A stretch of DNA of 64,000 nt from Dysgonomonas sp. PH5-45 (GTDB taxonomy: Bacteria; Bacteroidota; Bacteroidia; Bacteroidales; Dysgonomonadaceae). The notes beneath the pieces are model-generated. The model did no database searches and had not been told where the DNA came from. It saw nothing but the letters and a program-made list of their open reading frames with translations. Positions 1 through 64,000 of this stretch are shown here, one piece after another; within the stretch, counting starts at the first letter, position 1; every line of letters begins with the position of its first letter. The stretch spans positions 124,001 to 188,000 of the forward strand of contig NZ_JARXWE010000001.1 in NCBI RefSeq assembly GCF_029893235.1, read 5' to 3'. The position numbers were made by a program, and so were the translations under genes.

Positions 1-692
1 TGCAGGAATTTGCTTACGAAAAGAAAAAACGGCAATCGCTCGAACAAGTTCTGAAAGAAACCTTCCCCGATTATCCATATAGCTCTATCGTTAACCTCAG
101 AGCCAGAGAAAGTAATATTATATACGGACTGTTGTGTCTGTCAAAATATCCGATAGAAAGCTCAACGCAAATACCCATCGAAGCACGCGACAATGGCGCA
201 GTTCTCTGTAAGCTGAATGTTAAGGGAAAAACCGTATCTTTATTTATCAATCATTTGGAATCGAACCGCATTACAGCAAACGATAAGAAACTATACAGCG
301 AATTTATGAAAGAAAAAACGGCGGAGAAGTTCGATAGTGTTACTCACAATATCAGGCAAAAACTGAATATAGCTTACCAGACCCGTGCCCGCCAAGCCGA
401 TTTGATTTCCGAATGGATAAAAAACCAAGACTCGGACGCCATCATAGTTTGTGGCGATTTTAACGACACACCCATATCGTATGCTTATAACCGCATAAAA
501 GGAGACTTGAACGACGCTTATTACGAAACAGGCTTCGGCCCCGGAATATCATACCATGCCAATTATTTTTGGTTTAGGATAGACCATATTATGCACTCTC
601 AGAATCTGGAAGCGTTCAACTGTACGGTTGATAGGAGCATAAAAAACTCCGACCATTATCCCATCTATTCATATCTGAGATTTAAAGATTAA
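1..692 (+). CDS. Endonuclease/exonuclease/phosphatase family protein, 3' part
   Basis: The reading frame is open from the window edge, so the 5' end lies outside. The visible C-terminal half carries the fold's late motifs: GDFND near nt 453-467, a R-I-D-H-I segment near nt 577-591 and the terminal S-D-H-Y-P near nt 648-662, which in this family bind the metal and provide the catalytic Asp/His pair. Members hydrolyse phosphodiester or phosphomonoester bonds in nucleic acids, lipids or sugars, and the substrate cannot be read from sequence. A TTG at nt 132 is internal, since conserved-looking sequence continues upstream of it. It ends 17 nt before queD. Confidence 0.85.
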   Translation, partial: QEFAYEKKKRQSLEQVLKETFPDYPYSSIVNLRARESNIIYGLLCLSKYPIESSTQIPIEARDNGAVLCKLNVKGKTVSLFINHLESNRITANDKKLYSEFMKEKTAEKFDSVTHNIRQKLNIAYQTRARQADLISEWIKNQDSDAIIVCGDFNDTPISYAYNRIKGDLNDAYYETGFGPGISYHANYFWFRIDHIMHSQNLEAFNCTVDRSIKNSDHYPIYSYLRFKD

Positions 693-709
693 ATGAACAC
701 AAAAAAATT

Positions 710-1069
710 ATGTATAAAATAAGTAAACAATTTTCGTTTTCGGCATCACATATATTAGAAGGCTTACCGGCCAACCATTCTTGTGCCCGTTTGCATGGGC
801 ATAACTATGTGGTAAGGGTTTATCTGAAGTCCGAAACTTTGAACCAGATTGGTTTTGTTGAAGACTATAAGGCGCTGAATTTTGTGAAAGACTATATCGA
901 TGCTAACCTCGACCACCGGCATCTGAACGATGTACTACCTTTTAACCCGACAGCCGAACGTATAGCCAAGTATCTTTTTGACCTTTTCAAGAAGGATATT
1001 CCGGAACTATACGCTGTGGAAGTTTGCGAAAGCCCCAAAACATCGGCCATATATGAAGCTGACTGTTAA
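710..1069 (+). CDS. queD: 6-carboxytetrahydropterin synthase QueD
   Basis: This 119-residue protein has the usual QueD length. It converts 7,8-dihydroneopterin triphosphate to 6-carboxy-5,6,7,8-tetrahydropterin, the first committed step toward preQ0 and queuosine in tRNA. Zinc ligands are visible as His14 and the H-G-H pair His29/His31; Cys25 just before that pair is the expected catalytic cysteine, Asp68-His69 (DHRH) the partner dyad, and a C-E-S-P segment near residue 108 closes the pterin site. Its 3' end overlaps queE by 17 nt, so the two are probably translated together. queC and queF are not in the window. Confidence 0.95.
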   Translation: MYKISKQFSFSASHILEGLPANHSCARLHGHNYVVRVYLKSETLNQIGFVEDYKALNFVKDYIDANLDHRHLNDVLPFNPTAERIAKYLFDLFKKDIPELYAVEVCESPKTSAIYEADC

Positions 1070-1634
1070 CGAAATATTCTATTCCCTGCAAGGAGAGGGT
1101 GGGCGCACGGGCGAGGCTTCGATATTTGTTCGCCTAACGAAGTGCAATCTGGCCTGTTCTTTTTGCGATACGGACTTTTCTCACGGGCAGGATATGACTC
1201 CCGGCGAAATACTGAGCATCATTGCTGCTTATCCTTGCAAATGGATTATATGGACAGGAGGTGAGCCAACCCTTCAACTAAGGGACGAACACTTGCAGGT
1301 GTTCCGTGAAGCGGGATATAAACAAGCCATCGAGACAAATGGTACAAACCCTGTTCCGTCGTTGATAGACTATATTGCTTGCAGTCCTAAGGTGAAATAC
1401 GAGAGCGTGAAGGAATGTATCCCCTTTGCCCACGAAATCCGCATTCCCGTATCGGTGGGTGATGCGATTCCCGATATAAGTATGTTTCCCCAAGCCGACA
1501 GATATTTCCTAAGCCCTGTTTTTGATGGCGAAGAGCCGAACCCGGAAAACATTAATTACACTATCGAGCACATAAAAAAACACCCCGAGTGGGCATTGAG
1601 CCTGCAAATGCATAAACTGATAAAAATTCAATGA
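1053..1634 (+). CDS. queE: 7-carboxy-7-deazaguanine synthase QueE
   Basis: A radical SAM enzyme of 193 residues that rearranges QueD's product into 7-carboxy-7-deazaguanine. The 4Fe-4S cysteines are Cys31, Cys35 and Cys38 in the spacing C-x3-C-x2-C; the N-terminal S-L-Q-G-E-G segment and the W-T-G-G-E-P segment are typical of QueE. The frame is open further upstream to nt 978, but homology begins at the ATG at 1053 (M-K-L-T-V-N-E-I-F), so that start was chosen. It overlaps queD by 17 nt and rnz by an ATGA, which implies translational coupling of all three genes. Confidence 0.93.
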   Translation: MKLTVNEIFYSLQGEGGRTGEASIFVRLTKCNLACSFCDTDFSHGQDMTPGEILSIIAAYPCKWIIWTGGEPTLQLRDEHLQVFREAGYKQAIETNGTNPVPSLIDYIACSPKVKYESVKECIPFAHEIRIPVSVGDAIPDISMFPQADRYFLSPVFDGEEPNPENINYTIEHIKKHPEWALSLQMHKLIKIQ

Positions 1635-2545
1635 AAAGGTTCGAACTCAATATACTGGGCTGTGGATCGGCTTTGCCTACACAACAACATTGGCCTTCGT
1701 CGCAAATAGTGAATGTGCGCGATAAGCTTTTCATGGTCGATTGCGGTGAGGGGGCACAGCTACAATTCCGGAAAACAAGATTGGGTTTCAACCGTCTGAA
1801 CCGTATATTCATTTCGCATCTGCATGGCGACCATTGCTTCGGGCTTATGGGGCTAATCTCTACTTTGGCACTTCTGGGGCGTACCGGCGATTTGGTTATT
1901 CATGCCGTTAGCGATATTGAGCAGGTTATGCAGCCGCAGCTCGATTATTTCTGTCGCGAAATGCCGTATAAGGTCGTATTTGAGGCTTTCGACGCATCTA
2001 AGAATGAAGTAATATACGAAGATCGTTCCATCAAAGTTTCTACTATTCCGCTCAATCACCGAGTTCCGTGTGCGGGCTTTTTGTTTCGCGAGCAGCAATC
2101 TGAGGCACACCTCATAAAGGAGATGGTCGATTTCTACAAAATTCCGATTAAAGAACTGGTTAAGATAAAACAGGGGGCTGATTTTGTTACGGAAGACGGT
2201 GTGCTTGTCCCCAACAACCGTCTGACTCGCCCGGCAGAAATTCCACGGTCGTACGCCTACTGCTCCGATACGGCATATAACGAAAAAATTGTTCCCATAA
2301 TAGAAGGTGTAGACTTGTTGTATCACGAATCTACATTTGCCCAGCAAGACGCATCGCATACAATAAAAACAGGACATTCAACAGCCGCGCAAGCCGCTAC
2401 AATAGCTAAAATGGCGAATGTCGGTAAATTGATTCTGGGGCATTTCTCGTCACGTTATAGCAACAACAATATTTTGCTCGATGAAGCTAAGCTGATTTTC
2501 CCCAACACAATCCTTGCCAATGAGGGAATGTGCGTAAATATTTGA
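1631..2545 (+). CDS. rnz: Ribonuclease Z
   Basis: A metallo-beta-lactamase-fold endonuclease of 304 residues that trims the 3' trailer of tRNA precursors. The zinc-binding motif H-L-H-G-D-H occupies residues 63-68; further ligands are visible as the Asp of Y-C-S-D-T (near residue 217) and the His of L-G-H-F near the C-terminus. Because CCA is not encoded in the tRNA genes seen here, 3' maturation before CCA addition would need this enzyme. Its ATG overlaps the queE stop codon. After it the sequence changes to AT-rich mobile DNA. Confidence 0.95.
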   Translation: MKRFELNILGCGSALPTQQHWPSSQIVNVRDKLFMVDCGEGAQLQFRKTRLGFNRLNRIFISHLHGDHCFGLMGLISTLALLGRTGDLVIHAVSDIEQVMQPQLDYFCREMPYKVVFEAFDASKNEVIYEDRSIKVSTIPLNHRVPCAGFLFREQQSEAHLIKEMVDFYKIPIKELVKIKQGADFVTEDGVLVPNNRLTRPAEIPRSYAYCSDTAYNEKIVPIIEGVDLLYHESTFAQQDASHTIKTGHSTAAQAATIAKMANVGKLILGHFSSRYSNNNILLDEAKLIFPNTILANEGMCVNI

Positions 2546-2631
2546 GGGGCAGTTTTTGTTACTGAATACTTTTTGAATAAATTTATTTATTAGAGTTTAT
2601 ATACAATAGTTAATTAAAGCGTTCTTTTACA

Positions 2632-2639
2632 TACATTTG
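2632..2639 (+). promoter_or_regulatory. Candidate -7 box of the IS transposase
   Basis: TACATTTG matches the Bacteroidetes TAnnTTTG box and lies 26 nt before the transposase ATG at 2666. No -33 TTTG is found at the expected distance. Confidence 0.4.
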
Positions 2640-2665
2640 TGATGTGCTAAAATTTAGTAACAATC

Positions 2666-3581
2666 ATGAAATACGACAAGATTCGAAAAAATCCCAAGCA
2701 ATTGCTGTCATTGACAGGTTTCACAGTCGTGGAGTTCGAAGCATTTTTACCCACTTTCAAGTATCATTGGGAGGAGTATTATTCTCATTTTACCTTGACA
2801 GGTAAACCTATAGAGCGAATCTCTTACAACCGAAAGTCTGGTAAAATTCCATTGATAGGAGACAAGTTACTATTTATACTCTCTTATCTAAAGAACAATC
2901 CATTACAGGAATATCACGGAGCAACTTATAATATGACACAACCACAATGTAATGAGTGGGTTCATCTATTGTCCGATATTTTGGTCAAGACTTTGAAAAC
3001 ACTAGGAGAACTTCCTGATAGGAATCATTTGCGAGTTCAATATGTTGCCTCACAATGTAAGAATATATTACTTGATGGAACAGAAAGACCAATAGAAAGA
3101 CCGCAGGATTCAGACAGACAAAAATCATGTTACAGTGGTAAAAAAAACTCATAATGTGAAAAATAATCTGCTTTGTACTCCTGAAAAAAGGATTCTATGG
3201 CTATCCCAGACCTATGAAGGTCATGTTCATGACAAAAGAATCGTAGATGAACAGCCTTTGAGTTTACCAACAGGAATTACCTTATGGCAAGATACAGGCT
3301 TTATTGGTCATAAACCAGAAAATGTAACTATCAAGATGCCAACCAAGAAACCTAAAGGCAAAGGCCTATCCGATGTACAAAAGAAAGAAAACAGGAAAAT
3401 ATCCAGTTTTCGTATACTCGTAGAGCATGCCATTGGAGGAATTAAAAAATGTCGTATTGTCAAAGAGCGTTTCAGATGTCGCAAGTTGGGCTTTAATGAT
3501 TTAGTTATGCTCATAGCTTGCGGTCTGCATAATTTTAGAATATCATTGAAAATGTGTGATATAGAACTTTGTTCAATATAA
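2666..3581 (+). pseudogene. IS5-family DDE transposase, split by a frameshift
   Basis: Two frames together encode one transposase: 2666-3154 gives an N-terminal helix-turn-helix region plus the first catalytic Asp (L-D-G-T-E, near nt 3075), and the frame through 3581 gives the second Asp (W-Q-D-T-G, near nt 3291) and the Glu (L-V-E-H-A, near nt 3420). The break falls in a run of eight A at 3130-3137, where the conserved Y-S-G-K-K-(K)-T-H string changes frame. This is either an inactivating indel or a slippery site for programmed frameshifting; a change of +1 or -2 would be needed. A TAnnTTTG box precedes it. The DDE_Tnp_4-type fold assignment is by motif. Confidence 0.75.
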
Positions 3582-4420
3582 TATCTATTAAAGGAAGACA
3601 TGAAGCAATTATAGAAAAAGATGTTTTTTGGAAAGTGCAAGAGGTTATAGATGGTAAAAAGAAACGAGTTCCAAAATTGTCTAAATGTATCAACCCTGAT
3701 TTATTTTTAAGAAAGTACATTGTTTGTCCTGTTTGTGGCTGTCCTCTTACAGGTGCAACAAGTAGAGGGAATGGAGGTCAATATACCTATTACAATTGCA
3801 GTAATGAAGCCAAACATTGTAGATACAGAGCAGAACAAGCAAATGAATTATTTGCCAAATATACAGCCAGCCTAAAACCAAATGAAACTGTATTGAAGTT
3901 ATACAGTGAAATCTTAAATGATTTAAGATTAGAGAAAAATGGTAATACCAAACAAGAAATAAGTAAATTAGACAAGCAATTGCAAGAAATAGAAACAGCT
4001 ATAAATAAAGCTGATGATAAATTTGTAAAAGATGAGATTGATAAACCTACTCATATCAGGCTAATGGAAAGATATAACAAAGAAAAGGCAGAATTACAAA
4101 TAAAGATAGATTTGATGAAAACCCCTAATCGTTCAAATCTCGAACCAAAATTAAGATACTCTATGTTGTTGATAAATAACATAGATAGCTACATGAGAGA
4201 TGCTAAAGTAGAAGTAAAATGTAAGCTAATAGGTTCGATGTTTCCTGAAAAAATCACTTTTGATGGAAAATCATATCGAACCAATTCTTACAATTCAGTG
4301 CTTGACTTAATCTATCAGCAAACCAATGAGTTAAGAGGGGATAAAAATAAAAGCGAAGAAAGTTTTAACACTTTCTCCGCTTCTGTACCCAGAGCCGGGA
4401 TCGAACCGGCATGGAAATGA
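3569..4420 (+). pseudogene. Serine recombinase, C-terminal remnant
   Basis: This frame encodes only the C-terminal part of a large serine recombinase: the end of the recombinase domain (K-G-R-H-E-A-I-I, about nt 3590), a zinc beta-ribbon with C-P-V-C-G-C near nt 3727 and a second cysteine pair, and a long Lys/Glu-rich coiled coil. The N-terminal resolvase domain with the nucleophilic Ser is absent, and an IS abuts the left side. Real homology starts near 3585; the first residues come from the IS end. The last eleven residues (V-P-R-A-G-I-E-P-A-W-K) are antisense translation of tRNA-Leu and not true protein. It is probably a dead integrase of an island at the tRNA. Confidence 0.8.
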
Positions 4421-4469
4421 ATCCACTGGTGTTTGAGACCAGCGCGTCTACCAATTCCGCCATCTGGGC
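4386..4469 (-). tRNA. tRNA-Leu, anticodon CAA
   Basis: The minus strand folds as an 84-nt class II tRNA. The acceptor 5' strand GCCCAGA pairs with TCTGGGT (first pair G-U), with discriminator A. The anticodon stem CTGGT/ACCAG encloses loop CTCAAAC, giving CAA. A short variable arm and the T arm GGTTCGATCC follow. CCA is not encoded. A decayed serine recombinase lies at its 3' side and reads into it from the opposite strand. Confidence 0.95.
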
Positions 4470-4483
4470 ATTGTTTACGGGTG

Positions 4484-4491
4484 CAAAGGTA
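4484..4491 (-). promoter_or_regulatory. Candidate -7 box of tRNA-Leu
   Basis: CAAAGGTA on the plus strand reads TACCTTTG on the minus strand, matching TAnnTTTG, 15 nt before the 5' end of the tRNA. Confidence 0.5.
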
Positions 4492-4570
4492 ATTATTTTT
4501 CTATATATAAATTATAAACAGATAAATTTTTTTTACACAAAAATTTATCTTTCTTTGTATAAGTTGCTTT

Positions 4571-4578
4571 TACATTTG
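4571..4578 (+). promoter_or_regulatory. Candidate -7 box of manC
   Basis: TACATTTG matches TAnnTTTG, 41 nt before the manC ATG. A TTTG sits only 13 nt upstream of the box, too close for a normal -33 element. Confidence 0.45.
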
Positions 4579-4618
4579 TATTTCAACTTTAGTACTACAC
4601 TTAAAACATTGAATAGTA

Positions 4619-5698
4619 ATGGATAAAAATAATTATTGCGTTATCATGAGTGGCGGTATCGGAAGCCGTTTTTGGCCTTTCAGTCGGGAAACACGCCCTA
4701 AGCAATTCTTAGATTTTTTTGGAACAGGGAAATCTTTATTACAAATGACATTCGACCGTTTCAAAAAAATTCTACCCTTAGAGAACATATATATCGTAAC
4801 AAACGAAAGTTATGCACAAATGATTTGCGAAGAACTGCCCGAAATAAGTTCTTCACAAATATTGCTCGAACCAATGCGCCGTAACACTGCGCCTTGTATA
4901 GCTTTTGCTGCATATCACATCAATGCCATAAACCCCGATGCTAACATCGTTGTGGCTCCGTCCGACCATCTGATCCTGAAAGAAGACGATTTTTTGGAGG
5001 TAATACAAAACGCGTTTAATTTCGTTAAAAGGAATAAAATACTCCTGACCTTAGGCATGAAGCCAACACGACCCGAAACGGGTTACGGTTACATTCAGGT
5101 AAGTGACGATATGATAGACGGGGTTACCAAAGTAAAAGCGTTTACCGAAAAACCCAATTACGACTTGGCAAAAGTTTTCTACGAAAGCGGTGAATTCCTT
5201 TGGAATTCGGGGATTTTTGTATGGAATATAAAAACCATAATGGAAGCTTTCCGTGAACATTTACCCGATATGGCAAGTGTTTTTGACCAAGGGGCGGAAT
5301 TGTTCAATACACCTCAGGAAAAAGTATTTATTCAAGAAAATTTTCCGGCATGTCAGAATATTTCCATTGACTTCGGAATAATGGAAAAAGCATCGAACGT
5401 TTGTGTGAAAGCTGCCAGCTTTGGATGGTCTGACCTTGGTACATGGGGCTCTCTGCATGAAATATCGAAGAAAGACGAACATGCTAATGCCGGACTTATT
5501 GGCGATACATTATTTTTTGAAAGTTCGGAAAATATTGTTGCCGGACAGAAAGAAAAACTTGTTGTTGTTCAAGGGCTTGACGGATATATTGTTGCCGACA
5601 CCGATAATGTACTGCTGATTTGCAAAAAAGAAGATGAGCAACGCATCAAACAGTTTGTTACTGATGTCAAGTTAAAACACGGAGACAAATACATCTAA
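4619..5698 (+). CDS. manC: Mannose-1-phosphate guanylyltransferase
   Basis: A 359-residue cytoplasmic nucleotidyltransferase that joins GTP and mannose-1-phosphate to GDP-mannose, the donor for mannose and the precursor of GDP-fucose in surface glycans. The N-terminal signature G-G-I-G-S-R-F-W-P-F-S-R is at residues 12-23, and F-x-E-K-P and N-S-G-I-F-V-W segments follow. The length fits the monofunctional form without the C-terminal isomerase domain. It lies apart from the wza/wzc cluster at 42-46 kb. A family 2 glycosyltransferase follows after 88 nt, separated by a weak hairpin. Confidence 0.93.
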   Translation: MDKNNYCVIMSGGIGSRFWPFSRETRPKQFLDFFGTGKSLLQMTFDRFKKILPLENIYIVTNESYAQMICEELPEISSSQILLEPMRRNTAPCIAFAAYHINAINPDANIVVAPSDHLILKEDDFLEVIQNAFNFVKRNKILLTLGMKPTRPETGYGYIQVSDDMIDGVTKVKAFTEKPNYDLAKVFYESGEFLWNSGIFVWNIKTIMEAFREHLPDMASVFDQGAELFNTPQEKVFIQENFPACQNISIDFGIMEKASNVCVKAASFGWSDLGTWGSLHEISKKDEHANAGLIGDTLFFESSENIVAGQKEKLVVVQGLDGYIVADTDNVLLICKKEDEQRIKQFVTDVKLKHGDKYI

Positions 5699-5725
5699 AT
5701 ACAAATATTGTCAAAGAAAAAAACC

Positions 5726-5751
5726 AAAAGTGGTATTAGAATGCCACTTTT
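5726..5751 (+). terminator. Weak hairpin after manC
   Basis: AAAAGTGG (5726-5733) pairs with CCACTTTT (5744-5751), with inner pairs extending the stem. A short T-rich tail follows. It may reduce but not abolish read-through to the next gene. Confidence 0.45.
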
Positions 5752-5786
5752 CTTATATCCGTACATTTTACTAAGAGGGAAAGTAT

Positions 5787-6587
5787 ATGAGTAAAACTGT
5801 ATCAATCATCACCGTTAATCTGAATGATGCTCAAGGTCTTGAAAAGACCATAAAGAGTGTTATCGGCCAGACTTATACCGATTTTGAGTTTATTATTATT
5901 GATGGAGCATCTACCGATGGCAGTGTTTCGGTTATAGAAAAGTATGCTTCGCAAATCGATATTTGGGTGAGCGAGCCTGACAGCGGTATTTTTAATGCCA
6001 TGAACAAAGGTATAAAACGGGCATCGGGCAAATATTGTTATTTTTTAAACGCTAATGATATACTCACTTCCAATACCGTTTTTGAGCAGATATTCAAAGA
6101 AAAAGAATACGCTGCTCCTTATATCTGTGGAAACCAGATAAACGATTTTGGGAATGGAGATACAGGCATTGTAAAGAATGCAGGGCGTCCGCTTACTCTC
6201 TATGATTTTTATTGGGGCACGATAAAACATCAAGCAACCTTTATTCGCCGAGATATGTTTGCCCTATACGGACTTTATGACGAAAACTTACGGATAATAT
6301 CAGACTGGAAATTTTTCTTGCAGACAATAGGATTAAAAAACGAGCAGCCTGTTTATGTGGATACAGACATCGTAATATTTGCATGGTTCGGGATGAGCAC
6401 CGACAAAAAAATGCAAGAAAAGCACGACATTGAAAGGGAACAAGTACTAAAGGCTCTCATTCCCCCTACTGTCAGGAAAGATATGGAGCAACTGCATTAT
6501 TTAAAGAATTACGAGTACATTGCACAAAGCATGAAGAAGAACAAGATTGTAGATGCAATAATCCGTTTTATTATAAAACTATTTTAG
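5787..6587 (+). CDS. Glycosyltransferase family 2
   Basis: A 266-residue GT-A-fold transferase. The N-terminus reads S-I-I-T-V-N-L-N, followed by the nucleotide-binding I-I-I-D-G-A-S-T-D-G-S segment near residue 40 and a second motif S-E-P-D-S-G-I-F-N-A-M-N-K-G near residue 70 that is typical of the subgroup resembling colanic acid WcaE. No membrane segment is obvious. It probably adds a sugar to a lipid-linked surface glycan. The acceptor and donor are unknown, although the upstream manC makes a GDP-mannose-derived donor plausible. Confidence 0.85.
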   Translation: MSKTVSIITVNLNDAQGLEKTIKSVIGQTYTDFEFIIIDGASTDGSVSVIEKYASQIDIWVSEPDSGIFNAMNKGIKRASGKYCYFLNANDILTSNTVFEQIFKEKEYAAPYICGNQINDFGNGDTGIVKNAGRPLTLYDFYWGTIKHQATFIRRDMFALYGLYDENLRIISDWKFFLQTIGLKNEQPVYVDTDIVIFAWFGMSTDKKMQEKHDIEREQVLKALIPPTVRKDMEQLHYLKNYEYIAQSMKKNKIVDAIIRFIIKLF

Positions 6588-6610
6588 AGGTAACAATGCA
6601 AAAATAAGAC

Positions 6611-6643
6611 AAGGAGCTGCCTTCAAAAAAAAGACAGCTCCTT
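6611..6643. terminator. Bidirectional terminator between GT2 and recA
   Basis: AAGGAGCTG (6611-6619) pairs with CAGCTCCTT (6635-6643) around an A-rich loop, between two convergent genes. Confidence 0.75.
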
Positions 6644-6667
6644 ATATATTTCGGGAATCCGGAAATA

Positions 6668-7690
6668 CTATTTTTTTGCGGAAGAACTTAAAGCCTCAAA
6701 AATCAGAGCTTCCAACTCTTCGGCCAGCTCAGGATTATCTTTTATACAATCCTTAGCAGCTTCACGGCCTTGCGCCAATTTGGTGTCGTTATAACTATAC
6801 CACGATCCGCTTTTTTTGATGATTCCCAGTTCAGAGCCTAAATCAACAATTTCGCCCGACCGGGAAATTCCTTCACCATACATAATATCGAATTCCGCTT
6901 TACGGAAAGGAGGCGCAACCTTATTTTTTACCACTTTCACTCGGGTTTGGCTACCTTTTACCTCGTCGCCATCTTTCAATTGTGCGGCACGGCGAATATC
7001 CAAACGCACCGAAGAGTAAAACTTCAACGCGTTTCCCCCTGTTGTGGTTTCTGGATTGCCAAACATCACACCAATTTTATCGCGAAGTTGGTTGATAAAA
7101 ATACAAGTAGTATTCGTTTTACTGATAGCTGCCGTAAGCTTACGTAAGGCTTGCGACATAAGGCGTGCTTGGAGACCCATCTTGGAGTCGCCCATATCGC
7201 CTTCCAACTCGGCCTTAGGTGTCAAAGCGGCAACAGAGTCTATTACGATGATATCTACTGCCGACGAGCGAATCAACTGTTCGGCAATCTCCAACGCCTG
7301 CTCCCCGTTGTCGGGTTGAGAGATGTAAAGGGTATCGAGATTGACTCCCAGTTTTTCGGCATAAAAACGGTCGAAAGCATGTTCCGCATCGATAAAAGCC
7401 GCAATACCTCCGGCTTTTTGGGCTTCAGCTATGGCATGTATTGCCAGCGTTGTTTTACCCGACGACTCGGGACCATATATTTCTATAACACGCCCACGAG
7501 GATATCCACCAACACCCAAAGCCGCATTAAGGGCTATCGAACCTGTTGGGATAACGGGAACGTCTTCTATTTTTTCTTCACTCATTTTCATGATCGAGCC
7601 TTTTCCAAAATTTTTCTCGATCTTATCCATTGCAGCCTGCAATGCTTTTAGTTTGTCGCTATTGGGTGCAACGTTTTTTTCTTCTGCCAT
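6668..7690 (-). CDS. recA: Recombinase RecA
   Basis: A 340-residue RecA with the ATP-binding P-loop G-P-E-S-S-G-K-T at residues 73-80, an I-V-I-D-S-V-A-A-L Walker B strand, the L1 loop region and an I-N-Q-L-R segment. It forms filaments on single-stranded DNA, drives strand exchange and triggers self-cleavage of LexA-type repressors. No intein or long insert is present. It sits 7 nt downstream of bcp on the same strand and probably shares its transcript; no separate TAnnTTTG box was noted in that gap. Confidence 0.98.
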
Positions 7691-7697
7691 ATATATT

Positions 7698-8183
7698 TTA
7701 GTTTTGTTTTTTAGCTTGTTCGTCCAGATAATCTATTATTTGGTCGGCATGTTCTTTCGTTTTTATTTCTTTAGGAGTAATAATTTTTTCTATGACTCCC
7801 TCTTCATTAATTAAAAAAGTGGTGCGTAGGGTTCCCATGTATTTTTTACCGGCAAGGGTCTTTTCTGCCCACAGGCCAAACTCCTGAACCAGCTTCTTGT
7901 CCGTATCGGCAATCAGGGGAAAAGGCAGTTCGTGCTTTTCAATAAATTTTTTGTGCGATGCCTCATTATCAACACTTACGCCCAATATATCGTAACCTCT
8001 TTTTTTGAGATCGTAAAAATTATCCCTAAAACTGCAAGCCTCGGCAGTACATCCCGGCGTACTGTCTTTCGGATAAAAATACAGGACGAATTTTCTGCCC
8101 GCATAGTCCGACGCTTTAATCAGTCGCCCATCTTGATCCGATCCTAAGATTTCAGGTATTTTGTTTCCTACTTCCAATGCCAT
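7698..8183 (-). CDS. bcp: Thiol peroxidase Bcp (peroxiredoxin Q)
   Basis: A 161-residue peroxiredoxin that reduces hydrogen peroxide and organic hydroperoxides using thioredoxin. The active-site stretch [15 protein letters not shown] holds the peroxidatic Cys45 and the resolving Cys50, spaced C-x4-C as in BCP proteins. It precedes recA by 7 nt, so oxidative defence and DNA repair may be co-expressed. The promoter region contains a perfect 12-bp palindrome (8221-8232). Confidence 0.95.
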
Positions 8184-8211
8184 ATCATTTCTATGTTTTT
8201 CGTTATTATAT

Positions 8212-8240
8212 CAAAGATAGGAGAATATTCTCTTTTCAAA
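8212..8240 (-). promoter_or_regulatory. Promoter of bcp-recA with internal palindrome
   Basis: On the minus strand TATCTTTG (8212-8219) and TTTG (8237-8240) are separated by 17 nt. The spacer contains the perfect palindrome GAGAATATTCTC at 8221-8232, placed where a regulator could block or assist RNA polymerase. Confidence 0.6.
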
Positions 8241-8271
8241 AAAATTATTCCGCTATTATACATAATTTTGT

Positions 8272-8874
8272 TTATAAACTTTTGGGCGAATCAGTGGTGA
8301 TAAAGCTTTTTTCGTTTTCAGGCAGGGACAAAGAGCCTGCCATCAAGGAGAGCAGCTCCTTCTGGCTTTCACTTACCACATACGAGCAACGTGATTCGGG
8401 TTTTACGAAGCGTTTTTCGATGGTTTCGTCCAAAAATTTCAGCAACGTATTGTAATAACCATCCACATTCAGAAAACCTATCGGCTTGCTGTGCAATGCC
8501 AATTGCCCCCAAGTCAGTACCTCGAACAGTTCTTCGAAAGTTCCGAAGCCTCCGGGGAGAGTAATAACCCCATCGCAAAGCTCATGCATTTTAGCTTTAC
8601 GCTGGTGCATATCGCGGGTAACGATCAGTTCTGTTACCCCTTCGTGAGCCAACTCCTTAGGAATCATAAATTCGGGAATAACCCCTATCACTTCGCCGCC
8701 CACACTCAAAGCACCATTGGCAACAGCCCCCATCAGGCCTACCTTTCCGCCGCCATAAACAAGTCCTATTCCATTCCGAGCCAAGAATCGCCCCAGTTCG
8801 TAAGCTTTTTCCTCATATACAGGCATATCGCCCGAACTGGAACCGCAAAAAACAGCTATCCTCTTTATCTCCAT
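8272..8874 (-). CDS. LOG family protein (TIGR00730 type)
   Basis: A 200-residue Rossmann-like protein. The diagnostic P-G-G-F-G-T-F-E-E motif is at residues 107-115, and the N-terminal V-F-C-G-S-S-S-G segment is also typical. Characterised relatives hydrolyse nucleoside 5'-monophosphates to the base and ribose-5-phosphate (cytokinin-activating LOG enzymes, PpnN in E. coli); in a bacterium such as this the likely role is nucleotide turnover. It begins 2 nt after the MATE transporter gene, so the two form an operon. Confidence 0.88.
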   Translation of the reverse strand: MEIKRIAVFCGSSSGDMPVYEEKAYELGRFLARNGIGLVYGGGKVGLMGAVANGALSVGGEVIGVIPEFMIPKELAHEGVTELIVTRDMHQRKAKMHELCDGVITLPGGFGTFEELFEVLTWGQLALHSKPIGFLNVDGYYNTLLKFLDETIEKRFVKPESRCSYVVSESQKELLSLMAGSLSLPENEKSFITTDSPKSL

Positions 8875-8876
8875 TC

Positions 8877-10232
8877 TTATTTATTCAATTTTATTTTTAT
8901 TCTTCGGTAAACAAACATAAACCAAATCGGTAAGATTGTTCCTTTACATACCGTCGATACAGCTATTGCCCACCAAACGCCTTCTATACCCAGATTCAAG
9001 CCTTGGGGCGAAGCAAACAGGTAAGCCATCGGGATACGCAGTATGTTGAACGTTATGCTTATTACAGCCGGTTCTATGGTTCGTCCCACCCCGTTAAACA
9101 TCCCTTGTGTGGTAAGCTCGAACATCATAAAAATCTGCACCAAACCCATTATTGCCAGATACCGGCCTCCGCCAATCATGGCTTCTTCTTCGGGTACAAT
9201 TATACCAAAAATCTGCTTACCAAAGAATATAAATGTAATGCTGACAAATATACCAAGACTGACCATAATGCGCAGAGCATAAATATAAGCCTTACGTCCG
9301 CGTTCGGGCTTGCCGGCCGCATAGTTTTGTGCCATAAATGCACTCAACGCCGTAGAAAATCCCTGCGAGGTGTTCCACGTTATACCCTCAATCTGGCCAC
9401 CTGTTGTTTGCGACATCAACCCTATATGACCACCATAGGTAGAAGCCGCCCGCGCCAAACTCATATTTATGAAAGCATACAACGAATTCATTGCCGATAC
9501 AGGTGCTCCCAAAAACAATAGCCTTTTCAGATACACCCATTTTGGCGCCACAATAAACGAAAAATACCCCAGTACATCGTTCTTGTAACGAATATTGAAC
9601 ACGAACAGTCCAAACACAAAAAGCTGTGCTACGACCGTTCCTATTGCTGCTCCGTAGAAACCAAAACCGAAATAAAACATCAGTATAGGGTCGAGCACCA
9701 TATTCAGAACCAACCCCAAAGTATTTATCTTGAAAGGAACGATACTTCGCCCTGCACCATTATAAACCCCGCCCCAATTCACCGACAAGAATTGAAAAGG
9801 CAGGCAGATTGCCAGAATACGCAAATAATTCACTGCTTCGGCTGTAATATCGGCTTCCAGTTTGAAAAACGATAGTATCTGAGGGGCAAATACCGCAAGC
9901 AAAAGAGTCCACAAAACCCCGATGCCGATTGCCAAAGTAGAAGCATTCGAAGCAAAGTTACGAGCCCTGCCCATTCTTTTCGCCCCAATGGCTTGCCCCA
10001 CACTTACTTCTACGCCTATCATTGCCAGCACGGCAAAAGTGTAGCTAAGCCAAAGCAACATGCCAATAGCCCCGATAGCAGCTTCGTGTCTCGACCCCAA
10101 ACGGCCTACCCATGTCATAGACAGAAGCGTATACGACATCTGCACGAAGCTTGTTCCCATCAGTGGAAAAGCCACGCGTAAGAGGTTGGAAAGTATTTTT
10201 CCATTCGTCAGATCCAGTACTCCTTTTGCCAT
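8877..10232 (-). CDS. MATE family efflux transporter
   Basis: A 451-residue integral membrane protein with about twelve hydrophobic segments in two similar halves. The N-terminal pattern (G-K-I-L-S-N-L-L-R-V-A-F-P-L, then S-M-T-W-V-G-R-L-G near residue 40) is characteristic of MATE exporters, which expel cationic drugs or metabolites in exchange for Na+ or H+. The substrate cannot be told. A TAnnTTTG promoter lies just upstream, and the LOG gene follows directly. Confidence 0.9.
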   Translation of the reverse strand: MAKGVLDLTNGKILSNLLRVAFPLMGTSFVQMSYTLLSMTWVGRLGSRHEAAIGAIGMLLWLSYTFAVLAMIGVEVSVGQAIGAKRMGRARNFASNASTLAIGIGVLWTLLLAVFAPQILSFFKLEADITAEAVNYLRILAICLPFQFLSVNWGGVYNGAGRSIVPFKINTLGLVLNMVLDPILMFYFGFGFYGAAIGTVVAQLFVFGLFVFNIRYKNDVLGYFSFIVAPKWVYLKRLLFLGAPVSAMNSLYAFINMSLARAASTYGGHIGLMSQTTGGQIEGITWNTSQGFSTALSAFMAQNYAAGKPERGRKAYIYALRIMVSLGIFVSITFIFFGKQIFGIIVPEEEAMIGGGRYLAIMGLVQIFMMFELTTQGMFNGVGRTIEPAVISITFNILRIPMAYLFASPQGLNLGIEGVWWAIAVSTVCKGTILPIWFMFVYRRIKIKLNK

Positions 10233-10260
10233 CGAAATTTAGTTGTAGAAAAATAGTTTG

Positions 10261-10290
10261 CAAAGATACAGATAAAATTCAGCTTTCAAG
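10261..10290 (-). promoter_or_regulatory. Promoter of the MATE-LOG operon
   Basis: On the minus strand the -7 box TATCTTTG covers 10261-10268 and a near-match -33 element CTTG covers 10287-10290, with 18 nt between. Confidence 0.55.
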
Positions 10291-10368
10291 ATAGAAGCGG
10301 TAAACCTCACACAGGGGGGTACTTCAAAATTAGATATTGAATATGACTTTCGGGGGGAGGAGATACAA

Positions 10369-10400
10369 AAAACCTCCCAAACTGTTGTTTGAAAGGTTTT
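10369..10400 (-). terminator. Terminator after tRNA-Gly
   Basis: AAAACCT (10369-10375) pairs with AGGTTTT (10394-10400), with an inner CAAAC/GTTTG stem. On the minus strand the hairpin runs into six T, as expected for Rho-independent termination of the tRNA transcript. Confidence 0.65.
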
Positions 10401-10438
10401 GTCTTTTGCTTTCTCTAAAGTATCTTCTTTAAAACTAG

Positions 10439-10511
<73 letters not shown>

Positions 10512-10566
10512 AAAATATCATTACATCGCACAATCCCTGTTAAGGATTATCCCGCGTTAGCGAACG

Positions 10567-10598
10567 CAAAAGTAAAACGTTTTTTTCATTTCCACAAA
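10567..10598 (-). promoter_or_regulatory. Promoter of tRNA-Gly
   Basis: On the minus strand TTTG (10595-10598) and TACTTTTG (10567-10574) are separated by 20 nt, one of the best matches in the window to the Bacteroidetes -33/-7 consensus. Transcription would start about 50 nt before the tRNA. Confidence 0.75.
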
Positions 10599-10611
10599 CT
10601 TTAGCCTCTTA

Positions 10612-11097
10612 TTATTTAGGATTCGAAACAAAATAAATACCGGTATTACCCTGCTGCGCATATACATTATAGGGTTGTAAACGCTGTTTTCCTACTCCTT
10701 CCTTCGGACGTCCTCCGTAAGTGATGTCATAAACGGTTTTGCATTTAGGGCAACGAGCGGTTAAACCATCGGCCGTCGATACTGTTACACTCCAATCGTC
10801 TTCATAAGGGCAACACCTGTCGAAAGCTTCTAAAATCCAGATATCTGTGTTCTCGTAAAACATCCCTGTATTCCTGACTATTATACCCGACGGGCTCAAC
10901 CTATCGGAAGCCAACAAGACTTTAGGGAATATCTTATATCCATACGCTCCGCTCAGTTCTTTATCCCTAAGGCGAATATCTACTTTAAAATTGATTTCTG
11001 CGGCAGGAATGGTATATAAAGGTTCTTCGTCCCCGCACGAAGCAAAACTTAATGGTATCAGAAATAGTATAAATAAAAATTTCAAATGTTTCGTCAT
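10612..11097 (-). CDS. Lipoprotein with paired cysteines, Rieske-like
   Basis: A 161-residue protein with a lipoprotein signal (hydrophobic stretch ending L-S-F-A-S-C, lipid on Cys20), so it is tethered to a membrane. Residues 90-130 hold two cysteine pairs, D-R-C-C-P-Y and A-R-C-P-K-C, followed by K-T-V-Y-D-I and a G-R-P-x-G loop. This layout resembles the two cluster-binding loops of Rieske ferredoxin domains, but the ligand histidines of true Rieske proteins are missing. It may bind a metal by cysteines or be only a structural relative. Function unknown. It stands alone between tRNA-Gly and ppdK. Confidence 0.7.
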   Translation of the reverse strand: MTKHLKFLFILFLIPLSFASCGDEEPLYTIPAAEINFKVDIRLRDKELSGAYGYKIFPKVLLASDRLSPSGIIVRNTGMFYENTDIWILEAFDRCCPYEDDWSVTVSTADGLTARCPKCKTVYDITYGGRPKEGVGKQRLQPYNVYAQQGNTGIYFVSNPK

Positions 11098-11122
11098 TGG
11101 AGTCTAAATTTGGTATGCAAAA

Positions 11123-11130
11123 CAAAGATA
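11123..11130 (-). promoter_or_regulatory. Candidate -7 box of the cysteine lipoprotein
   Basis: Minus-strand TATCTTTG, 25 nt before the ATG at 11097; no clear -33 element. Confidence 0.45.
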
Positions 11131-11218
11131 TCAAATAAATACGAAAAATAATAACACCTAAATGCTGTAATGCAATGTAAGGCTATACGGTAGCCCCCAC
11201 CTTTTGGCACTTAAAATA

Positions 11219-11253
11219 AACGAGGCTCTCAAAAAAAAAATGAGAGCCTCGTT
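11219..11253 (-). terminator. Terminator after ppdK
   Basis: AACGAGGCTCTCA (11219-11231) pairs perfectly with TGAGAGCCTCGTT (11241-11253) around an all-A loop, downstream of ppdK. Confidence 0.85.
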
Positions 11254-11282
11254 GTCTGTATAATAATGTTTATTCGGAGTTA

Positions 11283-14003
11283 CTATCCTTCTATTGCGGC
11301 TTGTGCAGCTGCAACACGGGCGATAGGCACACGCATTGGAGAACAAGACACATAGTTAAGCCCTATACGGTGGCAGAATTTAACTGATGATGGTTCGCCT
11401 CCGTGCTCGCCACAAATACCACACTTGAAGTTAGATTTCACGCTGCGTGCTTTTTTAACAGCACCTTCCATCAACTGGCCTACACCTTCTTGGTCAAGAA
11501 CTTGGAATGGATCTTCTTCTAACAATTTCTTTTCAAGATAAACAGGTAGGAAAGAGAAGAAGTCATCGCGCGAGAACCCGAACGACATTTGCGTTAAGTC
11601 GTTTGTACCGAACGAGAAGAATTCAGCTTCTTTGGCCACAGCATCGGCAGTAAGGGCCGCGCGTGGAGTTTCGACCATGGTACCTACTTGGAACTCTATG
11701 CTGTCGCCATACTCTGCAAATACTTCTTTGGCTGTGTTCTGGATGATTTCTTTCTGAAGTTTGAACTCGCTTACAGAGTTTATCATCGGAACCATGATTT
11801 CGGGCATAGTTTTCACACCTTCTTTCTTAAGGTCGAGAGCTGCCGAAAGCACGGCACGCGTTTGCATTTCTGTGATTTCAGGATATGTATTACCCAAACG
11901 ACAACCACGGTGACCAAGCATAGGGTTGTGCTCTTCAAGGGCTTCGATGCGTTGTTTTACAACTTCAAGAGAAAGACCCATTACTTCGGCCATTTCTTTT
12001 TGTCCTTTTTCATCGTGAGGTACAAACTCGTGCAAAGGTGGGTCTAACAGACGAACCGTTACAGGCAAATCGCGCATAGAGCGAAGTATGCCTCTGAAGT
12101 CTTCTTGTTGGTAAGGCAACATTTTAGCCAAAGCAGCTTTACGGCCTTCAACAGTGTCCGAAAGAATCATTTCGCGCATCGCTTTTATTCTTTCGCCATC
12201 GAAGAACATGTGTTCCGTACGGCACAGACCAATACCTATTGCTCCGAAGGCACGGGCTCTTTCGGCATCGAATGGAGTATCGGCATTGGCGCGTACACCC
12301 ATTTTTGAGTATTTTTCGGCCAACTTCATCAACTGATCGAACTCGCCTTCAAGCTCAGCAGCCTGAGTTGGTATCTGTCCGTTATAAACGTTTCCTGTCG
12401 ATCCGTTTACCGATATATAATCGCCTTCTTTCAGAAGAAGGTCACCTATACGTAAGGTTTTAGCTTTGTAGTCAACAACAATCTCGCCTGCACCCGATAC
12501 ACAACATTTACCCATACCACGAGCCACAACGGCGGCGTGCGATGTCATACCTCCGCGAGCGGTAAGGATGGCTTCAACTACGGCCATACCGGCTAAGTCT
12601 TCGGGTGATGTTTCGATACGTACCAATACTGTTTTCTTGCCTTCGGCATGCCATTGTGCTGCGTCTTCGGCAAAGAATACTATCTGTCCGCTTCCTGCTC
12701 CGGGCGATGCTGGCAAACCTTTGGCAATAACTTTGGCTGATTTTTCCGCTGTTTTATCAAAAACAGGGTGAAGCAATTCGTTCAGCTTGTTAGGCTCGAT
12801 GCGTGCAAGGGCTGTTTTTTCGTCAATGCGTCCTTGATTCAACATATCCATGGCAATTTTTACCATTGCCGTACCTGTTCTTTTTCCGTTACGTGTTTGC
12901 AAGAACCAAAGTTTTCCTTCCTGAACGGTGAATTCCATATCCTGCATGTCGCCATAATGGTCTTCCAGTTTTTGTTGAAGGGCATCAAGTTCTTTGTATA
13001 TTTCGGGCATTACTTCTTCCAACGATGGATATTCGGCCTTACGTACATCTTCGGGGATATTCATCAGTTTGGCCCAGCGTTGCGAACCTATCAATGTGAT
13101 TTCTTGAGGTGTACGGATACCGGCAACCACGTCTTCGCCTTGCGCGTTGATCAGGTACTCGCCATTGAAAAGGTCTTCGCCACTACCGGCATCGCGGCTG
13201 AAGCAAACACCTGTTGCCGAAGTGTTACCCATATTACCGAACACCATCGCCTGTACGTTAACGGCTGTTCCCCATTCAGCAGGAATACCTTCCAGTTTGC
13301 GGTAAAGGATAGCACGGTCGTTCATCCAAGAGTTGAACACGGCGCAAACAGCACCCCAAAGTTGTTCGTAAACATCGGTTGGGAAGTCTTTGCCTGTACG
13401 TTCTTTAACTGCTTTTTTGAAGCGGGTTACCAACGATTTCAGGTCTTCAACTGTAAGTTCGTTGTCAAGTTTAACGCCTTTTTCTTCTTTAACGTGTTCT
13501 ATGATTTCCTCGAATGGGTCTATGTCTTCTTTGTTTTCGGGTTTCATTCCAAGAACCACATCGCCATACATCTGAACGAAACGGCGGTATGAGTCCCATA
13601 CAAAGCGTTCGTTGCCTGTCTTTTTTGCCAAACCGTCGGCAATTTCGTCGTTCAACCCTAAGTTAAGGATTGTATCCATCATACCGGGCATTGATGCGCG
13701 GGCACCTGAACGAACGGAAAGCAAAAGCGGGTTTTTAGCATCGCCAAAGCCTGAGTTCATATGGCCTTCAAGTAGTTTGATAGCCGAATTTACTTCGCTG
13801 GTAAGCAATTCCACTACTTTTTCTTGTCCCACTTCGTAATACTCTGTACAAACATCTGTTGTAATAGTAAAACCGGGAGGAACAGGAACCCCGATAAGAT
13901 TCATTTCGGCCAGATTGGCTCCTTTACCACCAAGCAGATTTTTCATGTCTGCTTTTCCTTCGGCAACGCCATTACCGAACGTATAAACCCTTTTTTTGTT
14001 CAT
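11283..14003 (-). CDS. ppdK: Pyruvate, phosphate dikinase
   Basis: A 906-residue cytoplasmic enzyme that interconverts pyruvate + ATP + Pi with PEP + AMP + PPi, giving Bacteroidales a reversible link at the bottom of glycolysis. The N-terminal ATP-grasp region begins G-G-K-G-A-N-L-A-E-M. The phosphohistidine is His489 in G-G-M-T-S-H-A-A-V-V-A-R-G. The C-terminal PEP barrel ends with G-I-C-G-E-H-G-G-E-P and the catalytic-loop Cys in Y-V-S-C-S-P-M-R-V-P. The length matches the family. It is monocistronic, between its own promoter at 14142-14172 and the hairpin at 11219-11253. Confidence 0.97.
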   Translation of the reverse strand: MNKKRVYTFGNGVAEGKADMKNLLGGKGANLAEMNLIGVPVPPGFTITTDVCTEYYEVGQEKVVELLTSEVNSAIKLLEGHMNSGFGDAKNPLLLSVRSGARASMPGMMDTILNLGLNDEIADGLAKKTGNERFVWDSYRRFVQMYGDVVLGMKPENKEDIDPFEEIIEHVKEEKGVKLDNELTVEDLKSLVTRFKKAVKERTGKDFPTDVYEQLWGAVCAVFNSWMNDRAILYRKLEGIPAEWGTAVNVQAMVFGNMGNTSATGVCFSRDAGSGEDLFNGEYLINAQGEDVVAGIRTPQEITLIGSQRWAKLMNIPEDVRKAEYPSLEEVMPEIYKELDALQQKLEDHYGDMQDMEFTVQEGKLWFLQTRNGKRTGTAMVKIAMDMLNQGRIDEKTALARIEPNKLNELLHPVFDKTAEKSAKVIAKGLPASPGAGSGQIVFFAEDAAQWHAEGKKTVLVRIETSPEDLAGMAVVEAILTARGGMTSHAAVVARGMGKCCVSGAGEIVVDYKAKTLRIGDLLLKEGDYISVNGSTGNVYNGQIPTQAAELEGEFDQLMKLAEKYSKMGVRANADTPFDAERARAFGAIGIGLCRTEHMFFDGERIKAMREMILSDTVEGRKAALAKMLPYQQEDFRGILRSMRDLPVTVRLLDPPLHEFVPHDEKGQKEMAEVMGLSLEVVKQRIEALEEHNPMLGHRGCRLGNTYPEITEMQTRAVLSAALDLKKEGVKTMPEIMVPMINSVSEFKLQKEIIQNTAKEVFAEYGDSIEFQVGTMVETPRAALTADAVAKEAEFFSFGTNDLTQMSFGFSRDDFFSFLPVYLEKKLLEEDPFQVLDQEGVGQLMEGAVKKARSVKSNFKCGICGEHGGEPSSVKFCHRIGLNYVSCSPMRVPIARVAAAQAAIEG

Positions 14004-14141
14004 AACGATTAAAACTTAAATTGTTATTTTGTTTATGTTTCTAAATTCTATACCTGATGCACACAAAGCCAAAATTGGCAGAAAAGCGCATCAGAAAACA
14101 ATCTTGCGCCTCTGCACACAAATGGTTCTGGCAAAGCGACA

Positions 14142-14172
14142 CAAAAATAGCGATAAATGATTTATTCTCAAA
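14142..14172 (-). promoter_or_regulatory. Promoter of ppdK
   Basis: On the minus strand TTTG (14169-14172) and TATTTTTG (14142-14149) are separated by exactly 19 nt, a full match to the Bacteroidetes housekeeping promoter. Confidence 0.8.
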
Positions 14173-14293
14173 ACAAATATTTTTTTTCAGTCAATTTTTA
14201 AATATTTGTTTGTTAAGCGTATTTAATTCAGATCAATAAAAAAATTGATTCTTTTTGTGTGCCGGAAAAACATGTTTTTACATACTTTCTGAA

Positions 14294-14301
14294 TATCTTT
14301 G
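14294..14301 (+). promoter_or_regulatory. Candidate -7 box of the DPP-IV-like gene
   Basis: TATCTTTG, 36 nt before the chosen ATG at 14338. An in-frame ATG at 14299 overlaps this box and would lie upstream of the transcript start, which supports 14338. Confidence 0.55.
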
Positions 14302-14337
14302 CCTGCTGAAAACAGATTTTATATTTTTGAATTGAGT

Positions 14338-16497
14338 ATGAAGAAACTTGGATTTTTATTTTTGTTGTGTTCATTGTCGTTGGGTATTGCAGCCCAAAGC
14401 GTTAGCCTGAAAGACATAACGGGAGGCAAATATCAGGCTAAGGATGTTGAACCGTTTGTGTCGTCGGCCGATGGTGAGTTTTACTTTCAGGTAGACAAAC
14501 AAAATTCAAAAATCATTAAATACGCATTCAAAAGCGGATTGGCTGTTGATACTGTTTTTGACGTGAAGAAAGCCCGGGGATGCGATTTCGACAGTTTTGA
14601 AGGATTCCTTATGAGCCCCGACGAAAAACGCCTTTTGGTGTATCGTAACTCCGAAAGCATTTACCGCCATTCGTTTAAGGCCGATTATTTTTACTACGAC
14701 ATTCGCCGGAATCTTATTCGTCCTCTTACCGAAAATAAAAATAAACAGATGGTTCCCGTATTCTCGAAAGACGGGCGTATGCTGGCTTTTGTGGTCGATA
14801 ATAATATCTGGTTGGCTAAGTTCGATTATGATACCGAATCGCAAATAACAAAAGACGGTGAGTTTGGCAAAATTATCAATGGAGCTACCGATTGGGTTTA
14901 CGAAGAAGAATTTGTAACTACCTGTTTGATGGACTTTTCGGCCGATAATTCGCTTTTGGCTTTTGTTCGTTTCGACGAAACGGCAGTGCCCCAGTACTCG
15001 TTCCCTGTTTATGGCGGACAGCTCTACACATCGTCTCTTTCTTTTAAATACCCAAAGGCGGGGGAGGTTAACTCTAAAGTCAGTTGCAATGTATTTGATA
15101 TAGAGTCGAAAACCATTCGTCAGATGGATTTGCCAAAAGGTAAAATAGAATACATTCCCCGTATCGCATTTTTGCCCGAAGGCGATCAGTTGGCTATCAT
15201 GACCCTGAACCGTGAGCAAAACGATTTCAGCATGTTTTACGCCAATGCCCGTTCATCGGTTTGCAGGCTTGTTCTTCACGATGTGAGCGATCAATATATC
15301 AACTCCGATTTTTTAAGTTCCATCCGGTTTTTCGACAAACAATTCACATATATAGGCGAAAAGAGCGGATACAGCCACCTGTATTTGTATGAACAGACAG
15401 GAAACCTGAAACGCGCCCTGACCAGTGGCGACTTTGATGTTACAGCACTCTTGGCGATAGACCCTGTTTCTAAAACCGCATTCTATGAGTCGGCCGAAGA
15501 AAGTCCATTGCGTAGGGCTGTATATAAGGTCGATTTGGTAAAAGGAACAACCACAAAATTATCGTCAAAAACAGGATATAACAGAGCTTCGTTCAGCAGT
15601 AACGGTAAGTATTATATAAACCGTTGGTCGGATGCTGCTACCCCTACCCGCATCACAGTAAACGATGCTGCGGGAAAAGAGATTCGGGTTTTGGAAGACA
15701 ACGCGGCCCTTAAATCGGCTTTAGCGTCGGCCGGTTTGCCTAAAAGGGAATTTGTGACTATTCCTGTTGGGGGAGAAACCCTCAACGCATGGATTATTCG
15801 TCCCGTTAATTTCGATTCGTCTAAAAAGTATCCCCTTGTGATGGTTCAGTATAGTGGCCCTAATTCGCAGGAAGTTCTGGACAAATACACAGTAGATTGG
15901 GTAGAATACCTTGCCACACAAGGTTTTGTTGTAGCCGCCGTTGACGGACGGGGCACAGGAGCACGAGGCACAAACTTCCGTAAATGTACGTATATGAATC
16001 TGGGAATAAAAGAGTCGGACGACCAGATTGCCGCCGCCCGCTATTTTGCCTCACAACCTTATATAGATGGCAATAATATCGCTATCTGGGGATGGAGTTA
16101 TGGCGGATACAATGTACTGATGAGCATGAGCCGCGACAATGTGTTTAAAGCCGGTGTAGCTATTGCCCCGGTAACCGACTGGCGTTTTTACGATTCGGTA
16201 TATGCCGAGCGTTTCATGCGTACTCCGCAGGAAAATGCAAGGGGTTACGATAATGGCTCGCCTATAAAATTGGTCGATAAACTTAACGGAAAACTGTTGC
16301 TTATTCATGGGTCGGCCGATGACAATGTGCATCTGCAAAACTCTATGGAATATACCGATGCCTTGATTAAGGCCGAAAAGCAAATAGATATGTTCATTCT
16401 GCCCGACAGAGATCACTCTATGCGAGGTGTAACAAACCGTACTTATTTGTACCAGAAAGTAATTGACTTTTTGAAACAAAACTTGCAAAACAAGTAA
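14338..16497 (+). CDS. Dipeptidyl-peptidase IV-like serine peptidase (S9B)
   Basis: A 719-residue exported prolyl-type peptidase. The start at 14338 gives a clean signal peptide (hydrophobic core, then G-I-A-A-Q). An N-terminal beta-propeller carries the E-E-E-F motif that in DPP-IV enzymes holds the substrate's free amino end. The alpha/beta hydrolase domain has Ser587 in G-W-S-Y-G-G-Y, Asp661 in H-G-S-A-D-D-N-V-H and His693 in D-R-D-H-S-M, spaced like the known triad. It likely removes X-Pro or X-Ala dipeptides in the periplasm or at the surface during peptide feeding. lipA follows after 22 nt. Confidence 0.93.
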   Translation: MKKLGFLFLLCSLSLGIAAQSVSLKDITGGKYQAKDVEPFVSSADGEFYFQVDKQNSKIIKYAFKSGLAVDTVFDVKKARGCDFDSFEGFLMSPDEKRLLVYRNSESIYRHSFKADYFYYDIRRNLIRPLTENKNKQMVPVFSKDGRMLAFVVDNNIWLAKFDYDTESQITKDGEFGKIINGATDWVYEEEFVTTCLMDFSADNSLLAFVRFDETAVPQYSFPVYGGQLYTSSLSFKYPKAGEVNSKVSCNVFDIESKTIRQMDLPKGKIEYIPRIAFLPEGDQLAIMTLNREQNDFSMFYANARSSVCRLVLHDVSDQYINSDFLSSIRFFDKQFTYIGEKSGYSHLYLYEQTGNLKRALTSGDFDVTALLAIDPVSKTAFYESAEESPLRRAVYKVDLVKGTTTKLSSKTGYNRASFSSNGKYYINRWSDAATPTRITVNDAAGKEIRVLEDNAALKSALASAGLPKREFVTIPVGGETLNAWIIRPVNFDSSKKYPLVMVQYSGPNSQEVLDKYTVDWVEYLATQGFVVAAVDGRGTGARGTNFRKCTYMNLGIKESDDQIAAARYFASQPYIDGNNIAIWGWSYGGYNVLMSMSRDNVFKAGVAIAPVTDWRFYDSVYAERFMRTPQENARGYDNGSPIKLVDKLNGKLLLIHGSADDNVHLQNSMEYTDALIKAEKQIDMFILPDRDHSMRGVTNRTYLYQKVIDFLKQNLQNK

Positions 16498-16519
16498 AGA
16501 ATCTTCAGATTTCAGTAAA

Positions 16520-17365
16520 ATGACACAGCACGTAAAAAAACCCGATTGGTTAAAGATAAGACTGGGAGGAAACGACCGTTTCACCCAGACAAAAAAGATA
16601 GTAGAATCGCACTGCCTGCACACTATTTGCAAAAGTGGTCGTTGCCCTAATATGGGCGAATGTTGGGAGCGGGGCACGGCAACGTTTATGATTGCCGGTG
16701 ATATTTGTACCCGTTCGTGTAAATTCTGTAATACACTGACCGGAAAACCCTTACCACTGAATCAGGACGAACCGGCCAATCTTGCGCAATCAATTAAATT
16801 GATGAAGTTGCGCCATGCGGTAGTCACATCGGTAGACCGTGACGACTTGCCCGACTTGGGCGCTCAGCATTGGGTCGATACTATCGACGCGATAAGAAAA
16901 GAAAACCCTACAACAACTATCGAGGTGCTTATACCCGACTTTCAGGGCATAGACAGCCTCATTGACCTTGTTTGTGCAGCCAAGCCCGATATCATAGCCC
17001 ACAATATGGAAACCGTGAAAAGCCTTACACCCAAGGTGCGGAGTGCTGCCAAATACGATGTCAGTTTGCACGTTTTGCAGCGGATTGAAGAGCAAGGCTG
17101 TTCATCCAAATCGGGCATCATGTTAGGCTTGGGCGAAACCAAAGACGAAATTCTGGAACTGATGGACGACCTCCTTTCCGTTGGTTGCAAGCGCCTCACA
17201 ATGGGGCAATATTTACAGCCTACACGCAAGCATTTGCCTGTTTCAGAATATGTTACCCCGGAGGCTTTTACTCAACTGAAAGCCATCGCTTTGGATAAAG
17301 GTTTTGTTCATGTCGAAAGCGGACCGCTTGTCCGTTCGTCATATCATGCAGATAATTCAATTTAA
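16520..17365 (+). CDS. lipA: Lipoyl synthase
   Basis: A 281-residue radical SAM enzyme that inserts two sulfurs into octanoyl groups on 2-oxoacid dehydrogenase and glycine cleavage proteins. Two cluster motifs are visible: the auxiliary Cys37-x4-Cys42-x5-Cys48 and the radical SAM Cys63-x3-Cys67-x2-Cys70. The C-terminal R-S-S-Y triad that supplies a serine ligand is present (V-R-S-S-Y-H). It lies 22 nt after the peptidase. lipB is not in the window. A short stem with a T-rich tail follows. Confidence 0.95.
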   Translation: MTQHVKKPDWLKIRLGGNDRFTQTKKIVESHCLHTICKSGRCPNMGECWERGTATFMIAGDICTRSCKFCNTLTGKPLPLNQDEPANLAQSIKLMKLRHAVVTSVDRDDLPDLGAQHWVDTIDAIRKENPTTTIEVLIPDFQGIDSLIDLVCAAKPDIIAHNMETVKSLTPKVRSAAKYDVSLHVLQRIEEQGCSSKSGIMLGLGETKDEILELMDDLLSVGCKRLTMGQYLQPTRKHLPVSEYVTPEAFTQLKAIALDKGFVHVESGPLVRSSYHADNSI

Positions 17366-17386
17366 GCTAAACAAAAAGCTTTTTTA
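17365..17386 (+). terminator. Weak terminator after lipA
   Basis: AAGCT and AGCTT form a 5-bp stem directly after the lipA stop, followed by a run of T. Confidence 0.35.
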
Positions 17387-17414
17387 TTTGTTCTAACCTA
17401 AACAATAGATATTT

Positions 17415-17422
17415 TATCTTTG
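17415..17422 (+). promoter_or_regulatory. Candidate -7 box of the membrane Nudix-like gene
   Basis: TATCTTTG, with TTTG at 17387-17390, 24 nt further upstream (longer than the usual 19-21). The leader to the ATG at 17507 is about 80 nt. Confidence 0.45.
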
Positions 17423-17506
17423 TTTAGCAAACAAAATTGCACTAAACCGGATATAGCAGTAACGTCATTGCATTGTTCGGTTCAGCCCTAAATTTTTATA
17501 TTTATA

Positions 17507-18640
17507 ATGACAAGTAAAGGAGCAAAAAAATACTTCCGGAATCCAACTATAGGTGTACTGCCTTTTGTCGTTTTTGTTATAAGCTTTCTGATAACGCTTG
17601 AGATAGAACGATCATCGATCATAGGTATGCTTTCTGCCATGTTTTTCGAACTGTGTTGCCGTATTTATGGCAAATCGAAAATATCGACTATGGCCTTGGG
17701 CACCTCTTTTTCGGCTTTGCTTCTTACCCTGATTACACACATTATTTTTGGTGATGTAATATTCTCTAAAGGCTTTTTTCTTGTTCTGGGCGAAATCTAT
17801 TTTGTTTGCATTGTTATGGTGGTGCGCCTGTTTCAACCCCAAATAAAACAAAGTTTCTTTTGGCACAAACACTACACGCAAAAGGTTTATCTGAACGATT
17901 TTTTTGAAACTGCCGCTCTTATACAATACCTGCTTTCGGTTCACTTGTTTTATATGCTCATATATGTGTATTTGCGCCACAAGACAACCAACTATACAAT
18001 ACTGGATGGCGTAAGCTATATATGGATACCGTTGAGTTTGTGTGCAGGCCTGTTCTTGTACGGACATATAAAAATATGGAATGTTTCGCGGAAGTTGCGT
18101 AAGGAAGAGTGGTTACCCATCGTGAACGAAAAAGGTGAGGTTTCGGGCAAAATTGCAAAAATGGAGTCTTTGAAACTGAAAAACCGTTTTATGCACCCTT
18201 ATATCCGCATAGCTGTGGTTTGCAACGAGAGGATATATTTGAAACCCCGGCAAGAAAAAAATATTATCGACATTGGGGCATTAGACCATCCTTTCGAGAA
18301 TAACCTGTTGTTCAGCCACGATGTGAATATTTCAGCCCGCGATAGCATTGCACATATTTTGGAAAAGAGCGATGAATCGACTTTCAAGTTCCTGCTTAAA
18401 TATTCGTTCAAGAACGAAGAAACAAACCGGCTTATTTTCCTATACTTGCTACGGGTTAAAGACGAAAGCCTGTTGCGCGAACTAAATATTGGAGGAGGGA
18501 AATTCTGGTCGTTGAAGCAGGTGGACGAGAATATGTTGCAAGATGATATATTTGGCGAATGTTTCCAATTAGAATACGAATACCTCAAAAACACCATCTT
18601 TATTGCCGAAAAAGTAAAGAACGCCACAAAAAATAGTTAA
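17507..18640 (+). CDS. Membrane protein with degenerate Nudix-like domain
   Basis: A 377-residue protein with two parts. Residues 10-190 hold about six hydrophobic membrane segments. Residues 200-370 look like the Nudix fold of isopentenyl-diphosphate isomerase/YfcD type: W-L-P-I-V-N-E-K-G-E-V-S-G-K, then H-P-Y-I-R-I-A-V-V-C-N-E-R-I-Y-L, and a late F-W-S-L-K-Q-V-D-E-N. The catalytic Nudix box (G-x5-E-x7-R-E-x-x-E-E) is missing; in its place stands a stretch with H-P-F and A-R-D-S-I-A-H. Hence probably a binding or regulatory domain. Its neighbour dxs starts the isoprenoid pathway. The fold call is my inference from pattern. Confidence 0.6.
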   Translation: MTSKGAKKYFRNPTIGVLPFVVFVISFLITLEIERSSIIGMLSAMFFELCCRIYGKSKISTMALGTSFSALLLTLITHIIFGDVIFSKGFFLVLGEIYFVCIVMVVRLFQPQIKQSFFWHKHYTQKVYLNDFFETAALIQYLLSVHLFYMLIYVYLRHKTTNYTILDGVSYIWIPLSLCAGLFLYGHIKIWNVSRKLRKEEWLPIVNEKGEVSGKIAKMESLKLKNRFMHPYIRIAVVCNERIYLKPRQEKNIIDIGALDHPFENNLLFSHDVNISARDSIAHILEKSDESTFKFLLKYSFKNEETNRLIFLYLLRVKDESLLRELNIGGGKFWSLKQVDENMLQDDIFGECFQLEYEYLKNTIFIAEKVKNATKNS

Positions 18641-18726
18641 CACTTGCTTATTGTTAAACTTCTTGTTTTGAATCGCCCCGGTTCAAAATTCAAAGCCATA
18701 AGATAGGATTAGTTGTGTATGTTTTA

Positions 18727-18763
18727 TATTTTTGTTTCGTCATATTCAGATTTGAATCTGAAT
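18727..18763 (+). promoter_or_regulatory. dxs promoter box followed by a palindrome
   Basis: TATTTTTG at 18727-18734 matches TAnnTTTG. Just downstream, where transcription should begin, lies a perfect palindrome with 9-bp arms (ATTCAGATT, TG, AATCTGAAT; 18744-18763), ending 18 nt before the ATG. It may be an operator or a hairpin in the mRNA leader. Confidence 0.55.
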
Positions 18764-18781
18764 TAAAGATTAAGGAAACGT

Positions 18782-20689
18782 ATGTCTGAACAAAGCGAAT
18801 ATTCTTTACTGAATAAAATAAACTATCCGTCTGATATTAAGCAACTTTCAACAGAACAACTTGAAGTTGTTTGCTCAGAATTAAGGACATTCATCATAGA
18901 TCAGCTAAGTTCCAATCCGGGGCATTTCGCATCGAGTTTGGGTACTGTAGAGCTGACCGTTGCTCTTCATTATATCTACAACACACCTTACGACCGCATT
19001 GTGTGGGATGTAGGCCATCAGGCGTATAGCCATAAGATACTTACAGGCCGGCGCGAAAAATTCTCTACAAACCGTAAGTTTGGTGGTATTTCCGGATTCC
19101 CTAACCCTCAAGAGAGCGAATATGATGCCTTCATAGCGGGGCATGCCTCCAACTCTATTTCGGCGGCGTTGGGAATGGCCGTAGCATCCGAACTGAAGCA
19201 CGAAAATCGTAATGTTGTAGCCATTATAGGCGATGGAGCTATGACCGGCGGACTTGCCTTCGAGGGGCTTAACAATGCCAGTTCGCAACCAAACGATATG
19301 CTTATCATTCTCAACGATAACGATATGGCCATATCGGACAATGTGGGCGGCTTCCGCGATTATTTGGTGAAGATGACAACCTCGCAGACCTACAACCGCG
19401 TGCGGTACGACGTTTACCAGAAGTTTAAGTCGAGAAATCTCATCACGGAAAAAGGGAAGAATTTTATTCTGCGGTTCAATAATAGCCTGAAGTCGCTTAT
19501 CACCAAACAGCATAATATATTCGAGGGCTTCAATATCCGCTACTTTGGCCCCGTAGACGGGCACGACCTTCCCAGTCTGATAAGAATTATAAGCAATATA
19601 AAAGACCTGAAAGGGCCTAAAATTCTGCATATCCACACCAAAAAAGGAAAGGGCTACAAACCTGCCGAAGAGTCGGCCACCGAATGGCATGCACCGGGCA
19701 AGTTCAATAAACTGACAGGCGAACGCATCGTTTCGGAGCAGAAAGATCAGCCACAACGCTATCAGGACGTATTTGGCCATACTCTTGTGGAGATGGCAAA
19801 GAAAGACGAACGCATAGTGGGTATTACCCCTGCCATGCCTACGGGTTGTTCTATGGATTTTCTGATGAAGCAACTTCCCGGACGGGCATTCGATGTAGGT
19901 ATTGCCGAAGGTCATTCGGTCACTTTCTCGGCCGGGCTGGCTAAGGAAGGCTTGATTCCGTTTTGCAATATATATTCGTCGTTTATGCAGCGGGCCTACG
20001 ATAATGTTATACACGATGTTGCCCTGCAAGGGCTGCATGTAGTGTTCTGCCTTGACCGTGCCGGTCTGGTGGGCGAAGACGGAGCCACGCATCACGGAGC
20101 CTTCGACCTAGCTTATATGCGCTGCATACCTAACCTCATTATCGCATCGCCATACAATGAGCATTATCTACGCCATCTGATGCATACGGCTACTTACGGA
20201 GCCAGTTCTCCGTTCGTGATACGGTATCCCAGAGGACAGGGCGAGCTTGTGAACTGGGAGTGCGATATGAAGATATTGAAGATTGGAAAAGGGCGCAAAC
20301 TGAAAGAAGGCAAAGATATGGCCGTTCTTTCTATTGGCCCTATCGGCAATACAGTCAGGGCTGCCATTACCGAAGCCGAAGCACAAGGGTATAGCATAGC
20401 CCATTACGACATGATTTTTCTGAAACCGATAGATACTGAGCTTTTGGACGAAGTAGCCAAGAACTATAAGAAAGTTGTTACGATAGAATACGGAACTATA
20501 AACGGAGGATTGGGGTCGGCCGTGCTTGAGTATTTTTCGGATAAACAATACGACAGTGTTGAAGTTACAAGAATCGGTATTCCGGACAAGTTTATAGAGC
20601 ATGGCTCAATGGCCGATCTTAACCGTATTTGTGGCTTAGATTCCGATGGTATCAGCAGCTCATTGTTAACCGTCTTAAATAGAAGATGA
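18782..20689 (+). CDS. dxs: 1-deoxy-D-xylulose-5-phosphate synthase
   Basis: A 635-residue thiamine-diphosphate enzyme that condenses pyruvate and glyceraldehyde-3-phosphate, the entry step of the MEP isoprenoid pathway. The diphosphate/Mg2+ motif G-D-G-A-M-T-G-G is followed by the N-N-A segment; W-D-V-G-H-Q-A-Y near residue 80 and the central [15 protein letters not shown] match DXS rather than transketolase. The length is normal. trkA begins one base after its stop, so dxs-trkA-trkH is likely one transcript. Confidence 0.97.
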
Positions 20690-20690
20690 T

Positions 20691-22028
20691 ATGAGGATAG
20701 TTATTGCCGGAGCAGGGGCGGTTGGTACACACTTGGCAAAACTTCTTTCGCAAGAAAACCAAGATGTTATCCTTATGGACCCCGACAAGGAGAATCTGAA
20801 TTTTTCAAGGAACAACCTCGAAATGATAACAATGGTGGGATCTCCTACTTCGCTGAAAGACCTGAACGAGGTGGGTATAAAAGAAGCCGATTTCTTTATC
20901 GGGGTCACACCCGAAGAGTCGCTCAATATCACCTCCTGCATGTTGGCTGCAAGGCTTGGGGCAAAAAAAACATTTGCCCGTATCGACAACTACGAATACC
21001 TCTTGCCTAAAAATAAAGATTTTTTCGAGTCGCTGGGCATCAATGCGATGGTGTATCCCGAAATGCTGGCCGCCAAGGAGATTGTGTCGGCCATAAAAAG
21101 ACCTTGGGCACGGTTCTGGATAGAACTCTGTGGCGGAGCCATTATCTTGGTGGGGGTGAAAGTCCGTTCCAATTCGGAACTGGTAGGGAAACATCTGTAC
21201 GAATTGGGCTCAGACCGCAAAAAATTCCATATCGTTGCCATCAAGCGCGAAAGTACTACTATCATACCCAACGGTAACCATCAGATATTAGACAACGACC
21301 TTGTTTTCTTTTCTACCACCAACGAGTTTGTGAGCGAACTGCCCGACCTGACCGGCAAAGAAGATTTTGACGTGAAGGATGTAATGATAATGGGAGGTAG
21401 CCGTATCGCTGTGCGTACATCGCAATACCTGTCGGAAAAGACAAACATCAAACTTTTGGAGTCCGACCGCGACAAGTGCCATTTGCTGCTGGAAAGAGTA
21501 CCTAAAAACGTGACTGTCTTCAACGACGACGGGCGCAATACCGATTTCCTCCTGCAAGAAGGAATACGCGACACCGACGCATTCATTGCCGTTACCGGAA
21601 ACTCCGAGGCCAATATCTTGGCATGCCTTGCCGCAAAACGCTTTGGGGTACGCAAAACGGTGGCCGAGGTGGAAAACATGGACTATGTGTCGATGGCCGA
21701 AAGCTTGGGCATAGGAACCATCATCAACAAGAAACTGATAACCGTGAACAACATATACCGCTTCTTGCTGAACGCCGATATATCGACCGTCAAATCGCTG
21801 GCCTTTGCCAATGCCGATGTAGCGGAAATTATAGCCCATCCAAACTCAAGAATAACGAAAAAAGAAATTAAACGGATGGTTTTCCCTAAGAATGTTACTC
21901 TGGGAGGGCTTATCCGCAATGGCGACCCAATGATGATTGACGGTGATACTCAAGTTGAACCGTACGACCATGTTGTGGTTTTCTGCTTGGAAGATTCGCT
22001 GCGCGACATCGAAAACTTCTTTAATTGA
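20691..22028 (+). CDS. trkA: Trk potassium uptake regulatory subunit TrkA
   Basis: A 445-residue cytoplasmic protein built of two RCK units. Each unit has an NAD-binding Rossmann part (first G-A-G-A-V-G-T-H at residues 7-14; second M-G-G-S-R-I-A near residue 233) followed by a small ligand-binding domain. It gates the TrkH channel in response to nucleotides. It begins one base after dxs and is followed after 58 nt by trkH, its membrane partner. Confidence 0.95.
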   Translation: MRIVIAGAGAVGTHLAKLLSQENQDVILMDPDKENLNFSRNNLEMITMVGSPTSLKDLNEVGIKEADFFIGVTPEESLNITSCMLAARLGAKKTFARIDNYEYLLPKNKDFFESLGINAMVYPEMLAAKEIVSAIKRPWARFWIELCGGAIILVGVKVRSNSELVGKHLYELGSDRKKFHIVAIKRESTTIIPNGNHQILDNDLVFFSTTNEFVSELPDLTGKEDFDVKDVMIMGGSRIAVRTSQYLSEKTNIKLLESDRDKCHLLLERVPKNVTVFNDDGRNTDFLLQEGIRDTDAFIAVTGNSEANILACLAAKRFGVRKTVAEVENMDYVSMAESLGIGTIINKKLITVNNIYRFLLNADISTVKSLAFANADVAEIIAHPNSRITKKEIKRMVFPKNVTLGGLIRNGDPMMIDGDTQVEPYDHVVVFCLEDSLRDIENFFN

Positions 22029-22086
22029 GTATAATTAGTGAACCTGATATAACCGAAAGAAAGACACACACGCAAACGGAAAAAAG

Positions 22087-23547
22087 ATGAATAAATTTAA
22101 TTTAAAATTTATTTTCAAGACCCTTGGGTTTCTGCTTATCATCGAATCGATGTTCATGATGGTGTCGACCGTTGTCTCTTTTTACTTTCAGGAACAATGT
22201 AGCGACTGGTTGCTTCTGTCGGGTGTGATAACCATTATTAGCGGTGTTTTTCTGCGTATTATCGGTACGGAGCATTACGAAAAACCCATTGGCAAGCGCG
22301 AGAGTTTTCTGGTGGTGGCGCTCTGCTGGGTGGTTATGTCGGCCTTTGGTATGTTGCCTTACTATTTCAGCGGAGTGATTCCCAATGTATCGGATGCTTT
22401 TTTCGAAACTATGTCGGGCTTCACAACAACAGGCTCGACCATCATTCTCGACATAGATTCCGTTCCCAAAGGTTTACTATTCTGGCGAAGCCTCACGCAG
22501 TGGATAGGCGGTATCGGAATAATAGTTTTTGCACTGGCCTTTCTGCCTATGATTGGGGGGAATGCTTCGGTGCTTTACGATGCCGAAACCACGGGTATCG
22601 TACACGAGCGTTTCCGCCCGCGGGTTGCGCAGATAGCTAAACGTATCTGGGGAACATACATTGCCATAACTGTTATTCTGTGCATTTTGCTGTTTTTGGG
22701 GCCGATGAATCTTTTCGATTCTATCTGCCATTCACTGGCTACACTGTCTACGGGAGGGTATTCGACCAAACAGGCCAGTATAGCTTATTGGAACTCGCCT
22801 TACCTCGAATATGTGATAAGTGTTTTCATGTTTATCGGGGGAACGAACTTCGCCCTGATATTTTTCCTCTTTAAGGGAAAACCGCAAAGGTTGCTGAAGG
22901 ACGAAGAGTTTCGCTGGTATGGTGTTATTTGCCTTATTTTTATCGCATTGATAAGTTCGTGCCTTATTATGTCGGGGCAGATAAAGGATGTTGAATATGC
23001 ATTGCGCACGTCTCTGTTTCAGGTCACCTCGGTTATTACCACCACAGGCTTTGCTACGGTCGACTATATGAACTGGGGAGCATTTTATACGCTTTCTATC
23101 TGTCTGTTGATGCTGTTTTGTGCCTGTGCGGGTTCTACATCGGGAGGGGTGAAGATTGTGCGTATAATAATCCTTTGTAAAAATGCCGTGAATGAATTTA
23201 AACGGCAAGTACACCCCAATGCAATTCTGCCCGTAAGGCTCAACGGCAATGTGATACCTATCGAGATTGTAACAAAAATATTGGCTTTTATATTCCTCTA
23301 CCTTGCCATTCTTGTGGTAAGTTTCCTTGTGCTTTCTTTCACCGGAATGGGGTTCGAAGAATCGGTGGGTTCGGCCATATCCTGTATGGGTAACGTTGGC
23401 CCCGGTTTGGGCAGTGTTGGGCCAAGCGGGCACTTTGCCGATGTTCCTACGTTTTCTAAATGGTATCTTTGCTTTTTGATGATGACAGGCCGCTTGGAGC
23501 TGTTTACCGTGCTGTCTTTGTTTATGCCTGCTTTCTGGAAGCGGTAA
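22087..23547 (+). CDS. trkH: Trk potassium uptake channel subunit TrkH
   Basis: A 486-residue integral membrane protein. It has repeated membrane-pore-membrane units with the glycine-centred pore-loop segments typical of Trk/Ktr (F-T-T-T-G-S near residue 118, L-S-T-G-G-Y near 220, I-T-T-T-G-F near 319, M-G-N-V-G-P-G near 438). It forms the K+-conducting pore controlled by TrkA, encoded directly upstream. A short capA-like gene follows after 20 nt. Confidence 0.94.
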   Translation: MNKFNLKFIFKTLGFLLIIESMFMMVSTVVSFYFQEQCSDWLLLSGVITIISGVFLRIIGTEHYEKPIGKRESFLVVALCWVVMSAFGMLPYYFSGVIPNVSDAFFETMSGFTTTGSTIILDIDSVPKGLLFWRSLTQWIGGIGIIVFALAFLPMIGGNASVLYDAETTGIVHERFRPRVAQIAKRIWGTYIAITVILCILLFLGPMNLFDSICHSLATLSTGGYSTKQASIAYWNSPYLEYVISVFMFIGGTNFALIFFLFKGKPQRLLKDEEFRWYGVICLIFIALISSCLIMSGQIKDVEYALRTSLFQVTSVITTTGFATVDYMNWGAFYTLSICLLMLFCACAGSTSGGVKIVRIIILCKNAVNEFKRQVHPNAILPVRLNGNVIPIEIVTKILAFIFLYLAILVVSFLVLSFTGMGFEESVGSAISCMGNVGPGLGSVGPSGHFADVPTFSKWYLCFLMMTGRLELFTVLSLFMPAFWKR

Positions 23548-23567
23548 CACATAATATTTTTTGCCTT

Positions 23568-24653
23568 ATGAAAATAGTAAACAGGTTTGTATTCTTTTTC
23601 TCGGTTCTTTTGTTTTGCGTCAGTGTATTTCCGCAGGAAAAAAAGACAGTGAACCTCTTGTTTGCCGGCGATGCCATGCAACACCAAAGTCAGTTGGATG
23701 CTGCGAAAATCCGTGGGGGAGGTGGGTACGATTATTCATCCTACTTCAGACATATACAAAAAAAGATAGAATCGGCTGATATCTCTGTTGTTAATCTGGA
23801 AGTTACCCTACCGGGAAGAAATTACACGGGATATCCTTGTTTTGGCACGCCCGATACTTTTGCCGTGGCTCTTAAAGATGCGGGCTTCGATGTTTTCCTG
23901 ACGGCCAACAACCACTGTCTGGATAAAGGTAAAAAAGGGTTGGAAAGAACTATCTCCACTCTGAAAAGGCTGCAAGTAAAACACCTTGGCACTTATACCA
24001 ACAATGAAGAAAAGGAGCTGCTGTATCCTGCGATGATAATAAAGAACGGAATCCGTATAGCCATGCTTAATTATACGTACGACACTAACGGGATCAAAGC
24101 CCAGCAGCCAAATGTAGTAAACTATATAGACAAAAAACAGATACAGGACGACATTGAACGTTGCAAGCTGATGAACCCCGATATTATTGTAGCCAATATG
24201 CATTGGGGCGAAGAATACCACCTGAAGCAAAGCAAGGCACAGGAGCGGCTTGCCAATTTCCTGATTAATAACGGTGTTCGTTTGGTTATAGGTAGCCATC
24301 CACACGTTGTTCAGCCGATAGATATCCGCAGGGAAGGCGATTCAATTACAGGTATTGTAGTTTATTCGCTCGGTAATTTTGTTTCGGGAATGAAGGCCGC
24401 TAACACATATGGCGGTATGATGGTAGATATCGCTATCAGCAAAGACCAGAATAACGGGGTAAGTATAGACACTTGTTTATACTCGTTGGTATATGTGCAT
24501 AAACCGATTGTTGGGGGCAAGCCCGATTTTCAGCTTATCCCTGTTGAAGAATACGACAATGAAGCCGGAAAAGAAAAATTGGGAGCCGATGCCTTCGCCC
24601 GGATGAAACAGTTTGCAACTACCGCCCAAAAAGCCGTAGAAAGCCTTTGGTAA
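23568..24653 (+). CDS. CapA family protein (PGA synthesis-type metallophosphatase fold)
   Basis: A 361-residue exported protein. The start at 23568 gives a signal peptide (F-F-F-S-V-L-L-F-C-V-S-V-F-P-Q). The CapA domain follows: F-A-G-D-A-M near residue 33, N-L-E-V-T near residue 83, T-A-N-N-H near 116, M-H-W-G-E-E-Y near 212 and G-S-H-P-H-V near 243, all metal-binding motifs of this calcineurin-like fold. Relatives take part in poly-gamma-glutamate capsule synthesis, but no capB/capC is present, so its role here is open. It is convergent with ruvB. Confidence 0.88.
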   Translation: MKIVNRFVFFFSVLLFCVSVFPQEKKTVNLLFAGDAMQHQSQLDAAKIRGGGGYDYSSYFRHIQKKIESADISVVNLEVTLPGRNYTGYPCFGTPDTFAVALKDAGFDVFLTANNHCLDKGKKGLERTISTLKRLQVKHLGTYTNNEEKELLYPAMIIKNGIRIAMLNYTYDTNGIKAQQPNVVNYIDKKQIQDDIERCKLMNPDIIVANMHWGEEYHLKQSKAQERLANFLINNGVRLVIGSHPHVVQPIDIRREGDSITGIVVYSLGNFVSGMKAANTYGGMMVDIAISKDQNNGVSIDTCLYSLVYVHKPIVGGKPDFQLIPVEEYDNEAGKEKLGADAFARMKQFATTAQKAVESLW

Positions 24654-24695
24654 CCAGGGTATTTAAAGAAAAAAATATTCCACTTCCTCTTATAT

Positions 24696-25718
24696 CTAAA
24701 ACAGGAAACCTTGCTCGGCTTGACGTATCTTACCCAGATGTTTGTAAGCAAGGTCGGTAACCTCACGCCCACGGGGGGTACGTTTCATAAAGCCTTCTTT
24801 AATGAGGAACGGTTCGTACACTTCTTCTATCGTACCCGAATCTTCGCCCAAGGCTGTTGCTATGGTAGAGATACCAACAGGGCCACCCTTAAACTTGTCG
24901 ATAATGGTGAGCAGTATCTTATTGTCTATTTCATCAAGGCCGTATTTGTCAATATTTAATGCCTCAAGGGCGTACGATGCAATTTCTTTGTCTATCACAC
25001 CTGTCCCTTTCACTTGGGCAAAATCCCTTACACGACGCAACAGGGCGTTAGCTACACGGGGTGTACCACGGCTGCGGGACGATATTTCGACGGCAGCCTC
25101 CTGTTGGCACTCCACACCCAGAATATTGGCCGAACGCTTAACAATACCTGTAAGGGTCTTAATATCATAATACTCCAAGTGCATATTGATTCCAAAACGT
25201 GCCCGTAAGGGGCTTGTAAGCAATCCGCTTCGGGTGGTTGCTCCCACCAGCGTAAAGGGACTCAGTTCTATCTGAACGGAACGTGCGCTTGGTCCTTTAT
25301 CTATCATTATATCTATCCGGTAGTCTTCCATTGCGCTGTACAGATATTCTTCCACAACAGGCGACAGGCGGTGTATCTCGTCGATGAAAAGCACATCGTT
25401 TGCTTCGAGCGAAGTGAGCAAGCCTGCCAAATCGCCAGGTTTGTCGAGCACAGGCCCCGATGTGATTTTAAAGCCTACACCCAATTCGTTGGCAATGATG
25501 TTCGAGAGGGTTGTTTTCCCCAGCCCGGGAGGTCCATGCAGAAGGGTATGGTCGAGCGACTCGCCACGCATCTTTGCGGCAGTAACAAAAATCCGCAGAT
25601 TTTCCACAACCTTGTCCTGACCGCTGAAACTACCGAACGAAAGAGGACGGAGCGCGTTCTCAAATTCACGTTCCGCGCTGTTTAGCTGTTGGTCGCGTAT
25701 GTCGAAATTATTATCCAT
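24696..25718 (-). CDS. ruvB: Holliday junction helicase subunit RuvB
   Basis: A 340-residue AAA+ motor that drives branch migration with RuvA. Walker A is G-P-P-G-L-G-K-T-T, Walker B D-E-I-H-R, sensor A-T-T-R-S-G and arginine finger R-A-R-F-G; a winged-helix DNA-binding domain ends the protein (T-P-R-G-R-E-V). The frame stays open to 25775, but a -7 box lies at 25735-25742, so the ATG at 25718 (M-D-N-N-F-D-I-R) is the sensible start. Confidence 0.97.
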
Positions 25719-25734
25719 AGCCTGAAAGTTGAAG

Positions 25735-25742
25735 CAAAAGTA
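25735..25742 (-). promoter_or_regulatory. Candidate -7 box of ruvB
   Basis: Minus-strand TACTTTTG, 17 nt before the ATG at 25718, which excludes the more upstream in-frame ATG. Confidence 0.5.
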
Positions 25743-25847
25743 CATATTTTGTATCAAACCCGAAAGCGACGCCAAAGTTAAACAACCTTACCGACTATAG
25801 CTGTGCTTTTTACCTGTTTAGGTATTGCCCAGTTTAAATTTTGTGCT

Positions 25848-25855
25848 TATATTTG
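25848..25855 (+). promoter_or_regulatory. Candidate promoter of rplS
   Basis: TATATTTG matches TAnnTTTG; ATTG at 25824-25827, 20 nt upstream, is a one-mismatch -33 element. Confidence 0.6.
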
Positions 25856-25863
25856 CAGCCGCT

Positions 25864-25906
25864 TTGCGTAATCTCTGACGGGACGAGCCCGTGAATATTG
25901 CGTAAT
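25864..25906 (+). promoter_or_regulatory. Structured leader of rplS
   Basis: Within the 5' leader a small hairpin (ACGGG at 25878-25882 with CCCGT at 25888-25892) is flanked by two identical copies of TTGCGTAAT (25864-25872 and 25898-25906). It may be an autoregulatory site for L19; this is inference from position and shape. Confidence 0.35.
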
Positions 25907-25930
25907 GATATTTTTAAAGCTATATAAATC

Positions 25931-26287
25931 ATGGATTTAATAAAAGTTGCAGAGCAAGCATTTGCCACAGGAAAAGAACATCCTAAATTCAGAAGTGGAG
26001 ATACCGTTACAGTATCTTACCGCATCAAAGAAGGTAACAAAGAGCGTGTACAGCAGTATCGTGGTGTTGTTATCAAAATTGTAGGACATGGCGACAAAAA
26101 ACGCTTCACAGTTCGTAAAATGTCTGATAACATTGGTGTTGAAAGAATTTTCCCTCTCGAATCTCCATTTATCGACAGCATTGTTGTAAACAAATACGGT
26201 AAAGTGCGCAGAGCTAAATTGTACTATCTACGTGCCCTTACAGGTAAAAAAGCAAGAATCAAAGAAAGAAGAGTTGTTCGCTCTTAA
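25931..26287 (+). CDS. rplS: 50S ribosomal protein L19
   Basis: A 118-residue ribosomal protein at the interface of the large and small subunits. The sequence [13 protein letters not shown] and [11 protein letters not shown], then the basic tail K-K-A-R-I-K-E-R-R, are standard L19. It is a single-gene unit here, with its own promoter and a hairpin terminator; trmD and rpsP, its partners in many bacteria, are not adjacent. Confidence 0.97.
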
Positions 26288-26305
26288 TACACTTTCTTTA
26301 AGAGA

Positions 26306-26344
26306 TAAAAAAATAGAAGAATTTTTGTTCTTCTATTTTTTTTT
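26306..26344 (+). terminator. Terminator after rplS
   Basis: AAATAGAAGAA (26311-26321) pairs with TTCTTCTATTT (26328-26338) and a long T run follows. Confidence 0.8.
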
Positions 26345-26392
26345 GTGCCTTATATAAAATGGTAACGATGCCAAAAATTAAGGGGGAGGATA

Positions 26393-26719
26393 TCAGTGCG
26401 AAACAAACTTCAAGCCTACTATCGAAGATATAAGCGTAAGTATAAAGAATATACGCCAAAAACCTGCGGGTTCTTTAAAAACCAATATACCAAGCAGAGC
26501 CGTGCCAACGGCTCCGATTCCCGTCCAAACGGCGTAGGCTGTTCCTAATGGCAGGGTTTGCGTTGCCTTTATCAGCAAGAGCATACTCGTAATCAGGCTA
26601 ATGCCAAATCCAACATACCACAGGTACACCTCTGTACCGTTGCTTATTTTTGCTTTATTCAGGCAGAAGGTAAAACCTACTTCAAAAAAACCACCTATGA
26701 TGAGTATAATCCAGTTCAT
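26393..26719 (-). CDS. Small multidrug resistance (SMR) family transporter
   Basis: A 108-residue protein with four hydrophobic segments, the SMR size. The membrane-embedded Glu13 in G-G-F-F-E-V is the proton/substrate site, and W-T-G-I-G-A-V-G-T is the conserved fourth-loop stretch. Such dimers export quaternary ammonium compounds or guanidinium. The W-x-x-x-x-x-G-G-x-x-E start is closer to SugE/Gdx than to EmrE, though I cannot settle this by eye. No guanidine riboswitch is visible upstream. A Crp-like regulator gene lies 96 nt upstream on the same strand. Confidence 0.85.
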   Translation of the reverse strand: MNWIILIIGGFFEVGFTFCLNKAKISNGTEVYLWYVGFGISLITSMLLLIKATQTLPLGTAYAVWTGIGAVGTALLGILVFKEPAGFWRIFFILTLISSIVGLKFVSH

Positions 26720-26815
26720 TTCGTATCAGAAATTTTAAATAAACGGATACAAAATTCGGCAGATTATCCCGAAAACTATTTTACAAATGATAAAAAAGCG
26801 TAGCGGAAGGTTTTT

Positions 26816-27415
26816 TTATCTTACCTCCGCCCTGATACGACTGAGGGTAACCTGACTCACACCCAGATACGAAGCTATGTGCCCCAATTGTACTCTCTGG
26901 GTAAGATATGGGTTTTTGGCCATAAGGTCGGCATAACGTTGTGCTGCAGGCTTAAACTGACGGGAAATAAAACGTTCTTCGGTGCGGATAAGCTCTTTTT
27001 CAACCATTTTGCGCCCCCAGTTAGCTATTTCTATCTCCTGATTATACAAACTCTGCAATTCCCTGTAAGGAAGGCGGAACAGTTGGCAGGGTTCTAATAG
27101 TTCAATATTCTCATACCCTGGCTTATTTTCTATATAGCTCTTCAAAGATACGAGCAATTCGCCTTCGGTAGCGATTTGCACGGTAACCTCATTGACGTCT
27201 TCCATGCAATAGGCACGGGCAACGCCCTGTGATATGAAGTAAAGGTCACGGTCTTTTTTTTCTGCCTCGAAAAGCATATATCCTTTGTGGTGTTCTACCG
27301 GAGAGACGCGGTCAACCAGTTTCCGCAACCCCTTTTCCGAAAGAGGCGTGATTGATGTAAATATATTCCGGACATCAATTGCTTTGTGGTGGTATGTTGC
27401 AGATGGTTTATTCAA
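26816..27415 (-). CDS. Crp/Fnr-family transcriptional regulator
   Basis: A 199-residue regulator. Residues 20-110 form a cyclic-nucleotide-binding-like beta barrel (G-Y-M-L-F-E-A-E-K, F-I-S-Q-G-V-A-R-A-Y). A helical linker follows, and a C-terminal helix-turn-helix Q-L-G-H-I-A-S-Y-L-G-V-S-Q-V-T-L-S-R-I lies at about 174-194. The residues that hold cAMP in E. coli CRP are not conserved and there is no Fnr-type cysteine set, so the ligand is unknown. The adjacent downstream SMR transporter is a possible target. Confidence 0.88.
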   Translation of the reverse strand: MNKPSATYHHKAIDVRNIFTSITPLSEKGLRKLVDRVSPVEHHKGYMLFEAEKKDRDLYFISQGVARAYCMEDVNEVTVQIATEGELLVSLKSYIENKPGYENIELLEPCQLFRLPYRELQSLYNQEIEIANWGRKMVEKELIRTEERFISRQFKPAAQRYADLMAKNPYLTQRVQLGHIASYLGVSQVTLSRIRAEVR

Positions 27416-27464
27416 CGAGTTTCAGACTTCCCCAACTTATCGAAGCCCGATAAGTGTAGTGTTT

Positions 27465-28058
27465 TTATTTTCTGTACGCACGCAAAAAAGCGGATAATTT
27501 TTGTGTAGCTAATGCCCGGTGACTGATAGCGTTTTTCTGGCTGTCTGGCATTTGGGCAAAAGTTTGGGTATATCCTTCGGGAATAAAAACAGGATCGTAG
27601 CCAAACCCGGCTACGCCTCTCTCTTCAGAGATTATGGTTCCATTCACAACCCCGTTAAATTGGTATTCTTCATCACCAATAAACAGCGATATTACAGTGC
27701 GGAAACGTGCATTACGGTTCTGTTTATCTTGTAGTTCGGAGAAGAGTTTAACGATGTTTTGCTTAGGGTCTTTGCCCTCACCCGCATAACGGGCCGAATA
27801 GACTCCCGGAGCATTATCAAGTGCTTCTACCTCAAGCCCCGTATCGTCGGCAAAGCAATCGTGATGATAATTATCTTTCACATACTTTGCTTTTATACGG
27901 GCGTTTTCTTCGAGCGTTTTGCCGGTTTCGGGAATATCTGTAAAACAACCTATACCTTCGAGCCCCAGAACTTCAAAATCGCTGCCAAGAATAGCCCTCA
28001 CCTCTTTGAGCTTATGTTGGTTGTTGGTTGCAAAAATCAGCTTTTTACGACTATCCAT
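27465..28058 (-). CDS. rdgB: XTP/dITP diphosphatase (RdgB/HAM1)
   Basis: A 197-residue house-cleaning enzyme that hydrolyses dITP and XTP to monophosphates, keeping deaminated purines out of DNA and RNA. Signatures are I-F-A-T-N-N-Q-H-K at residues 8-16, E-N-A-R-I-K-A near 51, D-D-T-G-L-E-V near 71, [10 protein letters not shown] near 83 and G-F-G-Y-D-P-V-F near 152. It starts 14 nt after gldN, so it is probably the last gene of the type IX secretion transcript. Confidence 0.95.
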
Positions 28059-28072
28059 ACAAACACCTCTCC

Positions 28073-29137
28073 CTATCTGTTACGGCGATTACGCATACTT
28101 GCCTTAGGAGCGGATTTTTGTTTCGATCCGCCCGATTTGGAGCTGTTCTTATCGACTTTGCGGTTTTCGCGTTTTTTCACATCCGATTCTTTTTCTTCGT
28201 CTTTCTCCTTTTTGTCTTTTTTATCAGCCTTCGTTACTTCAGCCTTTGTGCTGTCGGTCTGCATCCAGAGGCGTTTGTTGAATTCTATCAACTGGTTCTC
28301 TATCTTCTGCTGTTCTTTCTTCAACGAATCGGCGGGCATTCCCGAAGTAGCAAGCGGACGGTTTTGCATATTGGTTGTGCGGTAAATATCGCCTTGGTAC
28401 GACCGTTTACGGAAATAGTCGTCGATGGTCTGGTTTTGCGCATTATTCAGGTTCGATACCATTATAGGCATACGTGCCGCATAAGGACGAATGTCTTCGT
28501 ATTTAACCCAAAACAGGGGATAGCCGGTCTTGTCGGCACTATAATCGTCCTGTACATACAGAATAGGGCTGAGAGCTACTATTTTGGTATCGACCACCGA
28601 ATTGTTTTTATCGAAAAACCAAACCTCTTTCACATTGTATCCTTGTATTTCATTGGCATACATATCATAATCTTCTACAATAATCTGCCCGTTTTCTTCA
28701 CGATAGATGATAGAATGGCTTTCCAAAAACTTTTTTACATCGAGCTTCTTATCATCGTCAAACGCCTCTAAGCCGCTATGCACATCATAAACATAAGTTG
28801 TTATATCATTATTCAAAAACAACTTCATGATAAGCGAAAACAGGTTCATCTTACCATCGCGGGGGGTAGTAGGATAGTAAAGAGCCGCGTTTTGATCTTT
28901 ATTTAAGTCCAAAACACGGTAAATCTCGCGCATCCATACCACGCCTTCTATGTCCTGTGTTTGGTCTTTGTTCATATTTTCGGCACGAATGGTGAGTTGC
29001 GCATTCGACTTTTTTTGTTGTTGCTGTTGCCGGCGGTTAATCCTGTCTCGGGCAGTTTCGCCTGTTTGAGCCGAAAGGCCTTGAGCCAAAATCAAACTAC
29101 AAAAACCTATTGATAATATTACTAAATATCGCTTCAT
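28073..29137 (-). CDS. gldN: Type IX secretion ring component GldN/PorN
   Basis: A 354-residue periplasmic protein with a signal peptide ending L-S-A-Q. In T9SS it binds GldK to form the large ring attached to the outer membrane and contacts GldM. A Gln-run (residues 37-41) follows the signal, the middle matches GldN ([13 protein letters not shown]), and the last 60 residues are an unusually Lys/Glu/Ser-rich tail, probably disordered. It is the final gldKLMN gene, 66 nt after gldM. Confidence 0.93.
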
Positions 29138-29203
29138 TGTTCTATATTTTAAATTCCTTCAGGAATAAAGAATTTTTCTTTTGTATATATATCTATTATC
29201 CCG

Positions 29204-30778
29204 TTAATTGGTTTTTATTTCCATTGGTGGTAAATCTTGCGTTATGCCATCCGGGCCTTTTGCCTTAATATCGGTTATAAGGAAAGTCATACCCCGGCTT
29301 AAACGCCTGATTGCATCAAGTTGCGATTCGGAGAATCTCCCGCTGTTAGAAGCCATCATACTACCTTCGCCCGTTGCTCCGAATACTCTTACCGTGAAAC
29401 TAAGAACGGTGAACTCCCTGTAAATCAATCCATCGTCGATAGCGGCTTTTATTCCACCGGCAGACACGATGGCTGCTTTCGATATTTTTTCACGTCCCAA
29501 CGCATCGTATTTCTTAGGGTTACCACTCGCATCGGTATATTGTATGAATGGCGATGCTTTTGGCAAAGCCCTTACCTTGAATACCTGTTTGGCTACTTCC
29601 ATACGGCGCCCATTCATTTCGGCAGTTACCGAAACGATGAAGTCTTTACCCACTTGGCTCGGTTGGGCAACCCAACCTTTAGCCGTTTTAGAGAGCGAGC
29701 CATTGCCACTAGTTACCGCTGCCGATATCTTATCGTTAGTAACACCCGGCACAGAGATACTCAATTCGTTAGGTATTCCGGCATAAAGAACATTCATCAT
29801 GACCGAAGCAACCGTTGCCATTGGCTCTACAACCGAGTACGTGGCCTCGAAAGGTATCCGCAACGGGTCTTTATCTATACGATCCCATTCTATACGACCT
29901 GTAAACTTCTTATTAGCACCGGCTGCACCTGCTCCAATCTGGAAAGCACCTTTTCGGTCGGCAGGCAGCATTGTGTCGCCAATATATATTCTTGGTTGTT
30001 TGGTTGTATCCACAGCGGCCAAGATAATTTCCCCTTCGTAGCTACCGCCTTGCATCACAATCATAGACCTCGGGATAACTTCGGCACGAAGACTGTTTAC
30101 ACGGAAATCGCCACCGCCAATGCTATTCAGAAGGTCTGCAAGGACTTCGCCCTGCACGGCACGCACATCGCTTTGTATCTTAGTGAGCAGAGTTACAGCC
30201 GCAGCCGTAGGCATCTGGTCAAAAAGGGCTTGTTCCCAATTCTTGTTGTTTTCTTTTGCTTTGTCGGAAGGTTCTGTTTTCAGGCGGTTATCTATCGCTG
30301 CCTTCAGTTTAGAATCGCTAACCAATTTGCCTGCCTCGATACGATATTGGTCTATCAGCGTTTTCAGCGTTTTAGCCTTCTGATCTTTACCCAGCATCAC
30401 ATTAAACGCCGCATCTACACCCTCTTTGTTATTGATATTACGTACGTTACCTTCTTCTCCATCGGCATACTTCACTATCTGCTCCTTCATGTTTTGAATC
30501 ATGTTGTATAGCGAATCGGATTTTTGCGTAAAGGCATTCGCATGTTTATACCATACTTCGGCTTTTACTTTATTTTGTTCGTACGAGTCGTTTAGCTTGT
30601 CCATAGTCAGTTTGTTCTGACTTTCGGTACTAACTATTGTTTGTTGTAGTCCTTCTTCGACCAACTCAAAACCCTCCAGCACCTCCGACGATACGTTGAG
30701 GGCAAGCATAGCGATAAACACTAAGTACATTAGGTTTATCATTTTTTGTCTTGGTGAATTTGGATTATTTGCTGCCAT
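29204..30778 (-). CDS. gldM: Type IX secretion motor component GldM/PorM
   Basis: A 524-residue protein anchored by one N-terminal membrane helix (N-L-M-Y-L-V-F-I-A-M-L-A-L-N-V-S, residues 14-29) with the bulk in the periplasm as four domains. With GldL it makes the proton-driven rotary motor that powers T9SS export and gliding; the helix interacts with GldL in the inner membrane. The length equals that of PorM/GldM. It is 38 nt after gldL on the same strand. Confidence 0.95.
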   Translation of the reverse strand: MAANNPNSPRQKMINLMYLVFIAMLALNVSSEVLEGFELVEEGLQQTIVSTESQNKLTMDKLNDSYEQNKVKAEVWYKHANAFTQKSDSLYNMIQNMKEQIVKYADGEEGNVRNINNKEGVDAAFNVMLGKDQKAKTLKTLIDQYRIEAGKLVSDSKLKAAIDNRLKTEPSDKAKENNKNWEQALFDQMPTAAAVTLLTKIQSDVRAVQGEVLADLLNSIGGGDFRVNSLRAEVIPRSMIVMQGGSYEGEIILAAVDTTKQPRIYIGDTMLPADRKGAFQIGAGAAGANKKFTGRIEWDRIDKDPLRIPFEATYSVVEPMATVASVMMNVLYAGIPNELSISVPGVTNDKISAAVTSGNGSLSKTAKGWVAQPSQVGKDFIVSVTAEMNGRRMEVAKQVFKVRALPKASPFIQYTDASGNPKKYDALGREKISKAAIVSAGGIKAAIDDGLIYREFTVLSFTVRVFGATGEGSMMASNSGRFSESQLDAIRRLSRGMTFLITDIKAKGPDGITQDLPPMEIKTN

Positions 30779-30816
30779 TTATAAATATTTGGATTATAGC
30801 TACAATGTCTCTTTTT

Positions 30817-31896
30817 TTATTTATTGCTGTCCGCTTCAGGCATCTTGTCCGAGCCGGGATTGTTCAGGTTAGCCGGATTGTATGGATTATATCCGCCACC
30901 GCCCATATTCATAGTCATGTTGGTAGTCATAGCGTGCAACATTCGTGAATACACCTGATTCAGTTCGGTAAGCTGGCGAGCCATCTTTTCGGTTTCGTTC
31001 TTGAAGATAGAACTGTCTACAAGCGAGCCCGAATACAGATGCTTGATACGTTCAAGCCCGGCATTAACCTCCTCGATAGTATGTATCTGCCCACTGACGC
31101 CTTTCAACTGTATTTCGTATATAGTATTCAAACCGGCAATGTTGCGGTTAAGGTTTTCCATTTGTGTGATATACCCTTGTGTGTTCAGGCCGATACCATC
31201 CGAATTGTCGGTAACGCTTTTGAAAGAGTTGAGAAGTGTATCAGACACTTTAGTCAGCGATTCGGTAACCTCTGCAAATTTGCCCATGCTTTCGGCCAGT
31301 TTTGTCAGCTGTTCCGAATAGGTTTCGGACGCCTCCTGCATTTCAACAGGGTCGCCAACCGTTGTTGCGGGGCTAAATCCGCCACCGCCGCCTATAATAA
31401 CCGTTCCGCCTTGGCCGCCGCCTGTTGTAGTTGCAGCGCCACCACCTGCGGAAGAAGTGGGAATATTAGAAGCCGAAGATGCCGCCGACGCGCTACCGCC
31501 CACAAAAACACCACCGCCAAAACCGCCGCCACCGCTTATATTTGTTGTTCCTCCCTGAACTGTCGCTCCGGCAAAAATGTCGTCGTTTTCTTCTCCTTCG
31601 GTCGCATCGTCTTGCGGCTCACTGCTTGGTTTGCGGTTCAATCTGGGGAATATTCTGTCCCACTTATACTCGCGGGCAGGAAGGTCGAAGGCCGATATAA
31701 AGAAGATGACAGCCTCGGCAATCATACCAATCATCAAGATTTCGGTACCTCCTCGCCAGTGGTTTATCTTGAACAAAGCACCAACAATAACTACCGATGC
31801 CCCGATACTGTAGAAGATGTTGAAAAAACGTTTCCCTTTTTCGCTACCCAAAAATGTTTCGAGCGAATTTTTATATCTACTATATTTTTTCCCCAT
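30817..31896 (-). CDS. gldL: Type IX secretion motor component GldL/PorL
   Basis: A 359-residue inner-membrane protein. Two membrane helices lie near residues 25-70 (F-Y-S-I-G-A-S-V-V-I-V-G-A-L-F and a G-M-I-A-E-A-V-I-F-F segment with the conserved Glu used for proton flow). A cytoplasmic coiled-coil domain fills residues 185-320. Between them, about residues 100-180, lies a long linker of Gly, Ala, Ser and Thr with repeated G-G-G-G runs, longer than I would expect for the family. It pairs with GldM in the secretion motor. Confidence 0.94.
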   Translation of the reverse strand: MGKKYSRYKNSLETFLGSEKGKRFFNIFYSIGASVVIVGALFKINHWRGGTEILMIGMIAEAVIFFISAFDLPAREYKWDRIFPRLNRKPSSEPQDDATEGEENDDIFAGATVQGGTTNISGGGGFGGGVFVGGSASAASSASNIPTSSAGGGAATTTGGGQGGTVIIGGGGGFSPATTVGDPVEMQEASETYSEQLTKLAESMGKFAEVTESLTKVSDTLLNSFKSVTDNSDGIGLNTQGYITQMENLNRNIAGLNTIYEIQLKGVSGQIHTIEEVNAGLERIKHLYSGSLVDSSIFKNETEKMARQLTELNQVYSRMLHAMTTNMTMNMGGGGYNPYNPANLNNPGSDKMPEADSNK

Positions 31897-31936
31897 GGTC
31901 TCTATTTTGTTTTAATCTTGAAAGTCTTTGTTTAAT

Positions 31937-33370
31937 TTATCTTTTTGCTTTTGCAAAACCTATCTGCGAGCGCACACACCGGAAACCGATGTACGAGCGT
32001 GGCTGGTTTTGGTATTCCGAGTCAGTGAGGTCGGCACGGATAAACATGCCCACATCTTTCCACGAACCGCCTTTCACCACCTTTTTCTTTATGGCATACG
32101 GATCTTCTTTGGCTGCGTTGTACTGATACTGCGGGTTTACATCATTCATAGAGAGAACGCCCGACTCGGTATAGGTTGTAGATGTCCATTCGGCAACGTT
32201 ACCGGCCATATCATAAAGTCCGAACACGTTTGGCGAATACGTTCCCACACGCGATGTTATCAGGTTGCCGTCTTTCGTATAGTTACCTTCGCCCGGTTTG
32301 AAGTTGGCCATGAAGCAACCTTTGTCGGTCATGGTGCCTTCTACATCCCAAGGATATTTATATTCTGTTTTTCCGTTACGGGCGGCAAATTCCCATTCTC
32401 CGGCCGTAGGCAAACGGTAAGGCTCTATTTCGCGGCCTTTATCGCCCTGCCCCATTCTGTAATACATGGTTCGCCATTGGCAGAAAGCATTTGCCTGCTC
32501 CCAGCTTAGCCCCACAACAGGATAATCGTTATATCCCGGATGCGAGAAATAGAGGCGCATATAGGGTTCGTTGTACGCATTTTTGAAGTCATTAACCCAA
32601 CAGGTAGTATCCGGATAAATGTTTACGATACGTGTATGCAGGAAGTCGAACAGAGAGCCTAACGGACGGGTAACAGTCTGATTCACAATAACACCGTTCT
32701 CGTCTATATAGGCCGTATCTTTCGATATCATAACAACTTCGTTCAAGTCGACCGGTATATCCGTGTTCAGATTACGTTCAGCAGGGTTCAGCCTGTTGCG
32801 GCGTTTTGCGGCTTCGGTATGGTCAAACCATTCGTATTTGAAGTTCATTTGCTCGTTATCGATGCCTCGCGCTCCGGTAATAGGGTTTACGGCCGTTATA
32901 CTCAAAATGGCGCGTTCTTCGTCCTCGTTCGGTTTTTTCCAAGGGATAGCTTTACGCCAGTTTAGGTGAGGGGTAACAGGGTCGCCGTAGCGGTCTTCCG
33001 TTATTTTGTATGTTTCGTCGTTGCCATAGTTTGGGTCGGCAAGTCGTTCGCGGATAATGGAGTCCCTTACCCAATAAACAAACTGACGATATTCGGAATT
33101 GGTAATCTCGGTATCGTCCATCCAAAAGTTATCGACAGAAACACCTTTCGAGTTCGCGCTAATGCCCCAAAGCGAATCAATCTCCGACGGACCCATGTCG
33201 TAAGCTCCTCTCGAAACCAAAACCATTCCATAGGGCGATGATTCGGCCCAACCCGAACCACCCGAACCAATCAGTTCGCCACCCGAGCTACTGCTTCCCG
33301 AAGGAGCGCCACAGGAAGCCATAAAAAATATAACTCCCAGAATCGCAACAATTATGTTCTTCATATTCAT
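31937..33370 (-). CDS. gldK: Type IX secretion lipoprotein GldK/PorK
   Basis: A 477-residue outer-membrane lipoprotein: hydrophobic signal ending F-F-M-A-S-C, then a Gly/Ser-rich spacer. The main domain has the formylglycine-generating-enzyme (SUMF1) fold, with Y-P-V-V-G-L-S-W-E-Q-A-N-A-F-C-Q-W-R, R-L-P-T-A-G-E-W-E-F-A-A-R and a final Y-I-G-F-R-C-V-R, used structurally in the GldK-GldN ring. The frame extends to 33448, but the signal starts at 33370 (or 33364, two residues later), so the shorter start is used. It follows porP by 61 nt. Confidence 0.94.
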   Translation of the reverse strand: MNMKNIIVAILGVIFFMASCGAPSGSSSSGGELIGSGGSGWAESSPYGMVLVSRGAYDMGPSEIDSLWGISANSKGVSVDNFWMDDTEITNSEYRQFVYWVRDSIIRERLADPNYGNDETYKITEDRYGDPVTPHLNWRKAIPWKKPNEDEERAILSITAVNPITGARGIDNEQMNFKYEWFDHTEAAKRRNRLNPAERNLNTDIPVDLNEVVMISKDTAYIDENGVIVNQTVTRPLGSLFDFLHTRIVNIYPDTTCWVNDFKNAYNEPYMRLYFSHPGYNDYPVVGLSWEQANAFCQWRTMYYRMGQGDKGREIEPYRLPTAGEWEFAARNGKTEYKYPWDVEGTMTDKGCFMANFKPGEGNYTKDGNLITSRVGTYSPNVFGLYDMAGNVAEWTSTTYTESGVLSMNDVNPQYQYNAAKEDPYAIKKKVVKGGSWKDVGMFIRADLTDSEYQNQPRSYIGFRCVRSQIGFAKAKR

Positions 33371-33431
33371 ATCGTGTACATGAGAGGCACTTACAAAGCC
33401 TCTCTTTTTATTATTATCTTTTTCAATCTGT

Positions 33432-34400
33432 TTATAATACCCTAACATTCTTATGCCTGTTCTTTTCGGTTTTACCTAAATTAAGCGGCAGGTTATAGCG
33501 GACAAAAAACTCGTGCGACCCTTTACTTACCGCCGATATGGCCGATGTGTTGAGGTCGTAGGCATATCCTATATCGAAGCCTTTTATGTTCAAGCCCAGT
33601 AAAAATACAAAGCCATCGTCCTTTCGCCAAGATATACCGCCATTAAACATTTTGTTGTAAACAACCCTGCCCGTAACGTCTACCTGGTAGACCGACTTGG
33701 TTGCCTTCAGCAAAAAAGAAGGCTGCAATTCAAATAACGGGTTTCTCAGTTTAATATTGTATCCCGCCGTCAAGAAATATCCACGGCCGATAAATGCCGA
33801 ATGTGTTTCGCCTATATCAAAACTGGGTTCCAAGACGTGCGTTGTTGATAATCCGACATAGTATTGAGGTGTAACCCACGATATACCCAGATTTATATCG
33901 AAAGCCGACGAGGCTTCTCCGGATGTAGGGATTGCATCGTCGCCTGTGGTACCACCACTTCCGTCATCATCGTTATTACTATCCGATGGTATATATATCT
34001 TGGAGGCATCGAAAGTTATACTTGACATGCTCAGTTGCACACCTATATTAAGGTTACCTTTTTTAATTTTTTTCTTATAGGCATATTGGGCGCCAACAGT
34101 TGTGTTGCTGAACAACCCGATAGATTCGTTCATGAACTGCACGCCAACACCATGTTTATGTCTTAAAAAATTGACAGGCATATGTGCTGTACCGATCAAC
34201 GTTTTCGGAGCATTTTCAACACCCATCCATTGCGCGCGATACAACCCCATAACCTCAAGACTGTCGGCTTCGCCCGCAAACGAAGGGTTATAATAGTTCT
34301 TTACCCTCCAATACTGACTTATTTGGGCATCCCATTGCGCATGTGCTTCAGAAAAACACATGATAAGCAACAGAAATAGAACTAAATGTTTAATATTCAT
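33432..34400 (-). CDS. porP: Type IX secretion membrane protein PorP/SprF family
   Basis: A 322-residue outer-membrane beta-barrel with a signal peptide (C-F-S-E-A-H-A-Q). Alternating hydrophobic strands run through the protein and it opens with the typical D-A-Q-I-S-Q-Y-W-R-V-K-N-Y-Y-N-P-S-F-A-G stretch. PorP-family proteins couple T9SS to particular cargo or to the GldKN ring. A polar insert of Asp, Asn, Gly and Ser (about residues 140-155) is probably an exposed loop. It is first in the porP-gldKLMN cluster. Confidence 0.92.
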   Translation of the reverse strand: MNIKHLVLFLLLIMCFSEAHAQWDAQISQYWRVKNYYNPSFAGEADSLEVMGLYRAQWMGVENAPKTLIGTAHMPVNFLRHKHGVGVQFMNESIGLFSNTTVGAQYAYKKKIKKGNLNIGVQLSMSSITFDASKIYIPSDSNNDDDGSGGTTGDDAIPTSGEASSAFDINLGISWVTPQYYVGLSTTHVLEPSFDIGETHSAFIGRGYFLTAGYNIKLRNPLFELQPSFLLKATKSVYQVDVTGRVVYNKMFNGGISWRKDDGFVFLLGLNIKGFDIGYAYDLNTSAISAVSKGSHEFFVRYNLPLNLGKTEKNRHKNVRVL

Positions 34401-34444
34401 CTAAATAAACTGCCGGTAGTTTGCTCTAAACACCAACATTGCGG

Positions 34445-34452
34445 CAAAATTA
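34445..34452 (-). promoter_or_regulatory. Candidate -7 box of the porP-gldKLMN cluster
   Basis: Minus-strand TAATTTTG, 45 nt before the porP ATG; no clear -33 element. Confidence 0.45.
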
Positions 34453-34519
34453 GCATTAATTTATTAATATTTAACTTGAAATAAAAAGATATATTGTGTT
34501 TGGAGTTGCAATTTAACCA

Positions 34520-34563
34520 GAAAAAACTGCTAACCCCCGATTTCGTAGCATAGGGTTAGCAGT
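34520..34563 (-). terminator. Terminator of the ABC exporter operon
   Basis: ACTGCTAACCC (34526-34536) pairs with GGGTTAGCAGT (34553-34563); on the minus strand a run of six T follows, downstream of the ABC permease gene. Confidence 0.85.
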
Positions 34564-34593
34564 CTTTGAAACTAAACTATTTAAAAACAAATT

Positions 34594-35913
34594 TTATTTA
34601 TACCTCATCCATTTTGCCAATTCCTTGAGGCTTGGTTTCTTTCCATACATAAGAATACCCACACGATACACCTTTGCCGATAGCATCACAATGAGGATTG
34701 TGGAAACAAAAAGAATTCCCACCGAAACAAGCTCTTCCCACAGCGGAACGCCAAAAGGCACACGTACCATCATCACCACGGGCGATGTGAGCGGAATCAT
34801 AGAACACCAGAAAGCCAGTGGCCCATCAGGATTGTTTATACTATACATGCCTGCATACAAGGCAAAAAGGAAAATCAGGGTTATGGGCATCACAAACTGT
34901 TGTGAGTCTTGCACATTATCGACCGCTGAGCCGAACATAGCGAACAATGCCGCATACATCAGATATCCGCCTATGAAGAACAGGAAGAACATAACCAATA
35001 TCTCAACCCAGTTGATAGACGAGAGCATGGTCATAGCATCGGCCATCTCGTTCATATTATCCATACTGCCCATCTGAGCCATATTTACGGTATCAACCGA
35101 AGCGGAAGACATCAAAAATGAAGAGCCGATGGTCGAAAATCCGGCAATGAGCACTCCCCATATAGCAAGCTGGGTGAGGCCTACAAGGCTGATGCCTAAA
35201 ATTTTGCCCATCATCAAATCGAAAGGTTTTACGGACGAAACCATGACTTCAACAATACGATTGCTTTTTTCTTCTATCACGCCCTGCATCACCATTGCTC
35301 CGTACGAGATAATGAAAATGTACATCAGCATAGTACAGGCAACCCCGATGACGGATGCAACCATCGACGAAGTTTCTTTTTCTTCTCCATTCTGGTCGAA
35401 GCGGATGGTACTTATCTGTAATTTATTGGACGAAGCTTCTATTTCCTGTACCGACTGTATGGTGGCAAGGTCTACATTTTGCTCTTGTGCCAAAACGGCC
35501 AGTTTTTCTTTCTTTATTTCGTCGCCAAAAGTACGTTGCATGGCCGAGATTAACTCCATGGGTGGTTGCTTTTCCGAAAAGAAAGTTGCCCCGTTGGGGT
35601 TCTTAGCCAAATCGTCGGTTATCTGCAATACACCAAAAATCTCGTCGCCTATTTTTGATTTGGCGTCTTCGCTTTGCTCGTGCGCCAGTTCATAGTTGTA
35701 CGAATCGTCACTGGTGAGATGTTGTCCGTATTTGCCTGTGGTGTCTATAACTACAATTCTCTTAACATCAGAATCCTTTATGCCGGCCATGAAGATAGAG
35801 CCTACTATTATTCCGATAAAGATTACGGGTGTCAGAATGGTTGAGAGGATAAACGATTTTTTTTTCACCCTCGTGGTGTATTCCCGTTGTATTATAAGTG
35901 GTAATGCTTTCAT
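34594..35913 (-). CDS. ABC-2 type transporter permease (NatB-like)
   Basis: A 439-residue membrane protein with one N-terminal helix (residues 22-45), a large periplasmic domain to about residue 180 and five or more helices in the C-terminal half, the layout of NatB-type ABC-2 permeases. The start R-E-Y-T-T-R-V-K-K-K-S-F is typical. Its ATPase partner is encoded 20 nt upstream. The family exports ions, drugs or lipids; the substrate is unknown. A second Met-rich stretch in the helical region (M-A-Q-M-G-S-M-D-N-M-N-E-M) is unusual. Confidence 0.88.
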   Translation of the reverse strand: MKALPLIIQREYTTRVKKKSFILSTILTPVIFIGIIVGSIFMAGIKDSDVKRIVVIDTTGKYGQHLTSDDSYNYELAHEQSEDAKSKIGDEIFGVLQITDDLAKNPNGATFFSEKQPPMELISAMQRTFGDEIKKEKLAVLAQEQNVDLATIQSVQEIEASSNKLQISTIRFDQNGEEKETSSMVASVIGVACTMLMYIFIISYGAMVMQGVIEEKSNRIVEVMVSSVKPFDLMMGKILGISLVGLTQLAIWGVLIAGFSTIGSSFLMSSASVDTVNMAQMGSMDNMNEMADAMTMLSSINWVEILVMFFLFFIGGYLMYAALFAMFGSAVDNVQDSQQFVMPITLIFLFALYAGMYSINNPDGPLAFWCSMIPLTSPVVMMVRVPFGVPLWEELVSVGILFVSTILIVMLSAKVYRVGILMYGKKPSLKELAKWMRYK

Positions 35914-35933
35914 ATTCTGTTTACTATATATGC

Positions 35934-36854
35934 TTATTGGGCTTTAGGCTCGTGATTGGTAACTGTTTTAATAAAGATATCGTTCATGGTGGGCAGTTCT
36001 TCTTCGAACAAGAGAACTTCGTACCGATTGGCAACAAGGCGTAATATTTCCGAATTGGGAACCTCGTTCACGTTTTTGAGGCGCACCTCTGTATAATTCT
36101 CGTACCGATTGTTGGATAAGATGGTAAACAGGGGCGATTCGAGGTTAAAGTCTTCTTCGGCTATCTTAATTCTGTATTGATGCTCACGATGCTGGCGGCG
36201 GATGTCCTCGACTTTACCCTGCAATACAGCGCGCGACTTGTTGATAAGCGTAATGTTATCGCAAAGTTCCTCGACCGACTCCATGTTGTGTGTCGATAAG
36301 ATTATGGTCTTGCCTTTGGCCTTCAGTTCCAGAATTTCGTTTTTCAACAGCTCGGCGTTTACGGGGTCGAAACCGCTGAAGGGTTCGTCCAGAATCAGCA
36401 AATCGGGTTCGTGTATCACAGTGGTGATAAACTGTATTTTTTGCTGCATGCCTTTCGACAGTTCTTCAATCTTCTTGTCTTTCCACGAAACTATGTCGAA
36501 TTTTTTGAACCAGTAGTCCAACCTTTTCCATGCTTCGGCCTTGCTCAATCCTCTTAGCTGCGCAAGAAAAAGAGCCTGCTCGCCAACCTTCATTTTTTTA
36601 TACAACCCACGTTCTTCGGGCAGATAACCGATGTTATACACATCGTTGGCGGCAAATGGCTGTCCCTTTATCAGCACTTGCCCGCTATCGGGAGCTGTTA
36701 TGCGGTTGATGATGCGGATGAGCGTTGTTTTTCCGGCTCCGTTAGGCCCCAACAAACCGTATATACAGCCTTCGGGTACTTGTATGCTCACACCATCGAG
36801 GGCACGATGCCCGGCATATTGTTTAATTACGTCTTTTGTTTCTAAATAGAACAT
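35934..36854 (-). CDS. ABC transporter ATP-binding protein (NatA-like)
   Basis: A 306-residue ATPase: Walker [10 protein letters not shown] near residue 36, signature L-S-K-G-M-Q-Q-K near 133, Walker B L-L-I-L-D-E-P-F-S-G-F-D-P near 153 and switch His in S-T-H-N-M near 188. The C-terminal 80 residues carry the extra domain that NatA-like proteins have. It powers the permease encoded 20 nt downstream. Confidence 0.92.
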   Translation of the reverse strand: MFYLETKDVIKQYAGHRALDGVSIQVPEGCIYGLLGPNGAGKTTLIRIINRITAPDSGQVLIKGQPFAANDVYNIGYLPEERGLYKKMKVGEQALFLAQLRGLSKAEAWKRLDYWFKKFDIVSWKDKKIEELSKGMQQKIQFITTVIHEPDLLILDEPFSGFDPVNAELLKNEILELKAKGKTIILSTHNMESVEELCDNITLINKSRAVLQGKVEDIRRQHREHQYRIKIAEEDFNLESPLFTILSNNRYENYTEVRLKNVNEVPNSEILRLVANRYEVLLFEEELPTMNDIFIKTVTNHEPKAQ

Positions 36855-36984
36855 CTGTATATATTAAATATAATGAGTTATCTGATTCGCTTCTTTAATA
36901 AAGTAAGTCGCCTGTTATGTAAAATAATCACAAAACCGGCTTATATTTTTTAAAAAAAAGTTCTGTCTTTAGGAAGGGAAACTC

Positions 36985-38967
36985 TCACCATCGCACAATG
37001 ATGCGTTCGCCAAGCTCCTTAGCCAATATTTTTTTTATCTCCTCAAGCTGTTTTATCTGTTGCATCACGGCAATTGCACCTTCGGTATCGCCATCGCTTT
37101 GTTTGTTTATCATCTGCTTCTTCAAATCGCGAATCTGCAAGGCGATATAAGCGTTTTTCAGTTCGGTGAGTACACGTGGAACGGCCGTAGCCAGATGCTT
37201 CTGTTCGGCAAGGGGAGTGTCTTCGGGTTTCACATCGTTCCCGAATTGTTTCATATGTACTTTGCTTAACTCGTACTTATCTTCGAGCAAGCTGGCAGCC
37301 GTGCGACTTATTTGTTGTTCGGGGTGCGCCAAATAATAGCGACTCGGATTGAAAGCGTTGTCAGCGATATGCTCAACAGCTTCGTCCAGTATTTTTTTAT
37401 AAACCGGATTGGTAAACCACAGGCTGTCGCGTTCTAAATCGAACTTCACGTATTGTATCACAGTAGGGTTGTCTTCCACCCCTTCGGCTTCTTCGCCTTG
37501 TAGAAGGCGGGTTGTGCCAAAACGTATTATATAATATACAATGGCACGCTCAAACTTATCCAATTCCTTGTTTGTTTGCTCCGTTGCCGAGGCGGGCAAA
37601 TCTTGGGGCAAGGGTTGAGATTCGGGCAAATGAGCCACAAACCGCTTTTGCGACTCTTTCTCTAAAATATTGAGGTGCTTCTTGTTGACTTCCTGCACCA
37701 GAATACGCTCGTCTACACCAAGCAAGAGACTGCAATCGCGAATATAAACCGAACGGATAATATTATCGGGGATGATGGATATACTGTTCACGATGTCGGT
37801 TATCAGGGCTGCCCGTTTTATGGGGTCGTTACCCGCGTCATTGAGCAATAGTTGGGTTTTGAAGCGGATGAAATCGACTTCGTTTTCCTGTATAAACCGA
37901 TGGAACGACTCTGCATTCTGCTTACGGGCAAAGGAGTCGGGGTCTTCGCCATCGGGCAAAAGAACCACTTTTATGTTCATCCCCTGCTCCAAGAGCAGGT
38001 CTATACCCCTCAAGGCGGCTTTTATCCCTGCCGCATCGCCATCGTAAATGACTGTGATATTGTTCGTGAAACGGTGTATAAGGCGAATCTGCCCTTGTGT
38101 GAGTGCCGTTCCCGACGAAGATACTACGTTTTCTATTCCCGCCTGATGCATGGAAATAACATCAGTGTATCCTTCTACCAAGAAACATCTGTCGTGCTTC
38201 GATATGGCTTGCTTGGCAAAGTAGAGCCCGTATAGCTGGTCTCCTTTATGATAGATACTACTTTCGGGCGAATTTACGTACTTACCCGTATTTTCAGCTT
38301 TTTTCAGTATCCGTCCCCCAAAAGCAACTACCTTGCCCGATAGGGTATGCACGGGAAACATAACACGCCCACGAAAACGGTCGGCCACGTAATTATCGCC
38401 TTCTATCGTTAATCCTGTTTTTACGAGGTATTCTTTCTTGAAGCCGTTTCGCAAAGCTTCTTGGGTAAAAGCATCACGCTGTTCGAGGCTATACCCCAGT
38501 TGGAATTTTTTTATCGTATCATCCCTGAACCCACGTTCCCGGAAATAACTCAAACCTACGGTTTTACCCTCCATATGCTGATTAAGGGTAGTGACAAAAT
38601 AATTCCGTGCAAAATCGTTCAGAATGAAAAGACTTTCACGTTCGTTTTGAGCTTGTTTCTGTTCGTTGGTCAACTCACGCTCTTGTATCTCTATGTCGTA
38701 CTTCTTGGCAAGGAACCGCAGGGCATCGTAAAACGAAAGTTGTTCGTGTTTCATAATAAAATGCACAGCACTTCCTCCCTCGCCGCAAGCAAAGCATTTG
38801 CAGATATTCTTTGCAGGCGAAACGTAAAACGAAGGCGTTTTGTCCGAATGAAAAGGGCACAGTCCTACCAAGTTGACACCTTTTTTTTTGAGCGTAACAA
38901 ACTGCCCCACAATATCTTCGATGCGGGCGGCGTCCATAATACGATCTATGGTCAGTTGGTCTATCAT
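36985..38967 (-). CDS. dnaG: DNA primase
   Basis: A 660-residue primase that lays RNA primers for replication. The zinc ribbon C-P-F-H...C-K-C-F-A-C-G is at about residues 39-65, the TOPRIM core has V-E-G-Y-T-D-V near residue 264 and D-G-D-A-A-G near 310, and the C-terminal helicase-binding part is divergent, as usual in Bacteroidetes. The open frame reaches 39057, but homology begins at the ATG at 38967 (M-I-D-Q-L-T-I-D-R-I-M). It is the only gene of its strand between the ABC operon and ilvE. Confidence 0.96.
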   Translation of the reverse strand: MIDQLTIDRIMDAARIEDIVGQFVTLKKKGVNLVGLCPFHSDKTPSFYVSPAKNICKCFACGEGGSAVHFIMKHEQLSFYDALRFLAKKYDIEIQERELTNEQKQAQNERESLFILNDFARNYFVTTLNQHMEGKTVGLSYFRERGFRDDTIKKFQLGYSLEQRDAFTQEALRNGFKKEYLVKTGLTIEGDNYVADRFRGRVMFPVHTLSGKVVAFGGRILKKAENTGKYVNSPESSIYHKGDQLYGLYFAKQAISKHDRCFLVEGYTDVISMHQAGIENVVSSSGTALTQGQIRLIHRFTNNITVIYDGDAAGIKAALRGIDLLLEQGMNIKVVLLPDGEDPDSFARKQNAESFHRFIQENEVDFIRFKTQLLLNDAGNDPIKRAALITDIVNSISIIPDNIIRSVYIRDCSLLLGVDERILVQEVNKKHLNILEKESQKRFVAHLPESQPLPQDLPASATEQTNKELDKFERAIVYYIIRFGTTRLLQGEEAEGVEDNPTVIQYVKFDLERDSLWFTNPVYKKILDEAVEHIADNAFNPSRYYLAHPEQQISRTAASLLEDKYELSKVHMKQFGNDVKPEDTPLAEQKHLATAVPRVLTELKNAYIALQIRDLKKQMINKQSDGDTEGAIAVMQQIKQLEEIKKILAKELGERIIVRW

Positions 38968-39123
38968 CTTGGCCGGAAACGATTGAACAACGAAAGTACG
39001 AAATTCCTCAGAAATATAGCCTCCTTTTACGATGCCCCGACTGTTAAATATTATCATTAGTCTGTAAATTTAATAAGTGCTGTAAAATATCATAATAAGG
39101 GTGCGAATGTTATTTTAATATTG

Positions 39124-39131
39124 TAATTTTG
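39124..39131 (+). promoter_or_regulatory. Candidate -7 box of the ilvE operon
   Basis: TAATTTTG, 48 nt before the ilvE ATG. Confidence 0.5.
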
Positions 39132-39178
39132 CGTACTAATTTATATAAAACACTGATTTTTAAATAAAAAACACTACT

Positions 39179-40198
39179 ATGAGTAAAATGGATTGGAGTA
39201 CGCTGTCTTTTGGCTATGTAAAGACAGACTACAATGTAAGAAGCTATTACAAAGACGGTAAATGGAGTGAATTGACCGTTAGCGATTCTGAGACTGTTGA
39301 TATCCACATGGCTTCAACTTGTTTGCACTACGGACAAGAAGCCTTCGAAGGGCTGAAAGCTTTTAGAGGGAAAGACGGTAAAATCCGTGTATTCCGTATG
39401 CGCGAAAACGCTTTGCGTATGAATTCTTCTTGCCGCGGTATAGCCATGGCCGAACTTCCTGTGGAACTTTTTGAAGAAGCTATCATCAGAGTAGTAAAAG
39501 AAAACGAAGAATTTGTTCCACCTTACGAAACAGGAGCATCTCTTTACATCCGTCCGCTACTTATAGGAGTAGGAGCTCAGGTAGGTATTAAAGCCGCGAA
39601 AGAATATCAATTCATCGTATTCTGTACTCCTGTAGGTCCATACTTTAAAGGTGGTTTCGCTACATCGCCAATGGTTATCTTCCGCAGTTACGACCGTGCT
39701 GCTCCTCTGGGAACAGGAACCATCAAAGTTGGGGGTAACTATGCCGCAAGTTTGATTCCTAACGAAAAAGCTCACGCTATGGGCTATTCGGCTGCGATCT
39801 TCCTTGATGCAAAAGAAAAGAAATATATTGACGAATGCGGCCCTGCCAACTTCTTCGGTATCAAAAACAATACATATGTCACACCGGCTTCGTCTTCAAT
39901 CTTGCCATCAATCACAAACAAAAGTTTGATGCAATTGGCCGAAGATATGGGGCTGAAAGTAGAACGCAGACAAATTCCTGAAGAAGAATTAGGTACATTC
40001 GAAGAAGCCGGAGCTTGCGGAACCGCTGCCGTGATTATGCCGATAAACAAAATAGACGATATTGAAGAAAACAAAACTTATGTGCTGTCGAAAGACGGAA
40101 GCGTAGGTCCTATTTCTACAAAATTGTACAACAGACTACGTGCCATTCAATATGGCGACGAGCCCGATGTACACGGATGGAATACCATCATTGAGTAA
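39179..40198 (+). CDS. ilvE: Branched-chain amino acid aminotransferase
   Basis: A 339-residue class IV PLP aminotransferase that makes or degrades leucine, isoleucine and valine. The PLP lysine lies in G-T-I-K-V-G-G-N-Y-A-A-S (near residue 184), with E-C-G-P-A-N-F-F and G-T-A-A-V-I segments later that bind the cofactor phosphate. The length is that of the larger BCAT type. lptB follows after 10 nt, so it appears to open a long operon. Confidence 0.95.
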   Translation: MSKMDWSTLSFGYVKTDYNVRSYYKDGKWSELTVSDSETVDIHMASTCLHYGQEAFEGLKAFRGKDGKIRVFRMRENALRMNSSCRGIAMAELPVELFEEAIIRVVKENEEFVPPYETGASLYIRPLLIGVGAQVGIKAAKEYQFIVFCTPVGPYFKGGFATSPMVIFRSYDRAAPLGTGTIKVGGNYAASLIPNEKAHAMGYSAAIFLDAKEKKYIDECGPANFFGIKNNTYVTPASSSILPSITNKSLMQLAEDMGLKVERRQIPEEELGTFEEAGACGTAAVIMPINKIDDIEENKTYVLSKDGSVGPISTKLYNRLRAIQYGDEPDVHGWNTIIE

Positions 40199-40208
40199 CT
40201 TGAAATAA

Positions 40209-40985
40209 ATGCAAGATAGTACACAATCGAAAATGGTACTTCGCACAGAGGGACTTGTAAAAAAATACAAGTCCCGTACTGTTGTAAACCAAGTATCAAT
40301 AGAGGTTAAACAAGGAGAAATAGTTGGTTTGCTGGGGCCGAATGGCGCCGGCAAAACAACTACTTTTTATATGACCGTGGGCCTTGTTATGCCCAACGAA
40401 GGGCGGATTTTTCTGAACGATCAGGAAATAACCCGATATCCGGTCTACAAACGCGCGCAGAATGGCATTGGCTATCTGGCACAGGAAGCCTCTATTTTTC
40501 GGAAAATGTCGGTCGAAGACAATATTCGCGCTGTTCTTGAAATGACAAAAACAAGTAAGGAATATCAAAAAGAAAAACTCGAAAGCCTTATATCTGAGTT
40601 CGGCTTGCATAAAGTGCGCAAAAACCTGGGAGACCAACTTTCGGGTGGTGAACGTCGGCGTGCCGAAATAGCCCGTTGCTTGGCAATAGACCCCAAGTTT
40701 ATAATGCTCGACGAACCTTTTGCGGGGGTAGACCCCATTGCCGTGCAGGATATACAGGAAATCGTTGCTCAGCTTAAATACAAAAATATAGGTATTCTTA
40801 TCACCGACCACAATGTTGACGAAACGTTGAGTATCACCGACAGAGCTTATCTGCTGTTCGAAGGGAAAGTTCTATTTCAGGGATCGGCCGAAGACCTTGC
40901 CGCGAATGAAATTGTCCGTGAAAAATATTTGGGTCGGGATTTTGAATTAAAAAAACGCTCTTTCGAACATTTGAAGCAAAAATAA
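40209..40985 (+). CDS. lptB: LPS export ABC transporter ATPase LptB
   Basis: A 258-residue ATPase that powers lipopolysaccharide transfer from the inner membrane onto the Lpt bridge. Walker [12 protein letters not shown], signature [13 protein letters not shown], Walker [14 protein letters not shown] and I-T-D-H-N-V match LptB closely. An in-frame ATG at 40233 (M-V-L-R-T-E-G-L) fits the usual N-terminus and could be the true start. The partner lptF/G genes are not in the window. Confidence 0.93.
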
Positions 40986-41010
40986 ATGTTTTTTTATATC
41001 TTTGTCGGCT

Positions 41011-41439
41011 GTGGGAAGATTACTTGCAATTGATTATGGTACAAAGCGTACCGGTATAGCCATAACCGACACGCTGCAAATAATAGCAACCGGCCTGACA
41101 ACCGTGTCTACACACACTCTTTTTGCTTTTTTGAAGCAATATATGGAAAAAGAAACTGTAGATTGTGTTGTAGTAGGATTGCCTCGGCAATCGAACAATG
41201 AACCGTCAGAAAATCTGAAAAATGTTGAAAGTTTCACAAAAAAATTAGCAAAACTATATCCCACACTAAACATACAACTTTATGACGAACGCTATACATC
41301 GGTGTTAGCCCACAGAGCAATGATTGATGGCGGTCTGAAAAAAAAAGACAGAGCAAACAAAGCGTTAGTTGACGAGATTAGTGCCGTTATTTTATTACAA
41401 AGCTACATGGAAAGTAAGCAATATAATGACCAAAAATAA
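41011..41439 (+). CDS. ruvX: Holliday junction resolvase-like RuvX/YqgF
   Basis: A 142-residue RNase H-fold protein; relatives are proposed to resolve Holliday junctions or to process pre-16S rRNA. The catalytic acids are in L-A-I-D-Y-G-T-K-R-T-G at the N-terminus, Y-D-E-R-Y-T-S in the middle and V-D-E-I-S-A-V near the end. The GTG at 41011 (M-G-R-L-L-A-I-D-Y-G) was chosen over a TTG at 41002, because that TTG forms part of a TATCTTTG box at 40997-41004. It lies 25 nt after lptB and 3 nt before def. Confidence 0.9.
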   Translation: MGRLLAIDYGTKRTGIAITDTLQIIATGLTTVSTHTLFAFLKQYMEKETVDCVVVGLPRQSNNEPSENLKNVESFTKKLAKLYPTLNIQLYDERYTSVLAHRAMIDGGLKKKDRANKALVDEISAVILLQSYMESKQYNDQK

Positions 41440-41442
41440 AAT

Positions 41443-42003
41443 ATGATATTACCTATTTATTTATATGGACAACCTGTTCTTCGGAAAATGGCAGAGGATA
41501 TATCGCCCGATTATCCCGGCTTACAGGATCTGATAAATAATATGTTTGAGACGATGTATAACGCCGATGGGGTTGGATTGGCAGCACCCCAGATAGGTTT
41601 AAGCATCCGCTTGTTTGTTATAGACCTCGAACCCCTGAGCGAAGACGAGCCTAAATATAAAGACTTTAAGAAAGTATTTATCAATGCTCAGATTCTGGAA
41701 CGTACCGGTGAGATTGTTTCGGCAACGGAAGGCTGTTTAAGCCTGCCCGGAATAAACGAAACCGTGCAACGCCCTGCAAAAATAAAAATAAAATATCTGG
41801 ACGAAAATTTTGTGGAACATATCGAAGAATATACCGACTTCTTTGCCGTATGCATCCAACATGAATATGACCATATAGATGGATTGATGTTCATTGATAA
41901 AGTATCAGGAATACGAAAACAATTAATAAAATCGAAATTAAATAATCTGATAAAAGGGCGAGTAAATTGCCATTACAGAGTTAAAGCAGTACAAAAAAAA
42001 TAA
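41443..42003 (+). CDS. def: Peptide deformylase
   Basis: A 186-residue metalloenzyme that removes the formyl group from new proteins. All three motifs are present: [16 protein letters not shown] (metal Cys) and H-E-Y-D-H-I-D-G (two metal His and catalytic Glu). It starts 3 nt after ruvX, a common pairing in Bacteroidetes, and the first Wza-like gene follows after 5 nt. Confidence 0.97.
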
Positions 42004-42008
42004 AATTT

Positions 42009-42812
42009 ATGAAGAGTAAATTTCTACTTTTACTATTATCGGTAGCCGTAGTTCTTTCTTCTTGTATCACAACAAAAGACACAGAGCTATTACAGGATAT
42101 ACCTAAAAATTACCCGATAGAAACACCTCCTGATTATAAAATTATTCCTGGAGACAGGCTAATCCTTACCATATATACGCTGAACGAAGACATGAAATCC
42201 TTGTTTTCTGTTTATATAAAACAAGGAAGCACCGTTCAGTTGAACACTGGAGGAATGTCATCAAGAGCTTCAGGCTCACTGTCGGGCGGAGGAGGAAGTA
42301 ATAATTTGCTTGTAAGCATGGATGGAAATATCCGTATCCCCTATGTAGGTAAAATTCAAGTAGAAGGTTTGACTTTACTGGAAGCCAGAGAATTAGTTGC
42401 TGAACGTTTTAGGGGATTTTCAGATCAGGTTACTATCGATTTAACTTTACAAAATACATATTTTTATGTATTAGGAGAAGCTGGCTGTAAAAGTATAAAT
42501 ATGGATAAACAACGTTATACCATATTGCAAGCTTTATCTGTTTCGGGAAGTATAACCAGAGTTGGTAACCGAAAAGAAGTCAAAATAATAAGGCAAACGG
42601 CCGAAGGAACCCAAATAAAAGTTTTTGATTTAAGATCGAAAGATGTTCTTGATTCTGAGTTTTATTATATACAGCCCAATGATATAATCTATATTCCTAA
42701 ACTGGGGCGTACTTTTTGGGGAGAAATTGGAAGTGTAAGTAGCATACTCAATATGATATCAACAGTAATAGGTACGGCTACACTTGCAATATTTGTAGCA
42801 GATCAATTTTAA
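42009..42812 (+). CDS. Polysaccharide export lipoprotein, Wza-like (copy 1)
   Basis: A 267-residue outer-membrane lipoprotein: signal ending L-S-S-C, then a Poly_export domain (Y-K-I-I-P-G-D-R-L, residues 45-130) with a Gly/Ser-rich insert, one SLBB-like repeat (V-L-G-E-A-G, about 155-235) and a hydrophobic C-terminal helix. Compared with E. coli Wza (about 380 residues) it is short, with fewer SLBB repeats. It would form the outer-membrane exit channel for a capsule or exopolysaccharide. It is followed by a paralog and by the Wzc-like kinase. Confidence 0.88.
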   Translation: MKSKFLLLLLSVAVVLSSCITTKDTELLQDIPKNYPIETPPDYKIIPGDRLILTIYTLNEDMKSLFSVYIKQGSTVQLNTGGMSSRASGSLSGGGGSNNLLVSMDGNIRIPYVGKIQVEGLTLLEARELVAERFRGFSDQVTIDLTLQNTYFYVLGEAGCKSINMDKQRYTILQALSVSGSITRVGNRKEVKIIRQTAEGTQIKVFDLRSKDVLDSEFYYIQPNDIIYIPKLGRTFWGEIGSVSSILNMISTVIGTATLAIFVADQF

Positions 42813-42832
42813 AATTTTAATGAAATCATAAA

Positions 42833-43588
42833 ATGAAATATAAATATTTCCAAATTATAACGGTAATTTTTTTCGGGATTCTTTTGTTTTCGTGTATGAC
42901 AGCCGGGAAAACAAATTTATTACAAAAAGAAGGAACACATTACACAAAATTTGCATACGAAGACTATCGCTTGCAAATGAATGATATTGTATTTTGTAAC
43001 ATTCTTACCAGTGAAACAGAACTCGCAAACGAATTTAATGGGGTGGTATCGACTACTGCAACAGGAGAGTCGGGAGGCCCTTCTTATCGTATACTAGAGA
43101 ATGGATGTATATTGGTGCCCTTTTTCGGGGAAGTGAAAATAGAAGGCTGTACTATCAATGAAGCAGAAATTCGGATTAGAGAAAAAATGCAAAAATCATT
43201 CCCAGATGCAGAAGTTATTGTCCGGTTATCGAATAATTCGTTTTTTATTTATTCTTCAACAAAAGCAGGTAAGTATTACATGGATAAAGAAAATATGACA
43301 ATTTTTCAAGCTTTAGCTGCAACTGGCGCACCGGATGAAATTATTGATTATAGCAAAGTAAGGATTGTACGTGTAGAACCCGATGGGCGAACTGTTGAAA
43401 AAACATTCGACTTACGTGCCGAATCAATTATTGATTCCGAATTTTATTATATAAAACCAAACGATGTTATTTACTATAAGGCGAGTACTGCCAGATCATT
43501 TTTTGGAAAAGGAAGTACAATATTTTCTGTTCTCGGAATTATAACAACACCGGCATTATTCTTCTTTGCTTTGAAAAATACTTTCTAA
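42833..43588 (+). CDS. Polysaccharide export lipoprotein, Wza-like (copy 2)
   Basis: A 251-residue paralog of the preceding gene with the same plan: lipoprotein signal ending L-F-S-C, Poly_export domain (Y-R-L-Q-M-N-D-I-V), SLBB-like repeat and a C-terminal hydrophobic segment, sharing the closing F-D-L-R-(S/A)-x-x-x-x-D-S-E-F-Y-Y-I-x-P-N-D block. The G-D of the Poly_export motif is changed to N-D. The two may form a mixed channel or serve different polymers. It begins 20 nt after copy 1 and precedes the kinase gene by 12 nt. Confidence 0.85.
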   Translation: MKYKYFQIITVIFFGILLFSCMTAGKTNLLQKEGTHYTKFAYEDYRLQMNDIVFCNILTSETELANEFNGVVSTTATGESGGPSYRILENGCILVPFFGEVKIEGCTINEAEIRIREKMQKSFPDAEVIVRLSNNSFFIYSSTKAGKYYMDKENMTIFQALAATGAPDEIIDYSKVRIVRVEPDGRTVEKTFDLRAESIIDSEFYYIKPNDVIYYKASTARSFFGKGSTIFSVLGIITTPALFFFALKNTF

Positions 43589-43600
43589 AGATTAAACGTA

Positions 43601-45988
43601 ATGGAGCAAAATATAAATAACACAAATAATCCCGCAGGGGCAGATCCGTTTTTCGATGAAATGCAGAGCAGATCGAAGTTTTCTTTCGACTTCGTGCTAT
43701 GGTTTTATCGTTTACTCAAATATTGGTATCTGTTTGTAATTTCTTTGGCATTGTGCATAGGGTATGCATATGTATTGAATCAATCGTGGGTTCCCTATTT
43801 TCAGACGGAGGCTGTTTTAATGATGGAACCCAGAGGGAATATAGGAGTAGGAAACAATGCTGTTCCTTTAGGTAATATGGTAAAAAGTTCTGTAAACCAG
43901 AATATAATACTGCAATCGTACGACTTGACTGTGCGTACAGTAGAAAGTTTGCCTCAAATGCAGGTCGCTTATTTCCGTCCCGGAAAGTTTACACCCGAAA
44001 ATTTGTATAAAAGAACGCCTGTTACTATCGAATGTCAATATATATCGCCATCGGCCTACTCCGAGTCTTTCACTCTTGCTCCTATAGATGATAAGCATTG
44101 CCGGATATATTATGATGCCACGGAAACAAAGCCCGCTTTCTCTATGGATGTTCCTTATGGACAATTTGTACAGGATACACGTTTTTATATAAAAGTGGTG
44201 AAAACAGATCGCTTTACAGCTAAATTTTCACCTTTTAATTTCCGATTTGTATCGAAAGACGAATTAGTAAACCGCTATCGGGATCAGATATATACAAGAA
44301 GCAAAGGTGAAGGTTCATCTGCAATGACTGTTGGTTTGGTTGGTGCTTGTCAGTTGCAAGACCAAGATTATTTGTCGGCGCTATTGGTTGAATACGAAAA
44401 ATATAACCTTTCACTCAAAAATCAGGCAGTAGACAGGGCTATCGAATTTTTGGAAAAACAATTAATTTTGATTAGAGACTCACTATCCGTATCGGAATCC
44501 GCGTTTAAAGATTTTCAAGAAAGAACTGGTATTTATGAAGTTCAGAATACAAATGTAAGAAAAGAACTGAACCAAATAAGCCAGAATATGAGCGAAGTCA
44601 AGCACAAAGACTTATTAGTCAGGGAGGCTACTGGGCTAATGAACAAGGCGATAGCAGAGGATATAGAACTACCTGACCCAAGCTCTTTTGGGCTGACTAA
44701 CACTGCTCTATCCAAGCAAATTGCCGATCATAATGCGTTGTTAGCCAATATAAAAAAGGTAGGAAGTTCATACCCCAGATACGAGGAATTTAAGAGGAAT
44801 CTGAGGGATATGAAAATTAATATTCTCAAAGAACTGCAGAGGTTGCAAACTCAAGTACAGTCAGAATCGGAAGGCTTGCAACAAGCCTCAAATAACCTGC
44901 AAGGGCAAATAGATGTACTTCCGGCACAAGAAAGGGAGTATATACGATATGAAAATAAGTATAATATGAATGAGAACTATCATACATATTTAAGACAAAA
45001 AATTATTGAAGCAAAGTTCCAACAAGCATCGCAAATTGCGGATAACTATATATTGGAAGCACCCCGTCAAGCATCAGGTGTAATAAATGGGGACGAACGT
45101 TCGCAAAGATATACATTCTATCTTCTGATAGGATTTGCTATACCGTTACTTTTTGTTGTTTGTAAAGAAGAATTCTTCAACTACACCATTGCCACAAAAG
45201 AAGACTGCGAGCGTATTGCCAACCTTCCGGTAATAGGTGCTATCGAAAACGTGTCAAAGAAAGTAAACAAAGGCTTGGCTATTGTCAAAAATTATCCGAA
45301 ATCGAGCTTTGCCGAGTCGTTCCGTAATATGCGTGTTCGTATTGAATATATGGCTCAAAAAGAATCGGGAATAAAATTATTGCTAACATCGGCCGAACCG
45401 GGAGACGGAAAAACATTTGTTGCTATAAACGTAGCTTCTATTTATCAACTGACAGGGAAACGCGTAGTTTTGGTCGACTTTGACCTTCGCCGTCCTGCTG
45501 TTGCCGGGCAACTGGATATCGCAAACAAAAAAGGTGTGTCGAATTATCTGATTGGACAAGTGTCGCTCGATGAAATTATAATCACTCACCCTGATTACGG
45601 ATTTGATGTTATTCCTGCGGGAACACTGCCTCCGAACCCGAGTGAGTTGATTAAAACAAAGAAAACAAGCGATTTAATTCAACACCTGAATGCTAAATAC
45701 GATTATGTGGTTGTAGACTGTAGTCCGGTGGGGCTTGTATCGGATGCTTATATTCTATCCCGTTTGGTTGATACTACTCTTTTCGTGGTTCGTAGAGCTA
45801 AAACCAATAAGGCATTCTTCCGGAGCGTTATAGCCCAGATTAAGAATGATGGTTTGACCAATATTGGGTTGGTATTTAATGACGTGAAAGGTCGTGAAGG
45901 GTACTATGGAACATCCCGTTATTATGGAGATAAGACATATTATCTGAAAAAGAACTCATATTATCACGACGATTATTTTGAAAAATAA
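43601..45988 (+). CDS. Wzc-like chain-length determinant and tyrosine autokinase
   Basis: A 795-residue inner-membrane protein that controls polymer length and couples synthesis to the Wza channel. It has a Wzz domain with a membrane helix near residues 44-64, a large periplasmic coiled coil, and a second helix near 508-525. The cytoplasmic kinase has Walker A S-A-E-P-G-D-G-K-T-F near 600, Walker A' V-D-F-D-L-R-R-P and Walker B V-V-V-D-C-S-P. A C-terminal cluster of about ten tyrosines is the autophosphorylation site. It is last in the operon, before the hairpin at 46011-46039. Confidence 0.94.
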   Translation: MEQNINNTNNPAGADPFFDEMQSRSKFSFDFVLWFYRLLKYWYLFVISLALCIGYAYVLNQSWVPYFQTEAVLMMEPRGNIGVGNNAVPLGNMVKSSVNQNIILQSYDLTVRTVESLPQMQVAYFRPGKFTPENLYKRTPVTIECQYISPSAYSESFTLAPIDDKHCRIYYDATETKPAFSMDVPYGQFVQDTRFYIKVVKTDRFTAKFSPFNFRFVSKDELVNRYRDQIYTRSKGEGSSAMTVGLVGACQLQDQDYLSALLVEYEKYNLSLKNQAVDRAIEFLEKQLILIRDSLSVSESAFKDFQERTGIYEVQNTNVRKELNQISQNMSEVKHKDLLVREATGLMNKAIAEDIELPDPSSFGLTNTALSKQIADHNALLANIKKVGSSYPRYEEFKRNLRDMKINILKELQRLQTQVQSESEGLQQASNNLQGQIDVLPAQEREYIRYENKYNMNENYHTYLRQKIIEAKFQQASQIADNYILEAPRQASGVINGDERSQRYTFYLLIGFAIPLLFVVCKEEFFNYTIATKEDCERIANLPVIGAIENVSKKVNKGLAIVKNYPKSSFAESFRNMRVRIEYMAQKESGIKLLLTSAEPGDGKTFVAINVASIYQLTGKRVVLVDFDLRRPAVAGQLDIANKKGVSNYLIGQVSLDEIIITHPDYGFDVIPAGTLPPNPSELIKTKKTSDLIQHLNAKYDYVVVDCSPVGLVSDAYILSRLVDTTLFVVRRAKTNKAFFRSVIAQIKNDGLTNIGLVFNDVKGREGYYGTSRYYGDKTYYLKKNSYYHDDYFEK

Positions 45989-46010
45989 AACACTCAGAAT
46001 ATAACAACAA

Positions 46011-46040
46011 AAAATAGCCCGAAAATCCCGGGCTATTTTT
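46011..46040. terminator. Terminator between wzc-like gene and rlmD
   Basis: AAAATAGCCCG (46011-46021) pairs with CGGGCTATTTT (46029-46039), between convergent genes, with T-runs suitable in both directions. Confidence 0.85.
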
Positions 46041-46065
46041 GCATATATACAATACGTGATATAAA

Positions 46066-47475
46066 TTATTTTTTGATTAGCAACACTACATTTTCTACAT
46101 GATGTGTATGGGGGAACATATCCACAGGCTGAACTTTTTCTACCCGGTACTTTGCATCCAGCAGATTCAAATCGCGTGCTTGGGTAGCAGGGTTACAGCT
46201 CACATACACAATCCGCTTGGGTTCGGCAAATAGGATAGCATCTATCACATCGTCGTGCATTCCGGCACGGGGAGGGTCGGTTATGATAACATCCGGGCGT
46301 CCATGCTCATTGATAAAGTTCTGCGTAAGAATATCTTTCATATCGCCCGCATAAAACAGTGTATTATCAATGCCGTTATTCGCAGAATTCACTTTTGCGT
46401 CTTCGATGGCTTCTTCTACATATTCTATACCTACAACTTTTTTGGCTCCCTCAGCCACAAAATTGGCTATCGTACCCGTACCGGTATAGAGGTCATAAAC
46501 AAGCTCATTGCCTGTCAGCCCTGCAAAATGGCGAGCTACCTTATAAAGGTTATAGGCTTGGCGACTATTGGTTTGATAGAAAGATTTAGGGCCGATTTTA
46601 AATTTAAGCCCCTCCATTTCTTCATAGATGAAATCGTTACCCTTCCATGTAATAACATCTTGGTCGGTAATGGTATCGTTTGCTTTTTGATTCACGATAT
46701 AGAGCAATGCCGTTATTTGAGGGAATTTATCGGCAACGGCTGTCAACAGGTCTTCGCGCTGCTGTTTGTCGTCGTCATAAAAAACGACAATCAACATCAG
46801 TTCGCCCGTTGTGGATGTGCGCACAATCATATTGCGCATCAGCCCACCGCGATTGCGAAGGTCAAAAAACGTGTATTCTTTCTCATTGCAATAATCACGG
46901 ATAAAGTTGCGTATCTGGTTCGAAATATCGTCCTGCAGCCAGCATTTATCTATGTCGAGTACCTTATCGAAGCAACCCGGTATATGAAATCCCAGAGCAT
47001 TCATATTACTGAAAGTAACACCCGATTGAATTTGCTCAATAGTAAGCCACTTTTTGTTCGAGAACGTAAACTCCAGTTTGTTGCGGTAAAACTGTGTTTC
47101 GGCCGAACCCAAAATTGGGTCTATGGCAGGTAAATCAATCTTCCCGATGCGGGTAAGGCTATCGGTGACCTGTTTCTGCTTATATCTGAGCTGTTCCTCG
47201 TAAGGAAGAATTTGCCATTTGCAACCACCACAAACGCCAAAGTGTTCGCAAAAGGCCTCGCTGCGTTTGTCTGAATATTTTTCGAAACGCACCGCTTTAC
47301 CTTCGGCATAACTATTCTTTTTGCGGGTAAGCTGCAAGTCAATAACATCGCCGGGAACAACATAAGGAACAAAAACAACAAGGTCGTTCACCTTTGCTAT
47401 GGCTTTTCCTTCGGCGGCTACATCAACCACCTCTACCGAAGGATACAGAGGCAATTCTTTCTTTTTTCTACTCAT
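46066..47475 (-). CDS. rlmD: 23S rRNA (uracil-5)-methyltransferase RlmD
   Basis: A 469-residue SAM-dependent methyltransferase of the RumA family. It starts with a TRAM RNA-binding domain (residues 10-70), then the 4Fe-4S cysteines C-E-H-F-G-V-C-G-G-C-K-W, the SAM motif D-L-Y-T-G-T-G-T-I near residue 326, D-P-P-R-A-G and the catalytic Cys in Y-V-S-C-N-P-A-T near the end. The start at 47475 (M-S-R-K-K-K-E-L-P) is preferred because a -7 box lies upstream and the extra 12 residues do not look conserved. The exact target uracil cannot be told from RlmC-type enzymes by eye. Confidence 0.92.
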   Translation of the reverse strand: MSRKKKELPLYPSVEVVDVAAEGKAIAKVNDLVVFVPYVVPGDVIDLQLTRKKNSYAEGKAVRFEKYSDKRSEAFCEHFGVCGGCKWQILPYEEQLRYKQKQVTDSLTRIGKIDLPAIDPILGSAETQFYRNKLEFTFSNKKWLTIEQIQSGVTFSNMNALGFHIPGCFDKVLDIDKCWLQDDISNQIRNFIRDYCNEKEYTFFDLRNRGGLMRNMIVRTSTTGELMLIVVFYDDDKQQREDLLTAVADKFPQITALLYIVNQKANDTITDQDVITWKGNDFIYEEMEGLKFKIGPKSFYQTNSRQAYNLYKVARHFAGLTGNELVYDLYTGTGTIANFVAEGAKKVVGIEYVEEAIEDAKVNSANNGIDNTLFYAGDMKDILTQNFINEHGRPDVIITDPPRAGMHDDVIDAILFAEPKRIVYVSCNPATQARDLNLLDAKYRVEKVQPVDMFPHTHHVENVVLLIKK

Positions 47476-47497
47476 TTCTATCTTAAAATTCTTGCTG

Positions 47498-47505
47498 CAA
47501 AAGTA
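47498..47505 (-). promoter_or_regulatory. Candidate -7 box of rlmD
   Basis: Minus-strand TACTTTTG, 22 nt before the ATG at 47475 and overlapping the codons just after the more upstream in-frame ATG. Confidence 0.45.
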
Positions 47506-47530
47506 ATACAAAAAACAGAACCCGTTGCAG

Positions 47531-48385
47531 TTAAAATAGCCCTTTCAGCATTTGTTCGGCACACTCATAGCCATGATCGTAAAAATAGGTGAGCTTATTC
47601 ACGTCTTTTTCGAGGCGGTCTATCGTCATCGGGGCAATGGGGCGCACCACCGTTATCTGACCTTCTTCTTCAAGACGGTCAATCAAATCGAGTTGCGCAT
47701 TATAAATCTCGTTGCGGTTATTCACGGCTTCGCGCATCAGCGGATAATCCTTATAAAGGAAGGATGGCATTTTCAGCACGGTTTTCTTTTTGCGGTAACT
47801 CTTATTCCGGGTCAGTACAACCACATTCTTTCCATACCCTTGCGCTATCGCCCTTTCAAGAGGGATGGAGTCGCAAACACCGCCGTCGAGCATGGGTGTG
47901 TTATCGACATAGGCGATAGGCGAAAATACAGGCATGCTGCTCGATGCTTTTAGTATATCCAGCAAACGCTTATCATTGCCATATTCTTCCATATATTCGG
48001 CCCTGCCTGTAAGGCAATTGCTTACAACCGACTCGAAACGTTTGCCCGAGTGGCGATATGCCTCAAAATCGAAAGGGATAATTTTATTGGGGAAATCGTC
48101 AAAGAGCAAATCAAAATCAAGTATATTCCGGCTACGGACATAATATTTAAGCCCTACGTAACGATATTTTTCGAACAAATCTATATTGCTGTATTTTGCC
48201 CTGCCCCGTTGCCCCGATATGTAAGATGCCCCGTTGCATGCTCCTGCCGAAACGCCCACCACATAGGGGAAGTGCAAGCCGTTGTCCATCATCCAGTCTA
48301 ACACCCCGCAAGTGAAAACACCGCGCATGGCTCCACCTTCGAGCACTAAGCCATAATCTTTTATATTTTCTTTTTGTGCAATCAT
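47531..48385 (-). CDS. Patatin-like phospholipase family protein
   Basis: A 284-residue hydrolase of the RssA/YjjU type. The oxyanion loop G-G-A-M-R-G-V-F is near residue 17, the nucleophile Ser is in G-V-S-A-G-A near residue 44, and the catalytic Asp is in L-D-G-G-V-C-D near residue 166. It has no signal peptide, so it probably acts on inner-membrane lipids from the cytoplasm. Its ATG overlaps the xerD stop by 4 nt, indicating coupled translation. Confidence 0.9.
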   Translation of the reverse strand: MIAQKENIKDYGLVLEGGAMRGVFTCGVLDWMMDNGLHFPYVVGVSAGACNGASYISGQRGRAKYSNIDLFEKYRYVGLKYYVRSRNILDFDLLFDDFPNKIIPFDFEAYRHSGKRFESVVSNCLTGRAEYMEEYGNDKRLLDILKASSSMPVFSPIAYVDNTPMLDGGVCDSIPLERAIAQGYGKNVVVLTRNKSYRKKKTVLKMPSFLYKDYPLMREAVNNRNEIYNAQLDLIDRLEEEGQITVVRPIAPMTIDRLEKDVNKLTYFYDHGYECAEQMLKGLF

Positions 48386-49281
48386 ATATCTGTTCTGTGG
48401 TTACGTGGATGGTGTTCTATAATTTCCTGACGCAGAAATTCCCTGTCCATGTGTGTATAAATTTCGGTAGTCGTGATTTTTTCGTGTCCCAACATTTGCT
48501 GAATGGCTCGGATATTGGCTCCACCCTCCAACAGGTGAGTGGCAAACGAATGTCTGAATGTATGCGGGCTGATGGTTTTACCAATACCTGCCAGTTGGGC
48601 GTACTCTTTTATGAAATGGAAAACCATGATACGCGATATGGGCGTGCCTCGCTTGCTCAGGAACAGAACATCTTCAGCCCCCTTTTTTATAGGATAAGAC
48701 GCACGGTCTTGTAAATAGAAATTAATCTCCTTAATAGCCTTAGGCGATATCGGTACGAGGCGTTGTTTACTTCCCTTTCCCTCAACTTTCAGAAAACCCT
48801 CGTCAAGAAACATATCCTGAAACTTCAACCCTATCAGTTCCGATATGCGCAATCCACAACTATAAAGGGTTTCTATGATGGCTCGGTTACGCTGCCCTTC
48901 GCGGGTAGAAACGTCTATCACCGAAAGCAGACGGTCAATCTCTTCTACGGTCAGCACGGTAGGTAGTTTCGTCCCTATTTTGGGCGATTCCAAGAGTTCG
49001 GTAGGGTCGGTCTGAATAAAGTCTTCGAGTAAAAGGAAACCGAAAAACGATTTTACCCCCGATATAATACGCGCCACCGTGCGAGGGCTTATACCCACAT
49101 CGTAGAGCTGAGCCAAAAACTGCTGCAAATAGTTGAGAGTGACCGATTCGAAGGAGATTCCCTCCGACTTCATAAACACGAGCAGTTTGTTCAAATCGTC
49201 GGTATAAGCTTCTATCGAATTGGGCGATAATCCTTTTTCGAGTAAAAGGTATGTTTTATATTTGGCTGTTATATCAACCAT
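48382..49281 (-). CDS. xerD: Tyrosine recombinase XerD-type
   Basis: A 299-residue site-specific recombinase that resolves chromosome dimers at dif. It has an N-terminal SAM-like core-binding domain, then the catalytic set Arg in S-C-G-L-R-I-S-E-L, Lys in K-G-S-K-Q-R-L, H-x-x-R in H-T-F-R-H-S-F, His in L-G-H-E-K-I and Tyr in E-I-Y-T-H-M. The length and even spacing fit housekeeping XerC/D, not a phage integrase; D over C is a best guess. It is divergent from the ftsB-like gene. Confidence 0.92.
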   Translation of the reverse strand: MVDITAKYKTYLLLEKGLSPNSIEAYTDDLNKLLVFMKSEGISFESVTLNYLQQFLAQLYDVGISPRTVARIISGVKSFFGFLLLEDFIQTDPTELLESPKIGTKLPTVLTVEEIDRLLSVIDVSTREGQRNRAIIETLYSCGLRISELIGLKFQDMFLDEGFLKVEGKGSKQRLVPISPKAIKEINFYLQDRASYPIKKGAEDVLFLSKRGTPISRIMVFHFIKEYAQLAGIGKTISPHTFRHSFATHLLEGGANIRAIQQMLGHEKITTTEIYTHMDREFLRQEIIEHHPRNHRTDI

Positions 49282-49338
49282 TTACTTTAGTTTTCAGTTT
49301 AACATTTTCTTTATAGCTATAATCAACACATTTATCCT

Positions 49339-49346
49339 TATATTTG
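49339..49346 (+). promoter_or_regulatory. Candidate -7 box of the ftsB/divIC-like gene
   Basis: TATATTTG, 24 nt before the ATG at 49370. It excludes the open frame that begins upstream at 49220 inside xerD. Confidence 0.5.
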
Positions 49347-49369
49347 TATCATTAAAACAGTTGCCCGCG

Positions 49370-49681
49370 ATGAAAAAAATAATCAATTATATAACCAAGC
49401 GATTCTCAAAGGTACAAATAGCCTTTGTTGTAGCCTTAATTATTTTTGCTTTTTTCATTGGCGACAGTAATATTATCTCACGTTTACAGTACGACTCCGA
49501 AATAAGGGATTTGAATAAACAAATAGAATACTATCGGGGGAAAAAGGATGACGATTCGCGTAAACTCAACGAATTGAAATCGAACAAAGACAATGTCGAA
49601 AAATTTGCCCGTGAGAATTATCTGATGAAAAAACCTAACGAAGACATTTTTGTTATAGAAGACACCCCAAAGGATGAATAA
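49370..49681 (+). CDS. FtsB/DivIC-like septum formation protein
   Basis: A 103-residue bitopic protein: short basic N-terminus, one membrane helix (about residues 17-34) and a periplasmic coiled coil rich in Lys, Asp and Glu, ending with the N-Y-L-M-K-K-P-N-E-D-I-F segment typical of the FtsB/DivIC family. The family joins the divisome with FtsL and FtsQ at midcell. The ATG at 49370 follows a promoter box, and upstream in-frame codons overlap xerD on the other strand. The next gene overlaps its 3' end by 8 nt. Confidence 0.9.
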   Translation: MKKIINYITKRFSKVQIAFVVALIIFAFFIGDSNIISRLQYDSEIRDLNKQIEYYRGKKDDDSRKLNELKSNKDNVEKFARENYLMKKPNEDIFVIEDTPKDE

Positions 49682-50024
49682 ACAAAAAACAAAAAATATA
49701 ATCTATCAAATAGCGGCTATCATTATTCTGGCTTCTGCCGTTATATATCCCCATTATCAGGATATTGCAAAATTTTCGATGCTGGCGGGTGTAGCTGCAT
49801 TCGGAGCAATCACTTTCACTACCCCCTATCCGGGAAAATCTATCCGGGGCAAACGGCTGTACAATATGCAGATTTTTGCCGTTATACTGATGGTAGTAGC
49901 TACATTTCTCATGTTCAAACAAATGGGCGAATGGCTCTATGCCCTGCTCGTTGCAGCTATCCTTATTCTGTACAGTTCTTTCCTCCTGCCCCGAATATTA
50001 CGAAAGGAAGAAGAGGGGAAGTAA
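49674..50024 (+). CDS. Small membrane protein downstream of ftsB
   Basis: A 116-residue protein with four hydrophobic segments (near residues 8-25, 30-48, 64-82 and 86-106) and a charged C-terminus (R-K-E-E-E-G-K). I recognise no domain. Its start overlaps the ftsB-like gene by 8 nt, so the two are co-translated, which hints at a link with the cell envelope or division but does not prove it. Confidence 0.75.
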   Translation: MNKQKTKNIIYQIAAIIILASAVIYPHYQDIAKFSMLAGVAAFGAITFTTPYPGKSIRGKRLYNMQIFAVILMVVATFLMFKQMGEWLYALLVAAILILYSSFLLPRILRKEEEGK

Positions 50025-50083
50025 TAAGGAACTGTAATACACATATTTTTTCTTGCCGTATTGACTACAAGAGCGAAACATCT

Positions 50084-50719
50084 TTATTTCTTATGCCTCA
50101 CAGATGCCTGTATAACGTGAGTGTCTGTGTTGAGCGGATTTAAAACCTTTATGCTTTGCCCTTCGGAATACTCGCTTTGCAGAAGCAATACATCGCCTCT
50201 TTCTACGCTAAACTCTTCATTTACATTGGGTAATTTTACTTTAGTTGGTGATAAAAAGTAAAAGACTTCCGAAAAACATTCTCCGTCTATTCCCTCATTG
50301 TTTCCTATCGAAAAAACGGGTATCTCTTTTTCTGAAAAAGGATGTAATTCCATGGCATTGAGTGTGGCACGGCCTTGCGTTGTCATCAGATTGAAATCTG
50401 TAACTTTTCCATAACACCGTGTTTGCCAATCGCCCATAAACGAATCCTGTTCAAATGGTTTTAACGATGCCCGGTGATGTCCTTCGTGAATCAAGTCCAT
50501 CTCGCCCTCTATTGGCATAATTATACGAGCGATGCCCGGCAGAGGCGTAAATGTAGATTCCTCAATCGCTACCTTTGCCGAACTAACTCTCCACACAAAG
50601 TTCCTTTCGCCGTAAACCGCATCGGGTGGGTATATGGCAAGCTGTGTTGTTGTACCTCCGCTCCAAACGGATGTTGTCAGTTCTTCTCTCCTGATTATTT
50701 TATATTCGAATGTTCTCAT
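50084..50719 (-). CDS. HutD/Ves family protein
   Basis: A 211-residue cupin-like protein. The family signature is clear: V-W-S-G-G-T-T-T-Q-L near residue 17, W-R-V-S-S-A near residue 42, then F-x-x-L-P-G-I-x-R-x-I-M. HutD accompanies histidine degradation in pseudomonads and Ves is a cold-related E. coli protein; no hut genes are present here. The frame extends to 50752, but a TACTTTTG box at 50750-50757 places the transcript start downstream of that ATG, so 50719 is the better start. Confidence 0.85.
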   Translation of the reverse strand: MRTFEYKIIRREELTTSVWSGGTTTQLAIYPPDAVYGERNFVWRVSSAKVAIEESTFTPLPGIARIIMPIEGEMDLIHEGHHRASLKPFEQDSFMGDWQTRCYGKVTDFNLMTTQGRATLNAMELHPFSEKEIPVFSIGNNEGIDGECFSEVFYFLSPTKVKLPNVNEEFSVERGDVLLLQSEYSEGQSIKVLNPLNTDTHVIQASVRHKK

Positions 50720-50749
50720 AGGTAAATTGTAATAGGAAATATCCATTGG

Positions 50750-50757
50750 CAAAAGTA
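50750..50757 (-). promoter_or_regulatory. Candidate -7 box of the HutD-like gene
   Basis: Minus-strand TACTTTTG, about 30 nt before the ATG at 50719; it decides the start codon. Confidence 0.5.
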
Positions 50758-50886
50758 GTTATTTAAGCACAAATTTAGAACTTGTTTTAAATTTTGACAG
50801 CCAAACTATTGTTTTTCACTCCTCAAATTCTTTCCTTTAAAATTTAAACAACCGCTTATTGTTTAACGAACAAAAAAACTTATCCG

Positions 50887-51711
50887 ATGCTCGAAATACC
50901 CGAAACCAGAACAATAGCCCATCAAGCTGAAAGTATGCTGACGGGCAAAACCATATCGAAGGTTATTGAAGCCACAAGCCCACACCGTTTCACATGGTAT
51001 AACGGCGATCCTAAAGAATATACCGGAATGCTTGTGGGGCGGCGCATAGAATCGGTTCGTGGACATGGTGCGTTCGTAACCCTGTATTGTAACGATGATA
51101 TCCGGCTATCCATCAGCGATGGAGTGAATATGAAGTACTACCCTGCTTTTGAGGCACATCCTCAGAAACATCAGTTATTGATAGAATTTACTGATGGAAG
51201 TTTTCTTGCTTTTACGGTTTCGATGTATGGAAGTATTTATGCTTTTCGGGGCAAATTCGATAATCCATATTATAAAGGAAGCTTAGAAAAACTATCACCC
51301 CTCGAAGATGATTTTGACGAACAGGCGTTCAATGAACTTTTCCGGAGTGTAAACAAGGATATATCAATAAAAGCATTGCTTGCAACCGAACAACGCATTC
51401 CGGGGCTTGGCAACGGCGTTTTGCAAGATATTCTGTTCAAGGCGGGGTTAAACCCTAGACGGAAAATATCGACTATCACCGAACTACAACGAAGCGACCT
51501 GTTTCATTGTCTGAAGTTTACCCTGCAAAGCATGACAAACAAAGGCGGACGCGATACCGAAAAAGATTTTTATGGAAACAAGGGCGGATACAAATGCTTG
51601 CTGTCTAAAAACACATACAAGAATCCATGCCCTAATTGTGGAGACGCGATTGTTAAAGAGGCTTATCTGGGCGGCACGGTTTATTATTGTGCCAGTTGCC
51701 AAAAGTTGTAA
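50887..51711 (+). CDS. Fpg/Nei-fold protein lacking canonical catalytic residues
   Basis: A 274-residue protein with the complete Fpg/Nei layout: N-terminal beta sandwich, helix-two-turn-helix (R-I-P-G-L-G-N-G-V-L-Q-D-I-L-F near residue 172) and C-terminal zinc finger C-P-N-C...C-A-S-C. Fpg and Nei remove oxidised bases using N-terminal Pro2, Glu3, a lysine near 57 and a zinc-finger arginine. Here the start is M-L-E-I-P-E, so Pro2 is Leu; the lysine loop reads R-G-H-G-A-F and the finger reads G-G-T-V-Y-Y instead of G-G-R. Glycosylase/lyase activity of the usual kind is doubtful; DNA binding may remain. Confidence 0.85.
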   Translation: MLEIPETRTIAHQAESMLTGKTISKVIEATSPHRFTWYNGDPKEYTGMLVGRRIESVRGHGAFVTLYCNDDIRLSISDGVNMKYYPAFEAHPQKHQLLIEFTDGSFLAFTVSMYGSIYAFRGKFDNPYYKGSLEKLSPLEDDFDEQAFNELFRSVNKDISIKALLATEQRIPGLGNGVLQDILFKAGLNPRRKISTITELQRSDLFHCLKFTLQSMTNKGGRDTEKDFYGNKGGYKCLLSKNTYKNPCPNCGDAIVKEAYLGGTVYYCASCQKL

Positions 51712-51734
51712 AGGTAAGGCGAACGTAAAAAAAC

Positions 51735-51771
51735 AAAAGGATGCGCCAATAAATTTCTGACGCATCCTTTT
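51735..51771. terminator. Terminator between Fpg-like gene and trxA
   Basis: AAAAGGATGCG (51735-51745) pairs with CGCATCCTTTT (51761-51771), between two convergent genes. Confidence 0.8.
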
Positions 51772-51798
51772 ATTTAGTTTATAAGCTGAATTGTACTG

Positions 51799-52116
51799 TT
51801 AAGCCAAAAGCCCTTCTATTTTTTTCACAAAGTCGGCTTTTTGTGCTGCTCCTACTTGTTTGTCGGCAAGTTCTCCGTTCTTGAAGAATAGTACCGTAGG
51901 AATGTTGCGGATACCGTATTTTGAGGTGATCTCGTCATTATTATCAACATCTACTTTACCAATTATCACTTTCCCGTCATATTCGGTAGCCAATTCGTCG
52001 ATGATTGGACCAATCAGGCGGCAAGGGCCGCACCATTCTGCCCAAAAGTCAATAACTACCGGTTTGCCTGATGCTATTAGTTCTTCGAATGTTGCATCTG
52101 TAATTTCTAATGCCAT
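51799..52116 (-). CDS. trxA: Thioredoxin
   Basis: A 105-residue cytoplasmic thioredoxin with the active site W-C-G-P-C near residues 28-32, the buried Asp (V-I-D-F-W-A) and the cis-Pro in R-N-I-P-T. It reduces protein disulfides and supplies electrons to reductases and to peroxiredoxins such as the Bcp at 7.7-8.2 kb. It lies 95 nt after dnaE on the same strand, but has its own promoter-like box. Confidence 0.97.
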   Translation of the reverse strand: MALEITDATFEELIASGKPVVIDFWAEWCGPCRLIGPIIDELATEYDGKVIIGKVDVDNNDEITSKYGIRNIPTVLFFKNGELADKQVGAAQKADFVKKIEGLLA

Positions 52117-52179
52117 AACGTTTTATCTTTATAAATGTGTTTAAAATATATTTTTAGTTTCTAATTTCTGTAAGAGGTT

Positions 52180-52187
52180 CAAAAATA
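52180..52187 (-). promoter_or_regulatory. Candidate -7 box of trxA
   Basis: Minus-strand TATTTTTG, 64 nt before the trxA ATG, in the gap after dnaE. Confidence 0.5.
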
Positions 52188-52211
52188 ATAAAAGAAAGCG
52201 ATAGTATAAAA

Positions 52212-55200
52212 TTATGGGTTTACTTTAAAAACAATACTTTCGTTTTCTTCCAGAAAATCTATTAGTTCTTTCTTTACATTAATCTTAAAGTTCCGCGCGA
52301 AGAGTTCAATTTTCATATTGCGTTCACCATCAACAACCTCAAAATATAACAACGTATTCCCCAAATTGTTTTTGGTGAGGATAGCAAGTTCTTCAATCAT
52401 CTGATTGTTAAGCTCGTGCAGAGGCAGGGTTATTACAATCTTCTCAATGAGATGGTCTTTAACATCTGGCAAAAGCTGTATGGAATTGATTTTCAACTCA
52501 TACTGGTTGGCATCGAATCTACGGCTCTGTATGCGCCCTTTTACAAACACATACAACCCGGGACGGCCATATTTGCCAAAGTTTATATAATCATCACCAA
52601 ACAGAGCTATTTCGCCACTTCCGGAAAAATCTTCCACTTTTATTATCATATACGGCTTACCGTTTTTCGTAAAGCCCTCGCGCATGTCTGTAACAAGTCC
52701 GCCAAAAGTCACCTCCCTGTTTTTCAGGGCATCTTTGTCTTCCAGCTCCGGCATAGTTACATTGCAGGCATATTTTAGTGCGATGGCATATTCGTCCAAA
52801 GGGTGAGCCGACAGATAGATACCTATCAGTTCGCGTTCCTTGTTGAGACGTTCCAGATCGGACCATGCCTCGGCCTTAGGTATTTCCGGGCGGGCAATCT
52901 CGAAAGAAACATCATCGCCAAACAGAGAATTGACGGCCAGCGACTTATCGTTCTGATAACGGTTGCCGTAACGGATAAGCTGGTCTATGAAAGTTTCGCC
53001 CTTGGTGTTGGTTGCAAAAAACTGTTCACGTTTTATTTCTTGAAATTCATCAAAGGCTCCTGCCAATGCCAGCGATTCTATATTCTTCTTGTTGCACGAA
53101 CTGAGGTTTACACGTTCCACAAAATCGAATATATCGCCGAAACGGCCATTCTTGGCACGTTCTTCAATAATATTATTAACCGCACCTTCGCCCACGCCTT
53201 TCACGGCTGCCATTCCGAAACGGATATCGCCTTTCGAGTTGACCGAGAATTTCAGGAACGATTCATTCACATCAGGCCCAAGCACATTCATGCCCATGGC
53301 CTTGCACTCGTCCATAAATTTGGTGATTTCCGTAATATTAGACAAGTTTCGTGAAAGTACGGCTGCCATATATTCGGACGGATAATTGGCTTTCAGCCAT
53401 GCCGTTTGATAAGCCACCCACGAATAGCAAGTCGCATGCGATTTATTGAATGCGTAGGAGGCAAATTTTTCCCAATCGGCCCATATTTTATTCAGCGTTT
53501 TTTCGTCATGCCCGTTATTCTTTCCTCCTGTAAGGAATTTTTCTTTCAGGGCATTCATCTTATCTATGAGCTTCTTGCCCATCGCTTTTCGCAATTCGTC
53601 CGATTGTCCCCGGGTGAAGTCGGCCAAGAGGCGCGAAAGGAGCATGACCTGTTCTTGATAGACCGTAATCCCATACGTATCGTTCAGGTATCGTTCCATG
53701 ATGGGGATATCGTACTTGATTTCCTCACGTCCGTGCTTACGGGCAATAAAGGAAGGGATGTAATCCATAGGCCCCGGGCGATAAAGGGCATTCATGGCGA
53801 TAAGGTCTTCGAACTTGGTGGGCTGCAATTCCTTCAGATATTTTTGCATACCTGCCGACTCGAACTGGAATGTGCCTGTTGTCTTCCCTGTGCTATATAG
53901 CTCGTAGGTTTTTTCGTCTTCGAGCGAAATTTCGTTGATATCTATATCCTTGCCCGTTGTATGCTTTATGTTTTCGATGGCTTCTTTTATAATGGAAAGG
54001 GTTTTCAAGCCCAAGAAGTCCATTTTTATGAGTCCTGTTTCTTCAATAACAGAGCCCTCGTATTGTGTCACCAATATTGATTCGCCGGTTTCTTTGTCTT
54101 CGGCCGTACTTACGGGTACAATATCCGATATATCTTGCCGCCCGATGATAATTCCACAGGCATGTACACCTGTGTTACGGACATTACCTTCGAGCATTTG
54201 AGCGTATTTCAACGTATCGCGGGCAATGGGATCGTGTCCTGTTGCCGCTGTTTTCAGTTCGGGAACATAGTCGATAGCATCCTTGAGAGTTACTTTTTTC
54301 TTATCGGGAATTTTATCGGGAACGAGCTTTGCCAAGCGGTTCGATTCGGCAAGCGGTAGTTTTTGCACGCGTGCCACATCTTTAATGGCCGATTTTGTAG
54401 CCATCGTTCCGTACGTAATGATGTGCGCAACACGGTCGTAACCGTATTTGTCGGTTACCCAGCGTAGTACTTCGCCCCGTCCGTCGTCGTCGAAGTCGAT
54501 ATCAATATCGGGCATCGATATACGGTCGGGATTAAGAAAACGCTCAAACAGCAAGTCATATTTTATGGGGTCTATATCGGTTATTCCCAAACAATATGCA
54601 ACAGCCGATCCCGCAGCCGATCCACGGCCCGGCCCCACGGCCACGCCCATTGTACGGGCGGCGGTAATAAAGTCTTGCACAATAAGGAAGTATCCGGGAT
54701 AGCCCATCGTTTTCATGGTTTCCAATTCGAAGTCGATACGCTCCTTTATTTCGTCGGTCATGTCGGGGTAACGCTTCTGGGCTCCTATCCGTGTGAGGTG
54801 CGCCAGGTAATCGGCTTCGAGCTTTACACGAATCACCTTATCGTATCCGCCTAAACGTTGATAGGCCGAATCGCCAAATTCGGCAATAAGGCTTTCGGGC
54901 GTATGCTTTTCTTTGTATCCTTCTTCTGTACCGAAAGAGGGGTCGATATCGAAGTAGGGCATAAGTGCATCCGAGTCGATAGAGTAAGTCTCAACCTTAT
55001 CGGCTATTTCGAGTGTATTGGATAAAGCTTCGGGTATATCTGCGAAAAGGGTGTTCATTTCGGCAGTGGTTTTCATCCACTCCTGTTTGGTATAGCGCAT
55101 GCGGTTGGGGTCGTCGAGGTCGCGCCCCGTGCTTAGGCAAATCAAACGGTCGTGCGCATCGGCATCTTCTTCGTTCACAAAATGGACGTCGTTTGTTGCA

Positions 55201-55952
55201 ATCAGTTTTACCCCATGTTTTTGCGCAAAGCGGATAAGTGCGGTGTTTACCTTTTCCTGCAAAGGATAAACCTCGGAATTGGCATCCGCTCGGTTTGTTT
55301 TGTGGCGTTGGAGTTCCAGATAATAATCGCTGCCCCAAATTCCTTTAAACCATTCAATAGCCTCGTCTACTTCTTGCTCGCTACCGTTCGCTATCTTTTT
55401 AGGGATTTCTCCCCCCAAACAGGCCGAGCAGATAATCAAGCCTTCGTGATGTTTTTCGAGCAATTCCTTGTCGATACGGGGACGCATATAAAAACCTTCC
55501 GTCCAACTTTTTGATACCATCTTTATCAGATTTTTGTATCCCGTCAGGTTCTTTGCCAGAATAAGCAAGTGCCAACCGCTCATATCGGGTTTGCCTTCTT
55601 TCAGATGCCGCCCACGGCGAGCCACATAACACTCACAGCCCAGAATAGGCTTGAACAGATGTGATTTTTCGTCCACCAGTTTTGCTTGCAGTTCGTCTAC
55701 CAAGGCATTGTTGCCTGCCTGTTCGGCTTCGTTGATTTCCCGCACCAGTTGCTTGATATTGTTATGTAGGGGAGCGTTTTTTTTATTTACATAATTGTAA
55801 AACTCCTTTATCCCGAACATCGAACCATGATCGGTCAAGGCGATAGCCTTCATTCCGTCGGCCGAGGCTTTGTCTACAAGCCGCTGAACGCTGGCTTGCC
55901 CATCGAGCAACGAATATTGAGAGTGAACGTGTAAATGTACGAATGGATGCAT
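52212..55952 (-). CDS. dnaE: DNA polymerase III subunit alpha
   Basis: A 1246-residue C-family replicative polymerase. The N-terminal PHP domain starts H-L-H-V-H-S-Q-Y-S-L-L-D-G; the palm carries G-R-G-S-A-A-G-S near residue 435 and the catalytic aspartates in P-D-I-D-I-D-F-D; thumb, fingers (A-F-N-K-S-H) and a C-terminal OB-fold follow. It has no intein and no fused exonuclease, so it is DnaE1-type, not PolC. It is preceded by a divergent gene at 56112 and followed by trxA. Confidence 0.97.
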   Translation of the reverse strand: MHPFVHLHVHSQYSLLDGQASVQRLVDKASADGMKAIALTDHGSMFGIKEFYNYVNKKNAPLHNNIKQLVREINEAEQAGNNALVDELQAKLVDEKSHLFKPILGCECYVARRGRHLKEGKPDMSGWHLLILAKNLTGYKNLIKMVSKSWTEGFYMRPRIDKELLEKHHEGLIICSACLGGEIPKKIANGSEQEVDEAIEWFKGIWGSDYYLELQRHKTNRADANSEVYPLQEKVNTALIRFAQKHGVKLIATNDVHFVNEEDADAHDRLICLSTGRDLDDPNRMRYTKQEWMKTTAEMNTLFADIPEALSNTLEIADKVETYSIDSDALMPYFDIDPSFGTEEGYKEKHTPESLIAEFGDSAYQRLGGYDKVIRVKLEADYLAHLTRIGAQKRYPDMTDEIKERIDFELETMKTMGYPGYFLIVQDFITAARTMGVAVGPGRGSAAGSAVAYCLGITDIDPIKYDLLFERFLNPDRISMPDIDIDFDDDGRGEVLRWVTDKYGYDRVAHIITYGTMATKSAIKDVARVQKLPLAESNRLAKLVPDKIPDKKKVTLKDAIDYVPELKTAATGHDPIARDTLKYAQMLEGNVRNTGVHACGIIIGRQDISDIVPVSTAEDKETGESILVTQYEGSVIEETGLIKMDFLGLKTLSIIKEAIENIKHTTGKDIDINEISLEDEKTYELYSTGKTTGTFQFESAGMQKYLKELQPTKFEDLIAMNALYRPGPMDYIPSFIARKHGREEIKYDIPIMERYLNDTYGITVYQEQVMLLSRLLADFTRGQSDELRKAMGKKLIDKMNALKEKFLTGGKNNGHDEKTLNKIWADWEKFASYAFNKSHATCYSWVAYQTAWLKANYPSEYMAAVLSRNLSNITEITKFMDECKAMGMNVLGPDVNESFLKFSVNSKGDIRFGMAAVKGVGEGAVNNIIEERAKNGRFGDIFDFVERVNLSSCNKKNIESLALAGAFDEFQEIKREQFFATNTKGETFIDQLIRYGNRYQNDKSLAVNSLFGDDVSFEIARPEIPKAEAWSDLERLNKERELIGIYLSAHPLDEYAIALKYACNVTMPELEDKDALKNREVTFGGLVTDMREGFTKNGKPYMIIKVEDFSGSGEIALFGDDYINFGKYGRPGLYVFVKGRIQSRRFDANQYELKINSIQLLPDVKDHLIEKIVITLPLHELNNQMIEELAILTKNNLGNTLLYFEVVDGERNMKIELFARNFKINVKKELIDFLEENESIVFKVNP

Positions 55953-56091
55953 AAATTCTGTCCTATATTTTGGATGTATAAAGGTACAAAATAGATATGT
56001 TGTTTATTCATTAAATATCATAAATAGTTTTTAACTACGATAGATGAGAATTGTTTCCGTTTCACTATCACCACAATTTATTATCTTTGAA

Positions 56092-56099
56092 AACAAAAA
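56092..56099 (+). promoter_or_regulatory. Candidate -7 box of the TPR/propeller gene
   Basis: TATCTTTG, 13 nt before the ATG, implying a very short leader. Confidence 0.5.
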
Positions 56100-56111
56100 C
56101 AAACGTAGATT

Positions 56112-57536
56112 ATGAAACGCTTCGCCTTAATTTGTTCTTTGCTCCTATTGTTTGCATATTGCCTGCAAGCGCAAGCATCCGACGTTTTGATAAAAGCCAA
56201 TGCCCTCTTCGAGGGTAAAAACTACAAAGAGGCTACCCGTTTGTACGAACAAGCATATCAGGAGAAGCCCGACGAGGCCACAGCATTCAAATACGGAGTA
56301 AGCCTCTTTGAGGCACGAATAGATGTGAACAAAGCAATCGTATTACTGCAAAGCGCAGCAAAGAAAAATAAAGAGGCATACCTCTACCTTGGCGATGCTT
56401 ATACCGACCTGTACCGTTTTGCGGAAGCAGGTAAAGAATACGACCAATATCTGAAATTGAGCCGGAGGGAAAAGAATGCCCCGGCATTGATTTCTGAGCG
56501 AAAAGAGAAGATGAATGATTTGCGCAAATTGGTGAATCGTGCGGAAAACATCCGGATAGTTGACAGCGTGGTGGTAAACAAACGAAATCTGCTGTCGGCC
56601 TATCACCTGAGTCATAGTGGCGGAAAACTGGATTACTTCAATAACGTATTTGATGCTAACCAATCTGTAACATCTACCGTATATTACAACGAAAAAGGAA
56701 GTAAAATATATTTTGCACAACCCGGTGAGGCACATTACAGTTTGTTTTCGATGGACAAGCTGATAGACGGCTTTGGCAATGAGAAAAAGCTGGATGCACA
56801 GAACTTTGGTATACAGGGCAATGTAAATTATGTATTTGTTATGCCCGATGGTGTAACAACCTACTTTTCGGCCGAAAGCACAGAGGGTATAGGAGGCTAC
56901 GACCTGTATGTGACCCGCTACAATATGAATAACGATACGTACCTGACACCCGAACGTATGAACATGCCTTTCAACTCGCGCTACAACGACTATCTGATGG
57001 TGATTGATGAAGAAAAGGGCGTTGGCTGGTTTGCATCCGATAGGTTTCAACCCGAAGGAATGGTGTGTGTGTATACTTTTATACCAAACAAGGAGGTAGA
57101 GATTGTGGAGTCGGAAGACGACCTGTACAAAGCAAACCGTGCGCGCATCGGCTCTATCAAAGATTCGTGGGAGCGAGGAGCAGATTATAGCAAACTTATT
57201 GCACTGGCCAGGAAAGCCCCTGCCGTGAAAACCGAGGAGAAAAAGGACTTTGAGTTTATTGTCAACGACAAATACACATACTATACCCTTAAAGACTTCC
57301 GAAACCCATCGGCCCGTAGTACATATCAAAAAGTGAATAGCTTACAGAAAGAATTGGCAAAGTTGGAAGACGCTTTGACGAAACAAAGAAACATTTATGC
57401 CAATGCTTCAGCAAACGATAAGCGTAGTCTTTCGACCGAAATCCTGCGTATGGAAAAAGAACAGGAGCGTATTTACACAGAGACACAAAAGCTTGAAACG
57501 ACTGCTCGTAACGAAGAAATCAAAGCTTTAAAATAA
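56112..57536 (+). CDS. Exported TPR and beta-propeller-like protein
   Basis: A 474-residue protein with a signal peptide (ending L-Q-A-Q-A). Residues 25-130 form two or three TPR-like helix pairs (A-L-F-E-G-K-N-Y-K-E-A-T-R-L-Y-E, A-Y-L-Y-L-G-D-A-Y). Residues 180-330 contain strand repeats with F-A-Q-P-G, F-S-A-E-S-T-E-G-I-G-G-Y-D-L-Y and F-A-S-D-R-F segments as in PD40 propellers. The last 70 residues are a coiled coil. The front half resembles PorE of type IX secretion, but the CRD and OmpA domains of PorE are absent. Function unknown. Confidence 0.75.
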   Translation: MKRFALICSLLLLFAYCLQAQASDVLIKANALFEGKNYKEATRLYEQAYQEKPDEATAFKYGVSLFEARIDVNKAIVLLQSAAKKNKEAYLYLGDAYTDLYRFAEAGKEYDQYLKLSRREKNAPALISERKEKMNDLRKLVNRAENIRIVDSVVVNKRNLLSAYHLSHSGGKLDYFNNVFDANQSVTSTVYYNEKGSKIYFAQPGEAHYSLFSMDKLIDGFGNEKKLDAQNFGIQGNVNYVFVMPDGVTTYFSAESTEGIGGYDLYVTRYNMNNDTYLTPERMNMPFNSRYNDYLMVIDEEKGVGWFASDRFQPEGMVCVYTFIPNKEVEIVESEDDLYKANRARIGSIKDSWERGADYSKLIALARKAPAVKTEEKKDFEFIVNDKYTYYTLKDFRNPSARSTYQKVNSLQKELAKLEDALTKQRNIYANASANDKRSLSTEILRMEKEQERIYTETQKLETTARNEEIKALK

Positions 57537-57557
57537 AGGGTATCAAGGAAAATAACT

Positions 57558-57565
57558 TAACTTTG
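57558..57565 (+). promoter_or_regulatory. Candidate -7 box of the FKBP gene
   Basis: TAACTTTG, 48 nt before the ATG at 57613. Confidence 0.5.
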
Positions 57566-57612
57566 CACAAAAAATATAATGTAATATATTAACGAAAATA
57601 ATCTCAAAAAAA

Positions 57613-58545
57613 ATGAAAAAAATCACATTAACCTTTTTTCTATTTGCATTGATTGCCGCGATGCCTTTATCGGCACAGAAAAAAGCGGTAAAAAAAACCG
57701 CAGGTACTTCTGTCAAGAGCCTTAATAATGAAATAGACTCCCTGTCGTACGCGATGGGAGCAGCTATAACTCAAGGCTTGGATGACCATCTGAAACAAAT
57801 AGGAGTTTTAAATGCAACAGATAGCATCGCTAACAAGAAAAACTTGAGCCTTTTTATGGATGGGTTTAAAGAATACTTCGCCCAAGCAGCTGCTAAGGAA
57901 GCATACTATAAGGGAATTGGCGTTGCCGGACAAGTGTCGCAAACGATAGAAAACTTCGATAAACTGATCGGGGAAGAAGGCGTTAAGGTAAACAACGCGG
58001 CTTTTCTTTCAGGATTTGAAGCATCTTTAAAGAAAAAGCCCTTATTACTACCAAATGCCAATGAGCTGATACAAAATAAAGCAATGCAAGCTCAACAGAA
58101 AGAGCAAGTAAAACAAGATGCCGATTTAAAAGTAAAATATGCTAATAATATTGCCGAAGGCGAAAAGTTCCTTAACGAAAATAAAGCGAAAAGCGGTGTT
58201 GTAACTTTGCCCGACGGACTTCAATATAAAATACTGCAAGAAGGAAACGGACCTAAACCTACATCGGCCGACAAAGTGAAAGTGCATTACCACGGAACTC
58301 TGATTGATGGAACAGTTTTTGATAGCAGTGTAGATCGTGGCGAACCAATTACTTTTGGTGTTACTCAGGTTATCCCCGGGTGGACCGAAGCTTTGAAATT
58401 AATGCCACAGGGTTCAAAATGGACTGTTTATATCCCTGCCGAATTAGCATATGGTTCGCGCGATATGGGTAAGATTAAACCTTATTCAACCCTTATTTTT
58501 GATATCGAACTATTGGAAGTTATCGGTGCTGAATCCGGAAATTAA
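57613..58545 (+). CDS. FKBP-type peptidyl-prolyl isomerase, exported
   Basis: A 310-residue periplasmic folding factor. A signal peptide (A-M-P-L-S-A-Q) precedes a basic spacer; residues 35-200 match the N-terminal dimerisation domain of FkpA/Mip-type proteins (S-Y-A-M-G-A-A-I-T-Q-G). The FKBP catalytic domain fills residues 210-305 with V-H-Y-H-G-T-L-I-D-G-T-V-F-D-S-S, V-I-P-G-W-T-E-A-L and I-P-A-E-L-A-Y-G. It catalyses proline isomerisation in exported proteins. A strong hairpin follows. Confidence 0.94.
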   Translation: MKKITLTFFLFALIAAMPLSAQKKAVKKTAGTSVKSLNNEIDSLSYAMGAAITQGLDDHLKQIGVLNATDSIANKKNLSLFMDGFKEYFAQAAAKEAYYKGIGVAGQVSQTIENFDKLIGEEGVKVNNAAFLSGFEASLKKKPLLLPNANELIQNKAMQAQQKEQVKQDADLKVKYANNIAEGEKFLNENKAKSGVVTLPDGLQYKILQEGNGPKPTSADKVKVHYHGTLIDGTVFDSSVDRGEPITFGVTQVIPGWTEALKLMPQGSKWTVYIPAELAYGSRDMGKIKPYSTLIFDIELLEVIGAESGN

Positions 58546-58567
58546 CTTCAGAACAAAATAGCTTAAA

Positions 58568-58605
58568 AACGAGGTCGGATATTTTTTGAAATATCCGACC
58601 TCGTT
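58568..58605 (+). terminator. Strong terminator after the FKBP gene
   Basis: A perfect 17-bp stem: AACGAGGTCGGATATTT (58568-58584) with its inverse at 58589-58605 and a 4-nt loop. The T-tail is weak, which is unusual for so long a stem. Confidence 0.75.
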
Positions 58606-58782
58606 AAGTATTAACAGCATACGGATGTGTCGCAAACCTTTATTGGAAAGACTCACGCAGCGGAGAGTATGATTAAATCATAATAAGGCATCGTTTATTC
58701 AGATTTTGTCCGGCAGGGCCTATAAATTTAAGCGGATTGTTTGCGCAATTTCGATATATTTATTACTCCAAAGGTCTGAATT

Positions 58783-58843
58783 AATTAGGTTCAAGATTAA
58801 TTAAATACTTTTTGAATGCACTTAACTAATCTTGAACCTAATT
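58783..58843. repeat. 17-bp inverted repeat with 27-nt loop
   Basis: AATTAGGTTCAAGATTA (58783-58799) is perfectly inverted at 58827-58843. It lies downstream of the orphan secreted gene but lacks a T-run on either strand, so a simple terminator is not certain. It could be a short mobile-element remnant. Confidence 0.6.
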
Positions 58844-58879
58844 ATAAATCCAGTCAATCTATTTTAGAATGAGATAAAA

Positions 58880-59476
58880 TTATTGAAATAATTCTTCAGT
58901 CTTTTTCTCTTTACCTAATTCTTGTTTTAATTTATCTATATCTATCAAATTAATAAATGCATCAATTTCTTGAGGGGAAGAAAATATCCAATAAATAGTT
59001 TCATCAATATATTTATTTGATGATGCAGTTACTTTTTTTACAATTGAAACAATATGTCTGTTCCCTTCTAAAATCATAAATGTAGGTTTTAATTCTTGAT
59101 TAAATGCGAAAAACCACTTAGAGCTATACCAACAGATGGTAGATTTGGGCAGACTGAAATCCATCTCTTTAGTCATATCGGTAACATTATTTTCTTTAGC
59201 GATTTTAGACCATTCCGAAAATTTGTTTTTAATTTGCTCTAAAGTATTTTTCAGTTCTTTTAATTCTTTTTCTTCAAATTTAACCGTTGTGGTTTTAGCC
59301 TTTCCTTCTACTCCGATATAAACAGAAAGCATTCCATCTTTGTCTAGCAACCCTTCGATGTCATATTTCTTGTCAGAGAAATAGCTCATTTCGTATGTAG
59401 CAACTTTTTTTTGGGCATAAATACTAACACAGGGAACTAAAAATAAGACACACAGCCCGATGATAATTTTTCTCAT
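58880..59476 (-). CDS. Orphan secreted protein
   Basis: A 198-residue protein with a signal peptide (F-L-V-P-C-V-S-I-Y-A-Q). The mature part mixes short strands with a Lys/Glu-rich helix (E-E-K-E-L-K-E-L-K-N-T-L-E-Q) and has a charged C-terminal helix. I recognise no family. The sequence is more AT-rich than its neighbours (many Lys, Ile, Asn codons), and it stands alone beside an inverted repeat, so recent acquisition is possible. A TAnnTTTG promoter lies upstream. Confidence 0.65.
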   Translation of the reverse strand: MRKIIIGLCVLFLVPCVSIYAQKKVATYEMSYFSDKKYDIEGLLDKDGMLSVYIGVEGKAKTTTVKFEEKELKELKNTLEQIKNKFSEWSKIAKENNVTDMTKEMDFSLPKSTICWYSSKWFFAFNQELKPTFMILEGNRHIVSIVKKVTASSNKYIDETIYWIFSSPQEIDAFINLIDIDKLKQELGKEKKTEELFQ

Positions 59477-59522
59477 AATTAAATTAATTTGTATTTTATT
59501 AAAAGTTTATTATAAAAGCATG

Positions 59523-59555
59523 CAAATATAACACTTCCTTTATAAAAAGTACAAT
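59523..59555 (-). promoter_or_regulatory. Promoter of the orphan secreted gene
   Basis: On the minus strand TATATTTG (59523-59530) and a near -33 element ATTG (59552-59555) are separated by 21 nt. The leader would be about 40 nt. Confidence 0.55.
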
Positions 59556-59679
59556 GACATGAAAGTAATAATGGTAAAAGTTTAAGAATACGCAATCCTT
59601 AAACAGGTAAATATGTTAATGAATAAATTTTATTATAAACTAGGAGAGATTGTGTACAATTATCCTTAATAACTAAAAG

Positions 59680-60033
59680 TTATAATTGAATTTCGTCCAA
59701 CGGGTTCCAAAAAGCCGTTTTCCAGTTCTGTATCTTGTTGTTGATGATAGTGTGTCCTTCGGCTTCGAGCAATTGTTGCATCTCTCCGTTGCTGCCAAAG
59801 GCTTCCCGTGCCGAAAGTATGCCTTGACTATTAACAACACGGTGTGCCGGAACTCCTGTTGCCTCAGAGTCGCACTGGCTCATTATCTTTCCTACCATTC
59901 TCGGCATGTTTGCATATCCGGTAGCTTTGGCTATTGCTCCATAGCTTGTAGCCCTACCACAAGGGACAAGCCTTGCGATGGTATATACGGCTTCGGCAAA
60001 AGCTTGTTTTTCGGCTTTATCCATTCTGCTCAT
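59680..60033 (-). CDS. Alkyltransferase-like (ATL) protein without catalytic cysteine
   Basis: A 117-residue protein with the DNA-binding half of O6-alkylguanine-DNA alkyltransferase: V-P-C-G-R-A-T-S-Y-G-A-I-A near residue 23 and the active-site block V-P-A-H-R-V-V near residue 61. True enzymes have P-C-H-R-V; here Cys is Ala, so it cannot accept alkyl groups. Known ATL proteins bind O6-alkylguanine and hand it to nucleotide excision repair. It lies 14 nt after the DUF3108-like gene on the same strand. Confidence 0.9.
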   Translation of the reverse strand: MSRMDKAEKQAFAEAVYTIARLVPCGRATSYGAIAKATGYANMPRMVGKIMSQCDSEATGVPAHRVVNSQGILSAREAFGSNGEMQQLLEAEGHTIINNKIQNWKTAFWNPLDEIQL

Positions 60034-60047
60034 GAAAATGGCTGGCT

Positions 60048-60857
60048 TTATCCAACAGGATGACGAGTGCCGGAAACTTTTTTAAGAATGACACGTATAG
60101 CGCCTACTTTAAGTCCAGTATCTATCCTTACAGGCAATCGGTTGGCATCGTTACTGATATAGATGGTCATGGCTTCCGATTGATTTTTGAAGGCATCGTC
60201 GCTGGTGATAAGGACAAGTTTATAGCATTTGTACTTTCGCCCATCGTTGGCTTTTATTGTTTCTGCTCCTTTGTAAACGATTTCCATATTCTGCCGGGTT
60301 TTTCCTGACAGGAAATTGATACGCGAGCGGGTTCCTTTTGCCATTTTACTGTAATCGAGCGAACGGGCGTAGAACACCACCGACAGCATATCGTAGGTAC
60401 ATTGGTTTGCGTTGAACGATTTTGTGAATCGCAGTTTTCCGTTTTTGTACCGTGTGGAAGTAATTGAAACAGTGTTTCCCGAATATTTGTAAGTCATTCT
60501 CTCGTCCGTGAAGTCGTCGTCCTCGTGAGCACGTTTGTAGTATGCCAGCGGGGAGAGGTCTTTGCTCATATAGCTTGTCAGGGTATCGTTGAGCGAGAAT
60601 ATTTTGCGTGCAAAGCCTGTTGAAGCTGTTATCAGATCCATCTTGTAGGCGTTTTGCCCGTTATAGGTTGTATTTACAGTACGGAGGGTTCCCCAACCTG
60701 CTTTGGGCGAGAGCCCCAATTTATAATAAAGGTCGTATTGGAGGGTTTCGCCTGCCAACAGGAACGTATTGTCTATCTTGCACTGCCCCATAATCTGAGA
60801 ACCGGTCGCAATCAGCATTACGGTTAGCAATACGATATGGTTAATAAGCTTTTTCAT
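60048..60857 (-). CDS. DUF3108-like exported protein
   Basis: A 269-residue protein with a signal peptide (ending I-M-G-Q). The body is beta-rich: L-L-A-G-E-T-L-Q-Y-D-L-Y-Y-K-L-G near residue 30, later R-A-H-E-D-D-D-F and the closing L-P-V-R-I-D-T-G-L-K-V-G-A-I-R-V, which fit the DUF3108 family of periplasmic barrel-like proteins of unknown role. The frame extends to 60926, overlapping the upstream lipoprotein gene, but the signal peptide begins at the ATG at 60857. Confidence 0.8.
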   Translation of the reverse strand: MKKLINHIVLLTVMLIATGSQIMGQCKIDNTFLLAGETLQYDLYYKLGLSPKAGWGTLRTVNTTYNGQNAYKMDLITASTGFARKIFSLNDTLTSYMSKDLSPLAYYKRAHEDDDFTDERMTYKYSGNTVSITSTRYKNGKLRFTKSFNANQCTYDMLSVVFYARSLDYSKMAKGTRSRINFLSGKTRQNMEIVYKGAETIKANDGRKYKCYKLVLITSDDAFKNQSEAMTIYISNDANRLPVRIDTGLKVGAIRVILKKVSGTRHPVG

Positions 60858-60891
60858 AATGTAACTGTGCGTTAAGTTGATTTGTTGTAGG

Positions 60892-62877
60892 TCAATTGAG
60901 CTGAGGGTTATAGTTGCGGAACTCATTACCCTTTACTCTTTTGTTCGAATCGGGTGTTGCAGATTGTTTATTTTTCTTTGCATCCCGTTCCTCAAGTTCT
61001 TGTCTTTTGGTTTTCTTTTCTGTGGGTTTATTTTTTAGTATTTCGGTTGGCTTCTGTTGGTCTAACGGCAGGCTTTGGATGTTCCAAGGCTCTTCCATTC
61101 CGTGTTTCCAGTTGGCTTTTATCTCGAACGGTTTATTGTAATAATATACCATTTCGGGTTGCAGGCCTTTCTCAAAATTTCCGGTATCCCACATCCCATT
61201 GTTGTTTTCGTCTATTATGATACGGGCATAATATGTACCGGGCAAAAGATTCTTAAAGAGCGCTCCTCCATCGCGTACATTCCGTTTACGGACAGGGGCA
61301 TCGCTTTTGTCTAATAGTTCGATAAATGCCGGAGCATCTTTGTCTAACCCTGTTACGTCGATATATAATTGCCCATACTGGCTTAGTGGACGGACAGTAA
61401 ACTCATAACTTTCGGGTTTATTCCAAAATCCGTCGTACGACCAAATATTGGCCGAATCGGCAACCAACTTGAATTTGTTTCCCGCTTCCAGTTTGGCTAT
61501 TAATAAATATTTACGTGGGTTTAACGAGTCGGCCTCAATGTTGTAATCTATCTGTGTTTCAACCGAATCGACAACCGAGTATAATCTCATATTTTTATCG
61601 TCTGCAAAACCGGGGACAGGTTTCTCGAACTCTACCGATATATTTTTATCAACATCGAATATCCCCGAAATGTTCGTTTTTATATTTAAGAAGGTGATTT
61701 CTTTATCCTTATCGTCATTCTCTTTTTTAGGTTTCCGGGTTTTATCCACAAAGTGCAGGGTGTCGGTCGTTGGGACGAGCTGGTTTAAGGAATCGGTTTT
61801 CGGGTATGTTATTTTGAACGACAGTGTGTCTATACCGGCTACCGAAGCATCGGTTATCCAATAGGTAAGCGTATCGTTTTGTGGTGTTTTTTCCAAGAGA
61901 GCCCATTCTTTGTTTTTATCGAAGTTAAGAGGTTCTATCTGAGGCATAGCGGTTGGCGCACCAAAATATATTTTCAGTATGCTAGCCGATGGGCGTTCGT
62001 ATTTTTGCAGGTATTGTCGTTTTATTCCTGAAGAGAAAGAACGTAGAAGTATGTCGTCGGGCAGGAAGCGGGTGTAAGATACTTCCCGTATTTCCTCTAT
62101 AAGTTTGGCTGAGTCGGTTATAGCTTTTACGTCTTGATTGTATATTGTATCTAAACGGGTGGCGGGAGCAGTAAATGGAATGATGGTTGTGCCCAGAAAG
62201 GCGATATCCTCACTTGGGTTGTCGTACTTGTAATCGCGGTTTAAATCGTTCAAAGCATAAATCCTATATTCGCCTTCTGCAATTCCTCTGATTGCAAATT
62301 CTCCTTTATCGTTGGTGCGCGATATGCGGAGGAAACGGTTTTTCGTGAAAGCCGAGTCGTTCAGATTGGAGTGCAAACCAACATAAAATCCTTTTACCGG
62401 CTCTAAGTTTTCGGCCGCCAGAACTTTGCCCGAAACAACGAGCGAGTCCAATTTATCTCCCGTTGAGAATGAAAGGGAGAAGCTTTCCAGAGGATTACCT
62501 TCGTTATAATCGACTATGGCATCCGTAAAATCTATCGTATAAGTTGTATTAGGCAGCAGGGAGTCCCTGAGTTCTACCTTTACTTTGTTGCTGATGGCCT
62601 GTATTACAGGCATCTTGCTTTGTGGGGGAGTTATTATAACCTTTTCGTTGGGGTTTTCTACTTGCACCAGTTCGTCGAACTCGATAGTTATTTTCCCATT
62701 CGCAACATTTAGCGCATTAAACTGAGGGGAGCAACTTATAACTTTGGGTGGGTCCAAATCGTAATCACCACCCGAAGGCGAGCCTATACTGGCACAAGAA
62801 TAGAATGCCAGAAAAACAGATAGAAGGGAAGCGGTTTTCCCTAAAACATTAAAATACCAACTACGGGATAGGCTCAT
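60892..62877 (-). CDS. Large lipoprotein with N-terminal Ig-like (Big_5) domain
   Basis: A 661-residue lipoprotein: signal ending F-Y-S-C, then S-P-S-G-G-D-Y-D-L-D-P-P. Residues 40-135 match the Big_5 Ig-like domain (I-T-I-E-F-D-E-L-V, L-P-N-T-T-Y-T-I-D-F, F-S-L-S-F-S-T-G). Further beta-sandwich regions follow, including a SpaA/CNA-like stretch near residue 195 (G-E-F-A-I-R-G-I-A-E-G-E-Y-R-I-Y-A-L). The C-terminus is rich in Lys, Glu and Asn. Such proteins are widespread in Bacteroidetes, with unknown role. It ends 34 nt before the DUF3108-like ATG. Confidence 0.82.
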   Translation of the reverse strand: MSLSRSWYFNVLGKTASLLSVFLAFYSCASIGSPSGGDYDLDPPKVISCSPQFNALNVANGKITIEFDELVQVENPNEKVIITPPQSKMPVIQAISNKVKVELRDSLLPNTTYTIDFTDAIVDYNEGNPLESFSLSFSTGDKLDSLVVSGKVLAAENLEPVKGFYVGLHSNLNDSAFTKNRFLRISRTNDKGEFAIRGIAEGEYRIYALNDLNRDYKYDNPSEDIAFLGTTIIPFTAPATRLDTIYNQDVKAITDSAKLIEEIREVSYTRFLPDDILLRSFSSGIKRQYLQKYERPSASILKIYFGAPTAMPQIEPLNFDKNKEWALLEKTPQNDTLTYWITDASVAGIDTLSFKITYPKTDSLNQLVPTTDTLHFVDKTRKPKKENDDKDKEITFLNIKTNISGIFDVDKNISVEFEKPVPGFADDKNMRLYSVVDSVETQIDYNIEADSLNPRKYLLIAKLEAGNKFKLVADSANIWSYDGFWNKPESYEFTVRPLSQYGQLYIDVTGLDKDAPAFIELLDKSDAPVRKRNVRDGGALFKNLLPGTYYARIIIDENNNGMWDTGNFEKGLQPEMVYYYNKPFEIKANWKHGMEEPWNIQSLPLDQQKPTEILKNKPTEKKTKRQELEERDAKKNKQSATPDSNKRVKGNEFRNYNPQLN

Positions 62878-62901
62878 AGCTATTCAGTTCGTTACTTGAG
62901 G

Positions 62902-62909
62902 CAAAAGTA
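62902..62909 (-). promoter_or_regulatory. Candidate -7 box of the Ig-like lipoprotein operon
   Basis: Minus-strand TACTTTTG, 25 nt before the ATG at 62877. Confidence 0.5.
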
Positions 62910-62954
62910 CGATGTTTTGCTACATATGCAGAATATGGATTCAAAAAATTAGTT

Positions 62955-62996
62955 AATCCTTTCTGTGCATCAAAAAAAGAATACACAGAAAGGATT
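62955..62996 (-). terminator. Terminator after guaB
   Basis: AATCCTTTCTGTG (62955-62967) pairs with CACAGAAAGGATT (62984-62996); on the minus strand a T-run follows. Confidence 0.8.
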
Positions 62997-63024
62997 AGTT
63001 GTATATTATTCCCAGTGGGGGGGG

Positions 63025-64000
63025 TTACTCTTTCAGTATCACATCGTGAGCACCGCCTTCAACGATACTTGTGGCCGAAACCAATGTGATTTTTGAGTTT
63101 TTCTGCAAATCGGGAATCGTGATTGTTCCGCAGCTGCACATGGTTGACCGTATTTTGCTCAAGGTACTGTTCAGGTTGTCTTTCATCTTTCCGGCATAAG
63201 GCACGTAACTGTCAACACCTTCTTCAAACTTCAGCGAATCGTTGCCTCCCGTGTCGTAGCGTTGCCAGTTTTTGGCACGGTTAGAACCCTCGCCCCAATA
63301 TTCTTTCACGTAATTGTTGCCTACACGCAGCACCTTTGTGGGCGACTCGTCGAAGCGGGCAAAATAACGTCCCATCATCATAAAATCGGCTCCCATAGCC
63401 AGCGATAGCACCATATGGTAATCGTGAACCAATCCGCCATCGCTACAAATAGGGATATAATAACCTGTCTGGCGGGCATACTCGTCGCGGGCTTCGGCTA
63501 CGTCAATCAGAGCGGTTGCCTGTCCGCGACCTATTCCTTTTTGTTCGCGAGTGATACAGATGGAACCACCGCCAATACCAACTTTTATGAAGTCGGCTCC
63601 GGCTTCGGCAAGGTAATCGAACCCGTCTTTGTCTACGATGTTGCCTGCTCCTACCAAAACACTGTTGCCGTATTGTTCTTTAATCCATTTTATGGTGTCG
63701 TATTGCCATTCCGAGAATCCATCCGAAGAGTCGATGCAAAGCACGTCTACCCCGGCTTCTACAAGGGCGGGCACACGCTCTTTATAGTCGCGGGTGTTGA
63801 TACCTGCCCCTACAAGCAGTTTTTTGTCGCTGCCAAGCATTTCGAGGGGATTTTCGCGATGGCCTTCGTGGTCTTTACGGAAAACAAAATATGCAAGGTT
63901 GCCTTCGTCGTCAACGATGGGCAGGGTGTTTAGTTTTTCTTTCCAGATAATCTGGTTGGCCTCCGAGAGGCTGATACCCAACTTGCCAACAATGAGTTTA
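63025..64000 (-). CDS. guaB: IMP dehydrogenase, 3' part, atypical type
   Basis: The gene enters from the right edge, so its N-terminus is missing. The visible part covers the end of a CBS domain (L-P-I-V-D-D-E-G-N) and most of the catalytic barrel: V-L-C-I-D-S-S-D-G near residue 80 of the visible part, the catalytic Cys loop [10 protein letters not shown], and a flap with the Arg-Tyr dyad (W-Q-R-Y-D-T-G-G). The enzyme oxidises IMP to XMP for GMP synthesis. The loop and C-terminus differ from E. coli GuaB and look like the variant group that includes kinetoplastid enzymes. Confidence 0.9.

Follow-up and report, generated by a model that had tools for sequence, protein, structure and literature searches.

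A putative ligand-sensing pseudo-Nudix domain on a diverged YciB-type membrane protein of Dysgonomonas

The locus and the predicted fold

Within the window, i.e. the whole stretch of 64,000 nucleotides of Dysgonomonas sp. PH5-45 that was analysed, lies a coding sequence of 377 aa on the forward strand (17507..18640, +; ATG start, stop codon at 18638-18640). Its product combines a membrane domain probably derived from YciB with a pseudo-Nudix domain of the Idi/YfcD type, an arrangement called class B below. The gene is flanked on the same strand by a gene for an S9 dipeptidyl peptidase (14299..16497, +; Pfam DPPIV_N and Peptidase_S9) and by lipA, encoding lipoyl synthase (16520..17365, +; NCBIfam TIGR00510 over cut-off), the latter directly upstream with a gap of 141 bp. 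Downstream come dxs (18782..20689, +; NCBIfam TIGR00204 over cut-off), trkA and trkH. A first-pass annotation of the same DNA had named dxs as the next gene, and it indeed begins after 141 bp, on the same strand.

The window protein reached the curated cut-off of no Pfam or NCBIfam family. In a Pfam scan of this protein together with 74 relatives, the IspA model gave E<1 for 3 of the 75 members (best E 0.091), and NUDIX was absent among the 25 of 34 families listed. The lowest E value among the families listed was 0.00072, for MFS_1 in 2 members, which we take for hydrophobic chance. A whole-genome search found homologues in 44 of 61 genomes, some of these matches being to solo Nudix genes only; in the protein's own family, 36 of the 37 genomes, its own counted, gave a match over both halves. 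Because of this match, and of the purifying selection on both halves described below, the 377-aa frame is not a chance open reading frame. The class B gene is genuine and conserved; none of the family libraries searched has a name for the window protein.

An AlphaFold2 model based on 75 aligned sequences (pLDDT 89.1, pTM 0.74) contains six long helices (residues 13-30, 33-55, 60-81, 88-108, 123-156 and 165-199), in keeping with the membrane anchor proposed in the first-pass annotation. We delimit from it a predicted membrane domain, residues 13-199 (17543..18103, +), and a pseudo-Nudix domain, residues 200-372 (18104..18622, +), which would be cytosolic. The numbers of K/R in the stretches between the membrane helices (4, 0, 2, 0, 2 and 2 from the N-terminus) agree loosely with both protein ends being inside.

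Residues 202-376 of the model follow a Nudix-like order of strands and helices. When solved structures were aligned to the model (Foldseek/VIA), YfcD was the best match (2fkb; Z 17.5, 155 residues, 2.2 Å), ahead of human IPP isomerase (Z 15.0-15.4; 2i6k, Z 15.4), DR0079 (2o5f; Z 15.3) and E. coli Idi (Z 14.6-14.9; 1x83, Z 14.9; 1hx3, Z 14.8), and the next protein scored Z 14.1. AraR and NrtR were also among the structural matches. A sequence-profile search with the window protein also had YfcD at its top, weakly (E 0.041). The computed fold of the C-terminal half is thus that of the Nudix superfamily, as the earlier assignment to the IPP isomerase/YfcD type had anticipated: YfcD and type I IPP isomerase (Idi), both soluble enzymes, share it and align from about residue 199.

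Relatives and the ancestry of the membrane half

A contig scan with the single window protein as query detected no relatives, and relatives were found with an alignment as query. The named relative loci are mostly from Dysgonomonadaceae (Dysgonomonas, Proteiniphilum, Petrimonas, Fermentimonas, Seramator); some carry other names (Prevotella sp., one Ruminococcaceae), and L210 is from Candidatus Azobacteroides. A distant match, in genome G042, was by Pfam a fusion of IspA (YciB, PF04279, E 1.1e-12) to an intact NUDIX domain (E 9.8e-14). A search of 295 genomes of the order Bacteroidales yielded three kinds of genes: class A, in which YciB is fused to an active-type Nudix domain; class B, the window type, in which the Nudix half lacks the box and is joined to a membrane half; and class C, a soluble (solo) Nudix protein with a box. 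The box was read in 31 of 36 class A cases, with a full Nudix box in 26 and RExxEE in 5. Pfam found NUDIX in 20 of 20 class A proteins and IspA in 19 of these 20, and the best NCBIfam match of four active-type relatives scanned was an IPP isomerase model, below its cut-off.

PF04279 was detected in 36 genomes of the order. For 33 of them the match was a frame of at least 350 aa resembling class A over both halves, and the remaining ones were one fusion seemingly split by contig ends and two cases of YciB alone. YciB without a Nudix domain was seen in the Bacteroidales genomes G088 and G297 (L269:5496-6059, 188 aa; L270:5239-5835, 199 aa). The class B genomes had no PF04279 match. A sample of the phylum (345 genomes, E 1e-12) added one full-length class A-like match, by similarity only (G607), and 2 of 14 named control genomes, E. 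coli and Caulobacter, matched PF04279. The YciB of E. coli has no Nudix domain. Our search of the open-access literature on YciB/septation protein and Nudix found no paper on the fusion.

The membrane halves of classes A and B were then compared by hhalign. They aligned end to end, with a score of 83.6 over 185 columns when 30 of 31 A rows and 47 of 54 B rows were used (L049 and L107 being one gene), and of 86.1 over 183 columns when the rows were restricted to 180-215 aa (27 from A, 42 from B). Rows without a clear domain boundary were dropped throughout. With random halves of the rows the score was 72.5-81.1. As controls, reversed, block-shuffled and column-shuffled A profiles (1, 15 and 8 trials) gave at most 27.6 against B, and seven other families, of which at least five look like membrane proteins, stayed at or below 16.4 with B and 20.2 with A. 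For the Nudix halves, B against A, the probability was 99.9, also with a smaller selection of domain-split rows (18 of 31 for A, 40 of 54 for B).

The window protein thus stays below the gathering cut-off of PF04279, being too diverged in its membrane half, while showing profile-profile homology to YciB/IspA/IspZ (septation protein A, PF04279) through the YciB-Nudix fusions. Judged from these profiles, the class B membrane half is a diverged YciB/IspA domain; the link runs via class A, the direct match to the IspA model being poor.

The Nudix active site and its history

The degenerate box segment covers residues 265-286 (18299..18364, +). Aligned with active relatives, the window protein reads N265, H271, D279, S280, H283, I284 and E286 at the positions of G-x5-E-x7-RE-x2-EE-x-G, so that the four box glutamates are replaced by H271, S280, H283 and I284. 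The missing catalytic box of the first-pass annotation is borne out here, and the box is absent from the class B rows read as well.

Other active-site positions are numbered after the class C protein of the same genome, whose gene (L250:6051-6593, contig C29) has an intact-type box. The table comprised 20 A rows, 19 of 20 C rows (L240, a solo gene missed by the gene caller, was excluded) and 96 of 99 B rows, those of 340 aa or less being dropped; 95 B rows are distinct, since L210 and L256 are one and the same locus. Invariant in the 20 A and 19 C rows were H31, H38, H42, R57, K61, H75, E80, E89, E92, E93, E114, E116 and E135. In a profile alignment these active relatives are collinear with Idi: H31, H38, H75, E114 and E116 fall on E. 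coli Idi H25, H32, H69, E114 and E116, which we take to be its five metal ligands, and R27, R57 and K61 fall on K21, R51 and K55, presumably its diphosphate contacts. At the position of Cys67, which we assume to be the catalytic residue of Idi, Cys is found in none of the 96 B rows and none of the 39 A/C rows. The A and C rows have Gly there, and by this feature they are therefore not Idi-like.

The His of positions 31 and 75 and the acidic residues (D/E) of positions 114 and 116 are missing from all 95 distinct B rows. Position 116 is K/R in 88 of them, and the place of H42 is K/R in all 95. H38 (Idi H32) is kept in 91, so that some metal binding is conceivable. The positions aligned with Idi K21 and R51 (R27 and R57) are K/R in 89 and 87 rows respectively, and the one aligned with K55 (K61) is basic in 42 and acidic in 25, with N252 in the window protein. 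The latter carries K218, H230, R234, R248, K298 and R308, and H230, the equivalent of Idi His32, is the single one of the five Idi-type metal ligands that it keeps. Where class B most often has E, K and Y, it has K302, N307 and N266 respectively, and on this alignment it is not the most typical member of class B.

The window protein thus differs from YfcD and Idi by the lack of the Nudix box and of most metal ligands, and by a Glu (E264) at the place of Idi Cys67. One could imagine that it is still an enzyme, with an altered chemistry that does without the box: H230 preserves a His of the metal-binding type (found in 92 of 96 rows), and 85 of the 96 B rows share the Glu at the Cys67 position. 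We consider this unlikely, as four of the five Idi-type metal ligands are gone from the window protein together with the four box glutamates. Across class B the usual metal site is lost, with positive charge mostly kept or gained, and this is the main ground on which we propose a metal-free receptor for an anion.

The conserved residues might instead serve protein contacts. The pseudo-Nudix half would then dock a partner protein at the membrane and no longer use its old pocket for small ligands, much as the Nudix domain of human KRIT1 is reportedly a protein-binding platform. Eight residues conserved in B, each in 86-95% of the 96 rows, and not conserved in A/C (N226, F295, K298, E351, C352, E358, Y359 and N362) fit such a platform, as B-only conservation extends outside the old metal site. 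However, the strongest exchanges fall on active-site positions and add charge of the same sign (R234 in 95 of 96 B rows, R308 in 88 of 96), which suggests that the pocket is used. We hold the platform to be rather doubtful.

A single branch (support 100/100) separates all 29 B rows, drawn from nine family labels, from the A and C rows in a maximum-likelihood tree of 68 Nudix domains. Beyond this branch A and C are mixed, 17 of the 19 C rows forming one group with weaker support (90/94) and two lying elsewhere among A. The simplest reading of this tree would be that the box was lost once, before the class B families parted, and that class C proteins are freed A domains. The direction from active fusion to class B is probable, for a tree with a midpoint root and with transfer between lineages possible. 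We conclude that class B is a pseudoenzyme branch of the YciB-Nudix fusions, and a new form of them.

Pairwise dN/dS of the whole class B gene could be obtained for 5 of 8 pairs, with values of 0.029-0.113; dS was saturated in the remaining 3 pairs and near saturation in some others. In 6 of the 8 pairs pN was lower in the Nudix half than in the membrane half. Both halves of the gene are under purifying selection, and the Nudix domain is not decaying. That it should be a mere remnant of an active fusion on its way out, as loss of the catalytic motif might have suggested, is hardly credible with such dN/dS and pN values and with a match in 36 of 37 family genomes.

Neighbouring genes, partners and a possible role

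The adjacency of dxs had raised the idea of a link with isoprenoid synthesis. Among the 94 distinct class B loci with a visible downstream gene, dxs came next in 4 (the window, L131, L152 and L209), all from the window's genus or from Dysgonomonas sp. 520. We therefore reject dxs linkage as a conserved feature that could hint at function; on this point the first-pass annotation, which had made conserved linkage a touchstone of its idea, did not stand. A sensor of IPP, DMAPP or a longer prenyl diphosphate that feeds back on isoprenoid supply would suit the Idi-type fold, the below-cut-off NCBIfam preference of the active-type relatives for an IPP isomerase model and the dxs gene of the window genome. 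Linkage elsewhere gives it no support, however, and YfcD and DR0079 share the fold, although we know of no isoprenoid role for either. Such a sensor seems improbable to us.

The usual neighbour of class B genes is the S9 peptidase gene: 62 of 95 distinct loci have it one or two genes upstream in the same orientation, as do 15 of the 18 class B loci taken from other families. An S9 gene is equally near, at most two genes away, in 1 of 20 loci of class A and in 0 of 19 of class C. This linkage may reflect shared locus ancestry rather than function. lipA is found directly upstream, on either strand, in 16 of the 95 loci. A plant fusion is known that pairs a dipeptidyl peptidase with a Nudix domain, and a similar pairing was considered here; it was dropped, as next to the solo gene one commonly finds what looks like DNA topoisomerase III (by eye, upstream of the class C gene in 13 of 19 loci). 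The solo gene of the window's own genome is among the 6 of 19 without that neighbour and lies just downstream of ftsA-, ftsZ- and yqeY-like genes. Directly upstream of the class A gene, a papain-type protease-like gene (cluster c33, by eye) was seen in 5 of 20 loci (L212, L215, L216, L221 and L225).

No genome had both a class A and a class B gene. A class C gene co-occurred in 22 of 30 B genomes, in 0 of 36 A genomes, and in 33 of the 265 genomes other than B; the genomes being related, Fisher values for these counts overstate independence. The classes were assigned by hand from match listings, C requiring a solo match at E 1e-40 or better, and the 36 A genomes include 5 whose box was not read. 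G093, with a fusion apparently split by contig ends, and G272, with an N-terminal piece at a contig end, were excluded. Three of the 30 B entries are short: G324 (234 aa), G227 (215 aa) and G224 (178 aa). The first two (L281 and L282) are forms with a box-less Nudix domain and apparently, by eye, one membrane helix instead of six. In Dysgonomonadaceae a close C match (E <1e-60) was counted by hand in 33 of 101 genomes, confined to the window's genus and four others (g1, g6, g7, g14 and g15), the other genera having the B gene only, or weaker Nudix matches. The idea that B is an obligate partner of the solo enzyme is weakened by these counts, as genera of the Proteiniphilum/Petrimonas type have B without a close solo match.

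Our preferred explanation, to which we give a probability of about one half, is that the window protein is an envelope protein of the YciB type whose pseudo-Nudix domain senses a ligand without metal, in the manner of the NUDT9-H domain of TRPM2 or of Bacteroides AraR. It would be an inner-membrane pseudoenzyme with a diverged YciB/IspA domain of six helices at its N-terminus and an IPP-isomerase/YfcD-type Nudix domain at its C-terminus, descended with the rest of class B from an active YciB-Nudix fusion. By its residues, the Nudix domain would no longer hold the usual catalytic metal nor hydrolyse a substrate. Its pocket may bind a phosphorylated ligand, probably one bearing a diphosphate, without metal or turnover, through the nearly fixed basic residues K218, R234, R248, K298 and R308, whose side chains, from the alignment, should face one pocket. 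The putative sensor role is reasonable because the metal ligands are mostly gone, the positions aligned with the presumed diphosphate contacts of Idi are largely basic, and the new Arg/Lys are nearly fixed. The ligand signal would travel along the long helix 6 into the membrane domain of YciB type, the output of which would concern the cell envelope. Hydrolysis would have passed, in many class B genomes, to the separate soluble Nudix protein, as the division of the solo gene between B and A genomes suggests.

A wider scenario is possible, and we advance it tentatively: in Bacteroidales a membrane-bound YciB-Nudix enzyme would have become a metal-free diphosphate receptor steering the YciB-type domain, with a prenyl, nucleotide or sugar diphosphate as candidate ligand, hydrolysis having moved to a soluble enzyme.

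To our knowledge the molecular role of YciB is unsettled. That it is fused in Bacteroidales to a Nudix domain of the Idi/YfcD kind points to a phosphorylated metabolite with which YciB works, and the existence of a pseudoenzyme branch hints that binding might by itself suffice. In E. coli, YciB is described as acting with the lipoprotein DcrB in keeping membrane fluidity (PMC9487459).

Two known systems resemble the proposed sensor. TRPM2 likewise has a C-terminal Nudix domain, NUDT9-H, on a membrane protein. One account describes a canonical, active form of this domain in invertebrates and a vestigial one in vertebrates, although ADP-ribose still activates the vertebrate channel (PMC6461439), and another assigns ADP-ribose binding to the vertebrate domain (PMC5671594). 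TRPM2 is however a eukaryotic channel with ADP-ribose as ligand, and the likeness considered here is that of the Nudix part. In AraR (BT0354) and NrtR, the structural matches mentioned above, a Nudix domain serves as ligand sensor. BtAraR is reported to have no Nudix catalytic residues, and its C-terminal domain to turn upon arabinose binding (PMC4666351). The Nudix domains of AraR and NrtR drive a DNA-binding domain, whereas that of the window protein is joined to a membrane domain. If the proposal is true, a bacterial enzyme domain has been turned into a membrane-coupled sensor, with active-type and dead forms both extant; it would be a counterpart in bacteria of vertebrate TRPM2, and would give a direct way into YciB function.

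A GreA/GreB-like protein was also encountered in one genome (G235, L291:1640-2599, -; PF01272, E 6.7e-15). Its C-terminal stretch resembles the same Nudix family, with a box that is broken by eye and no NUDIX match by Pfam, and frames of similar size occur in G136 and G319. It is perhaps a second pseudo-Nudix fusion.
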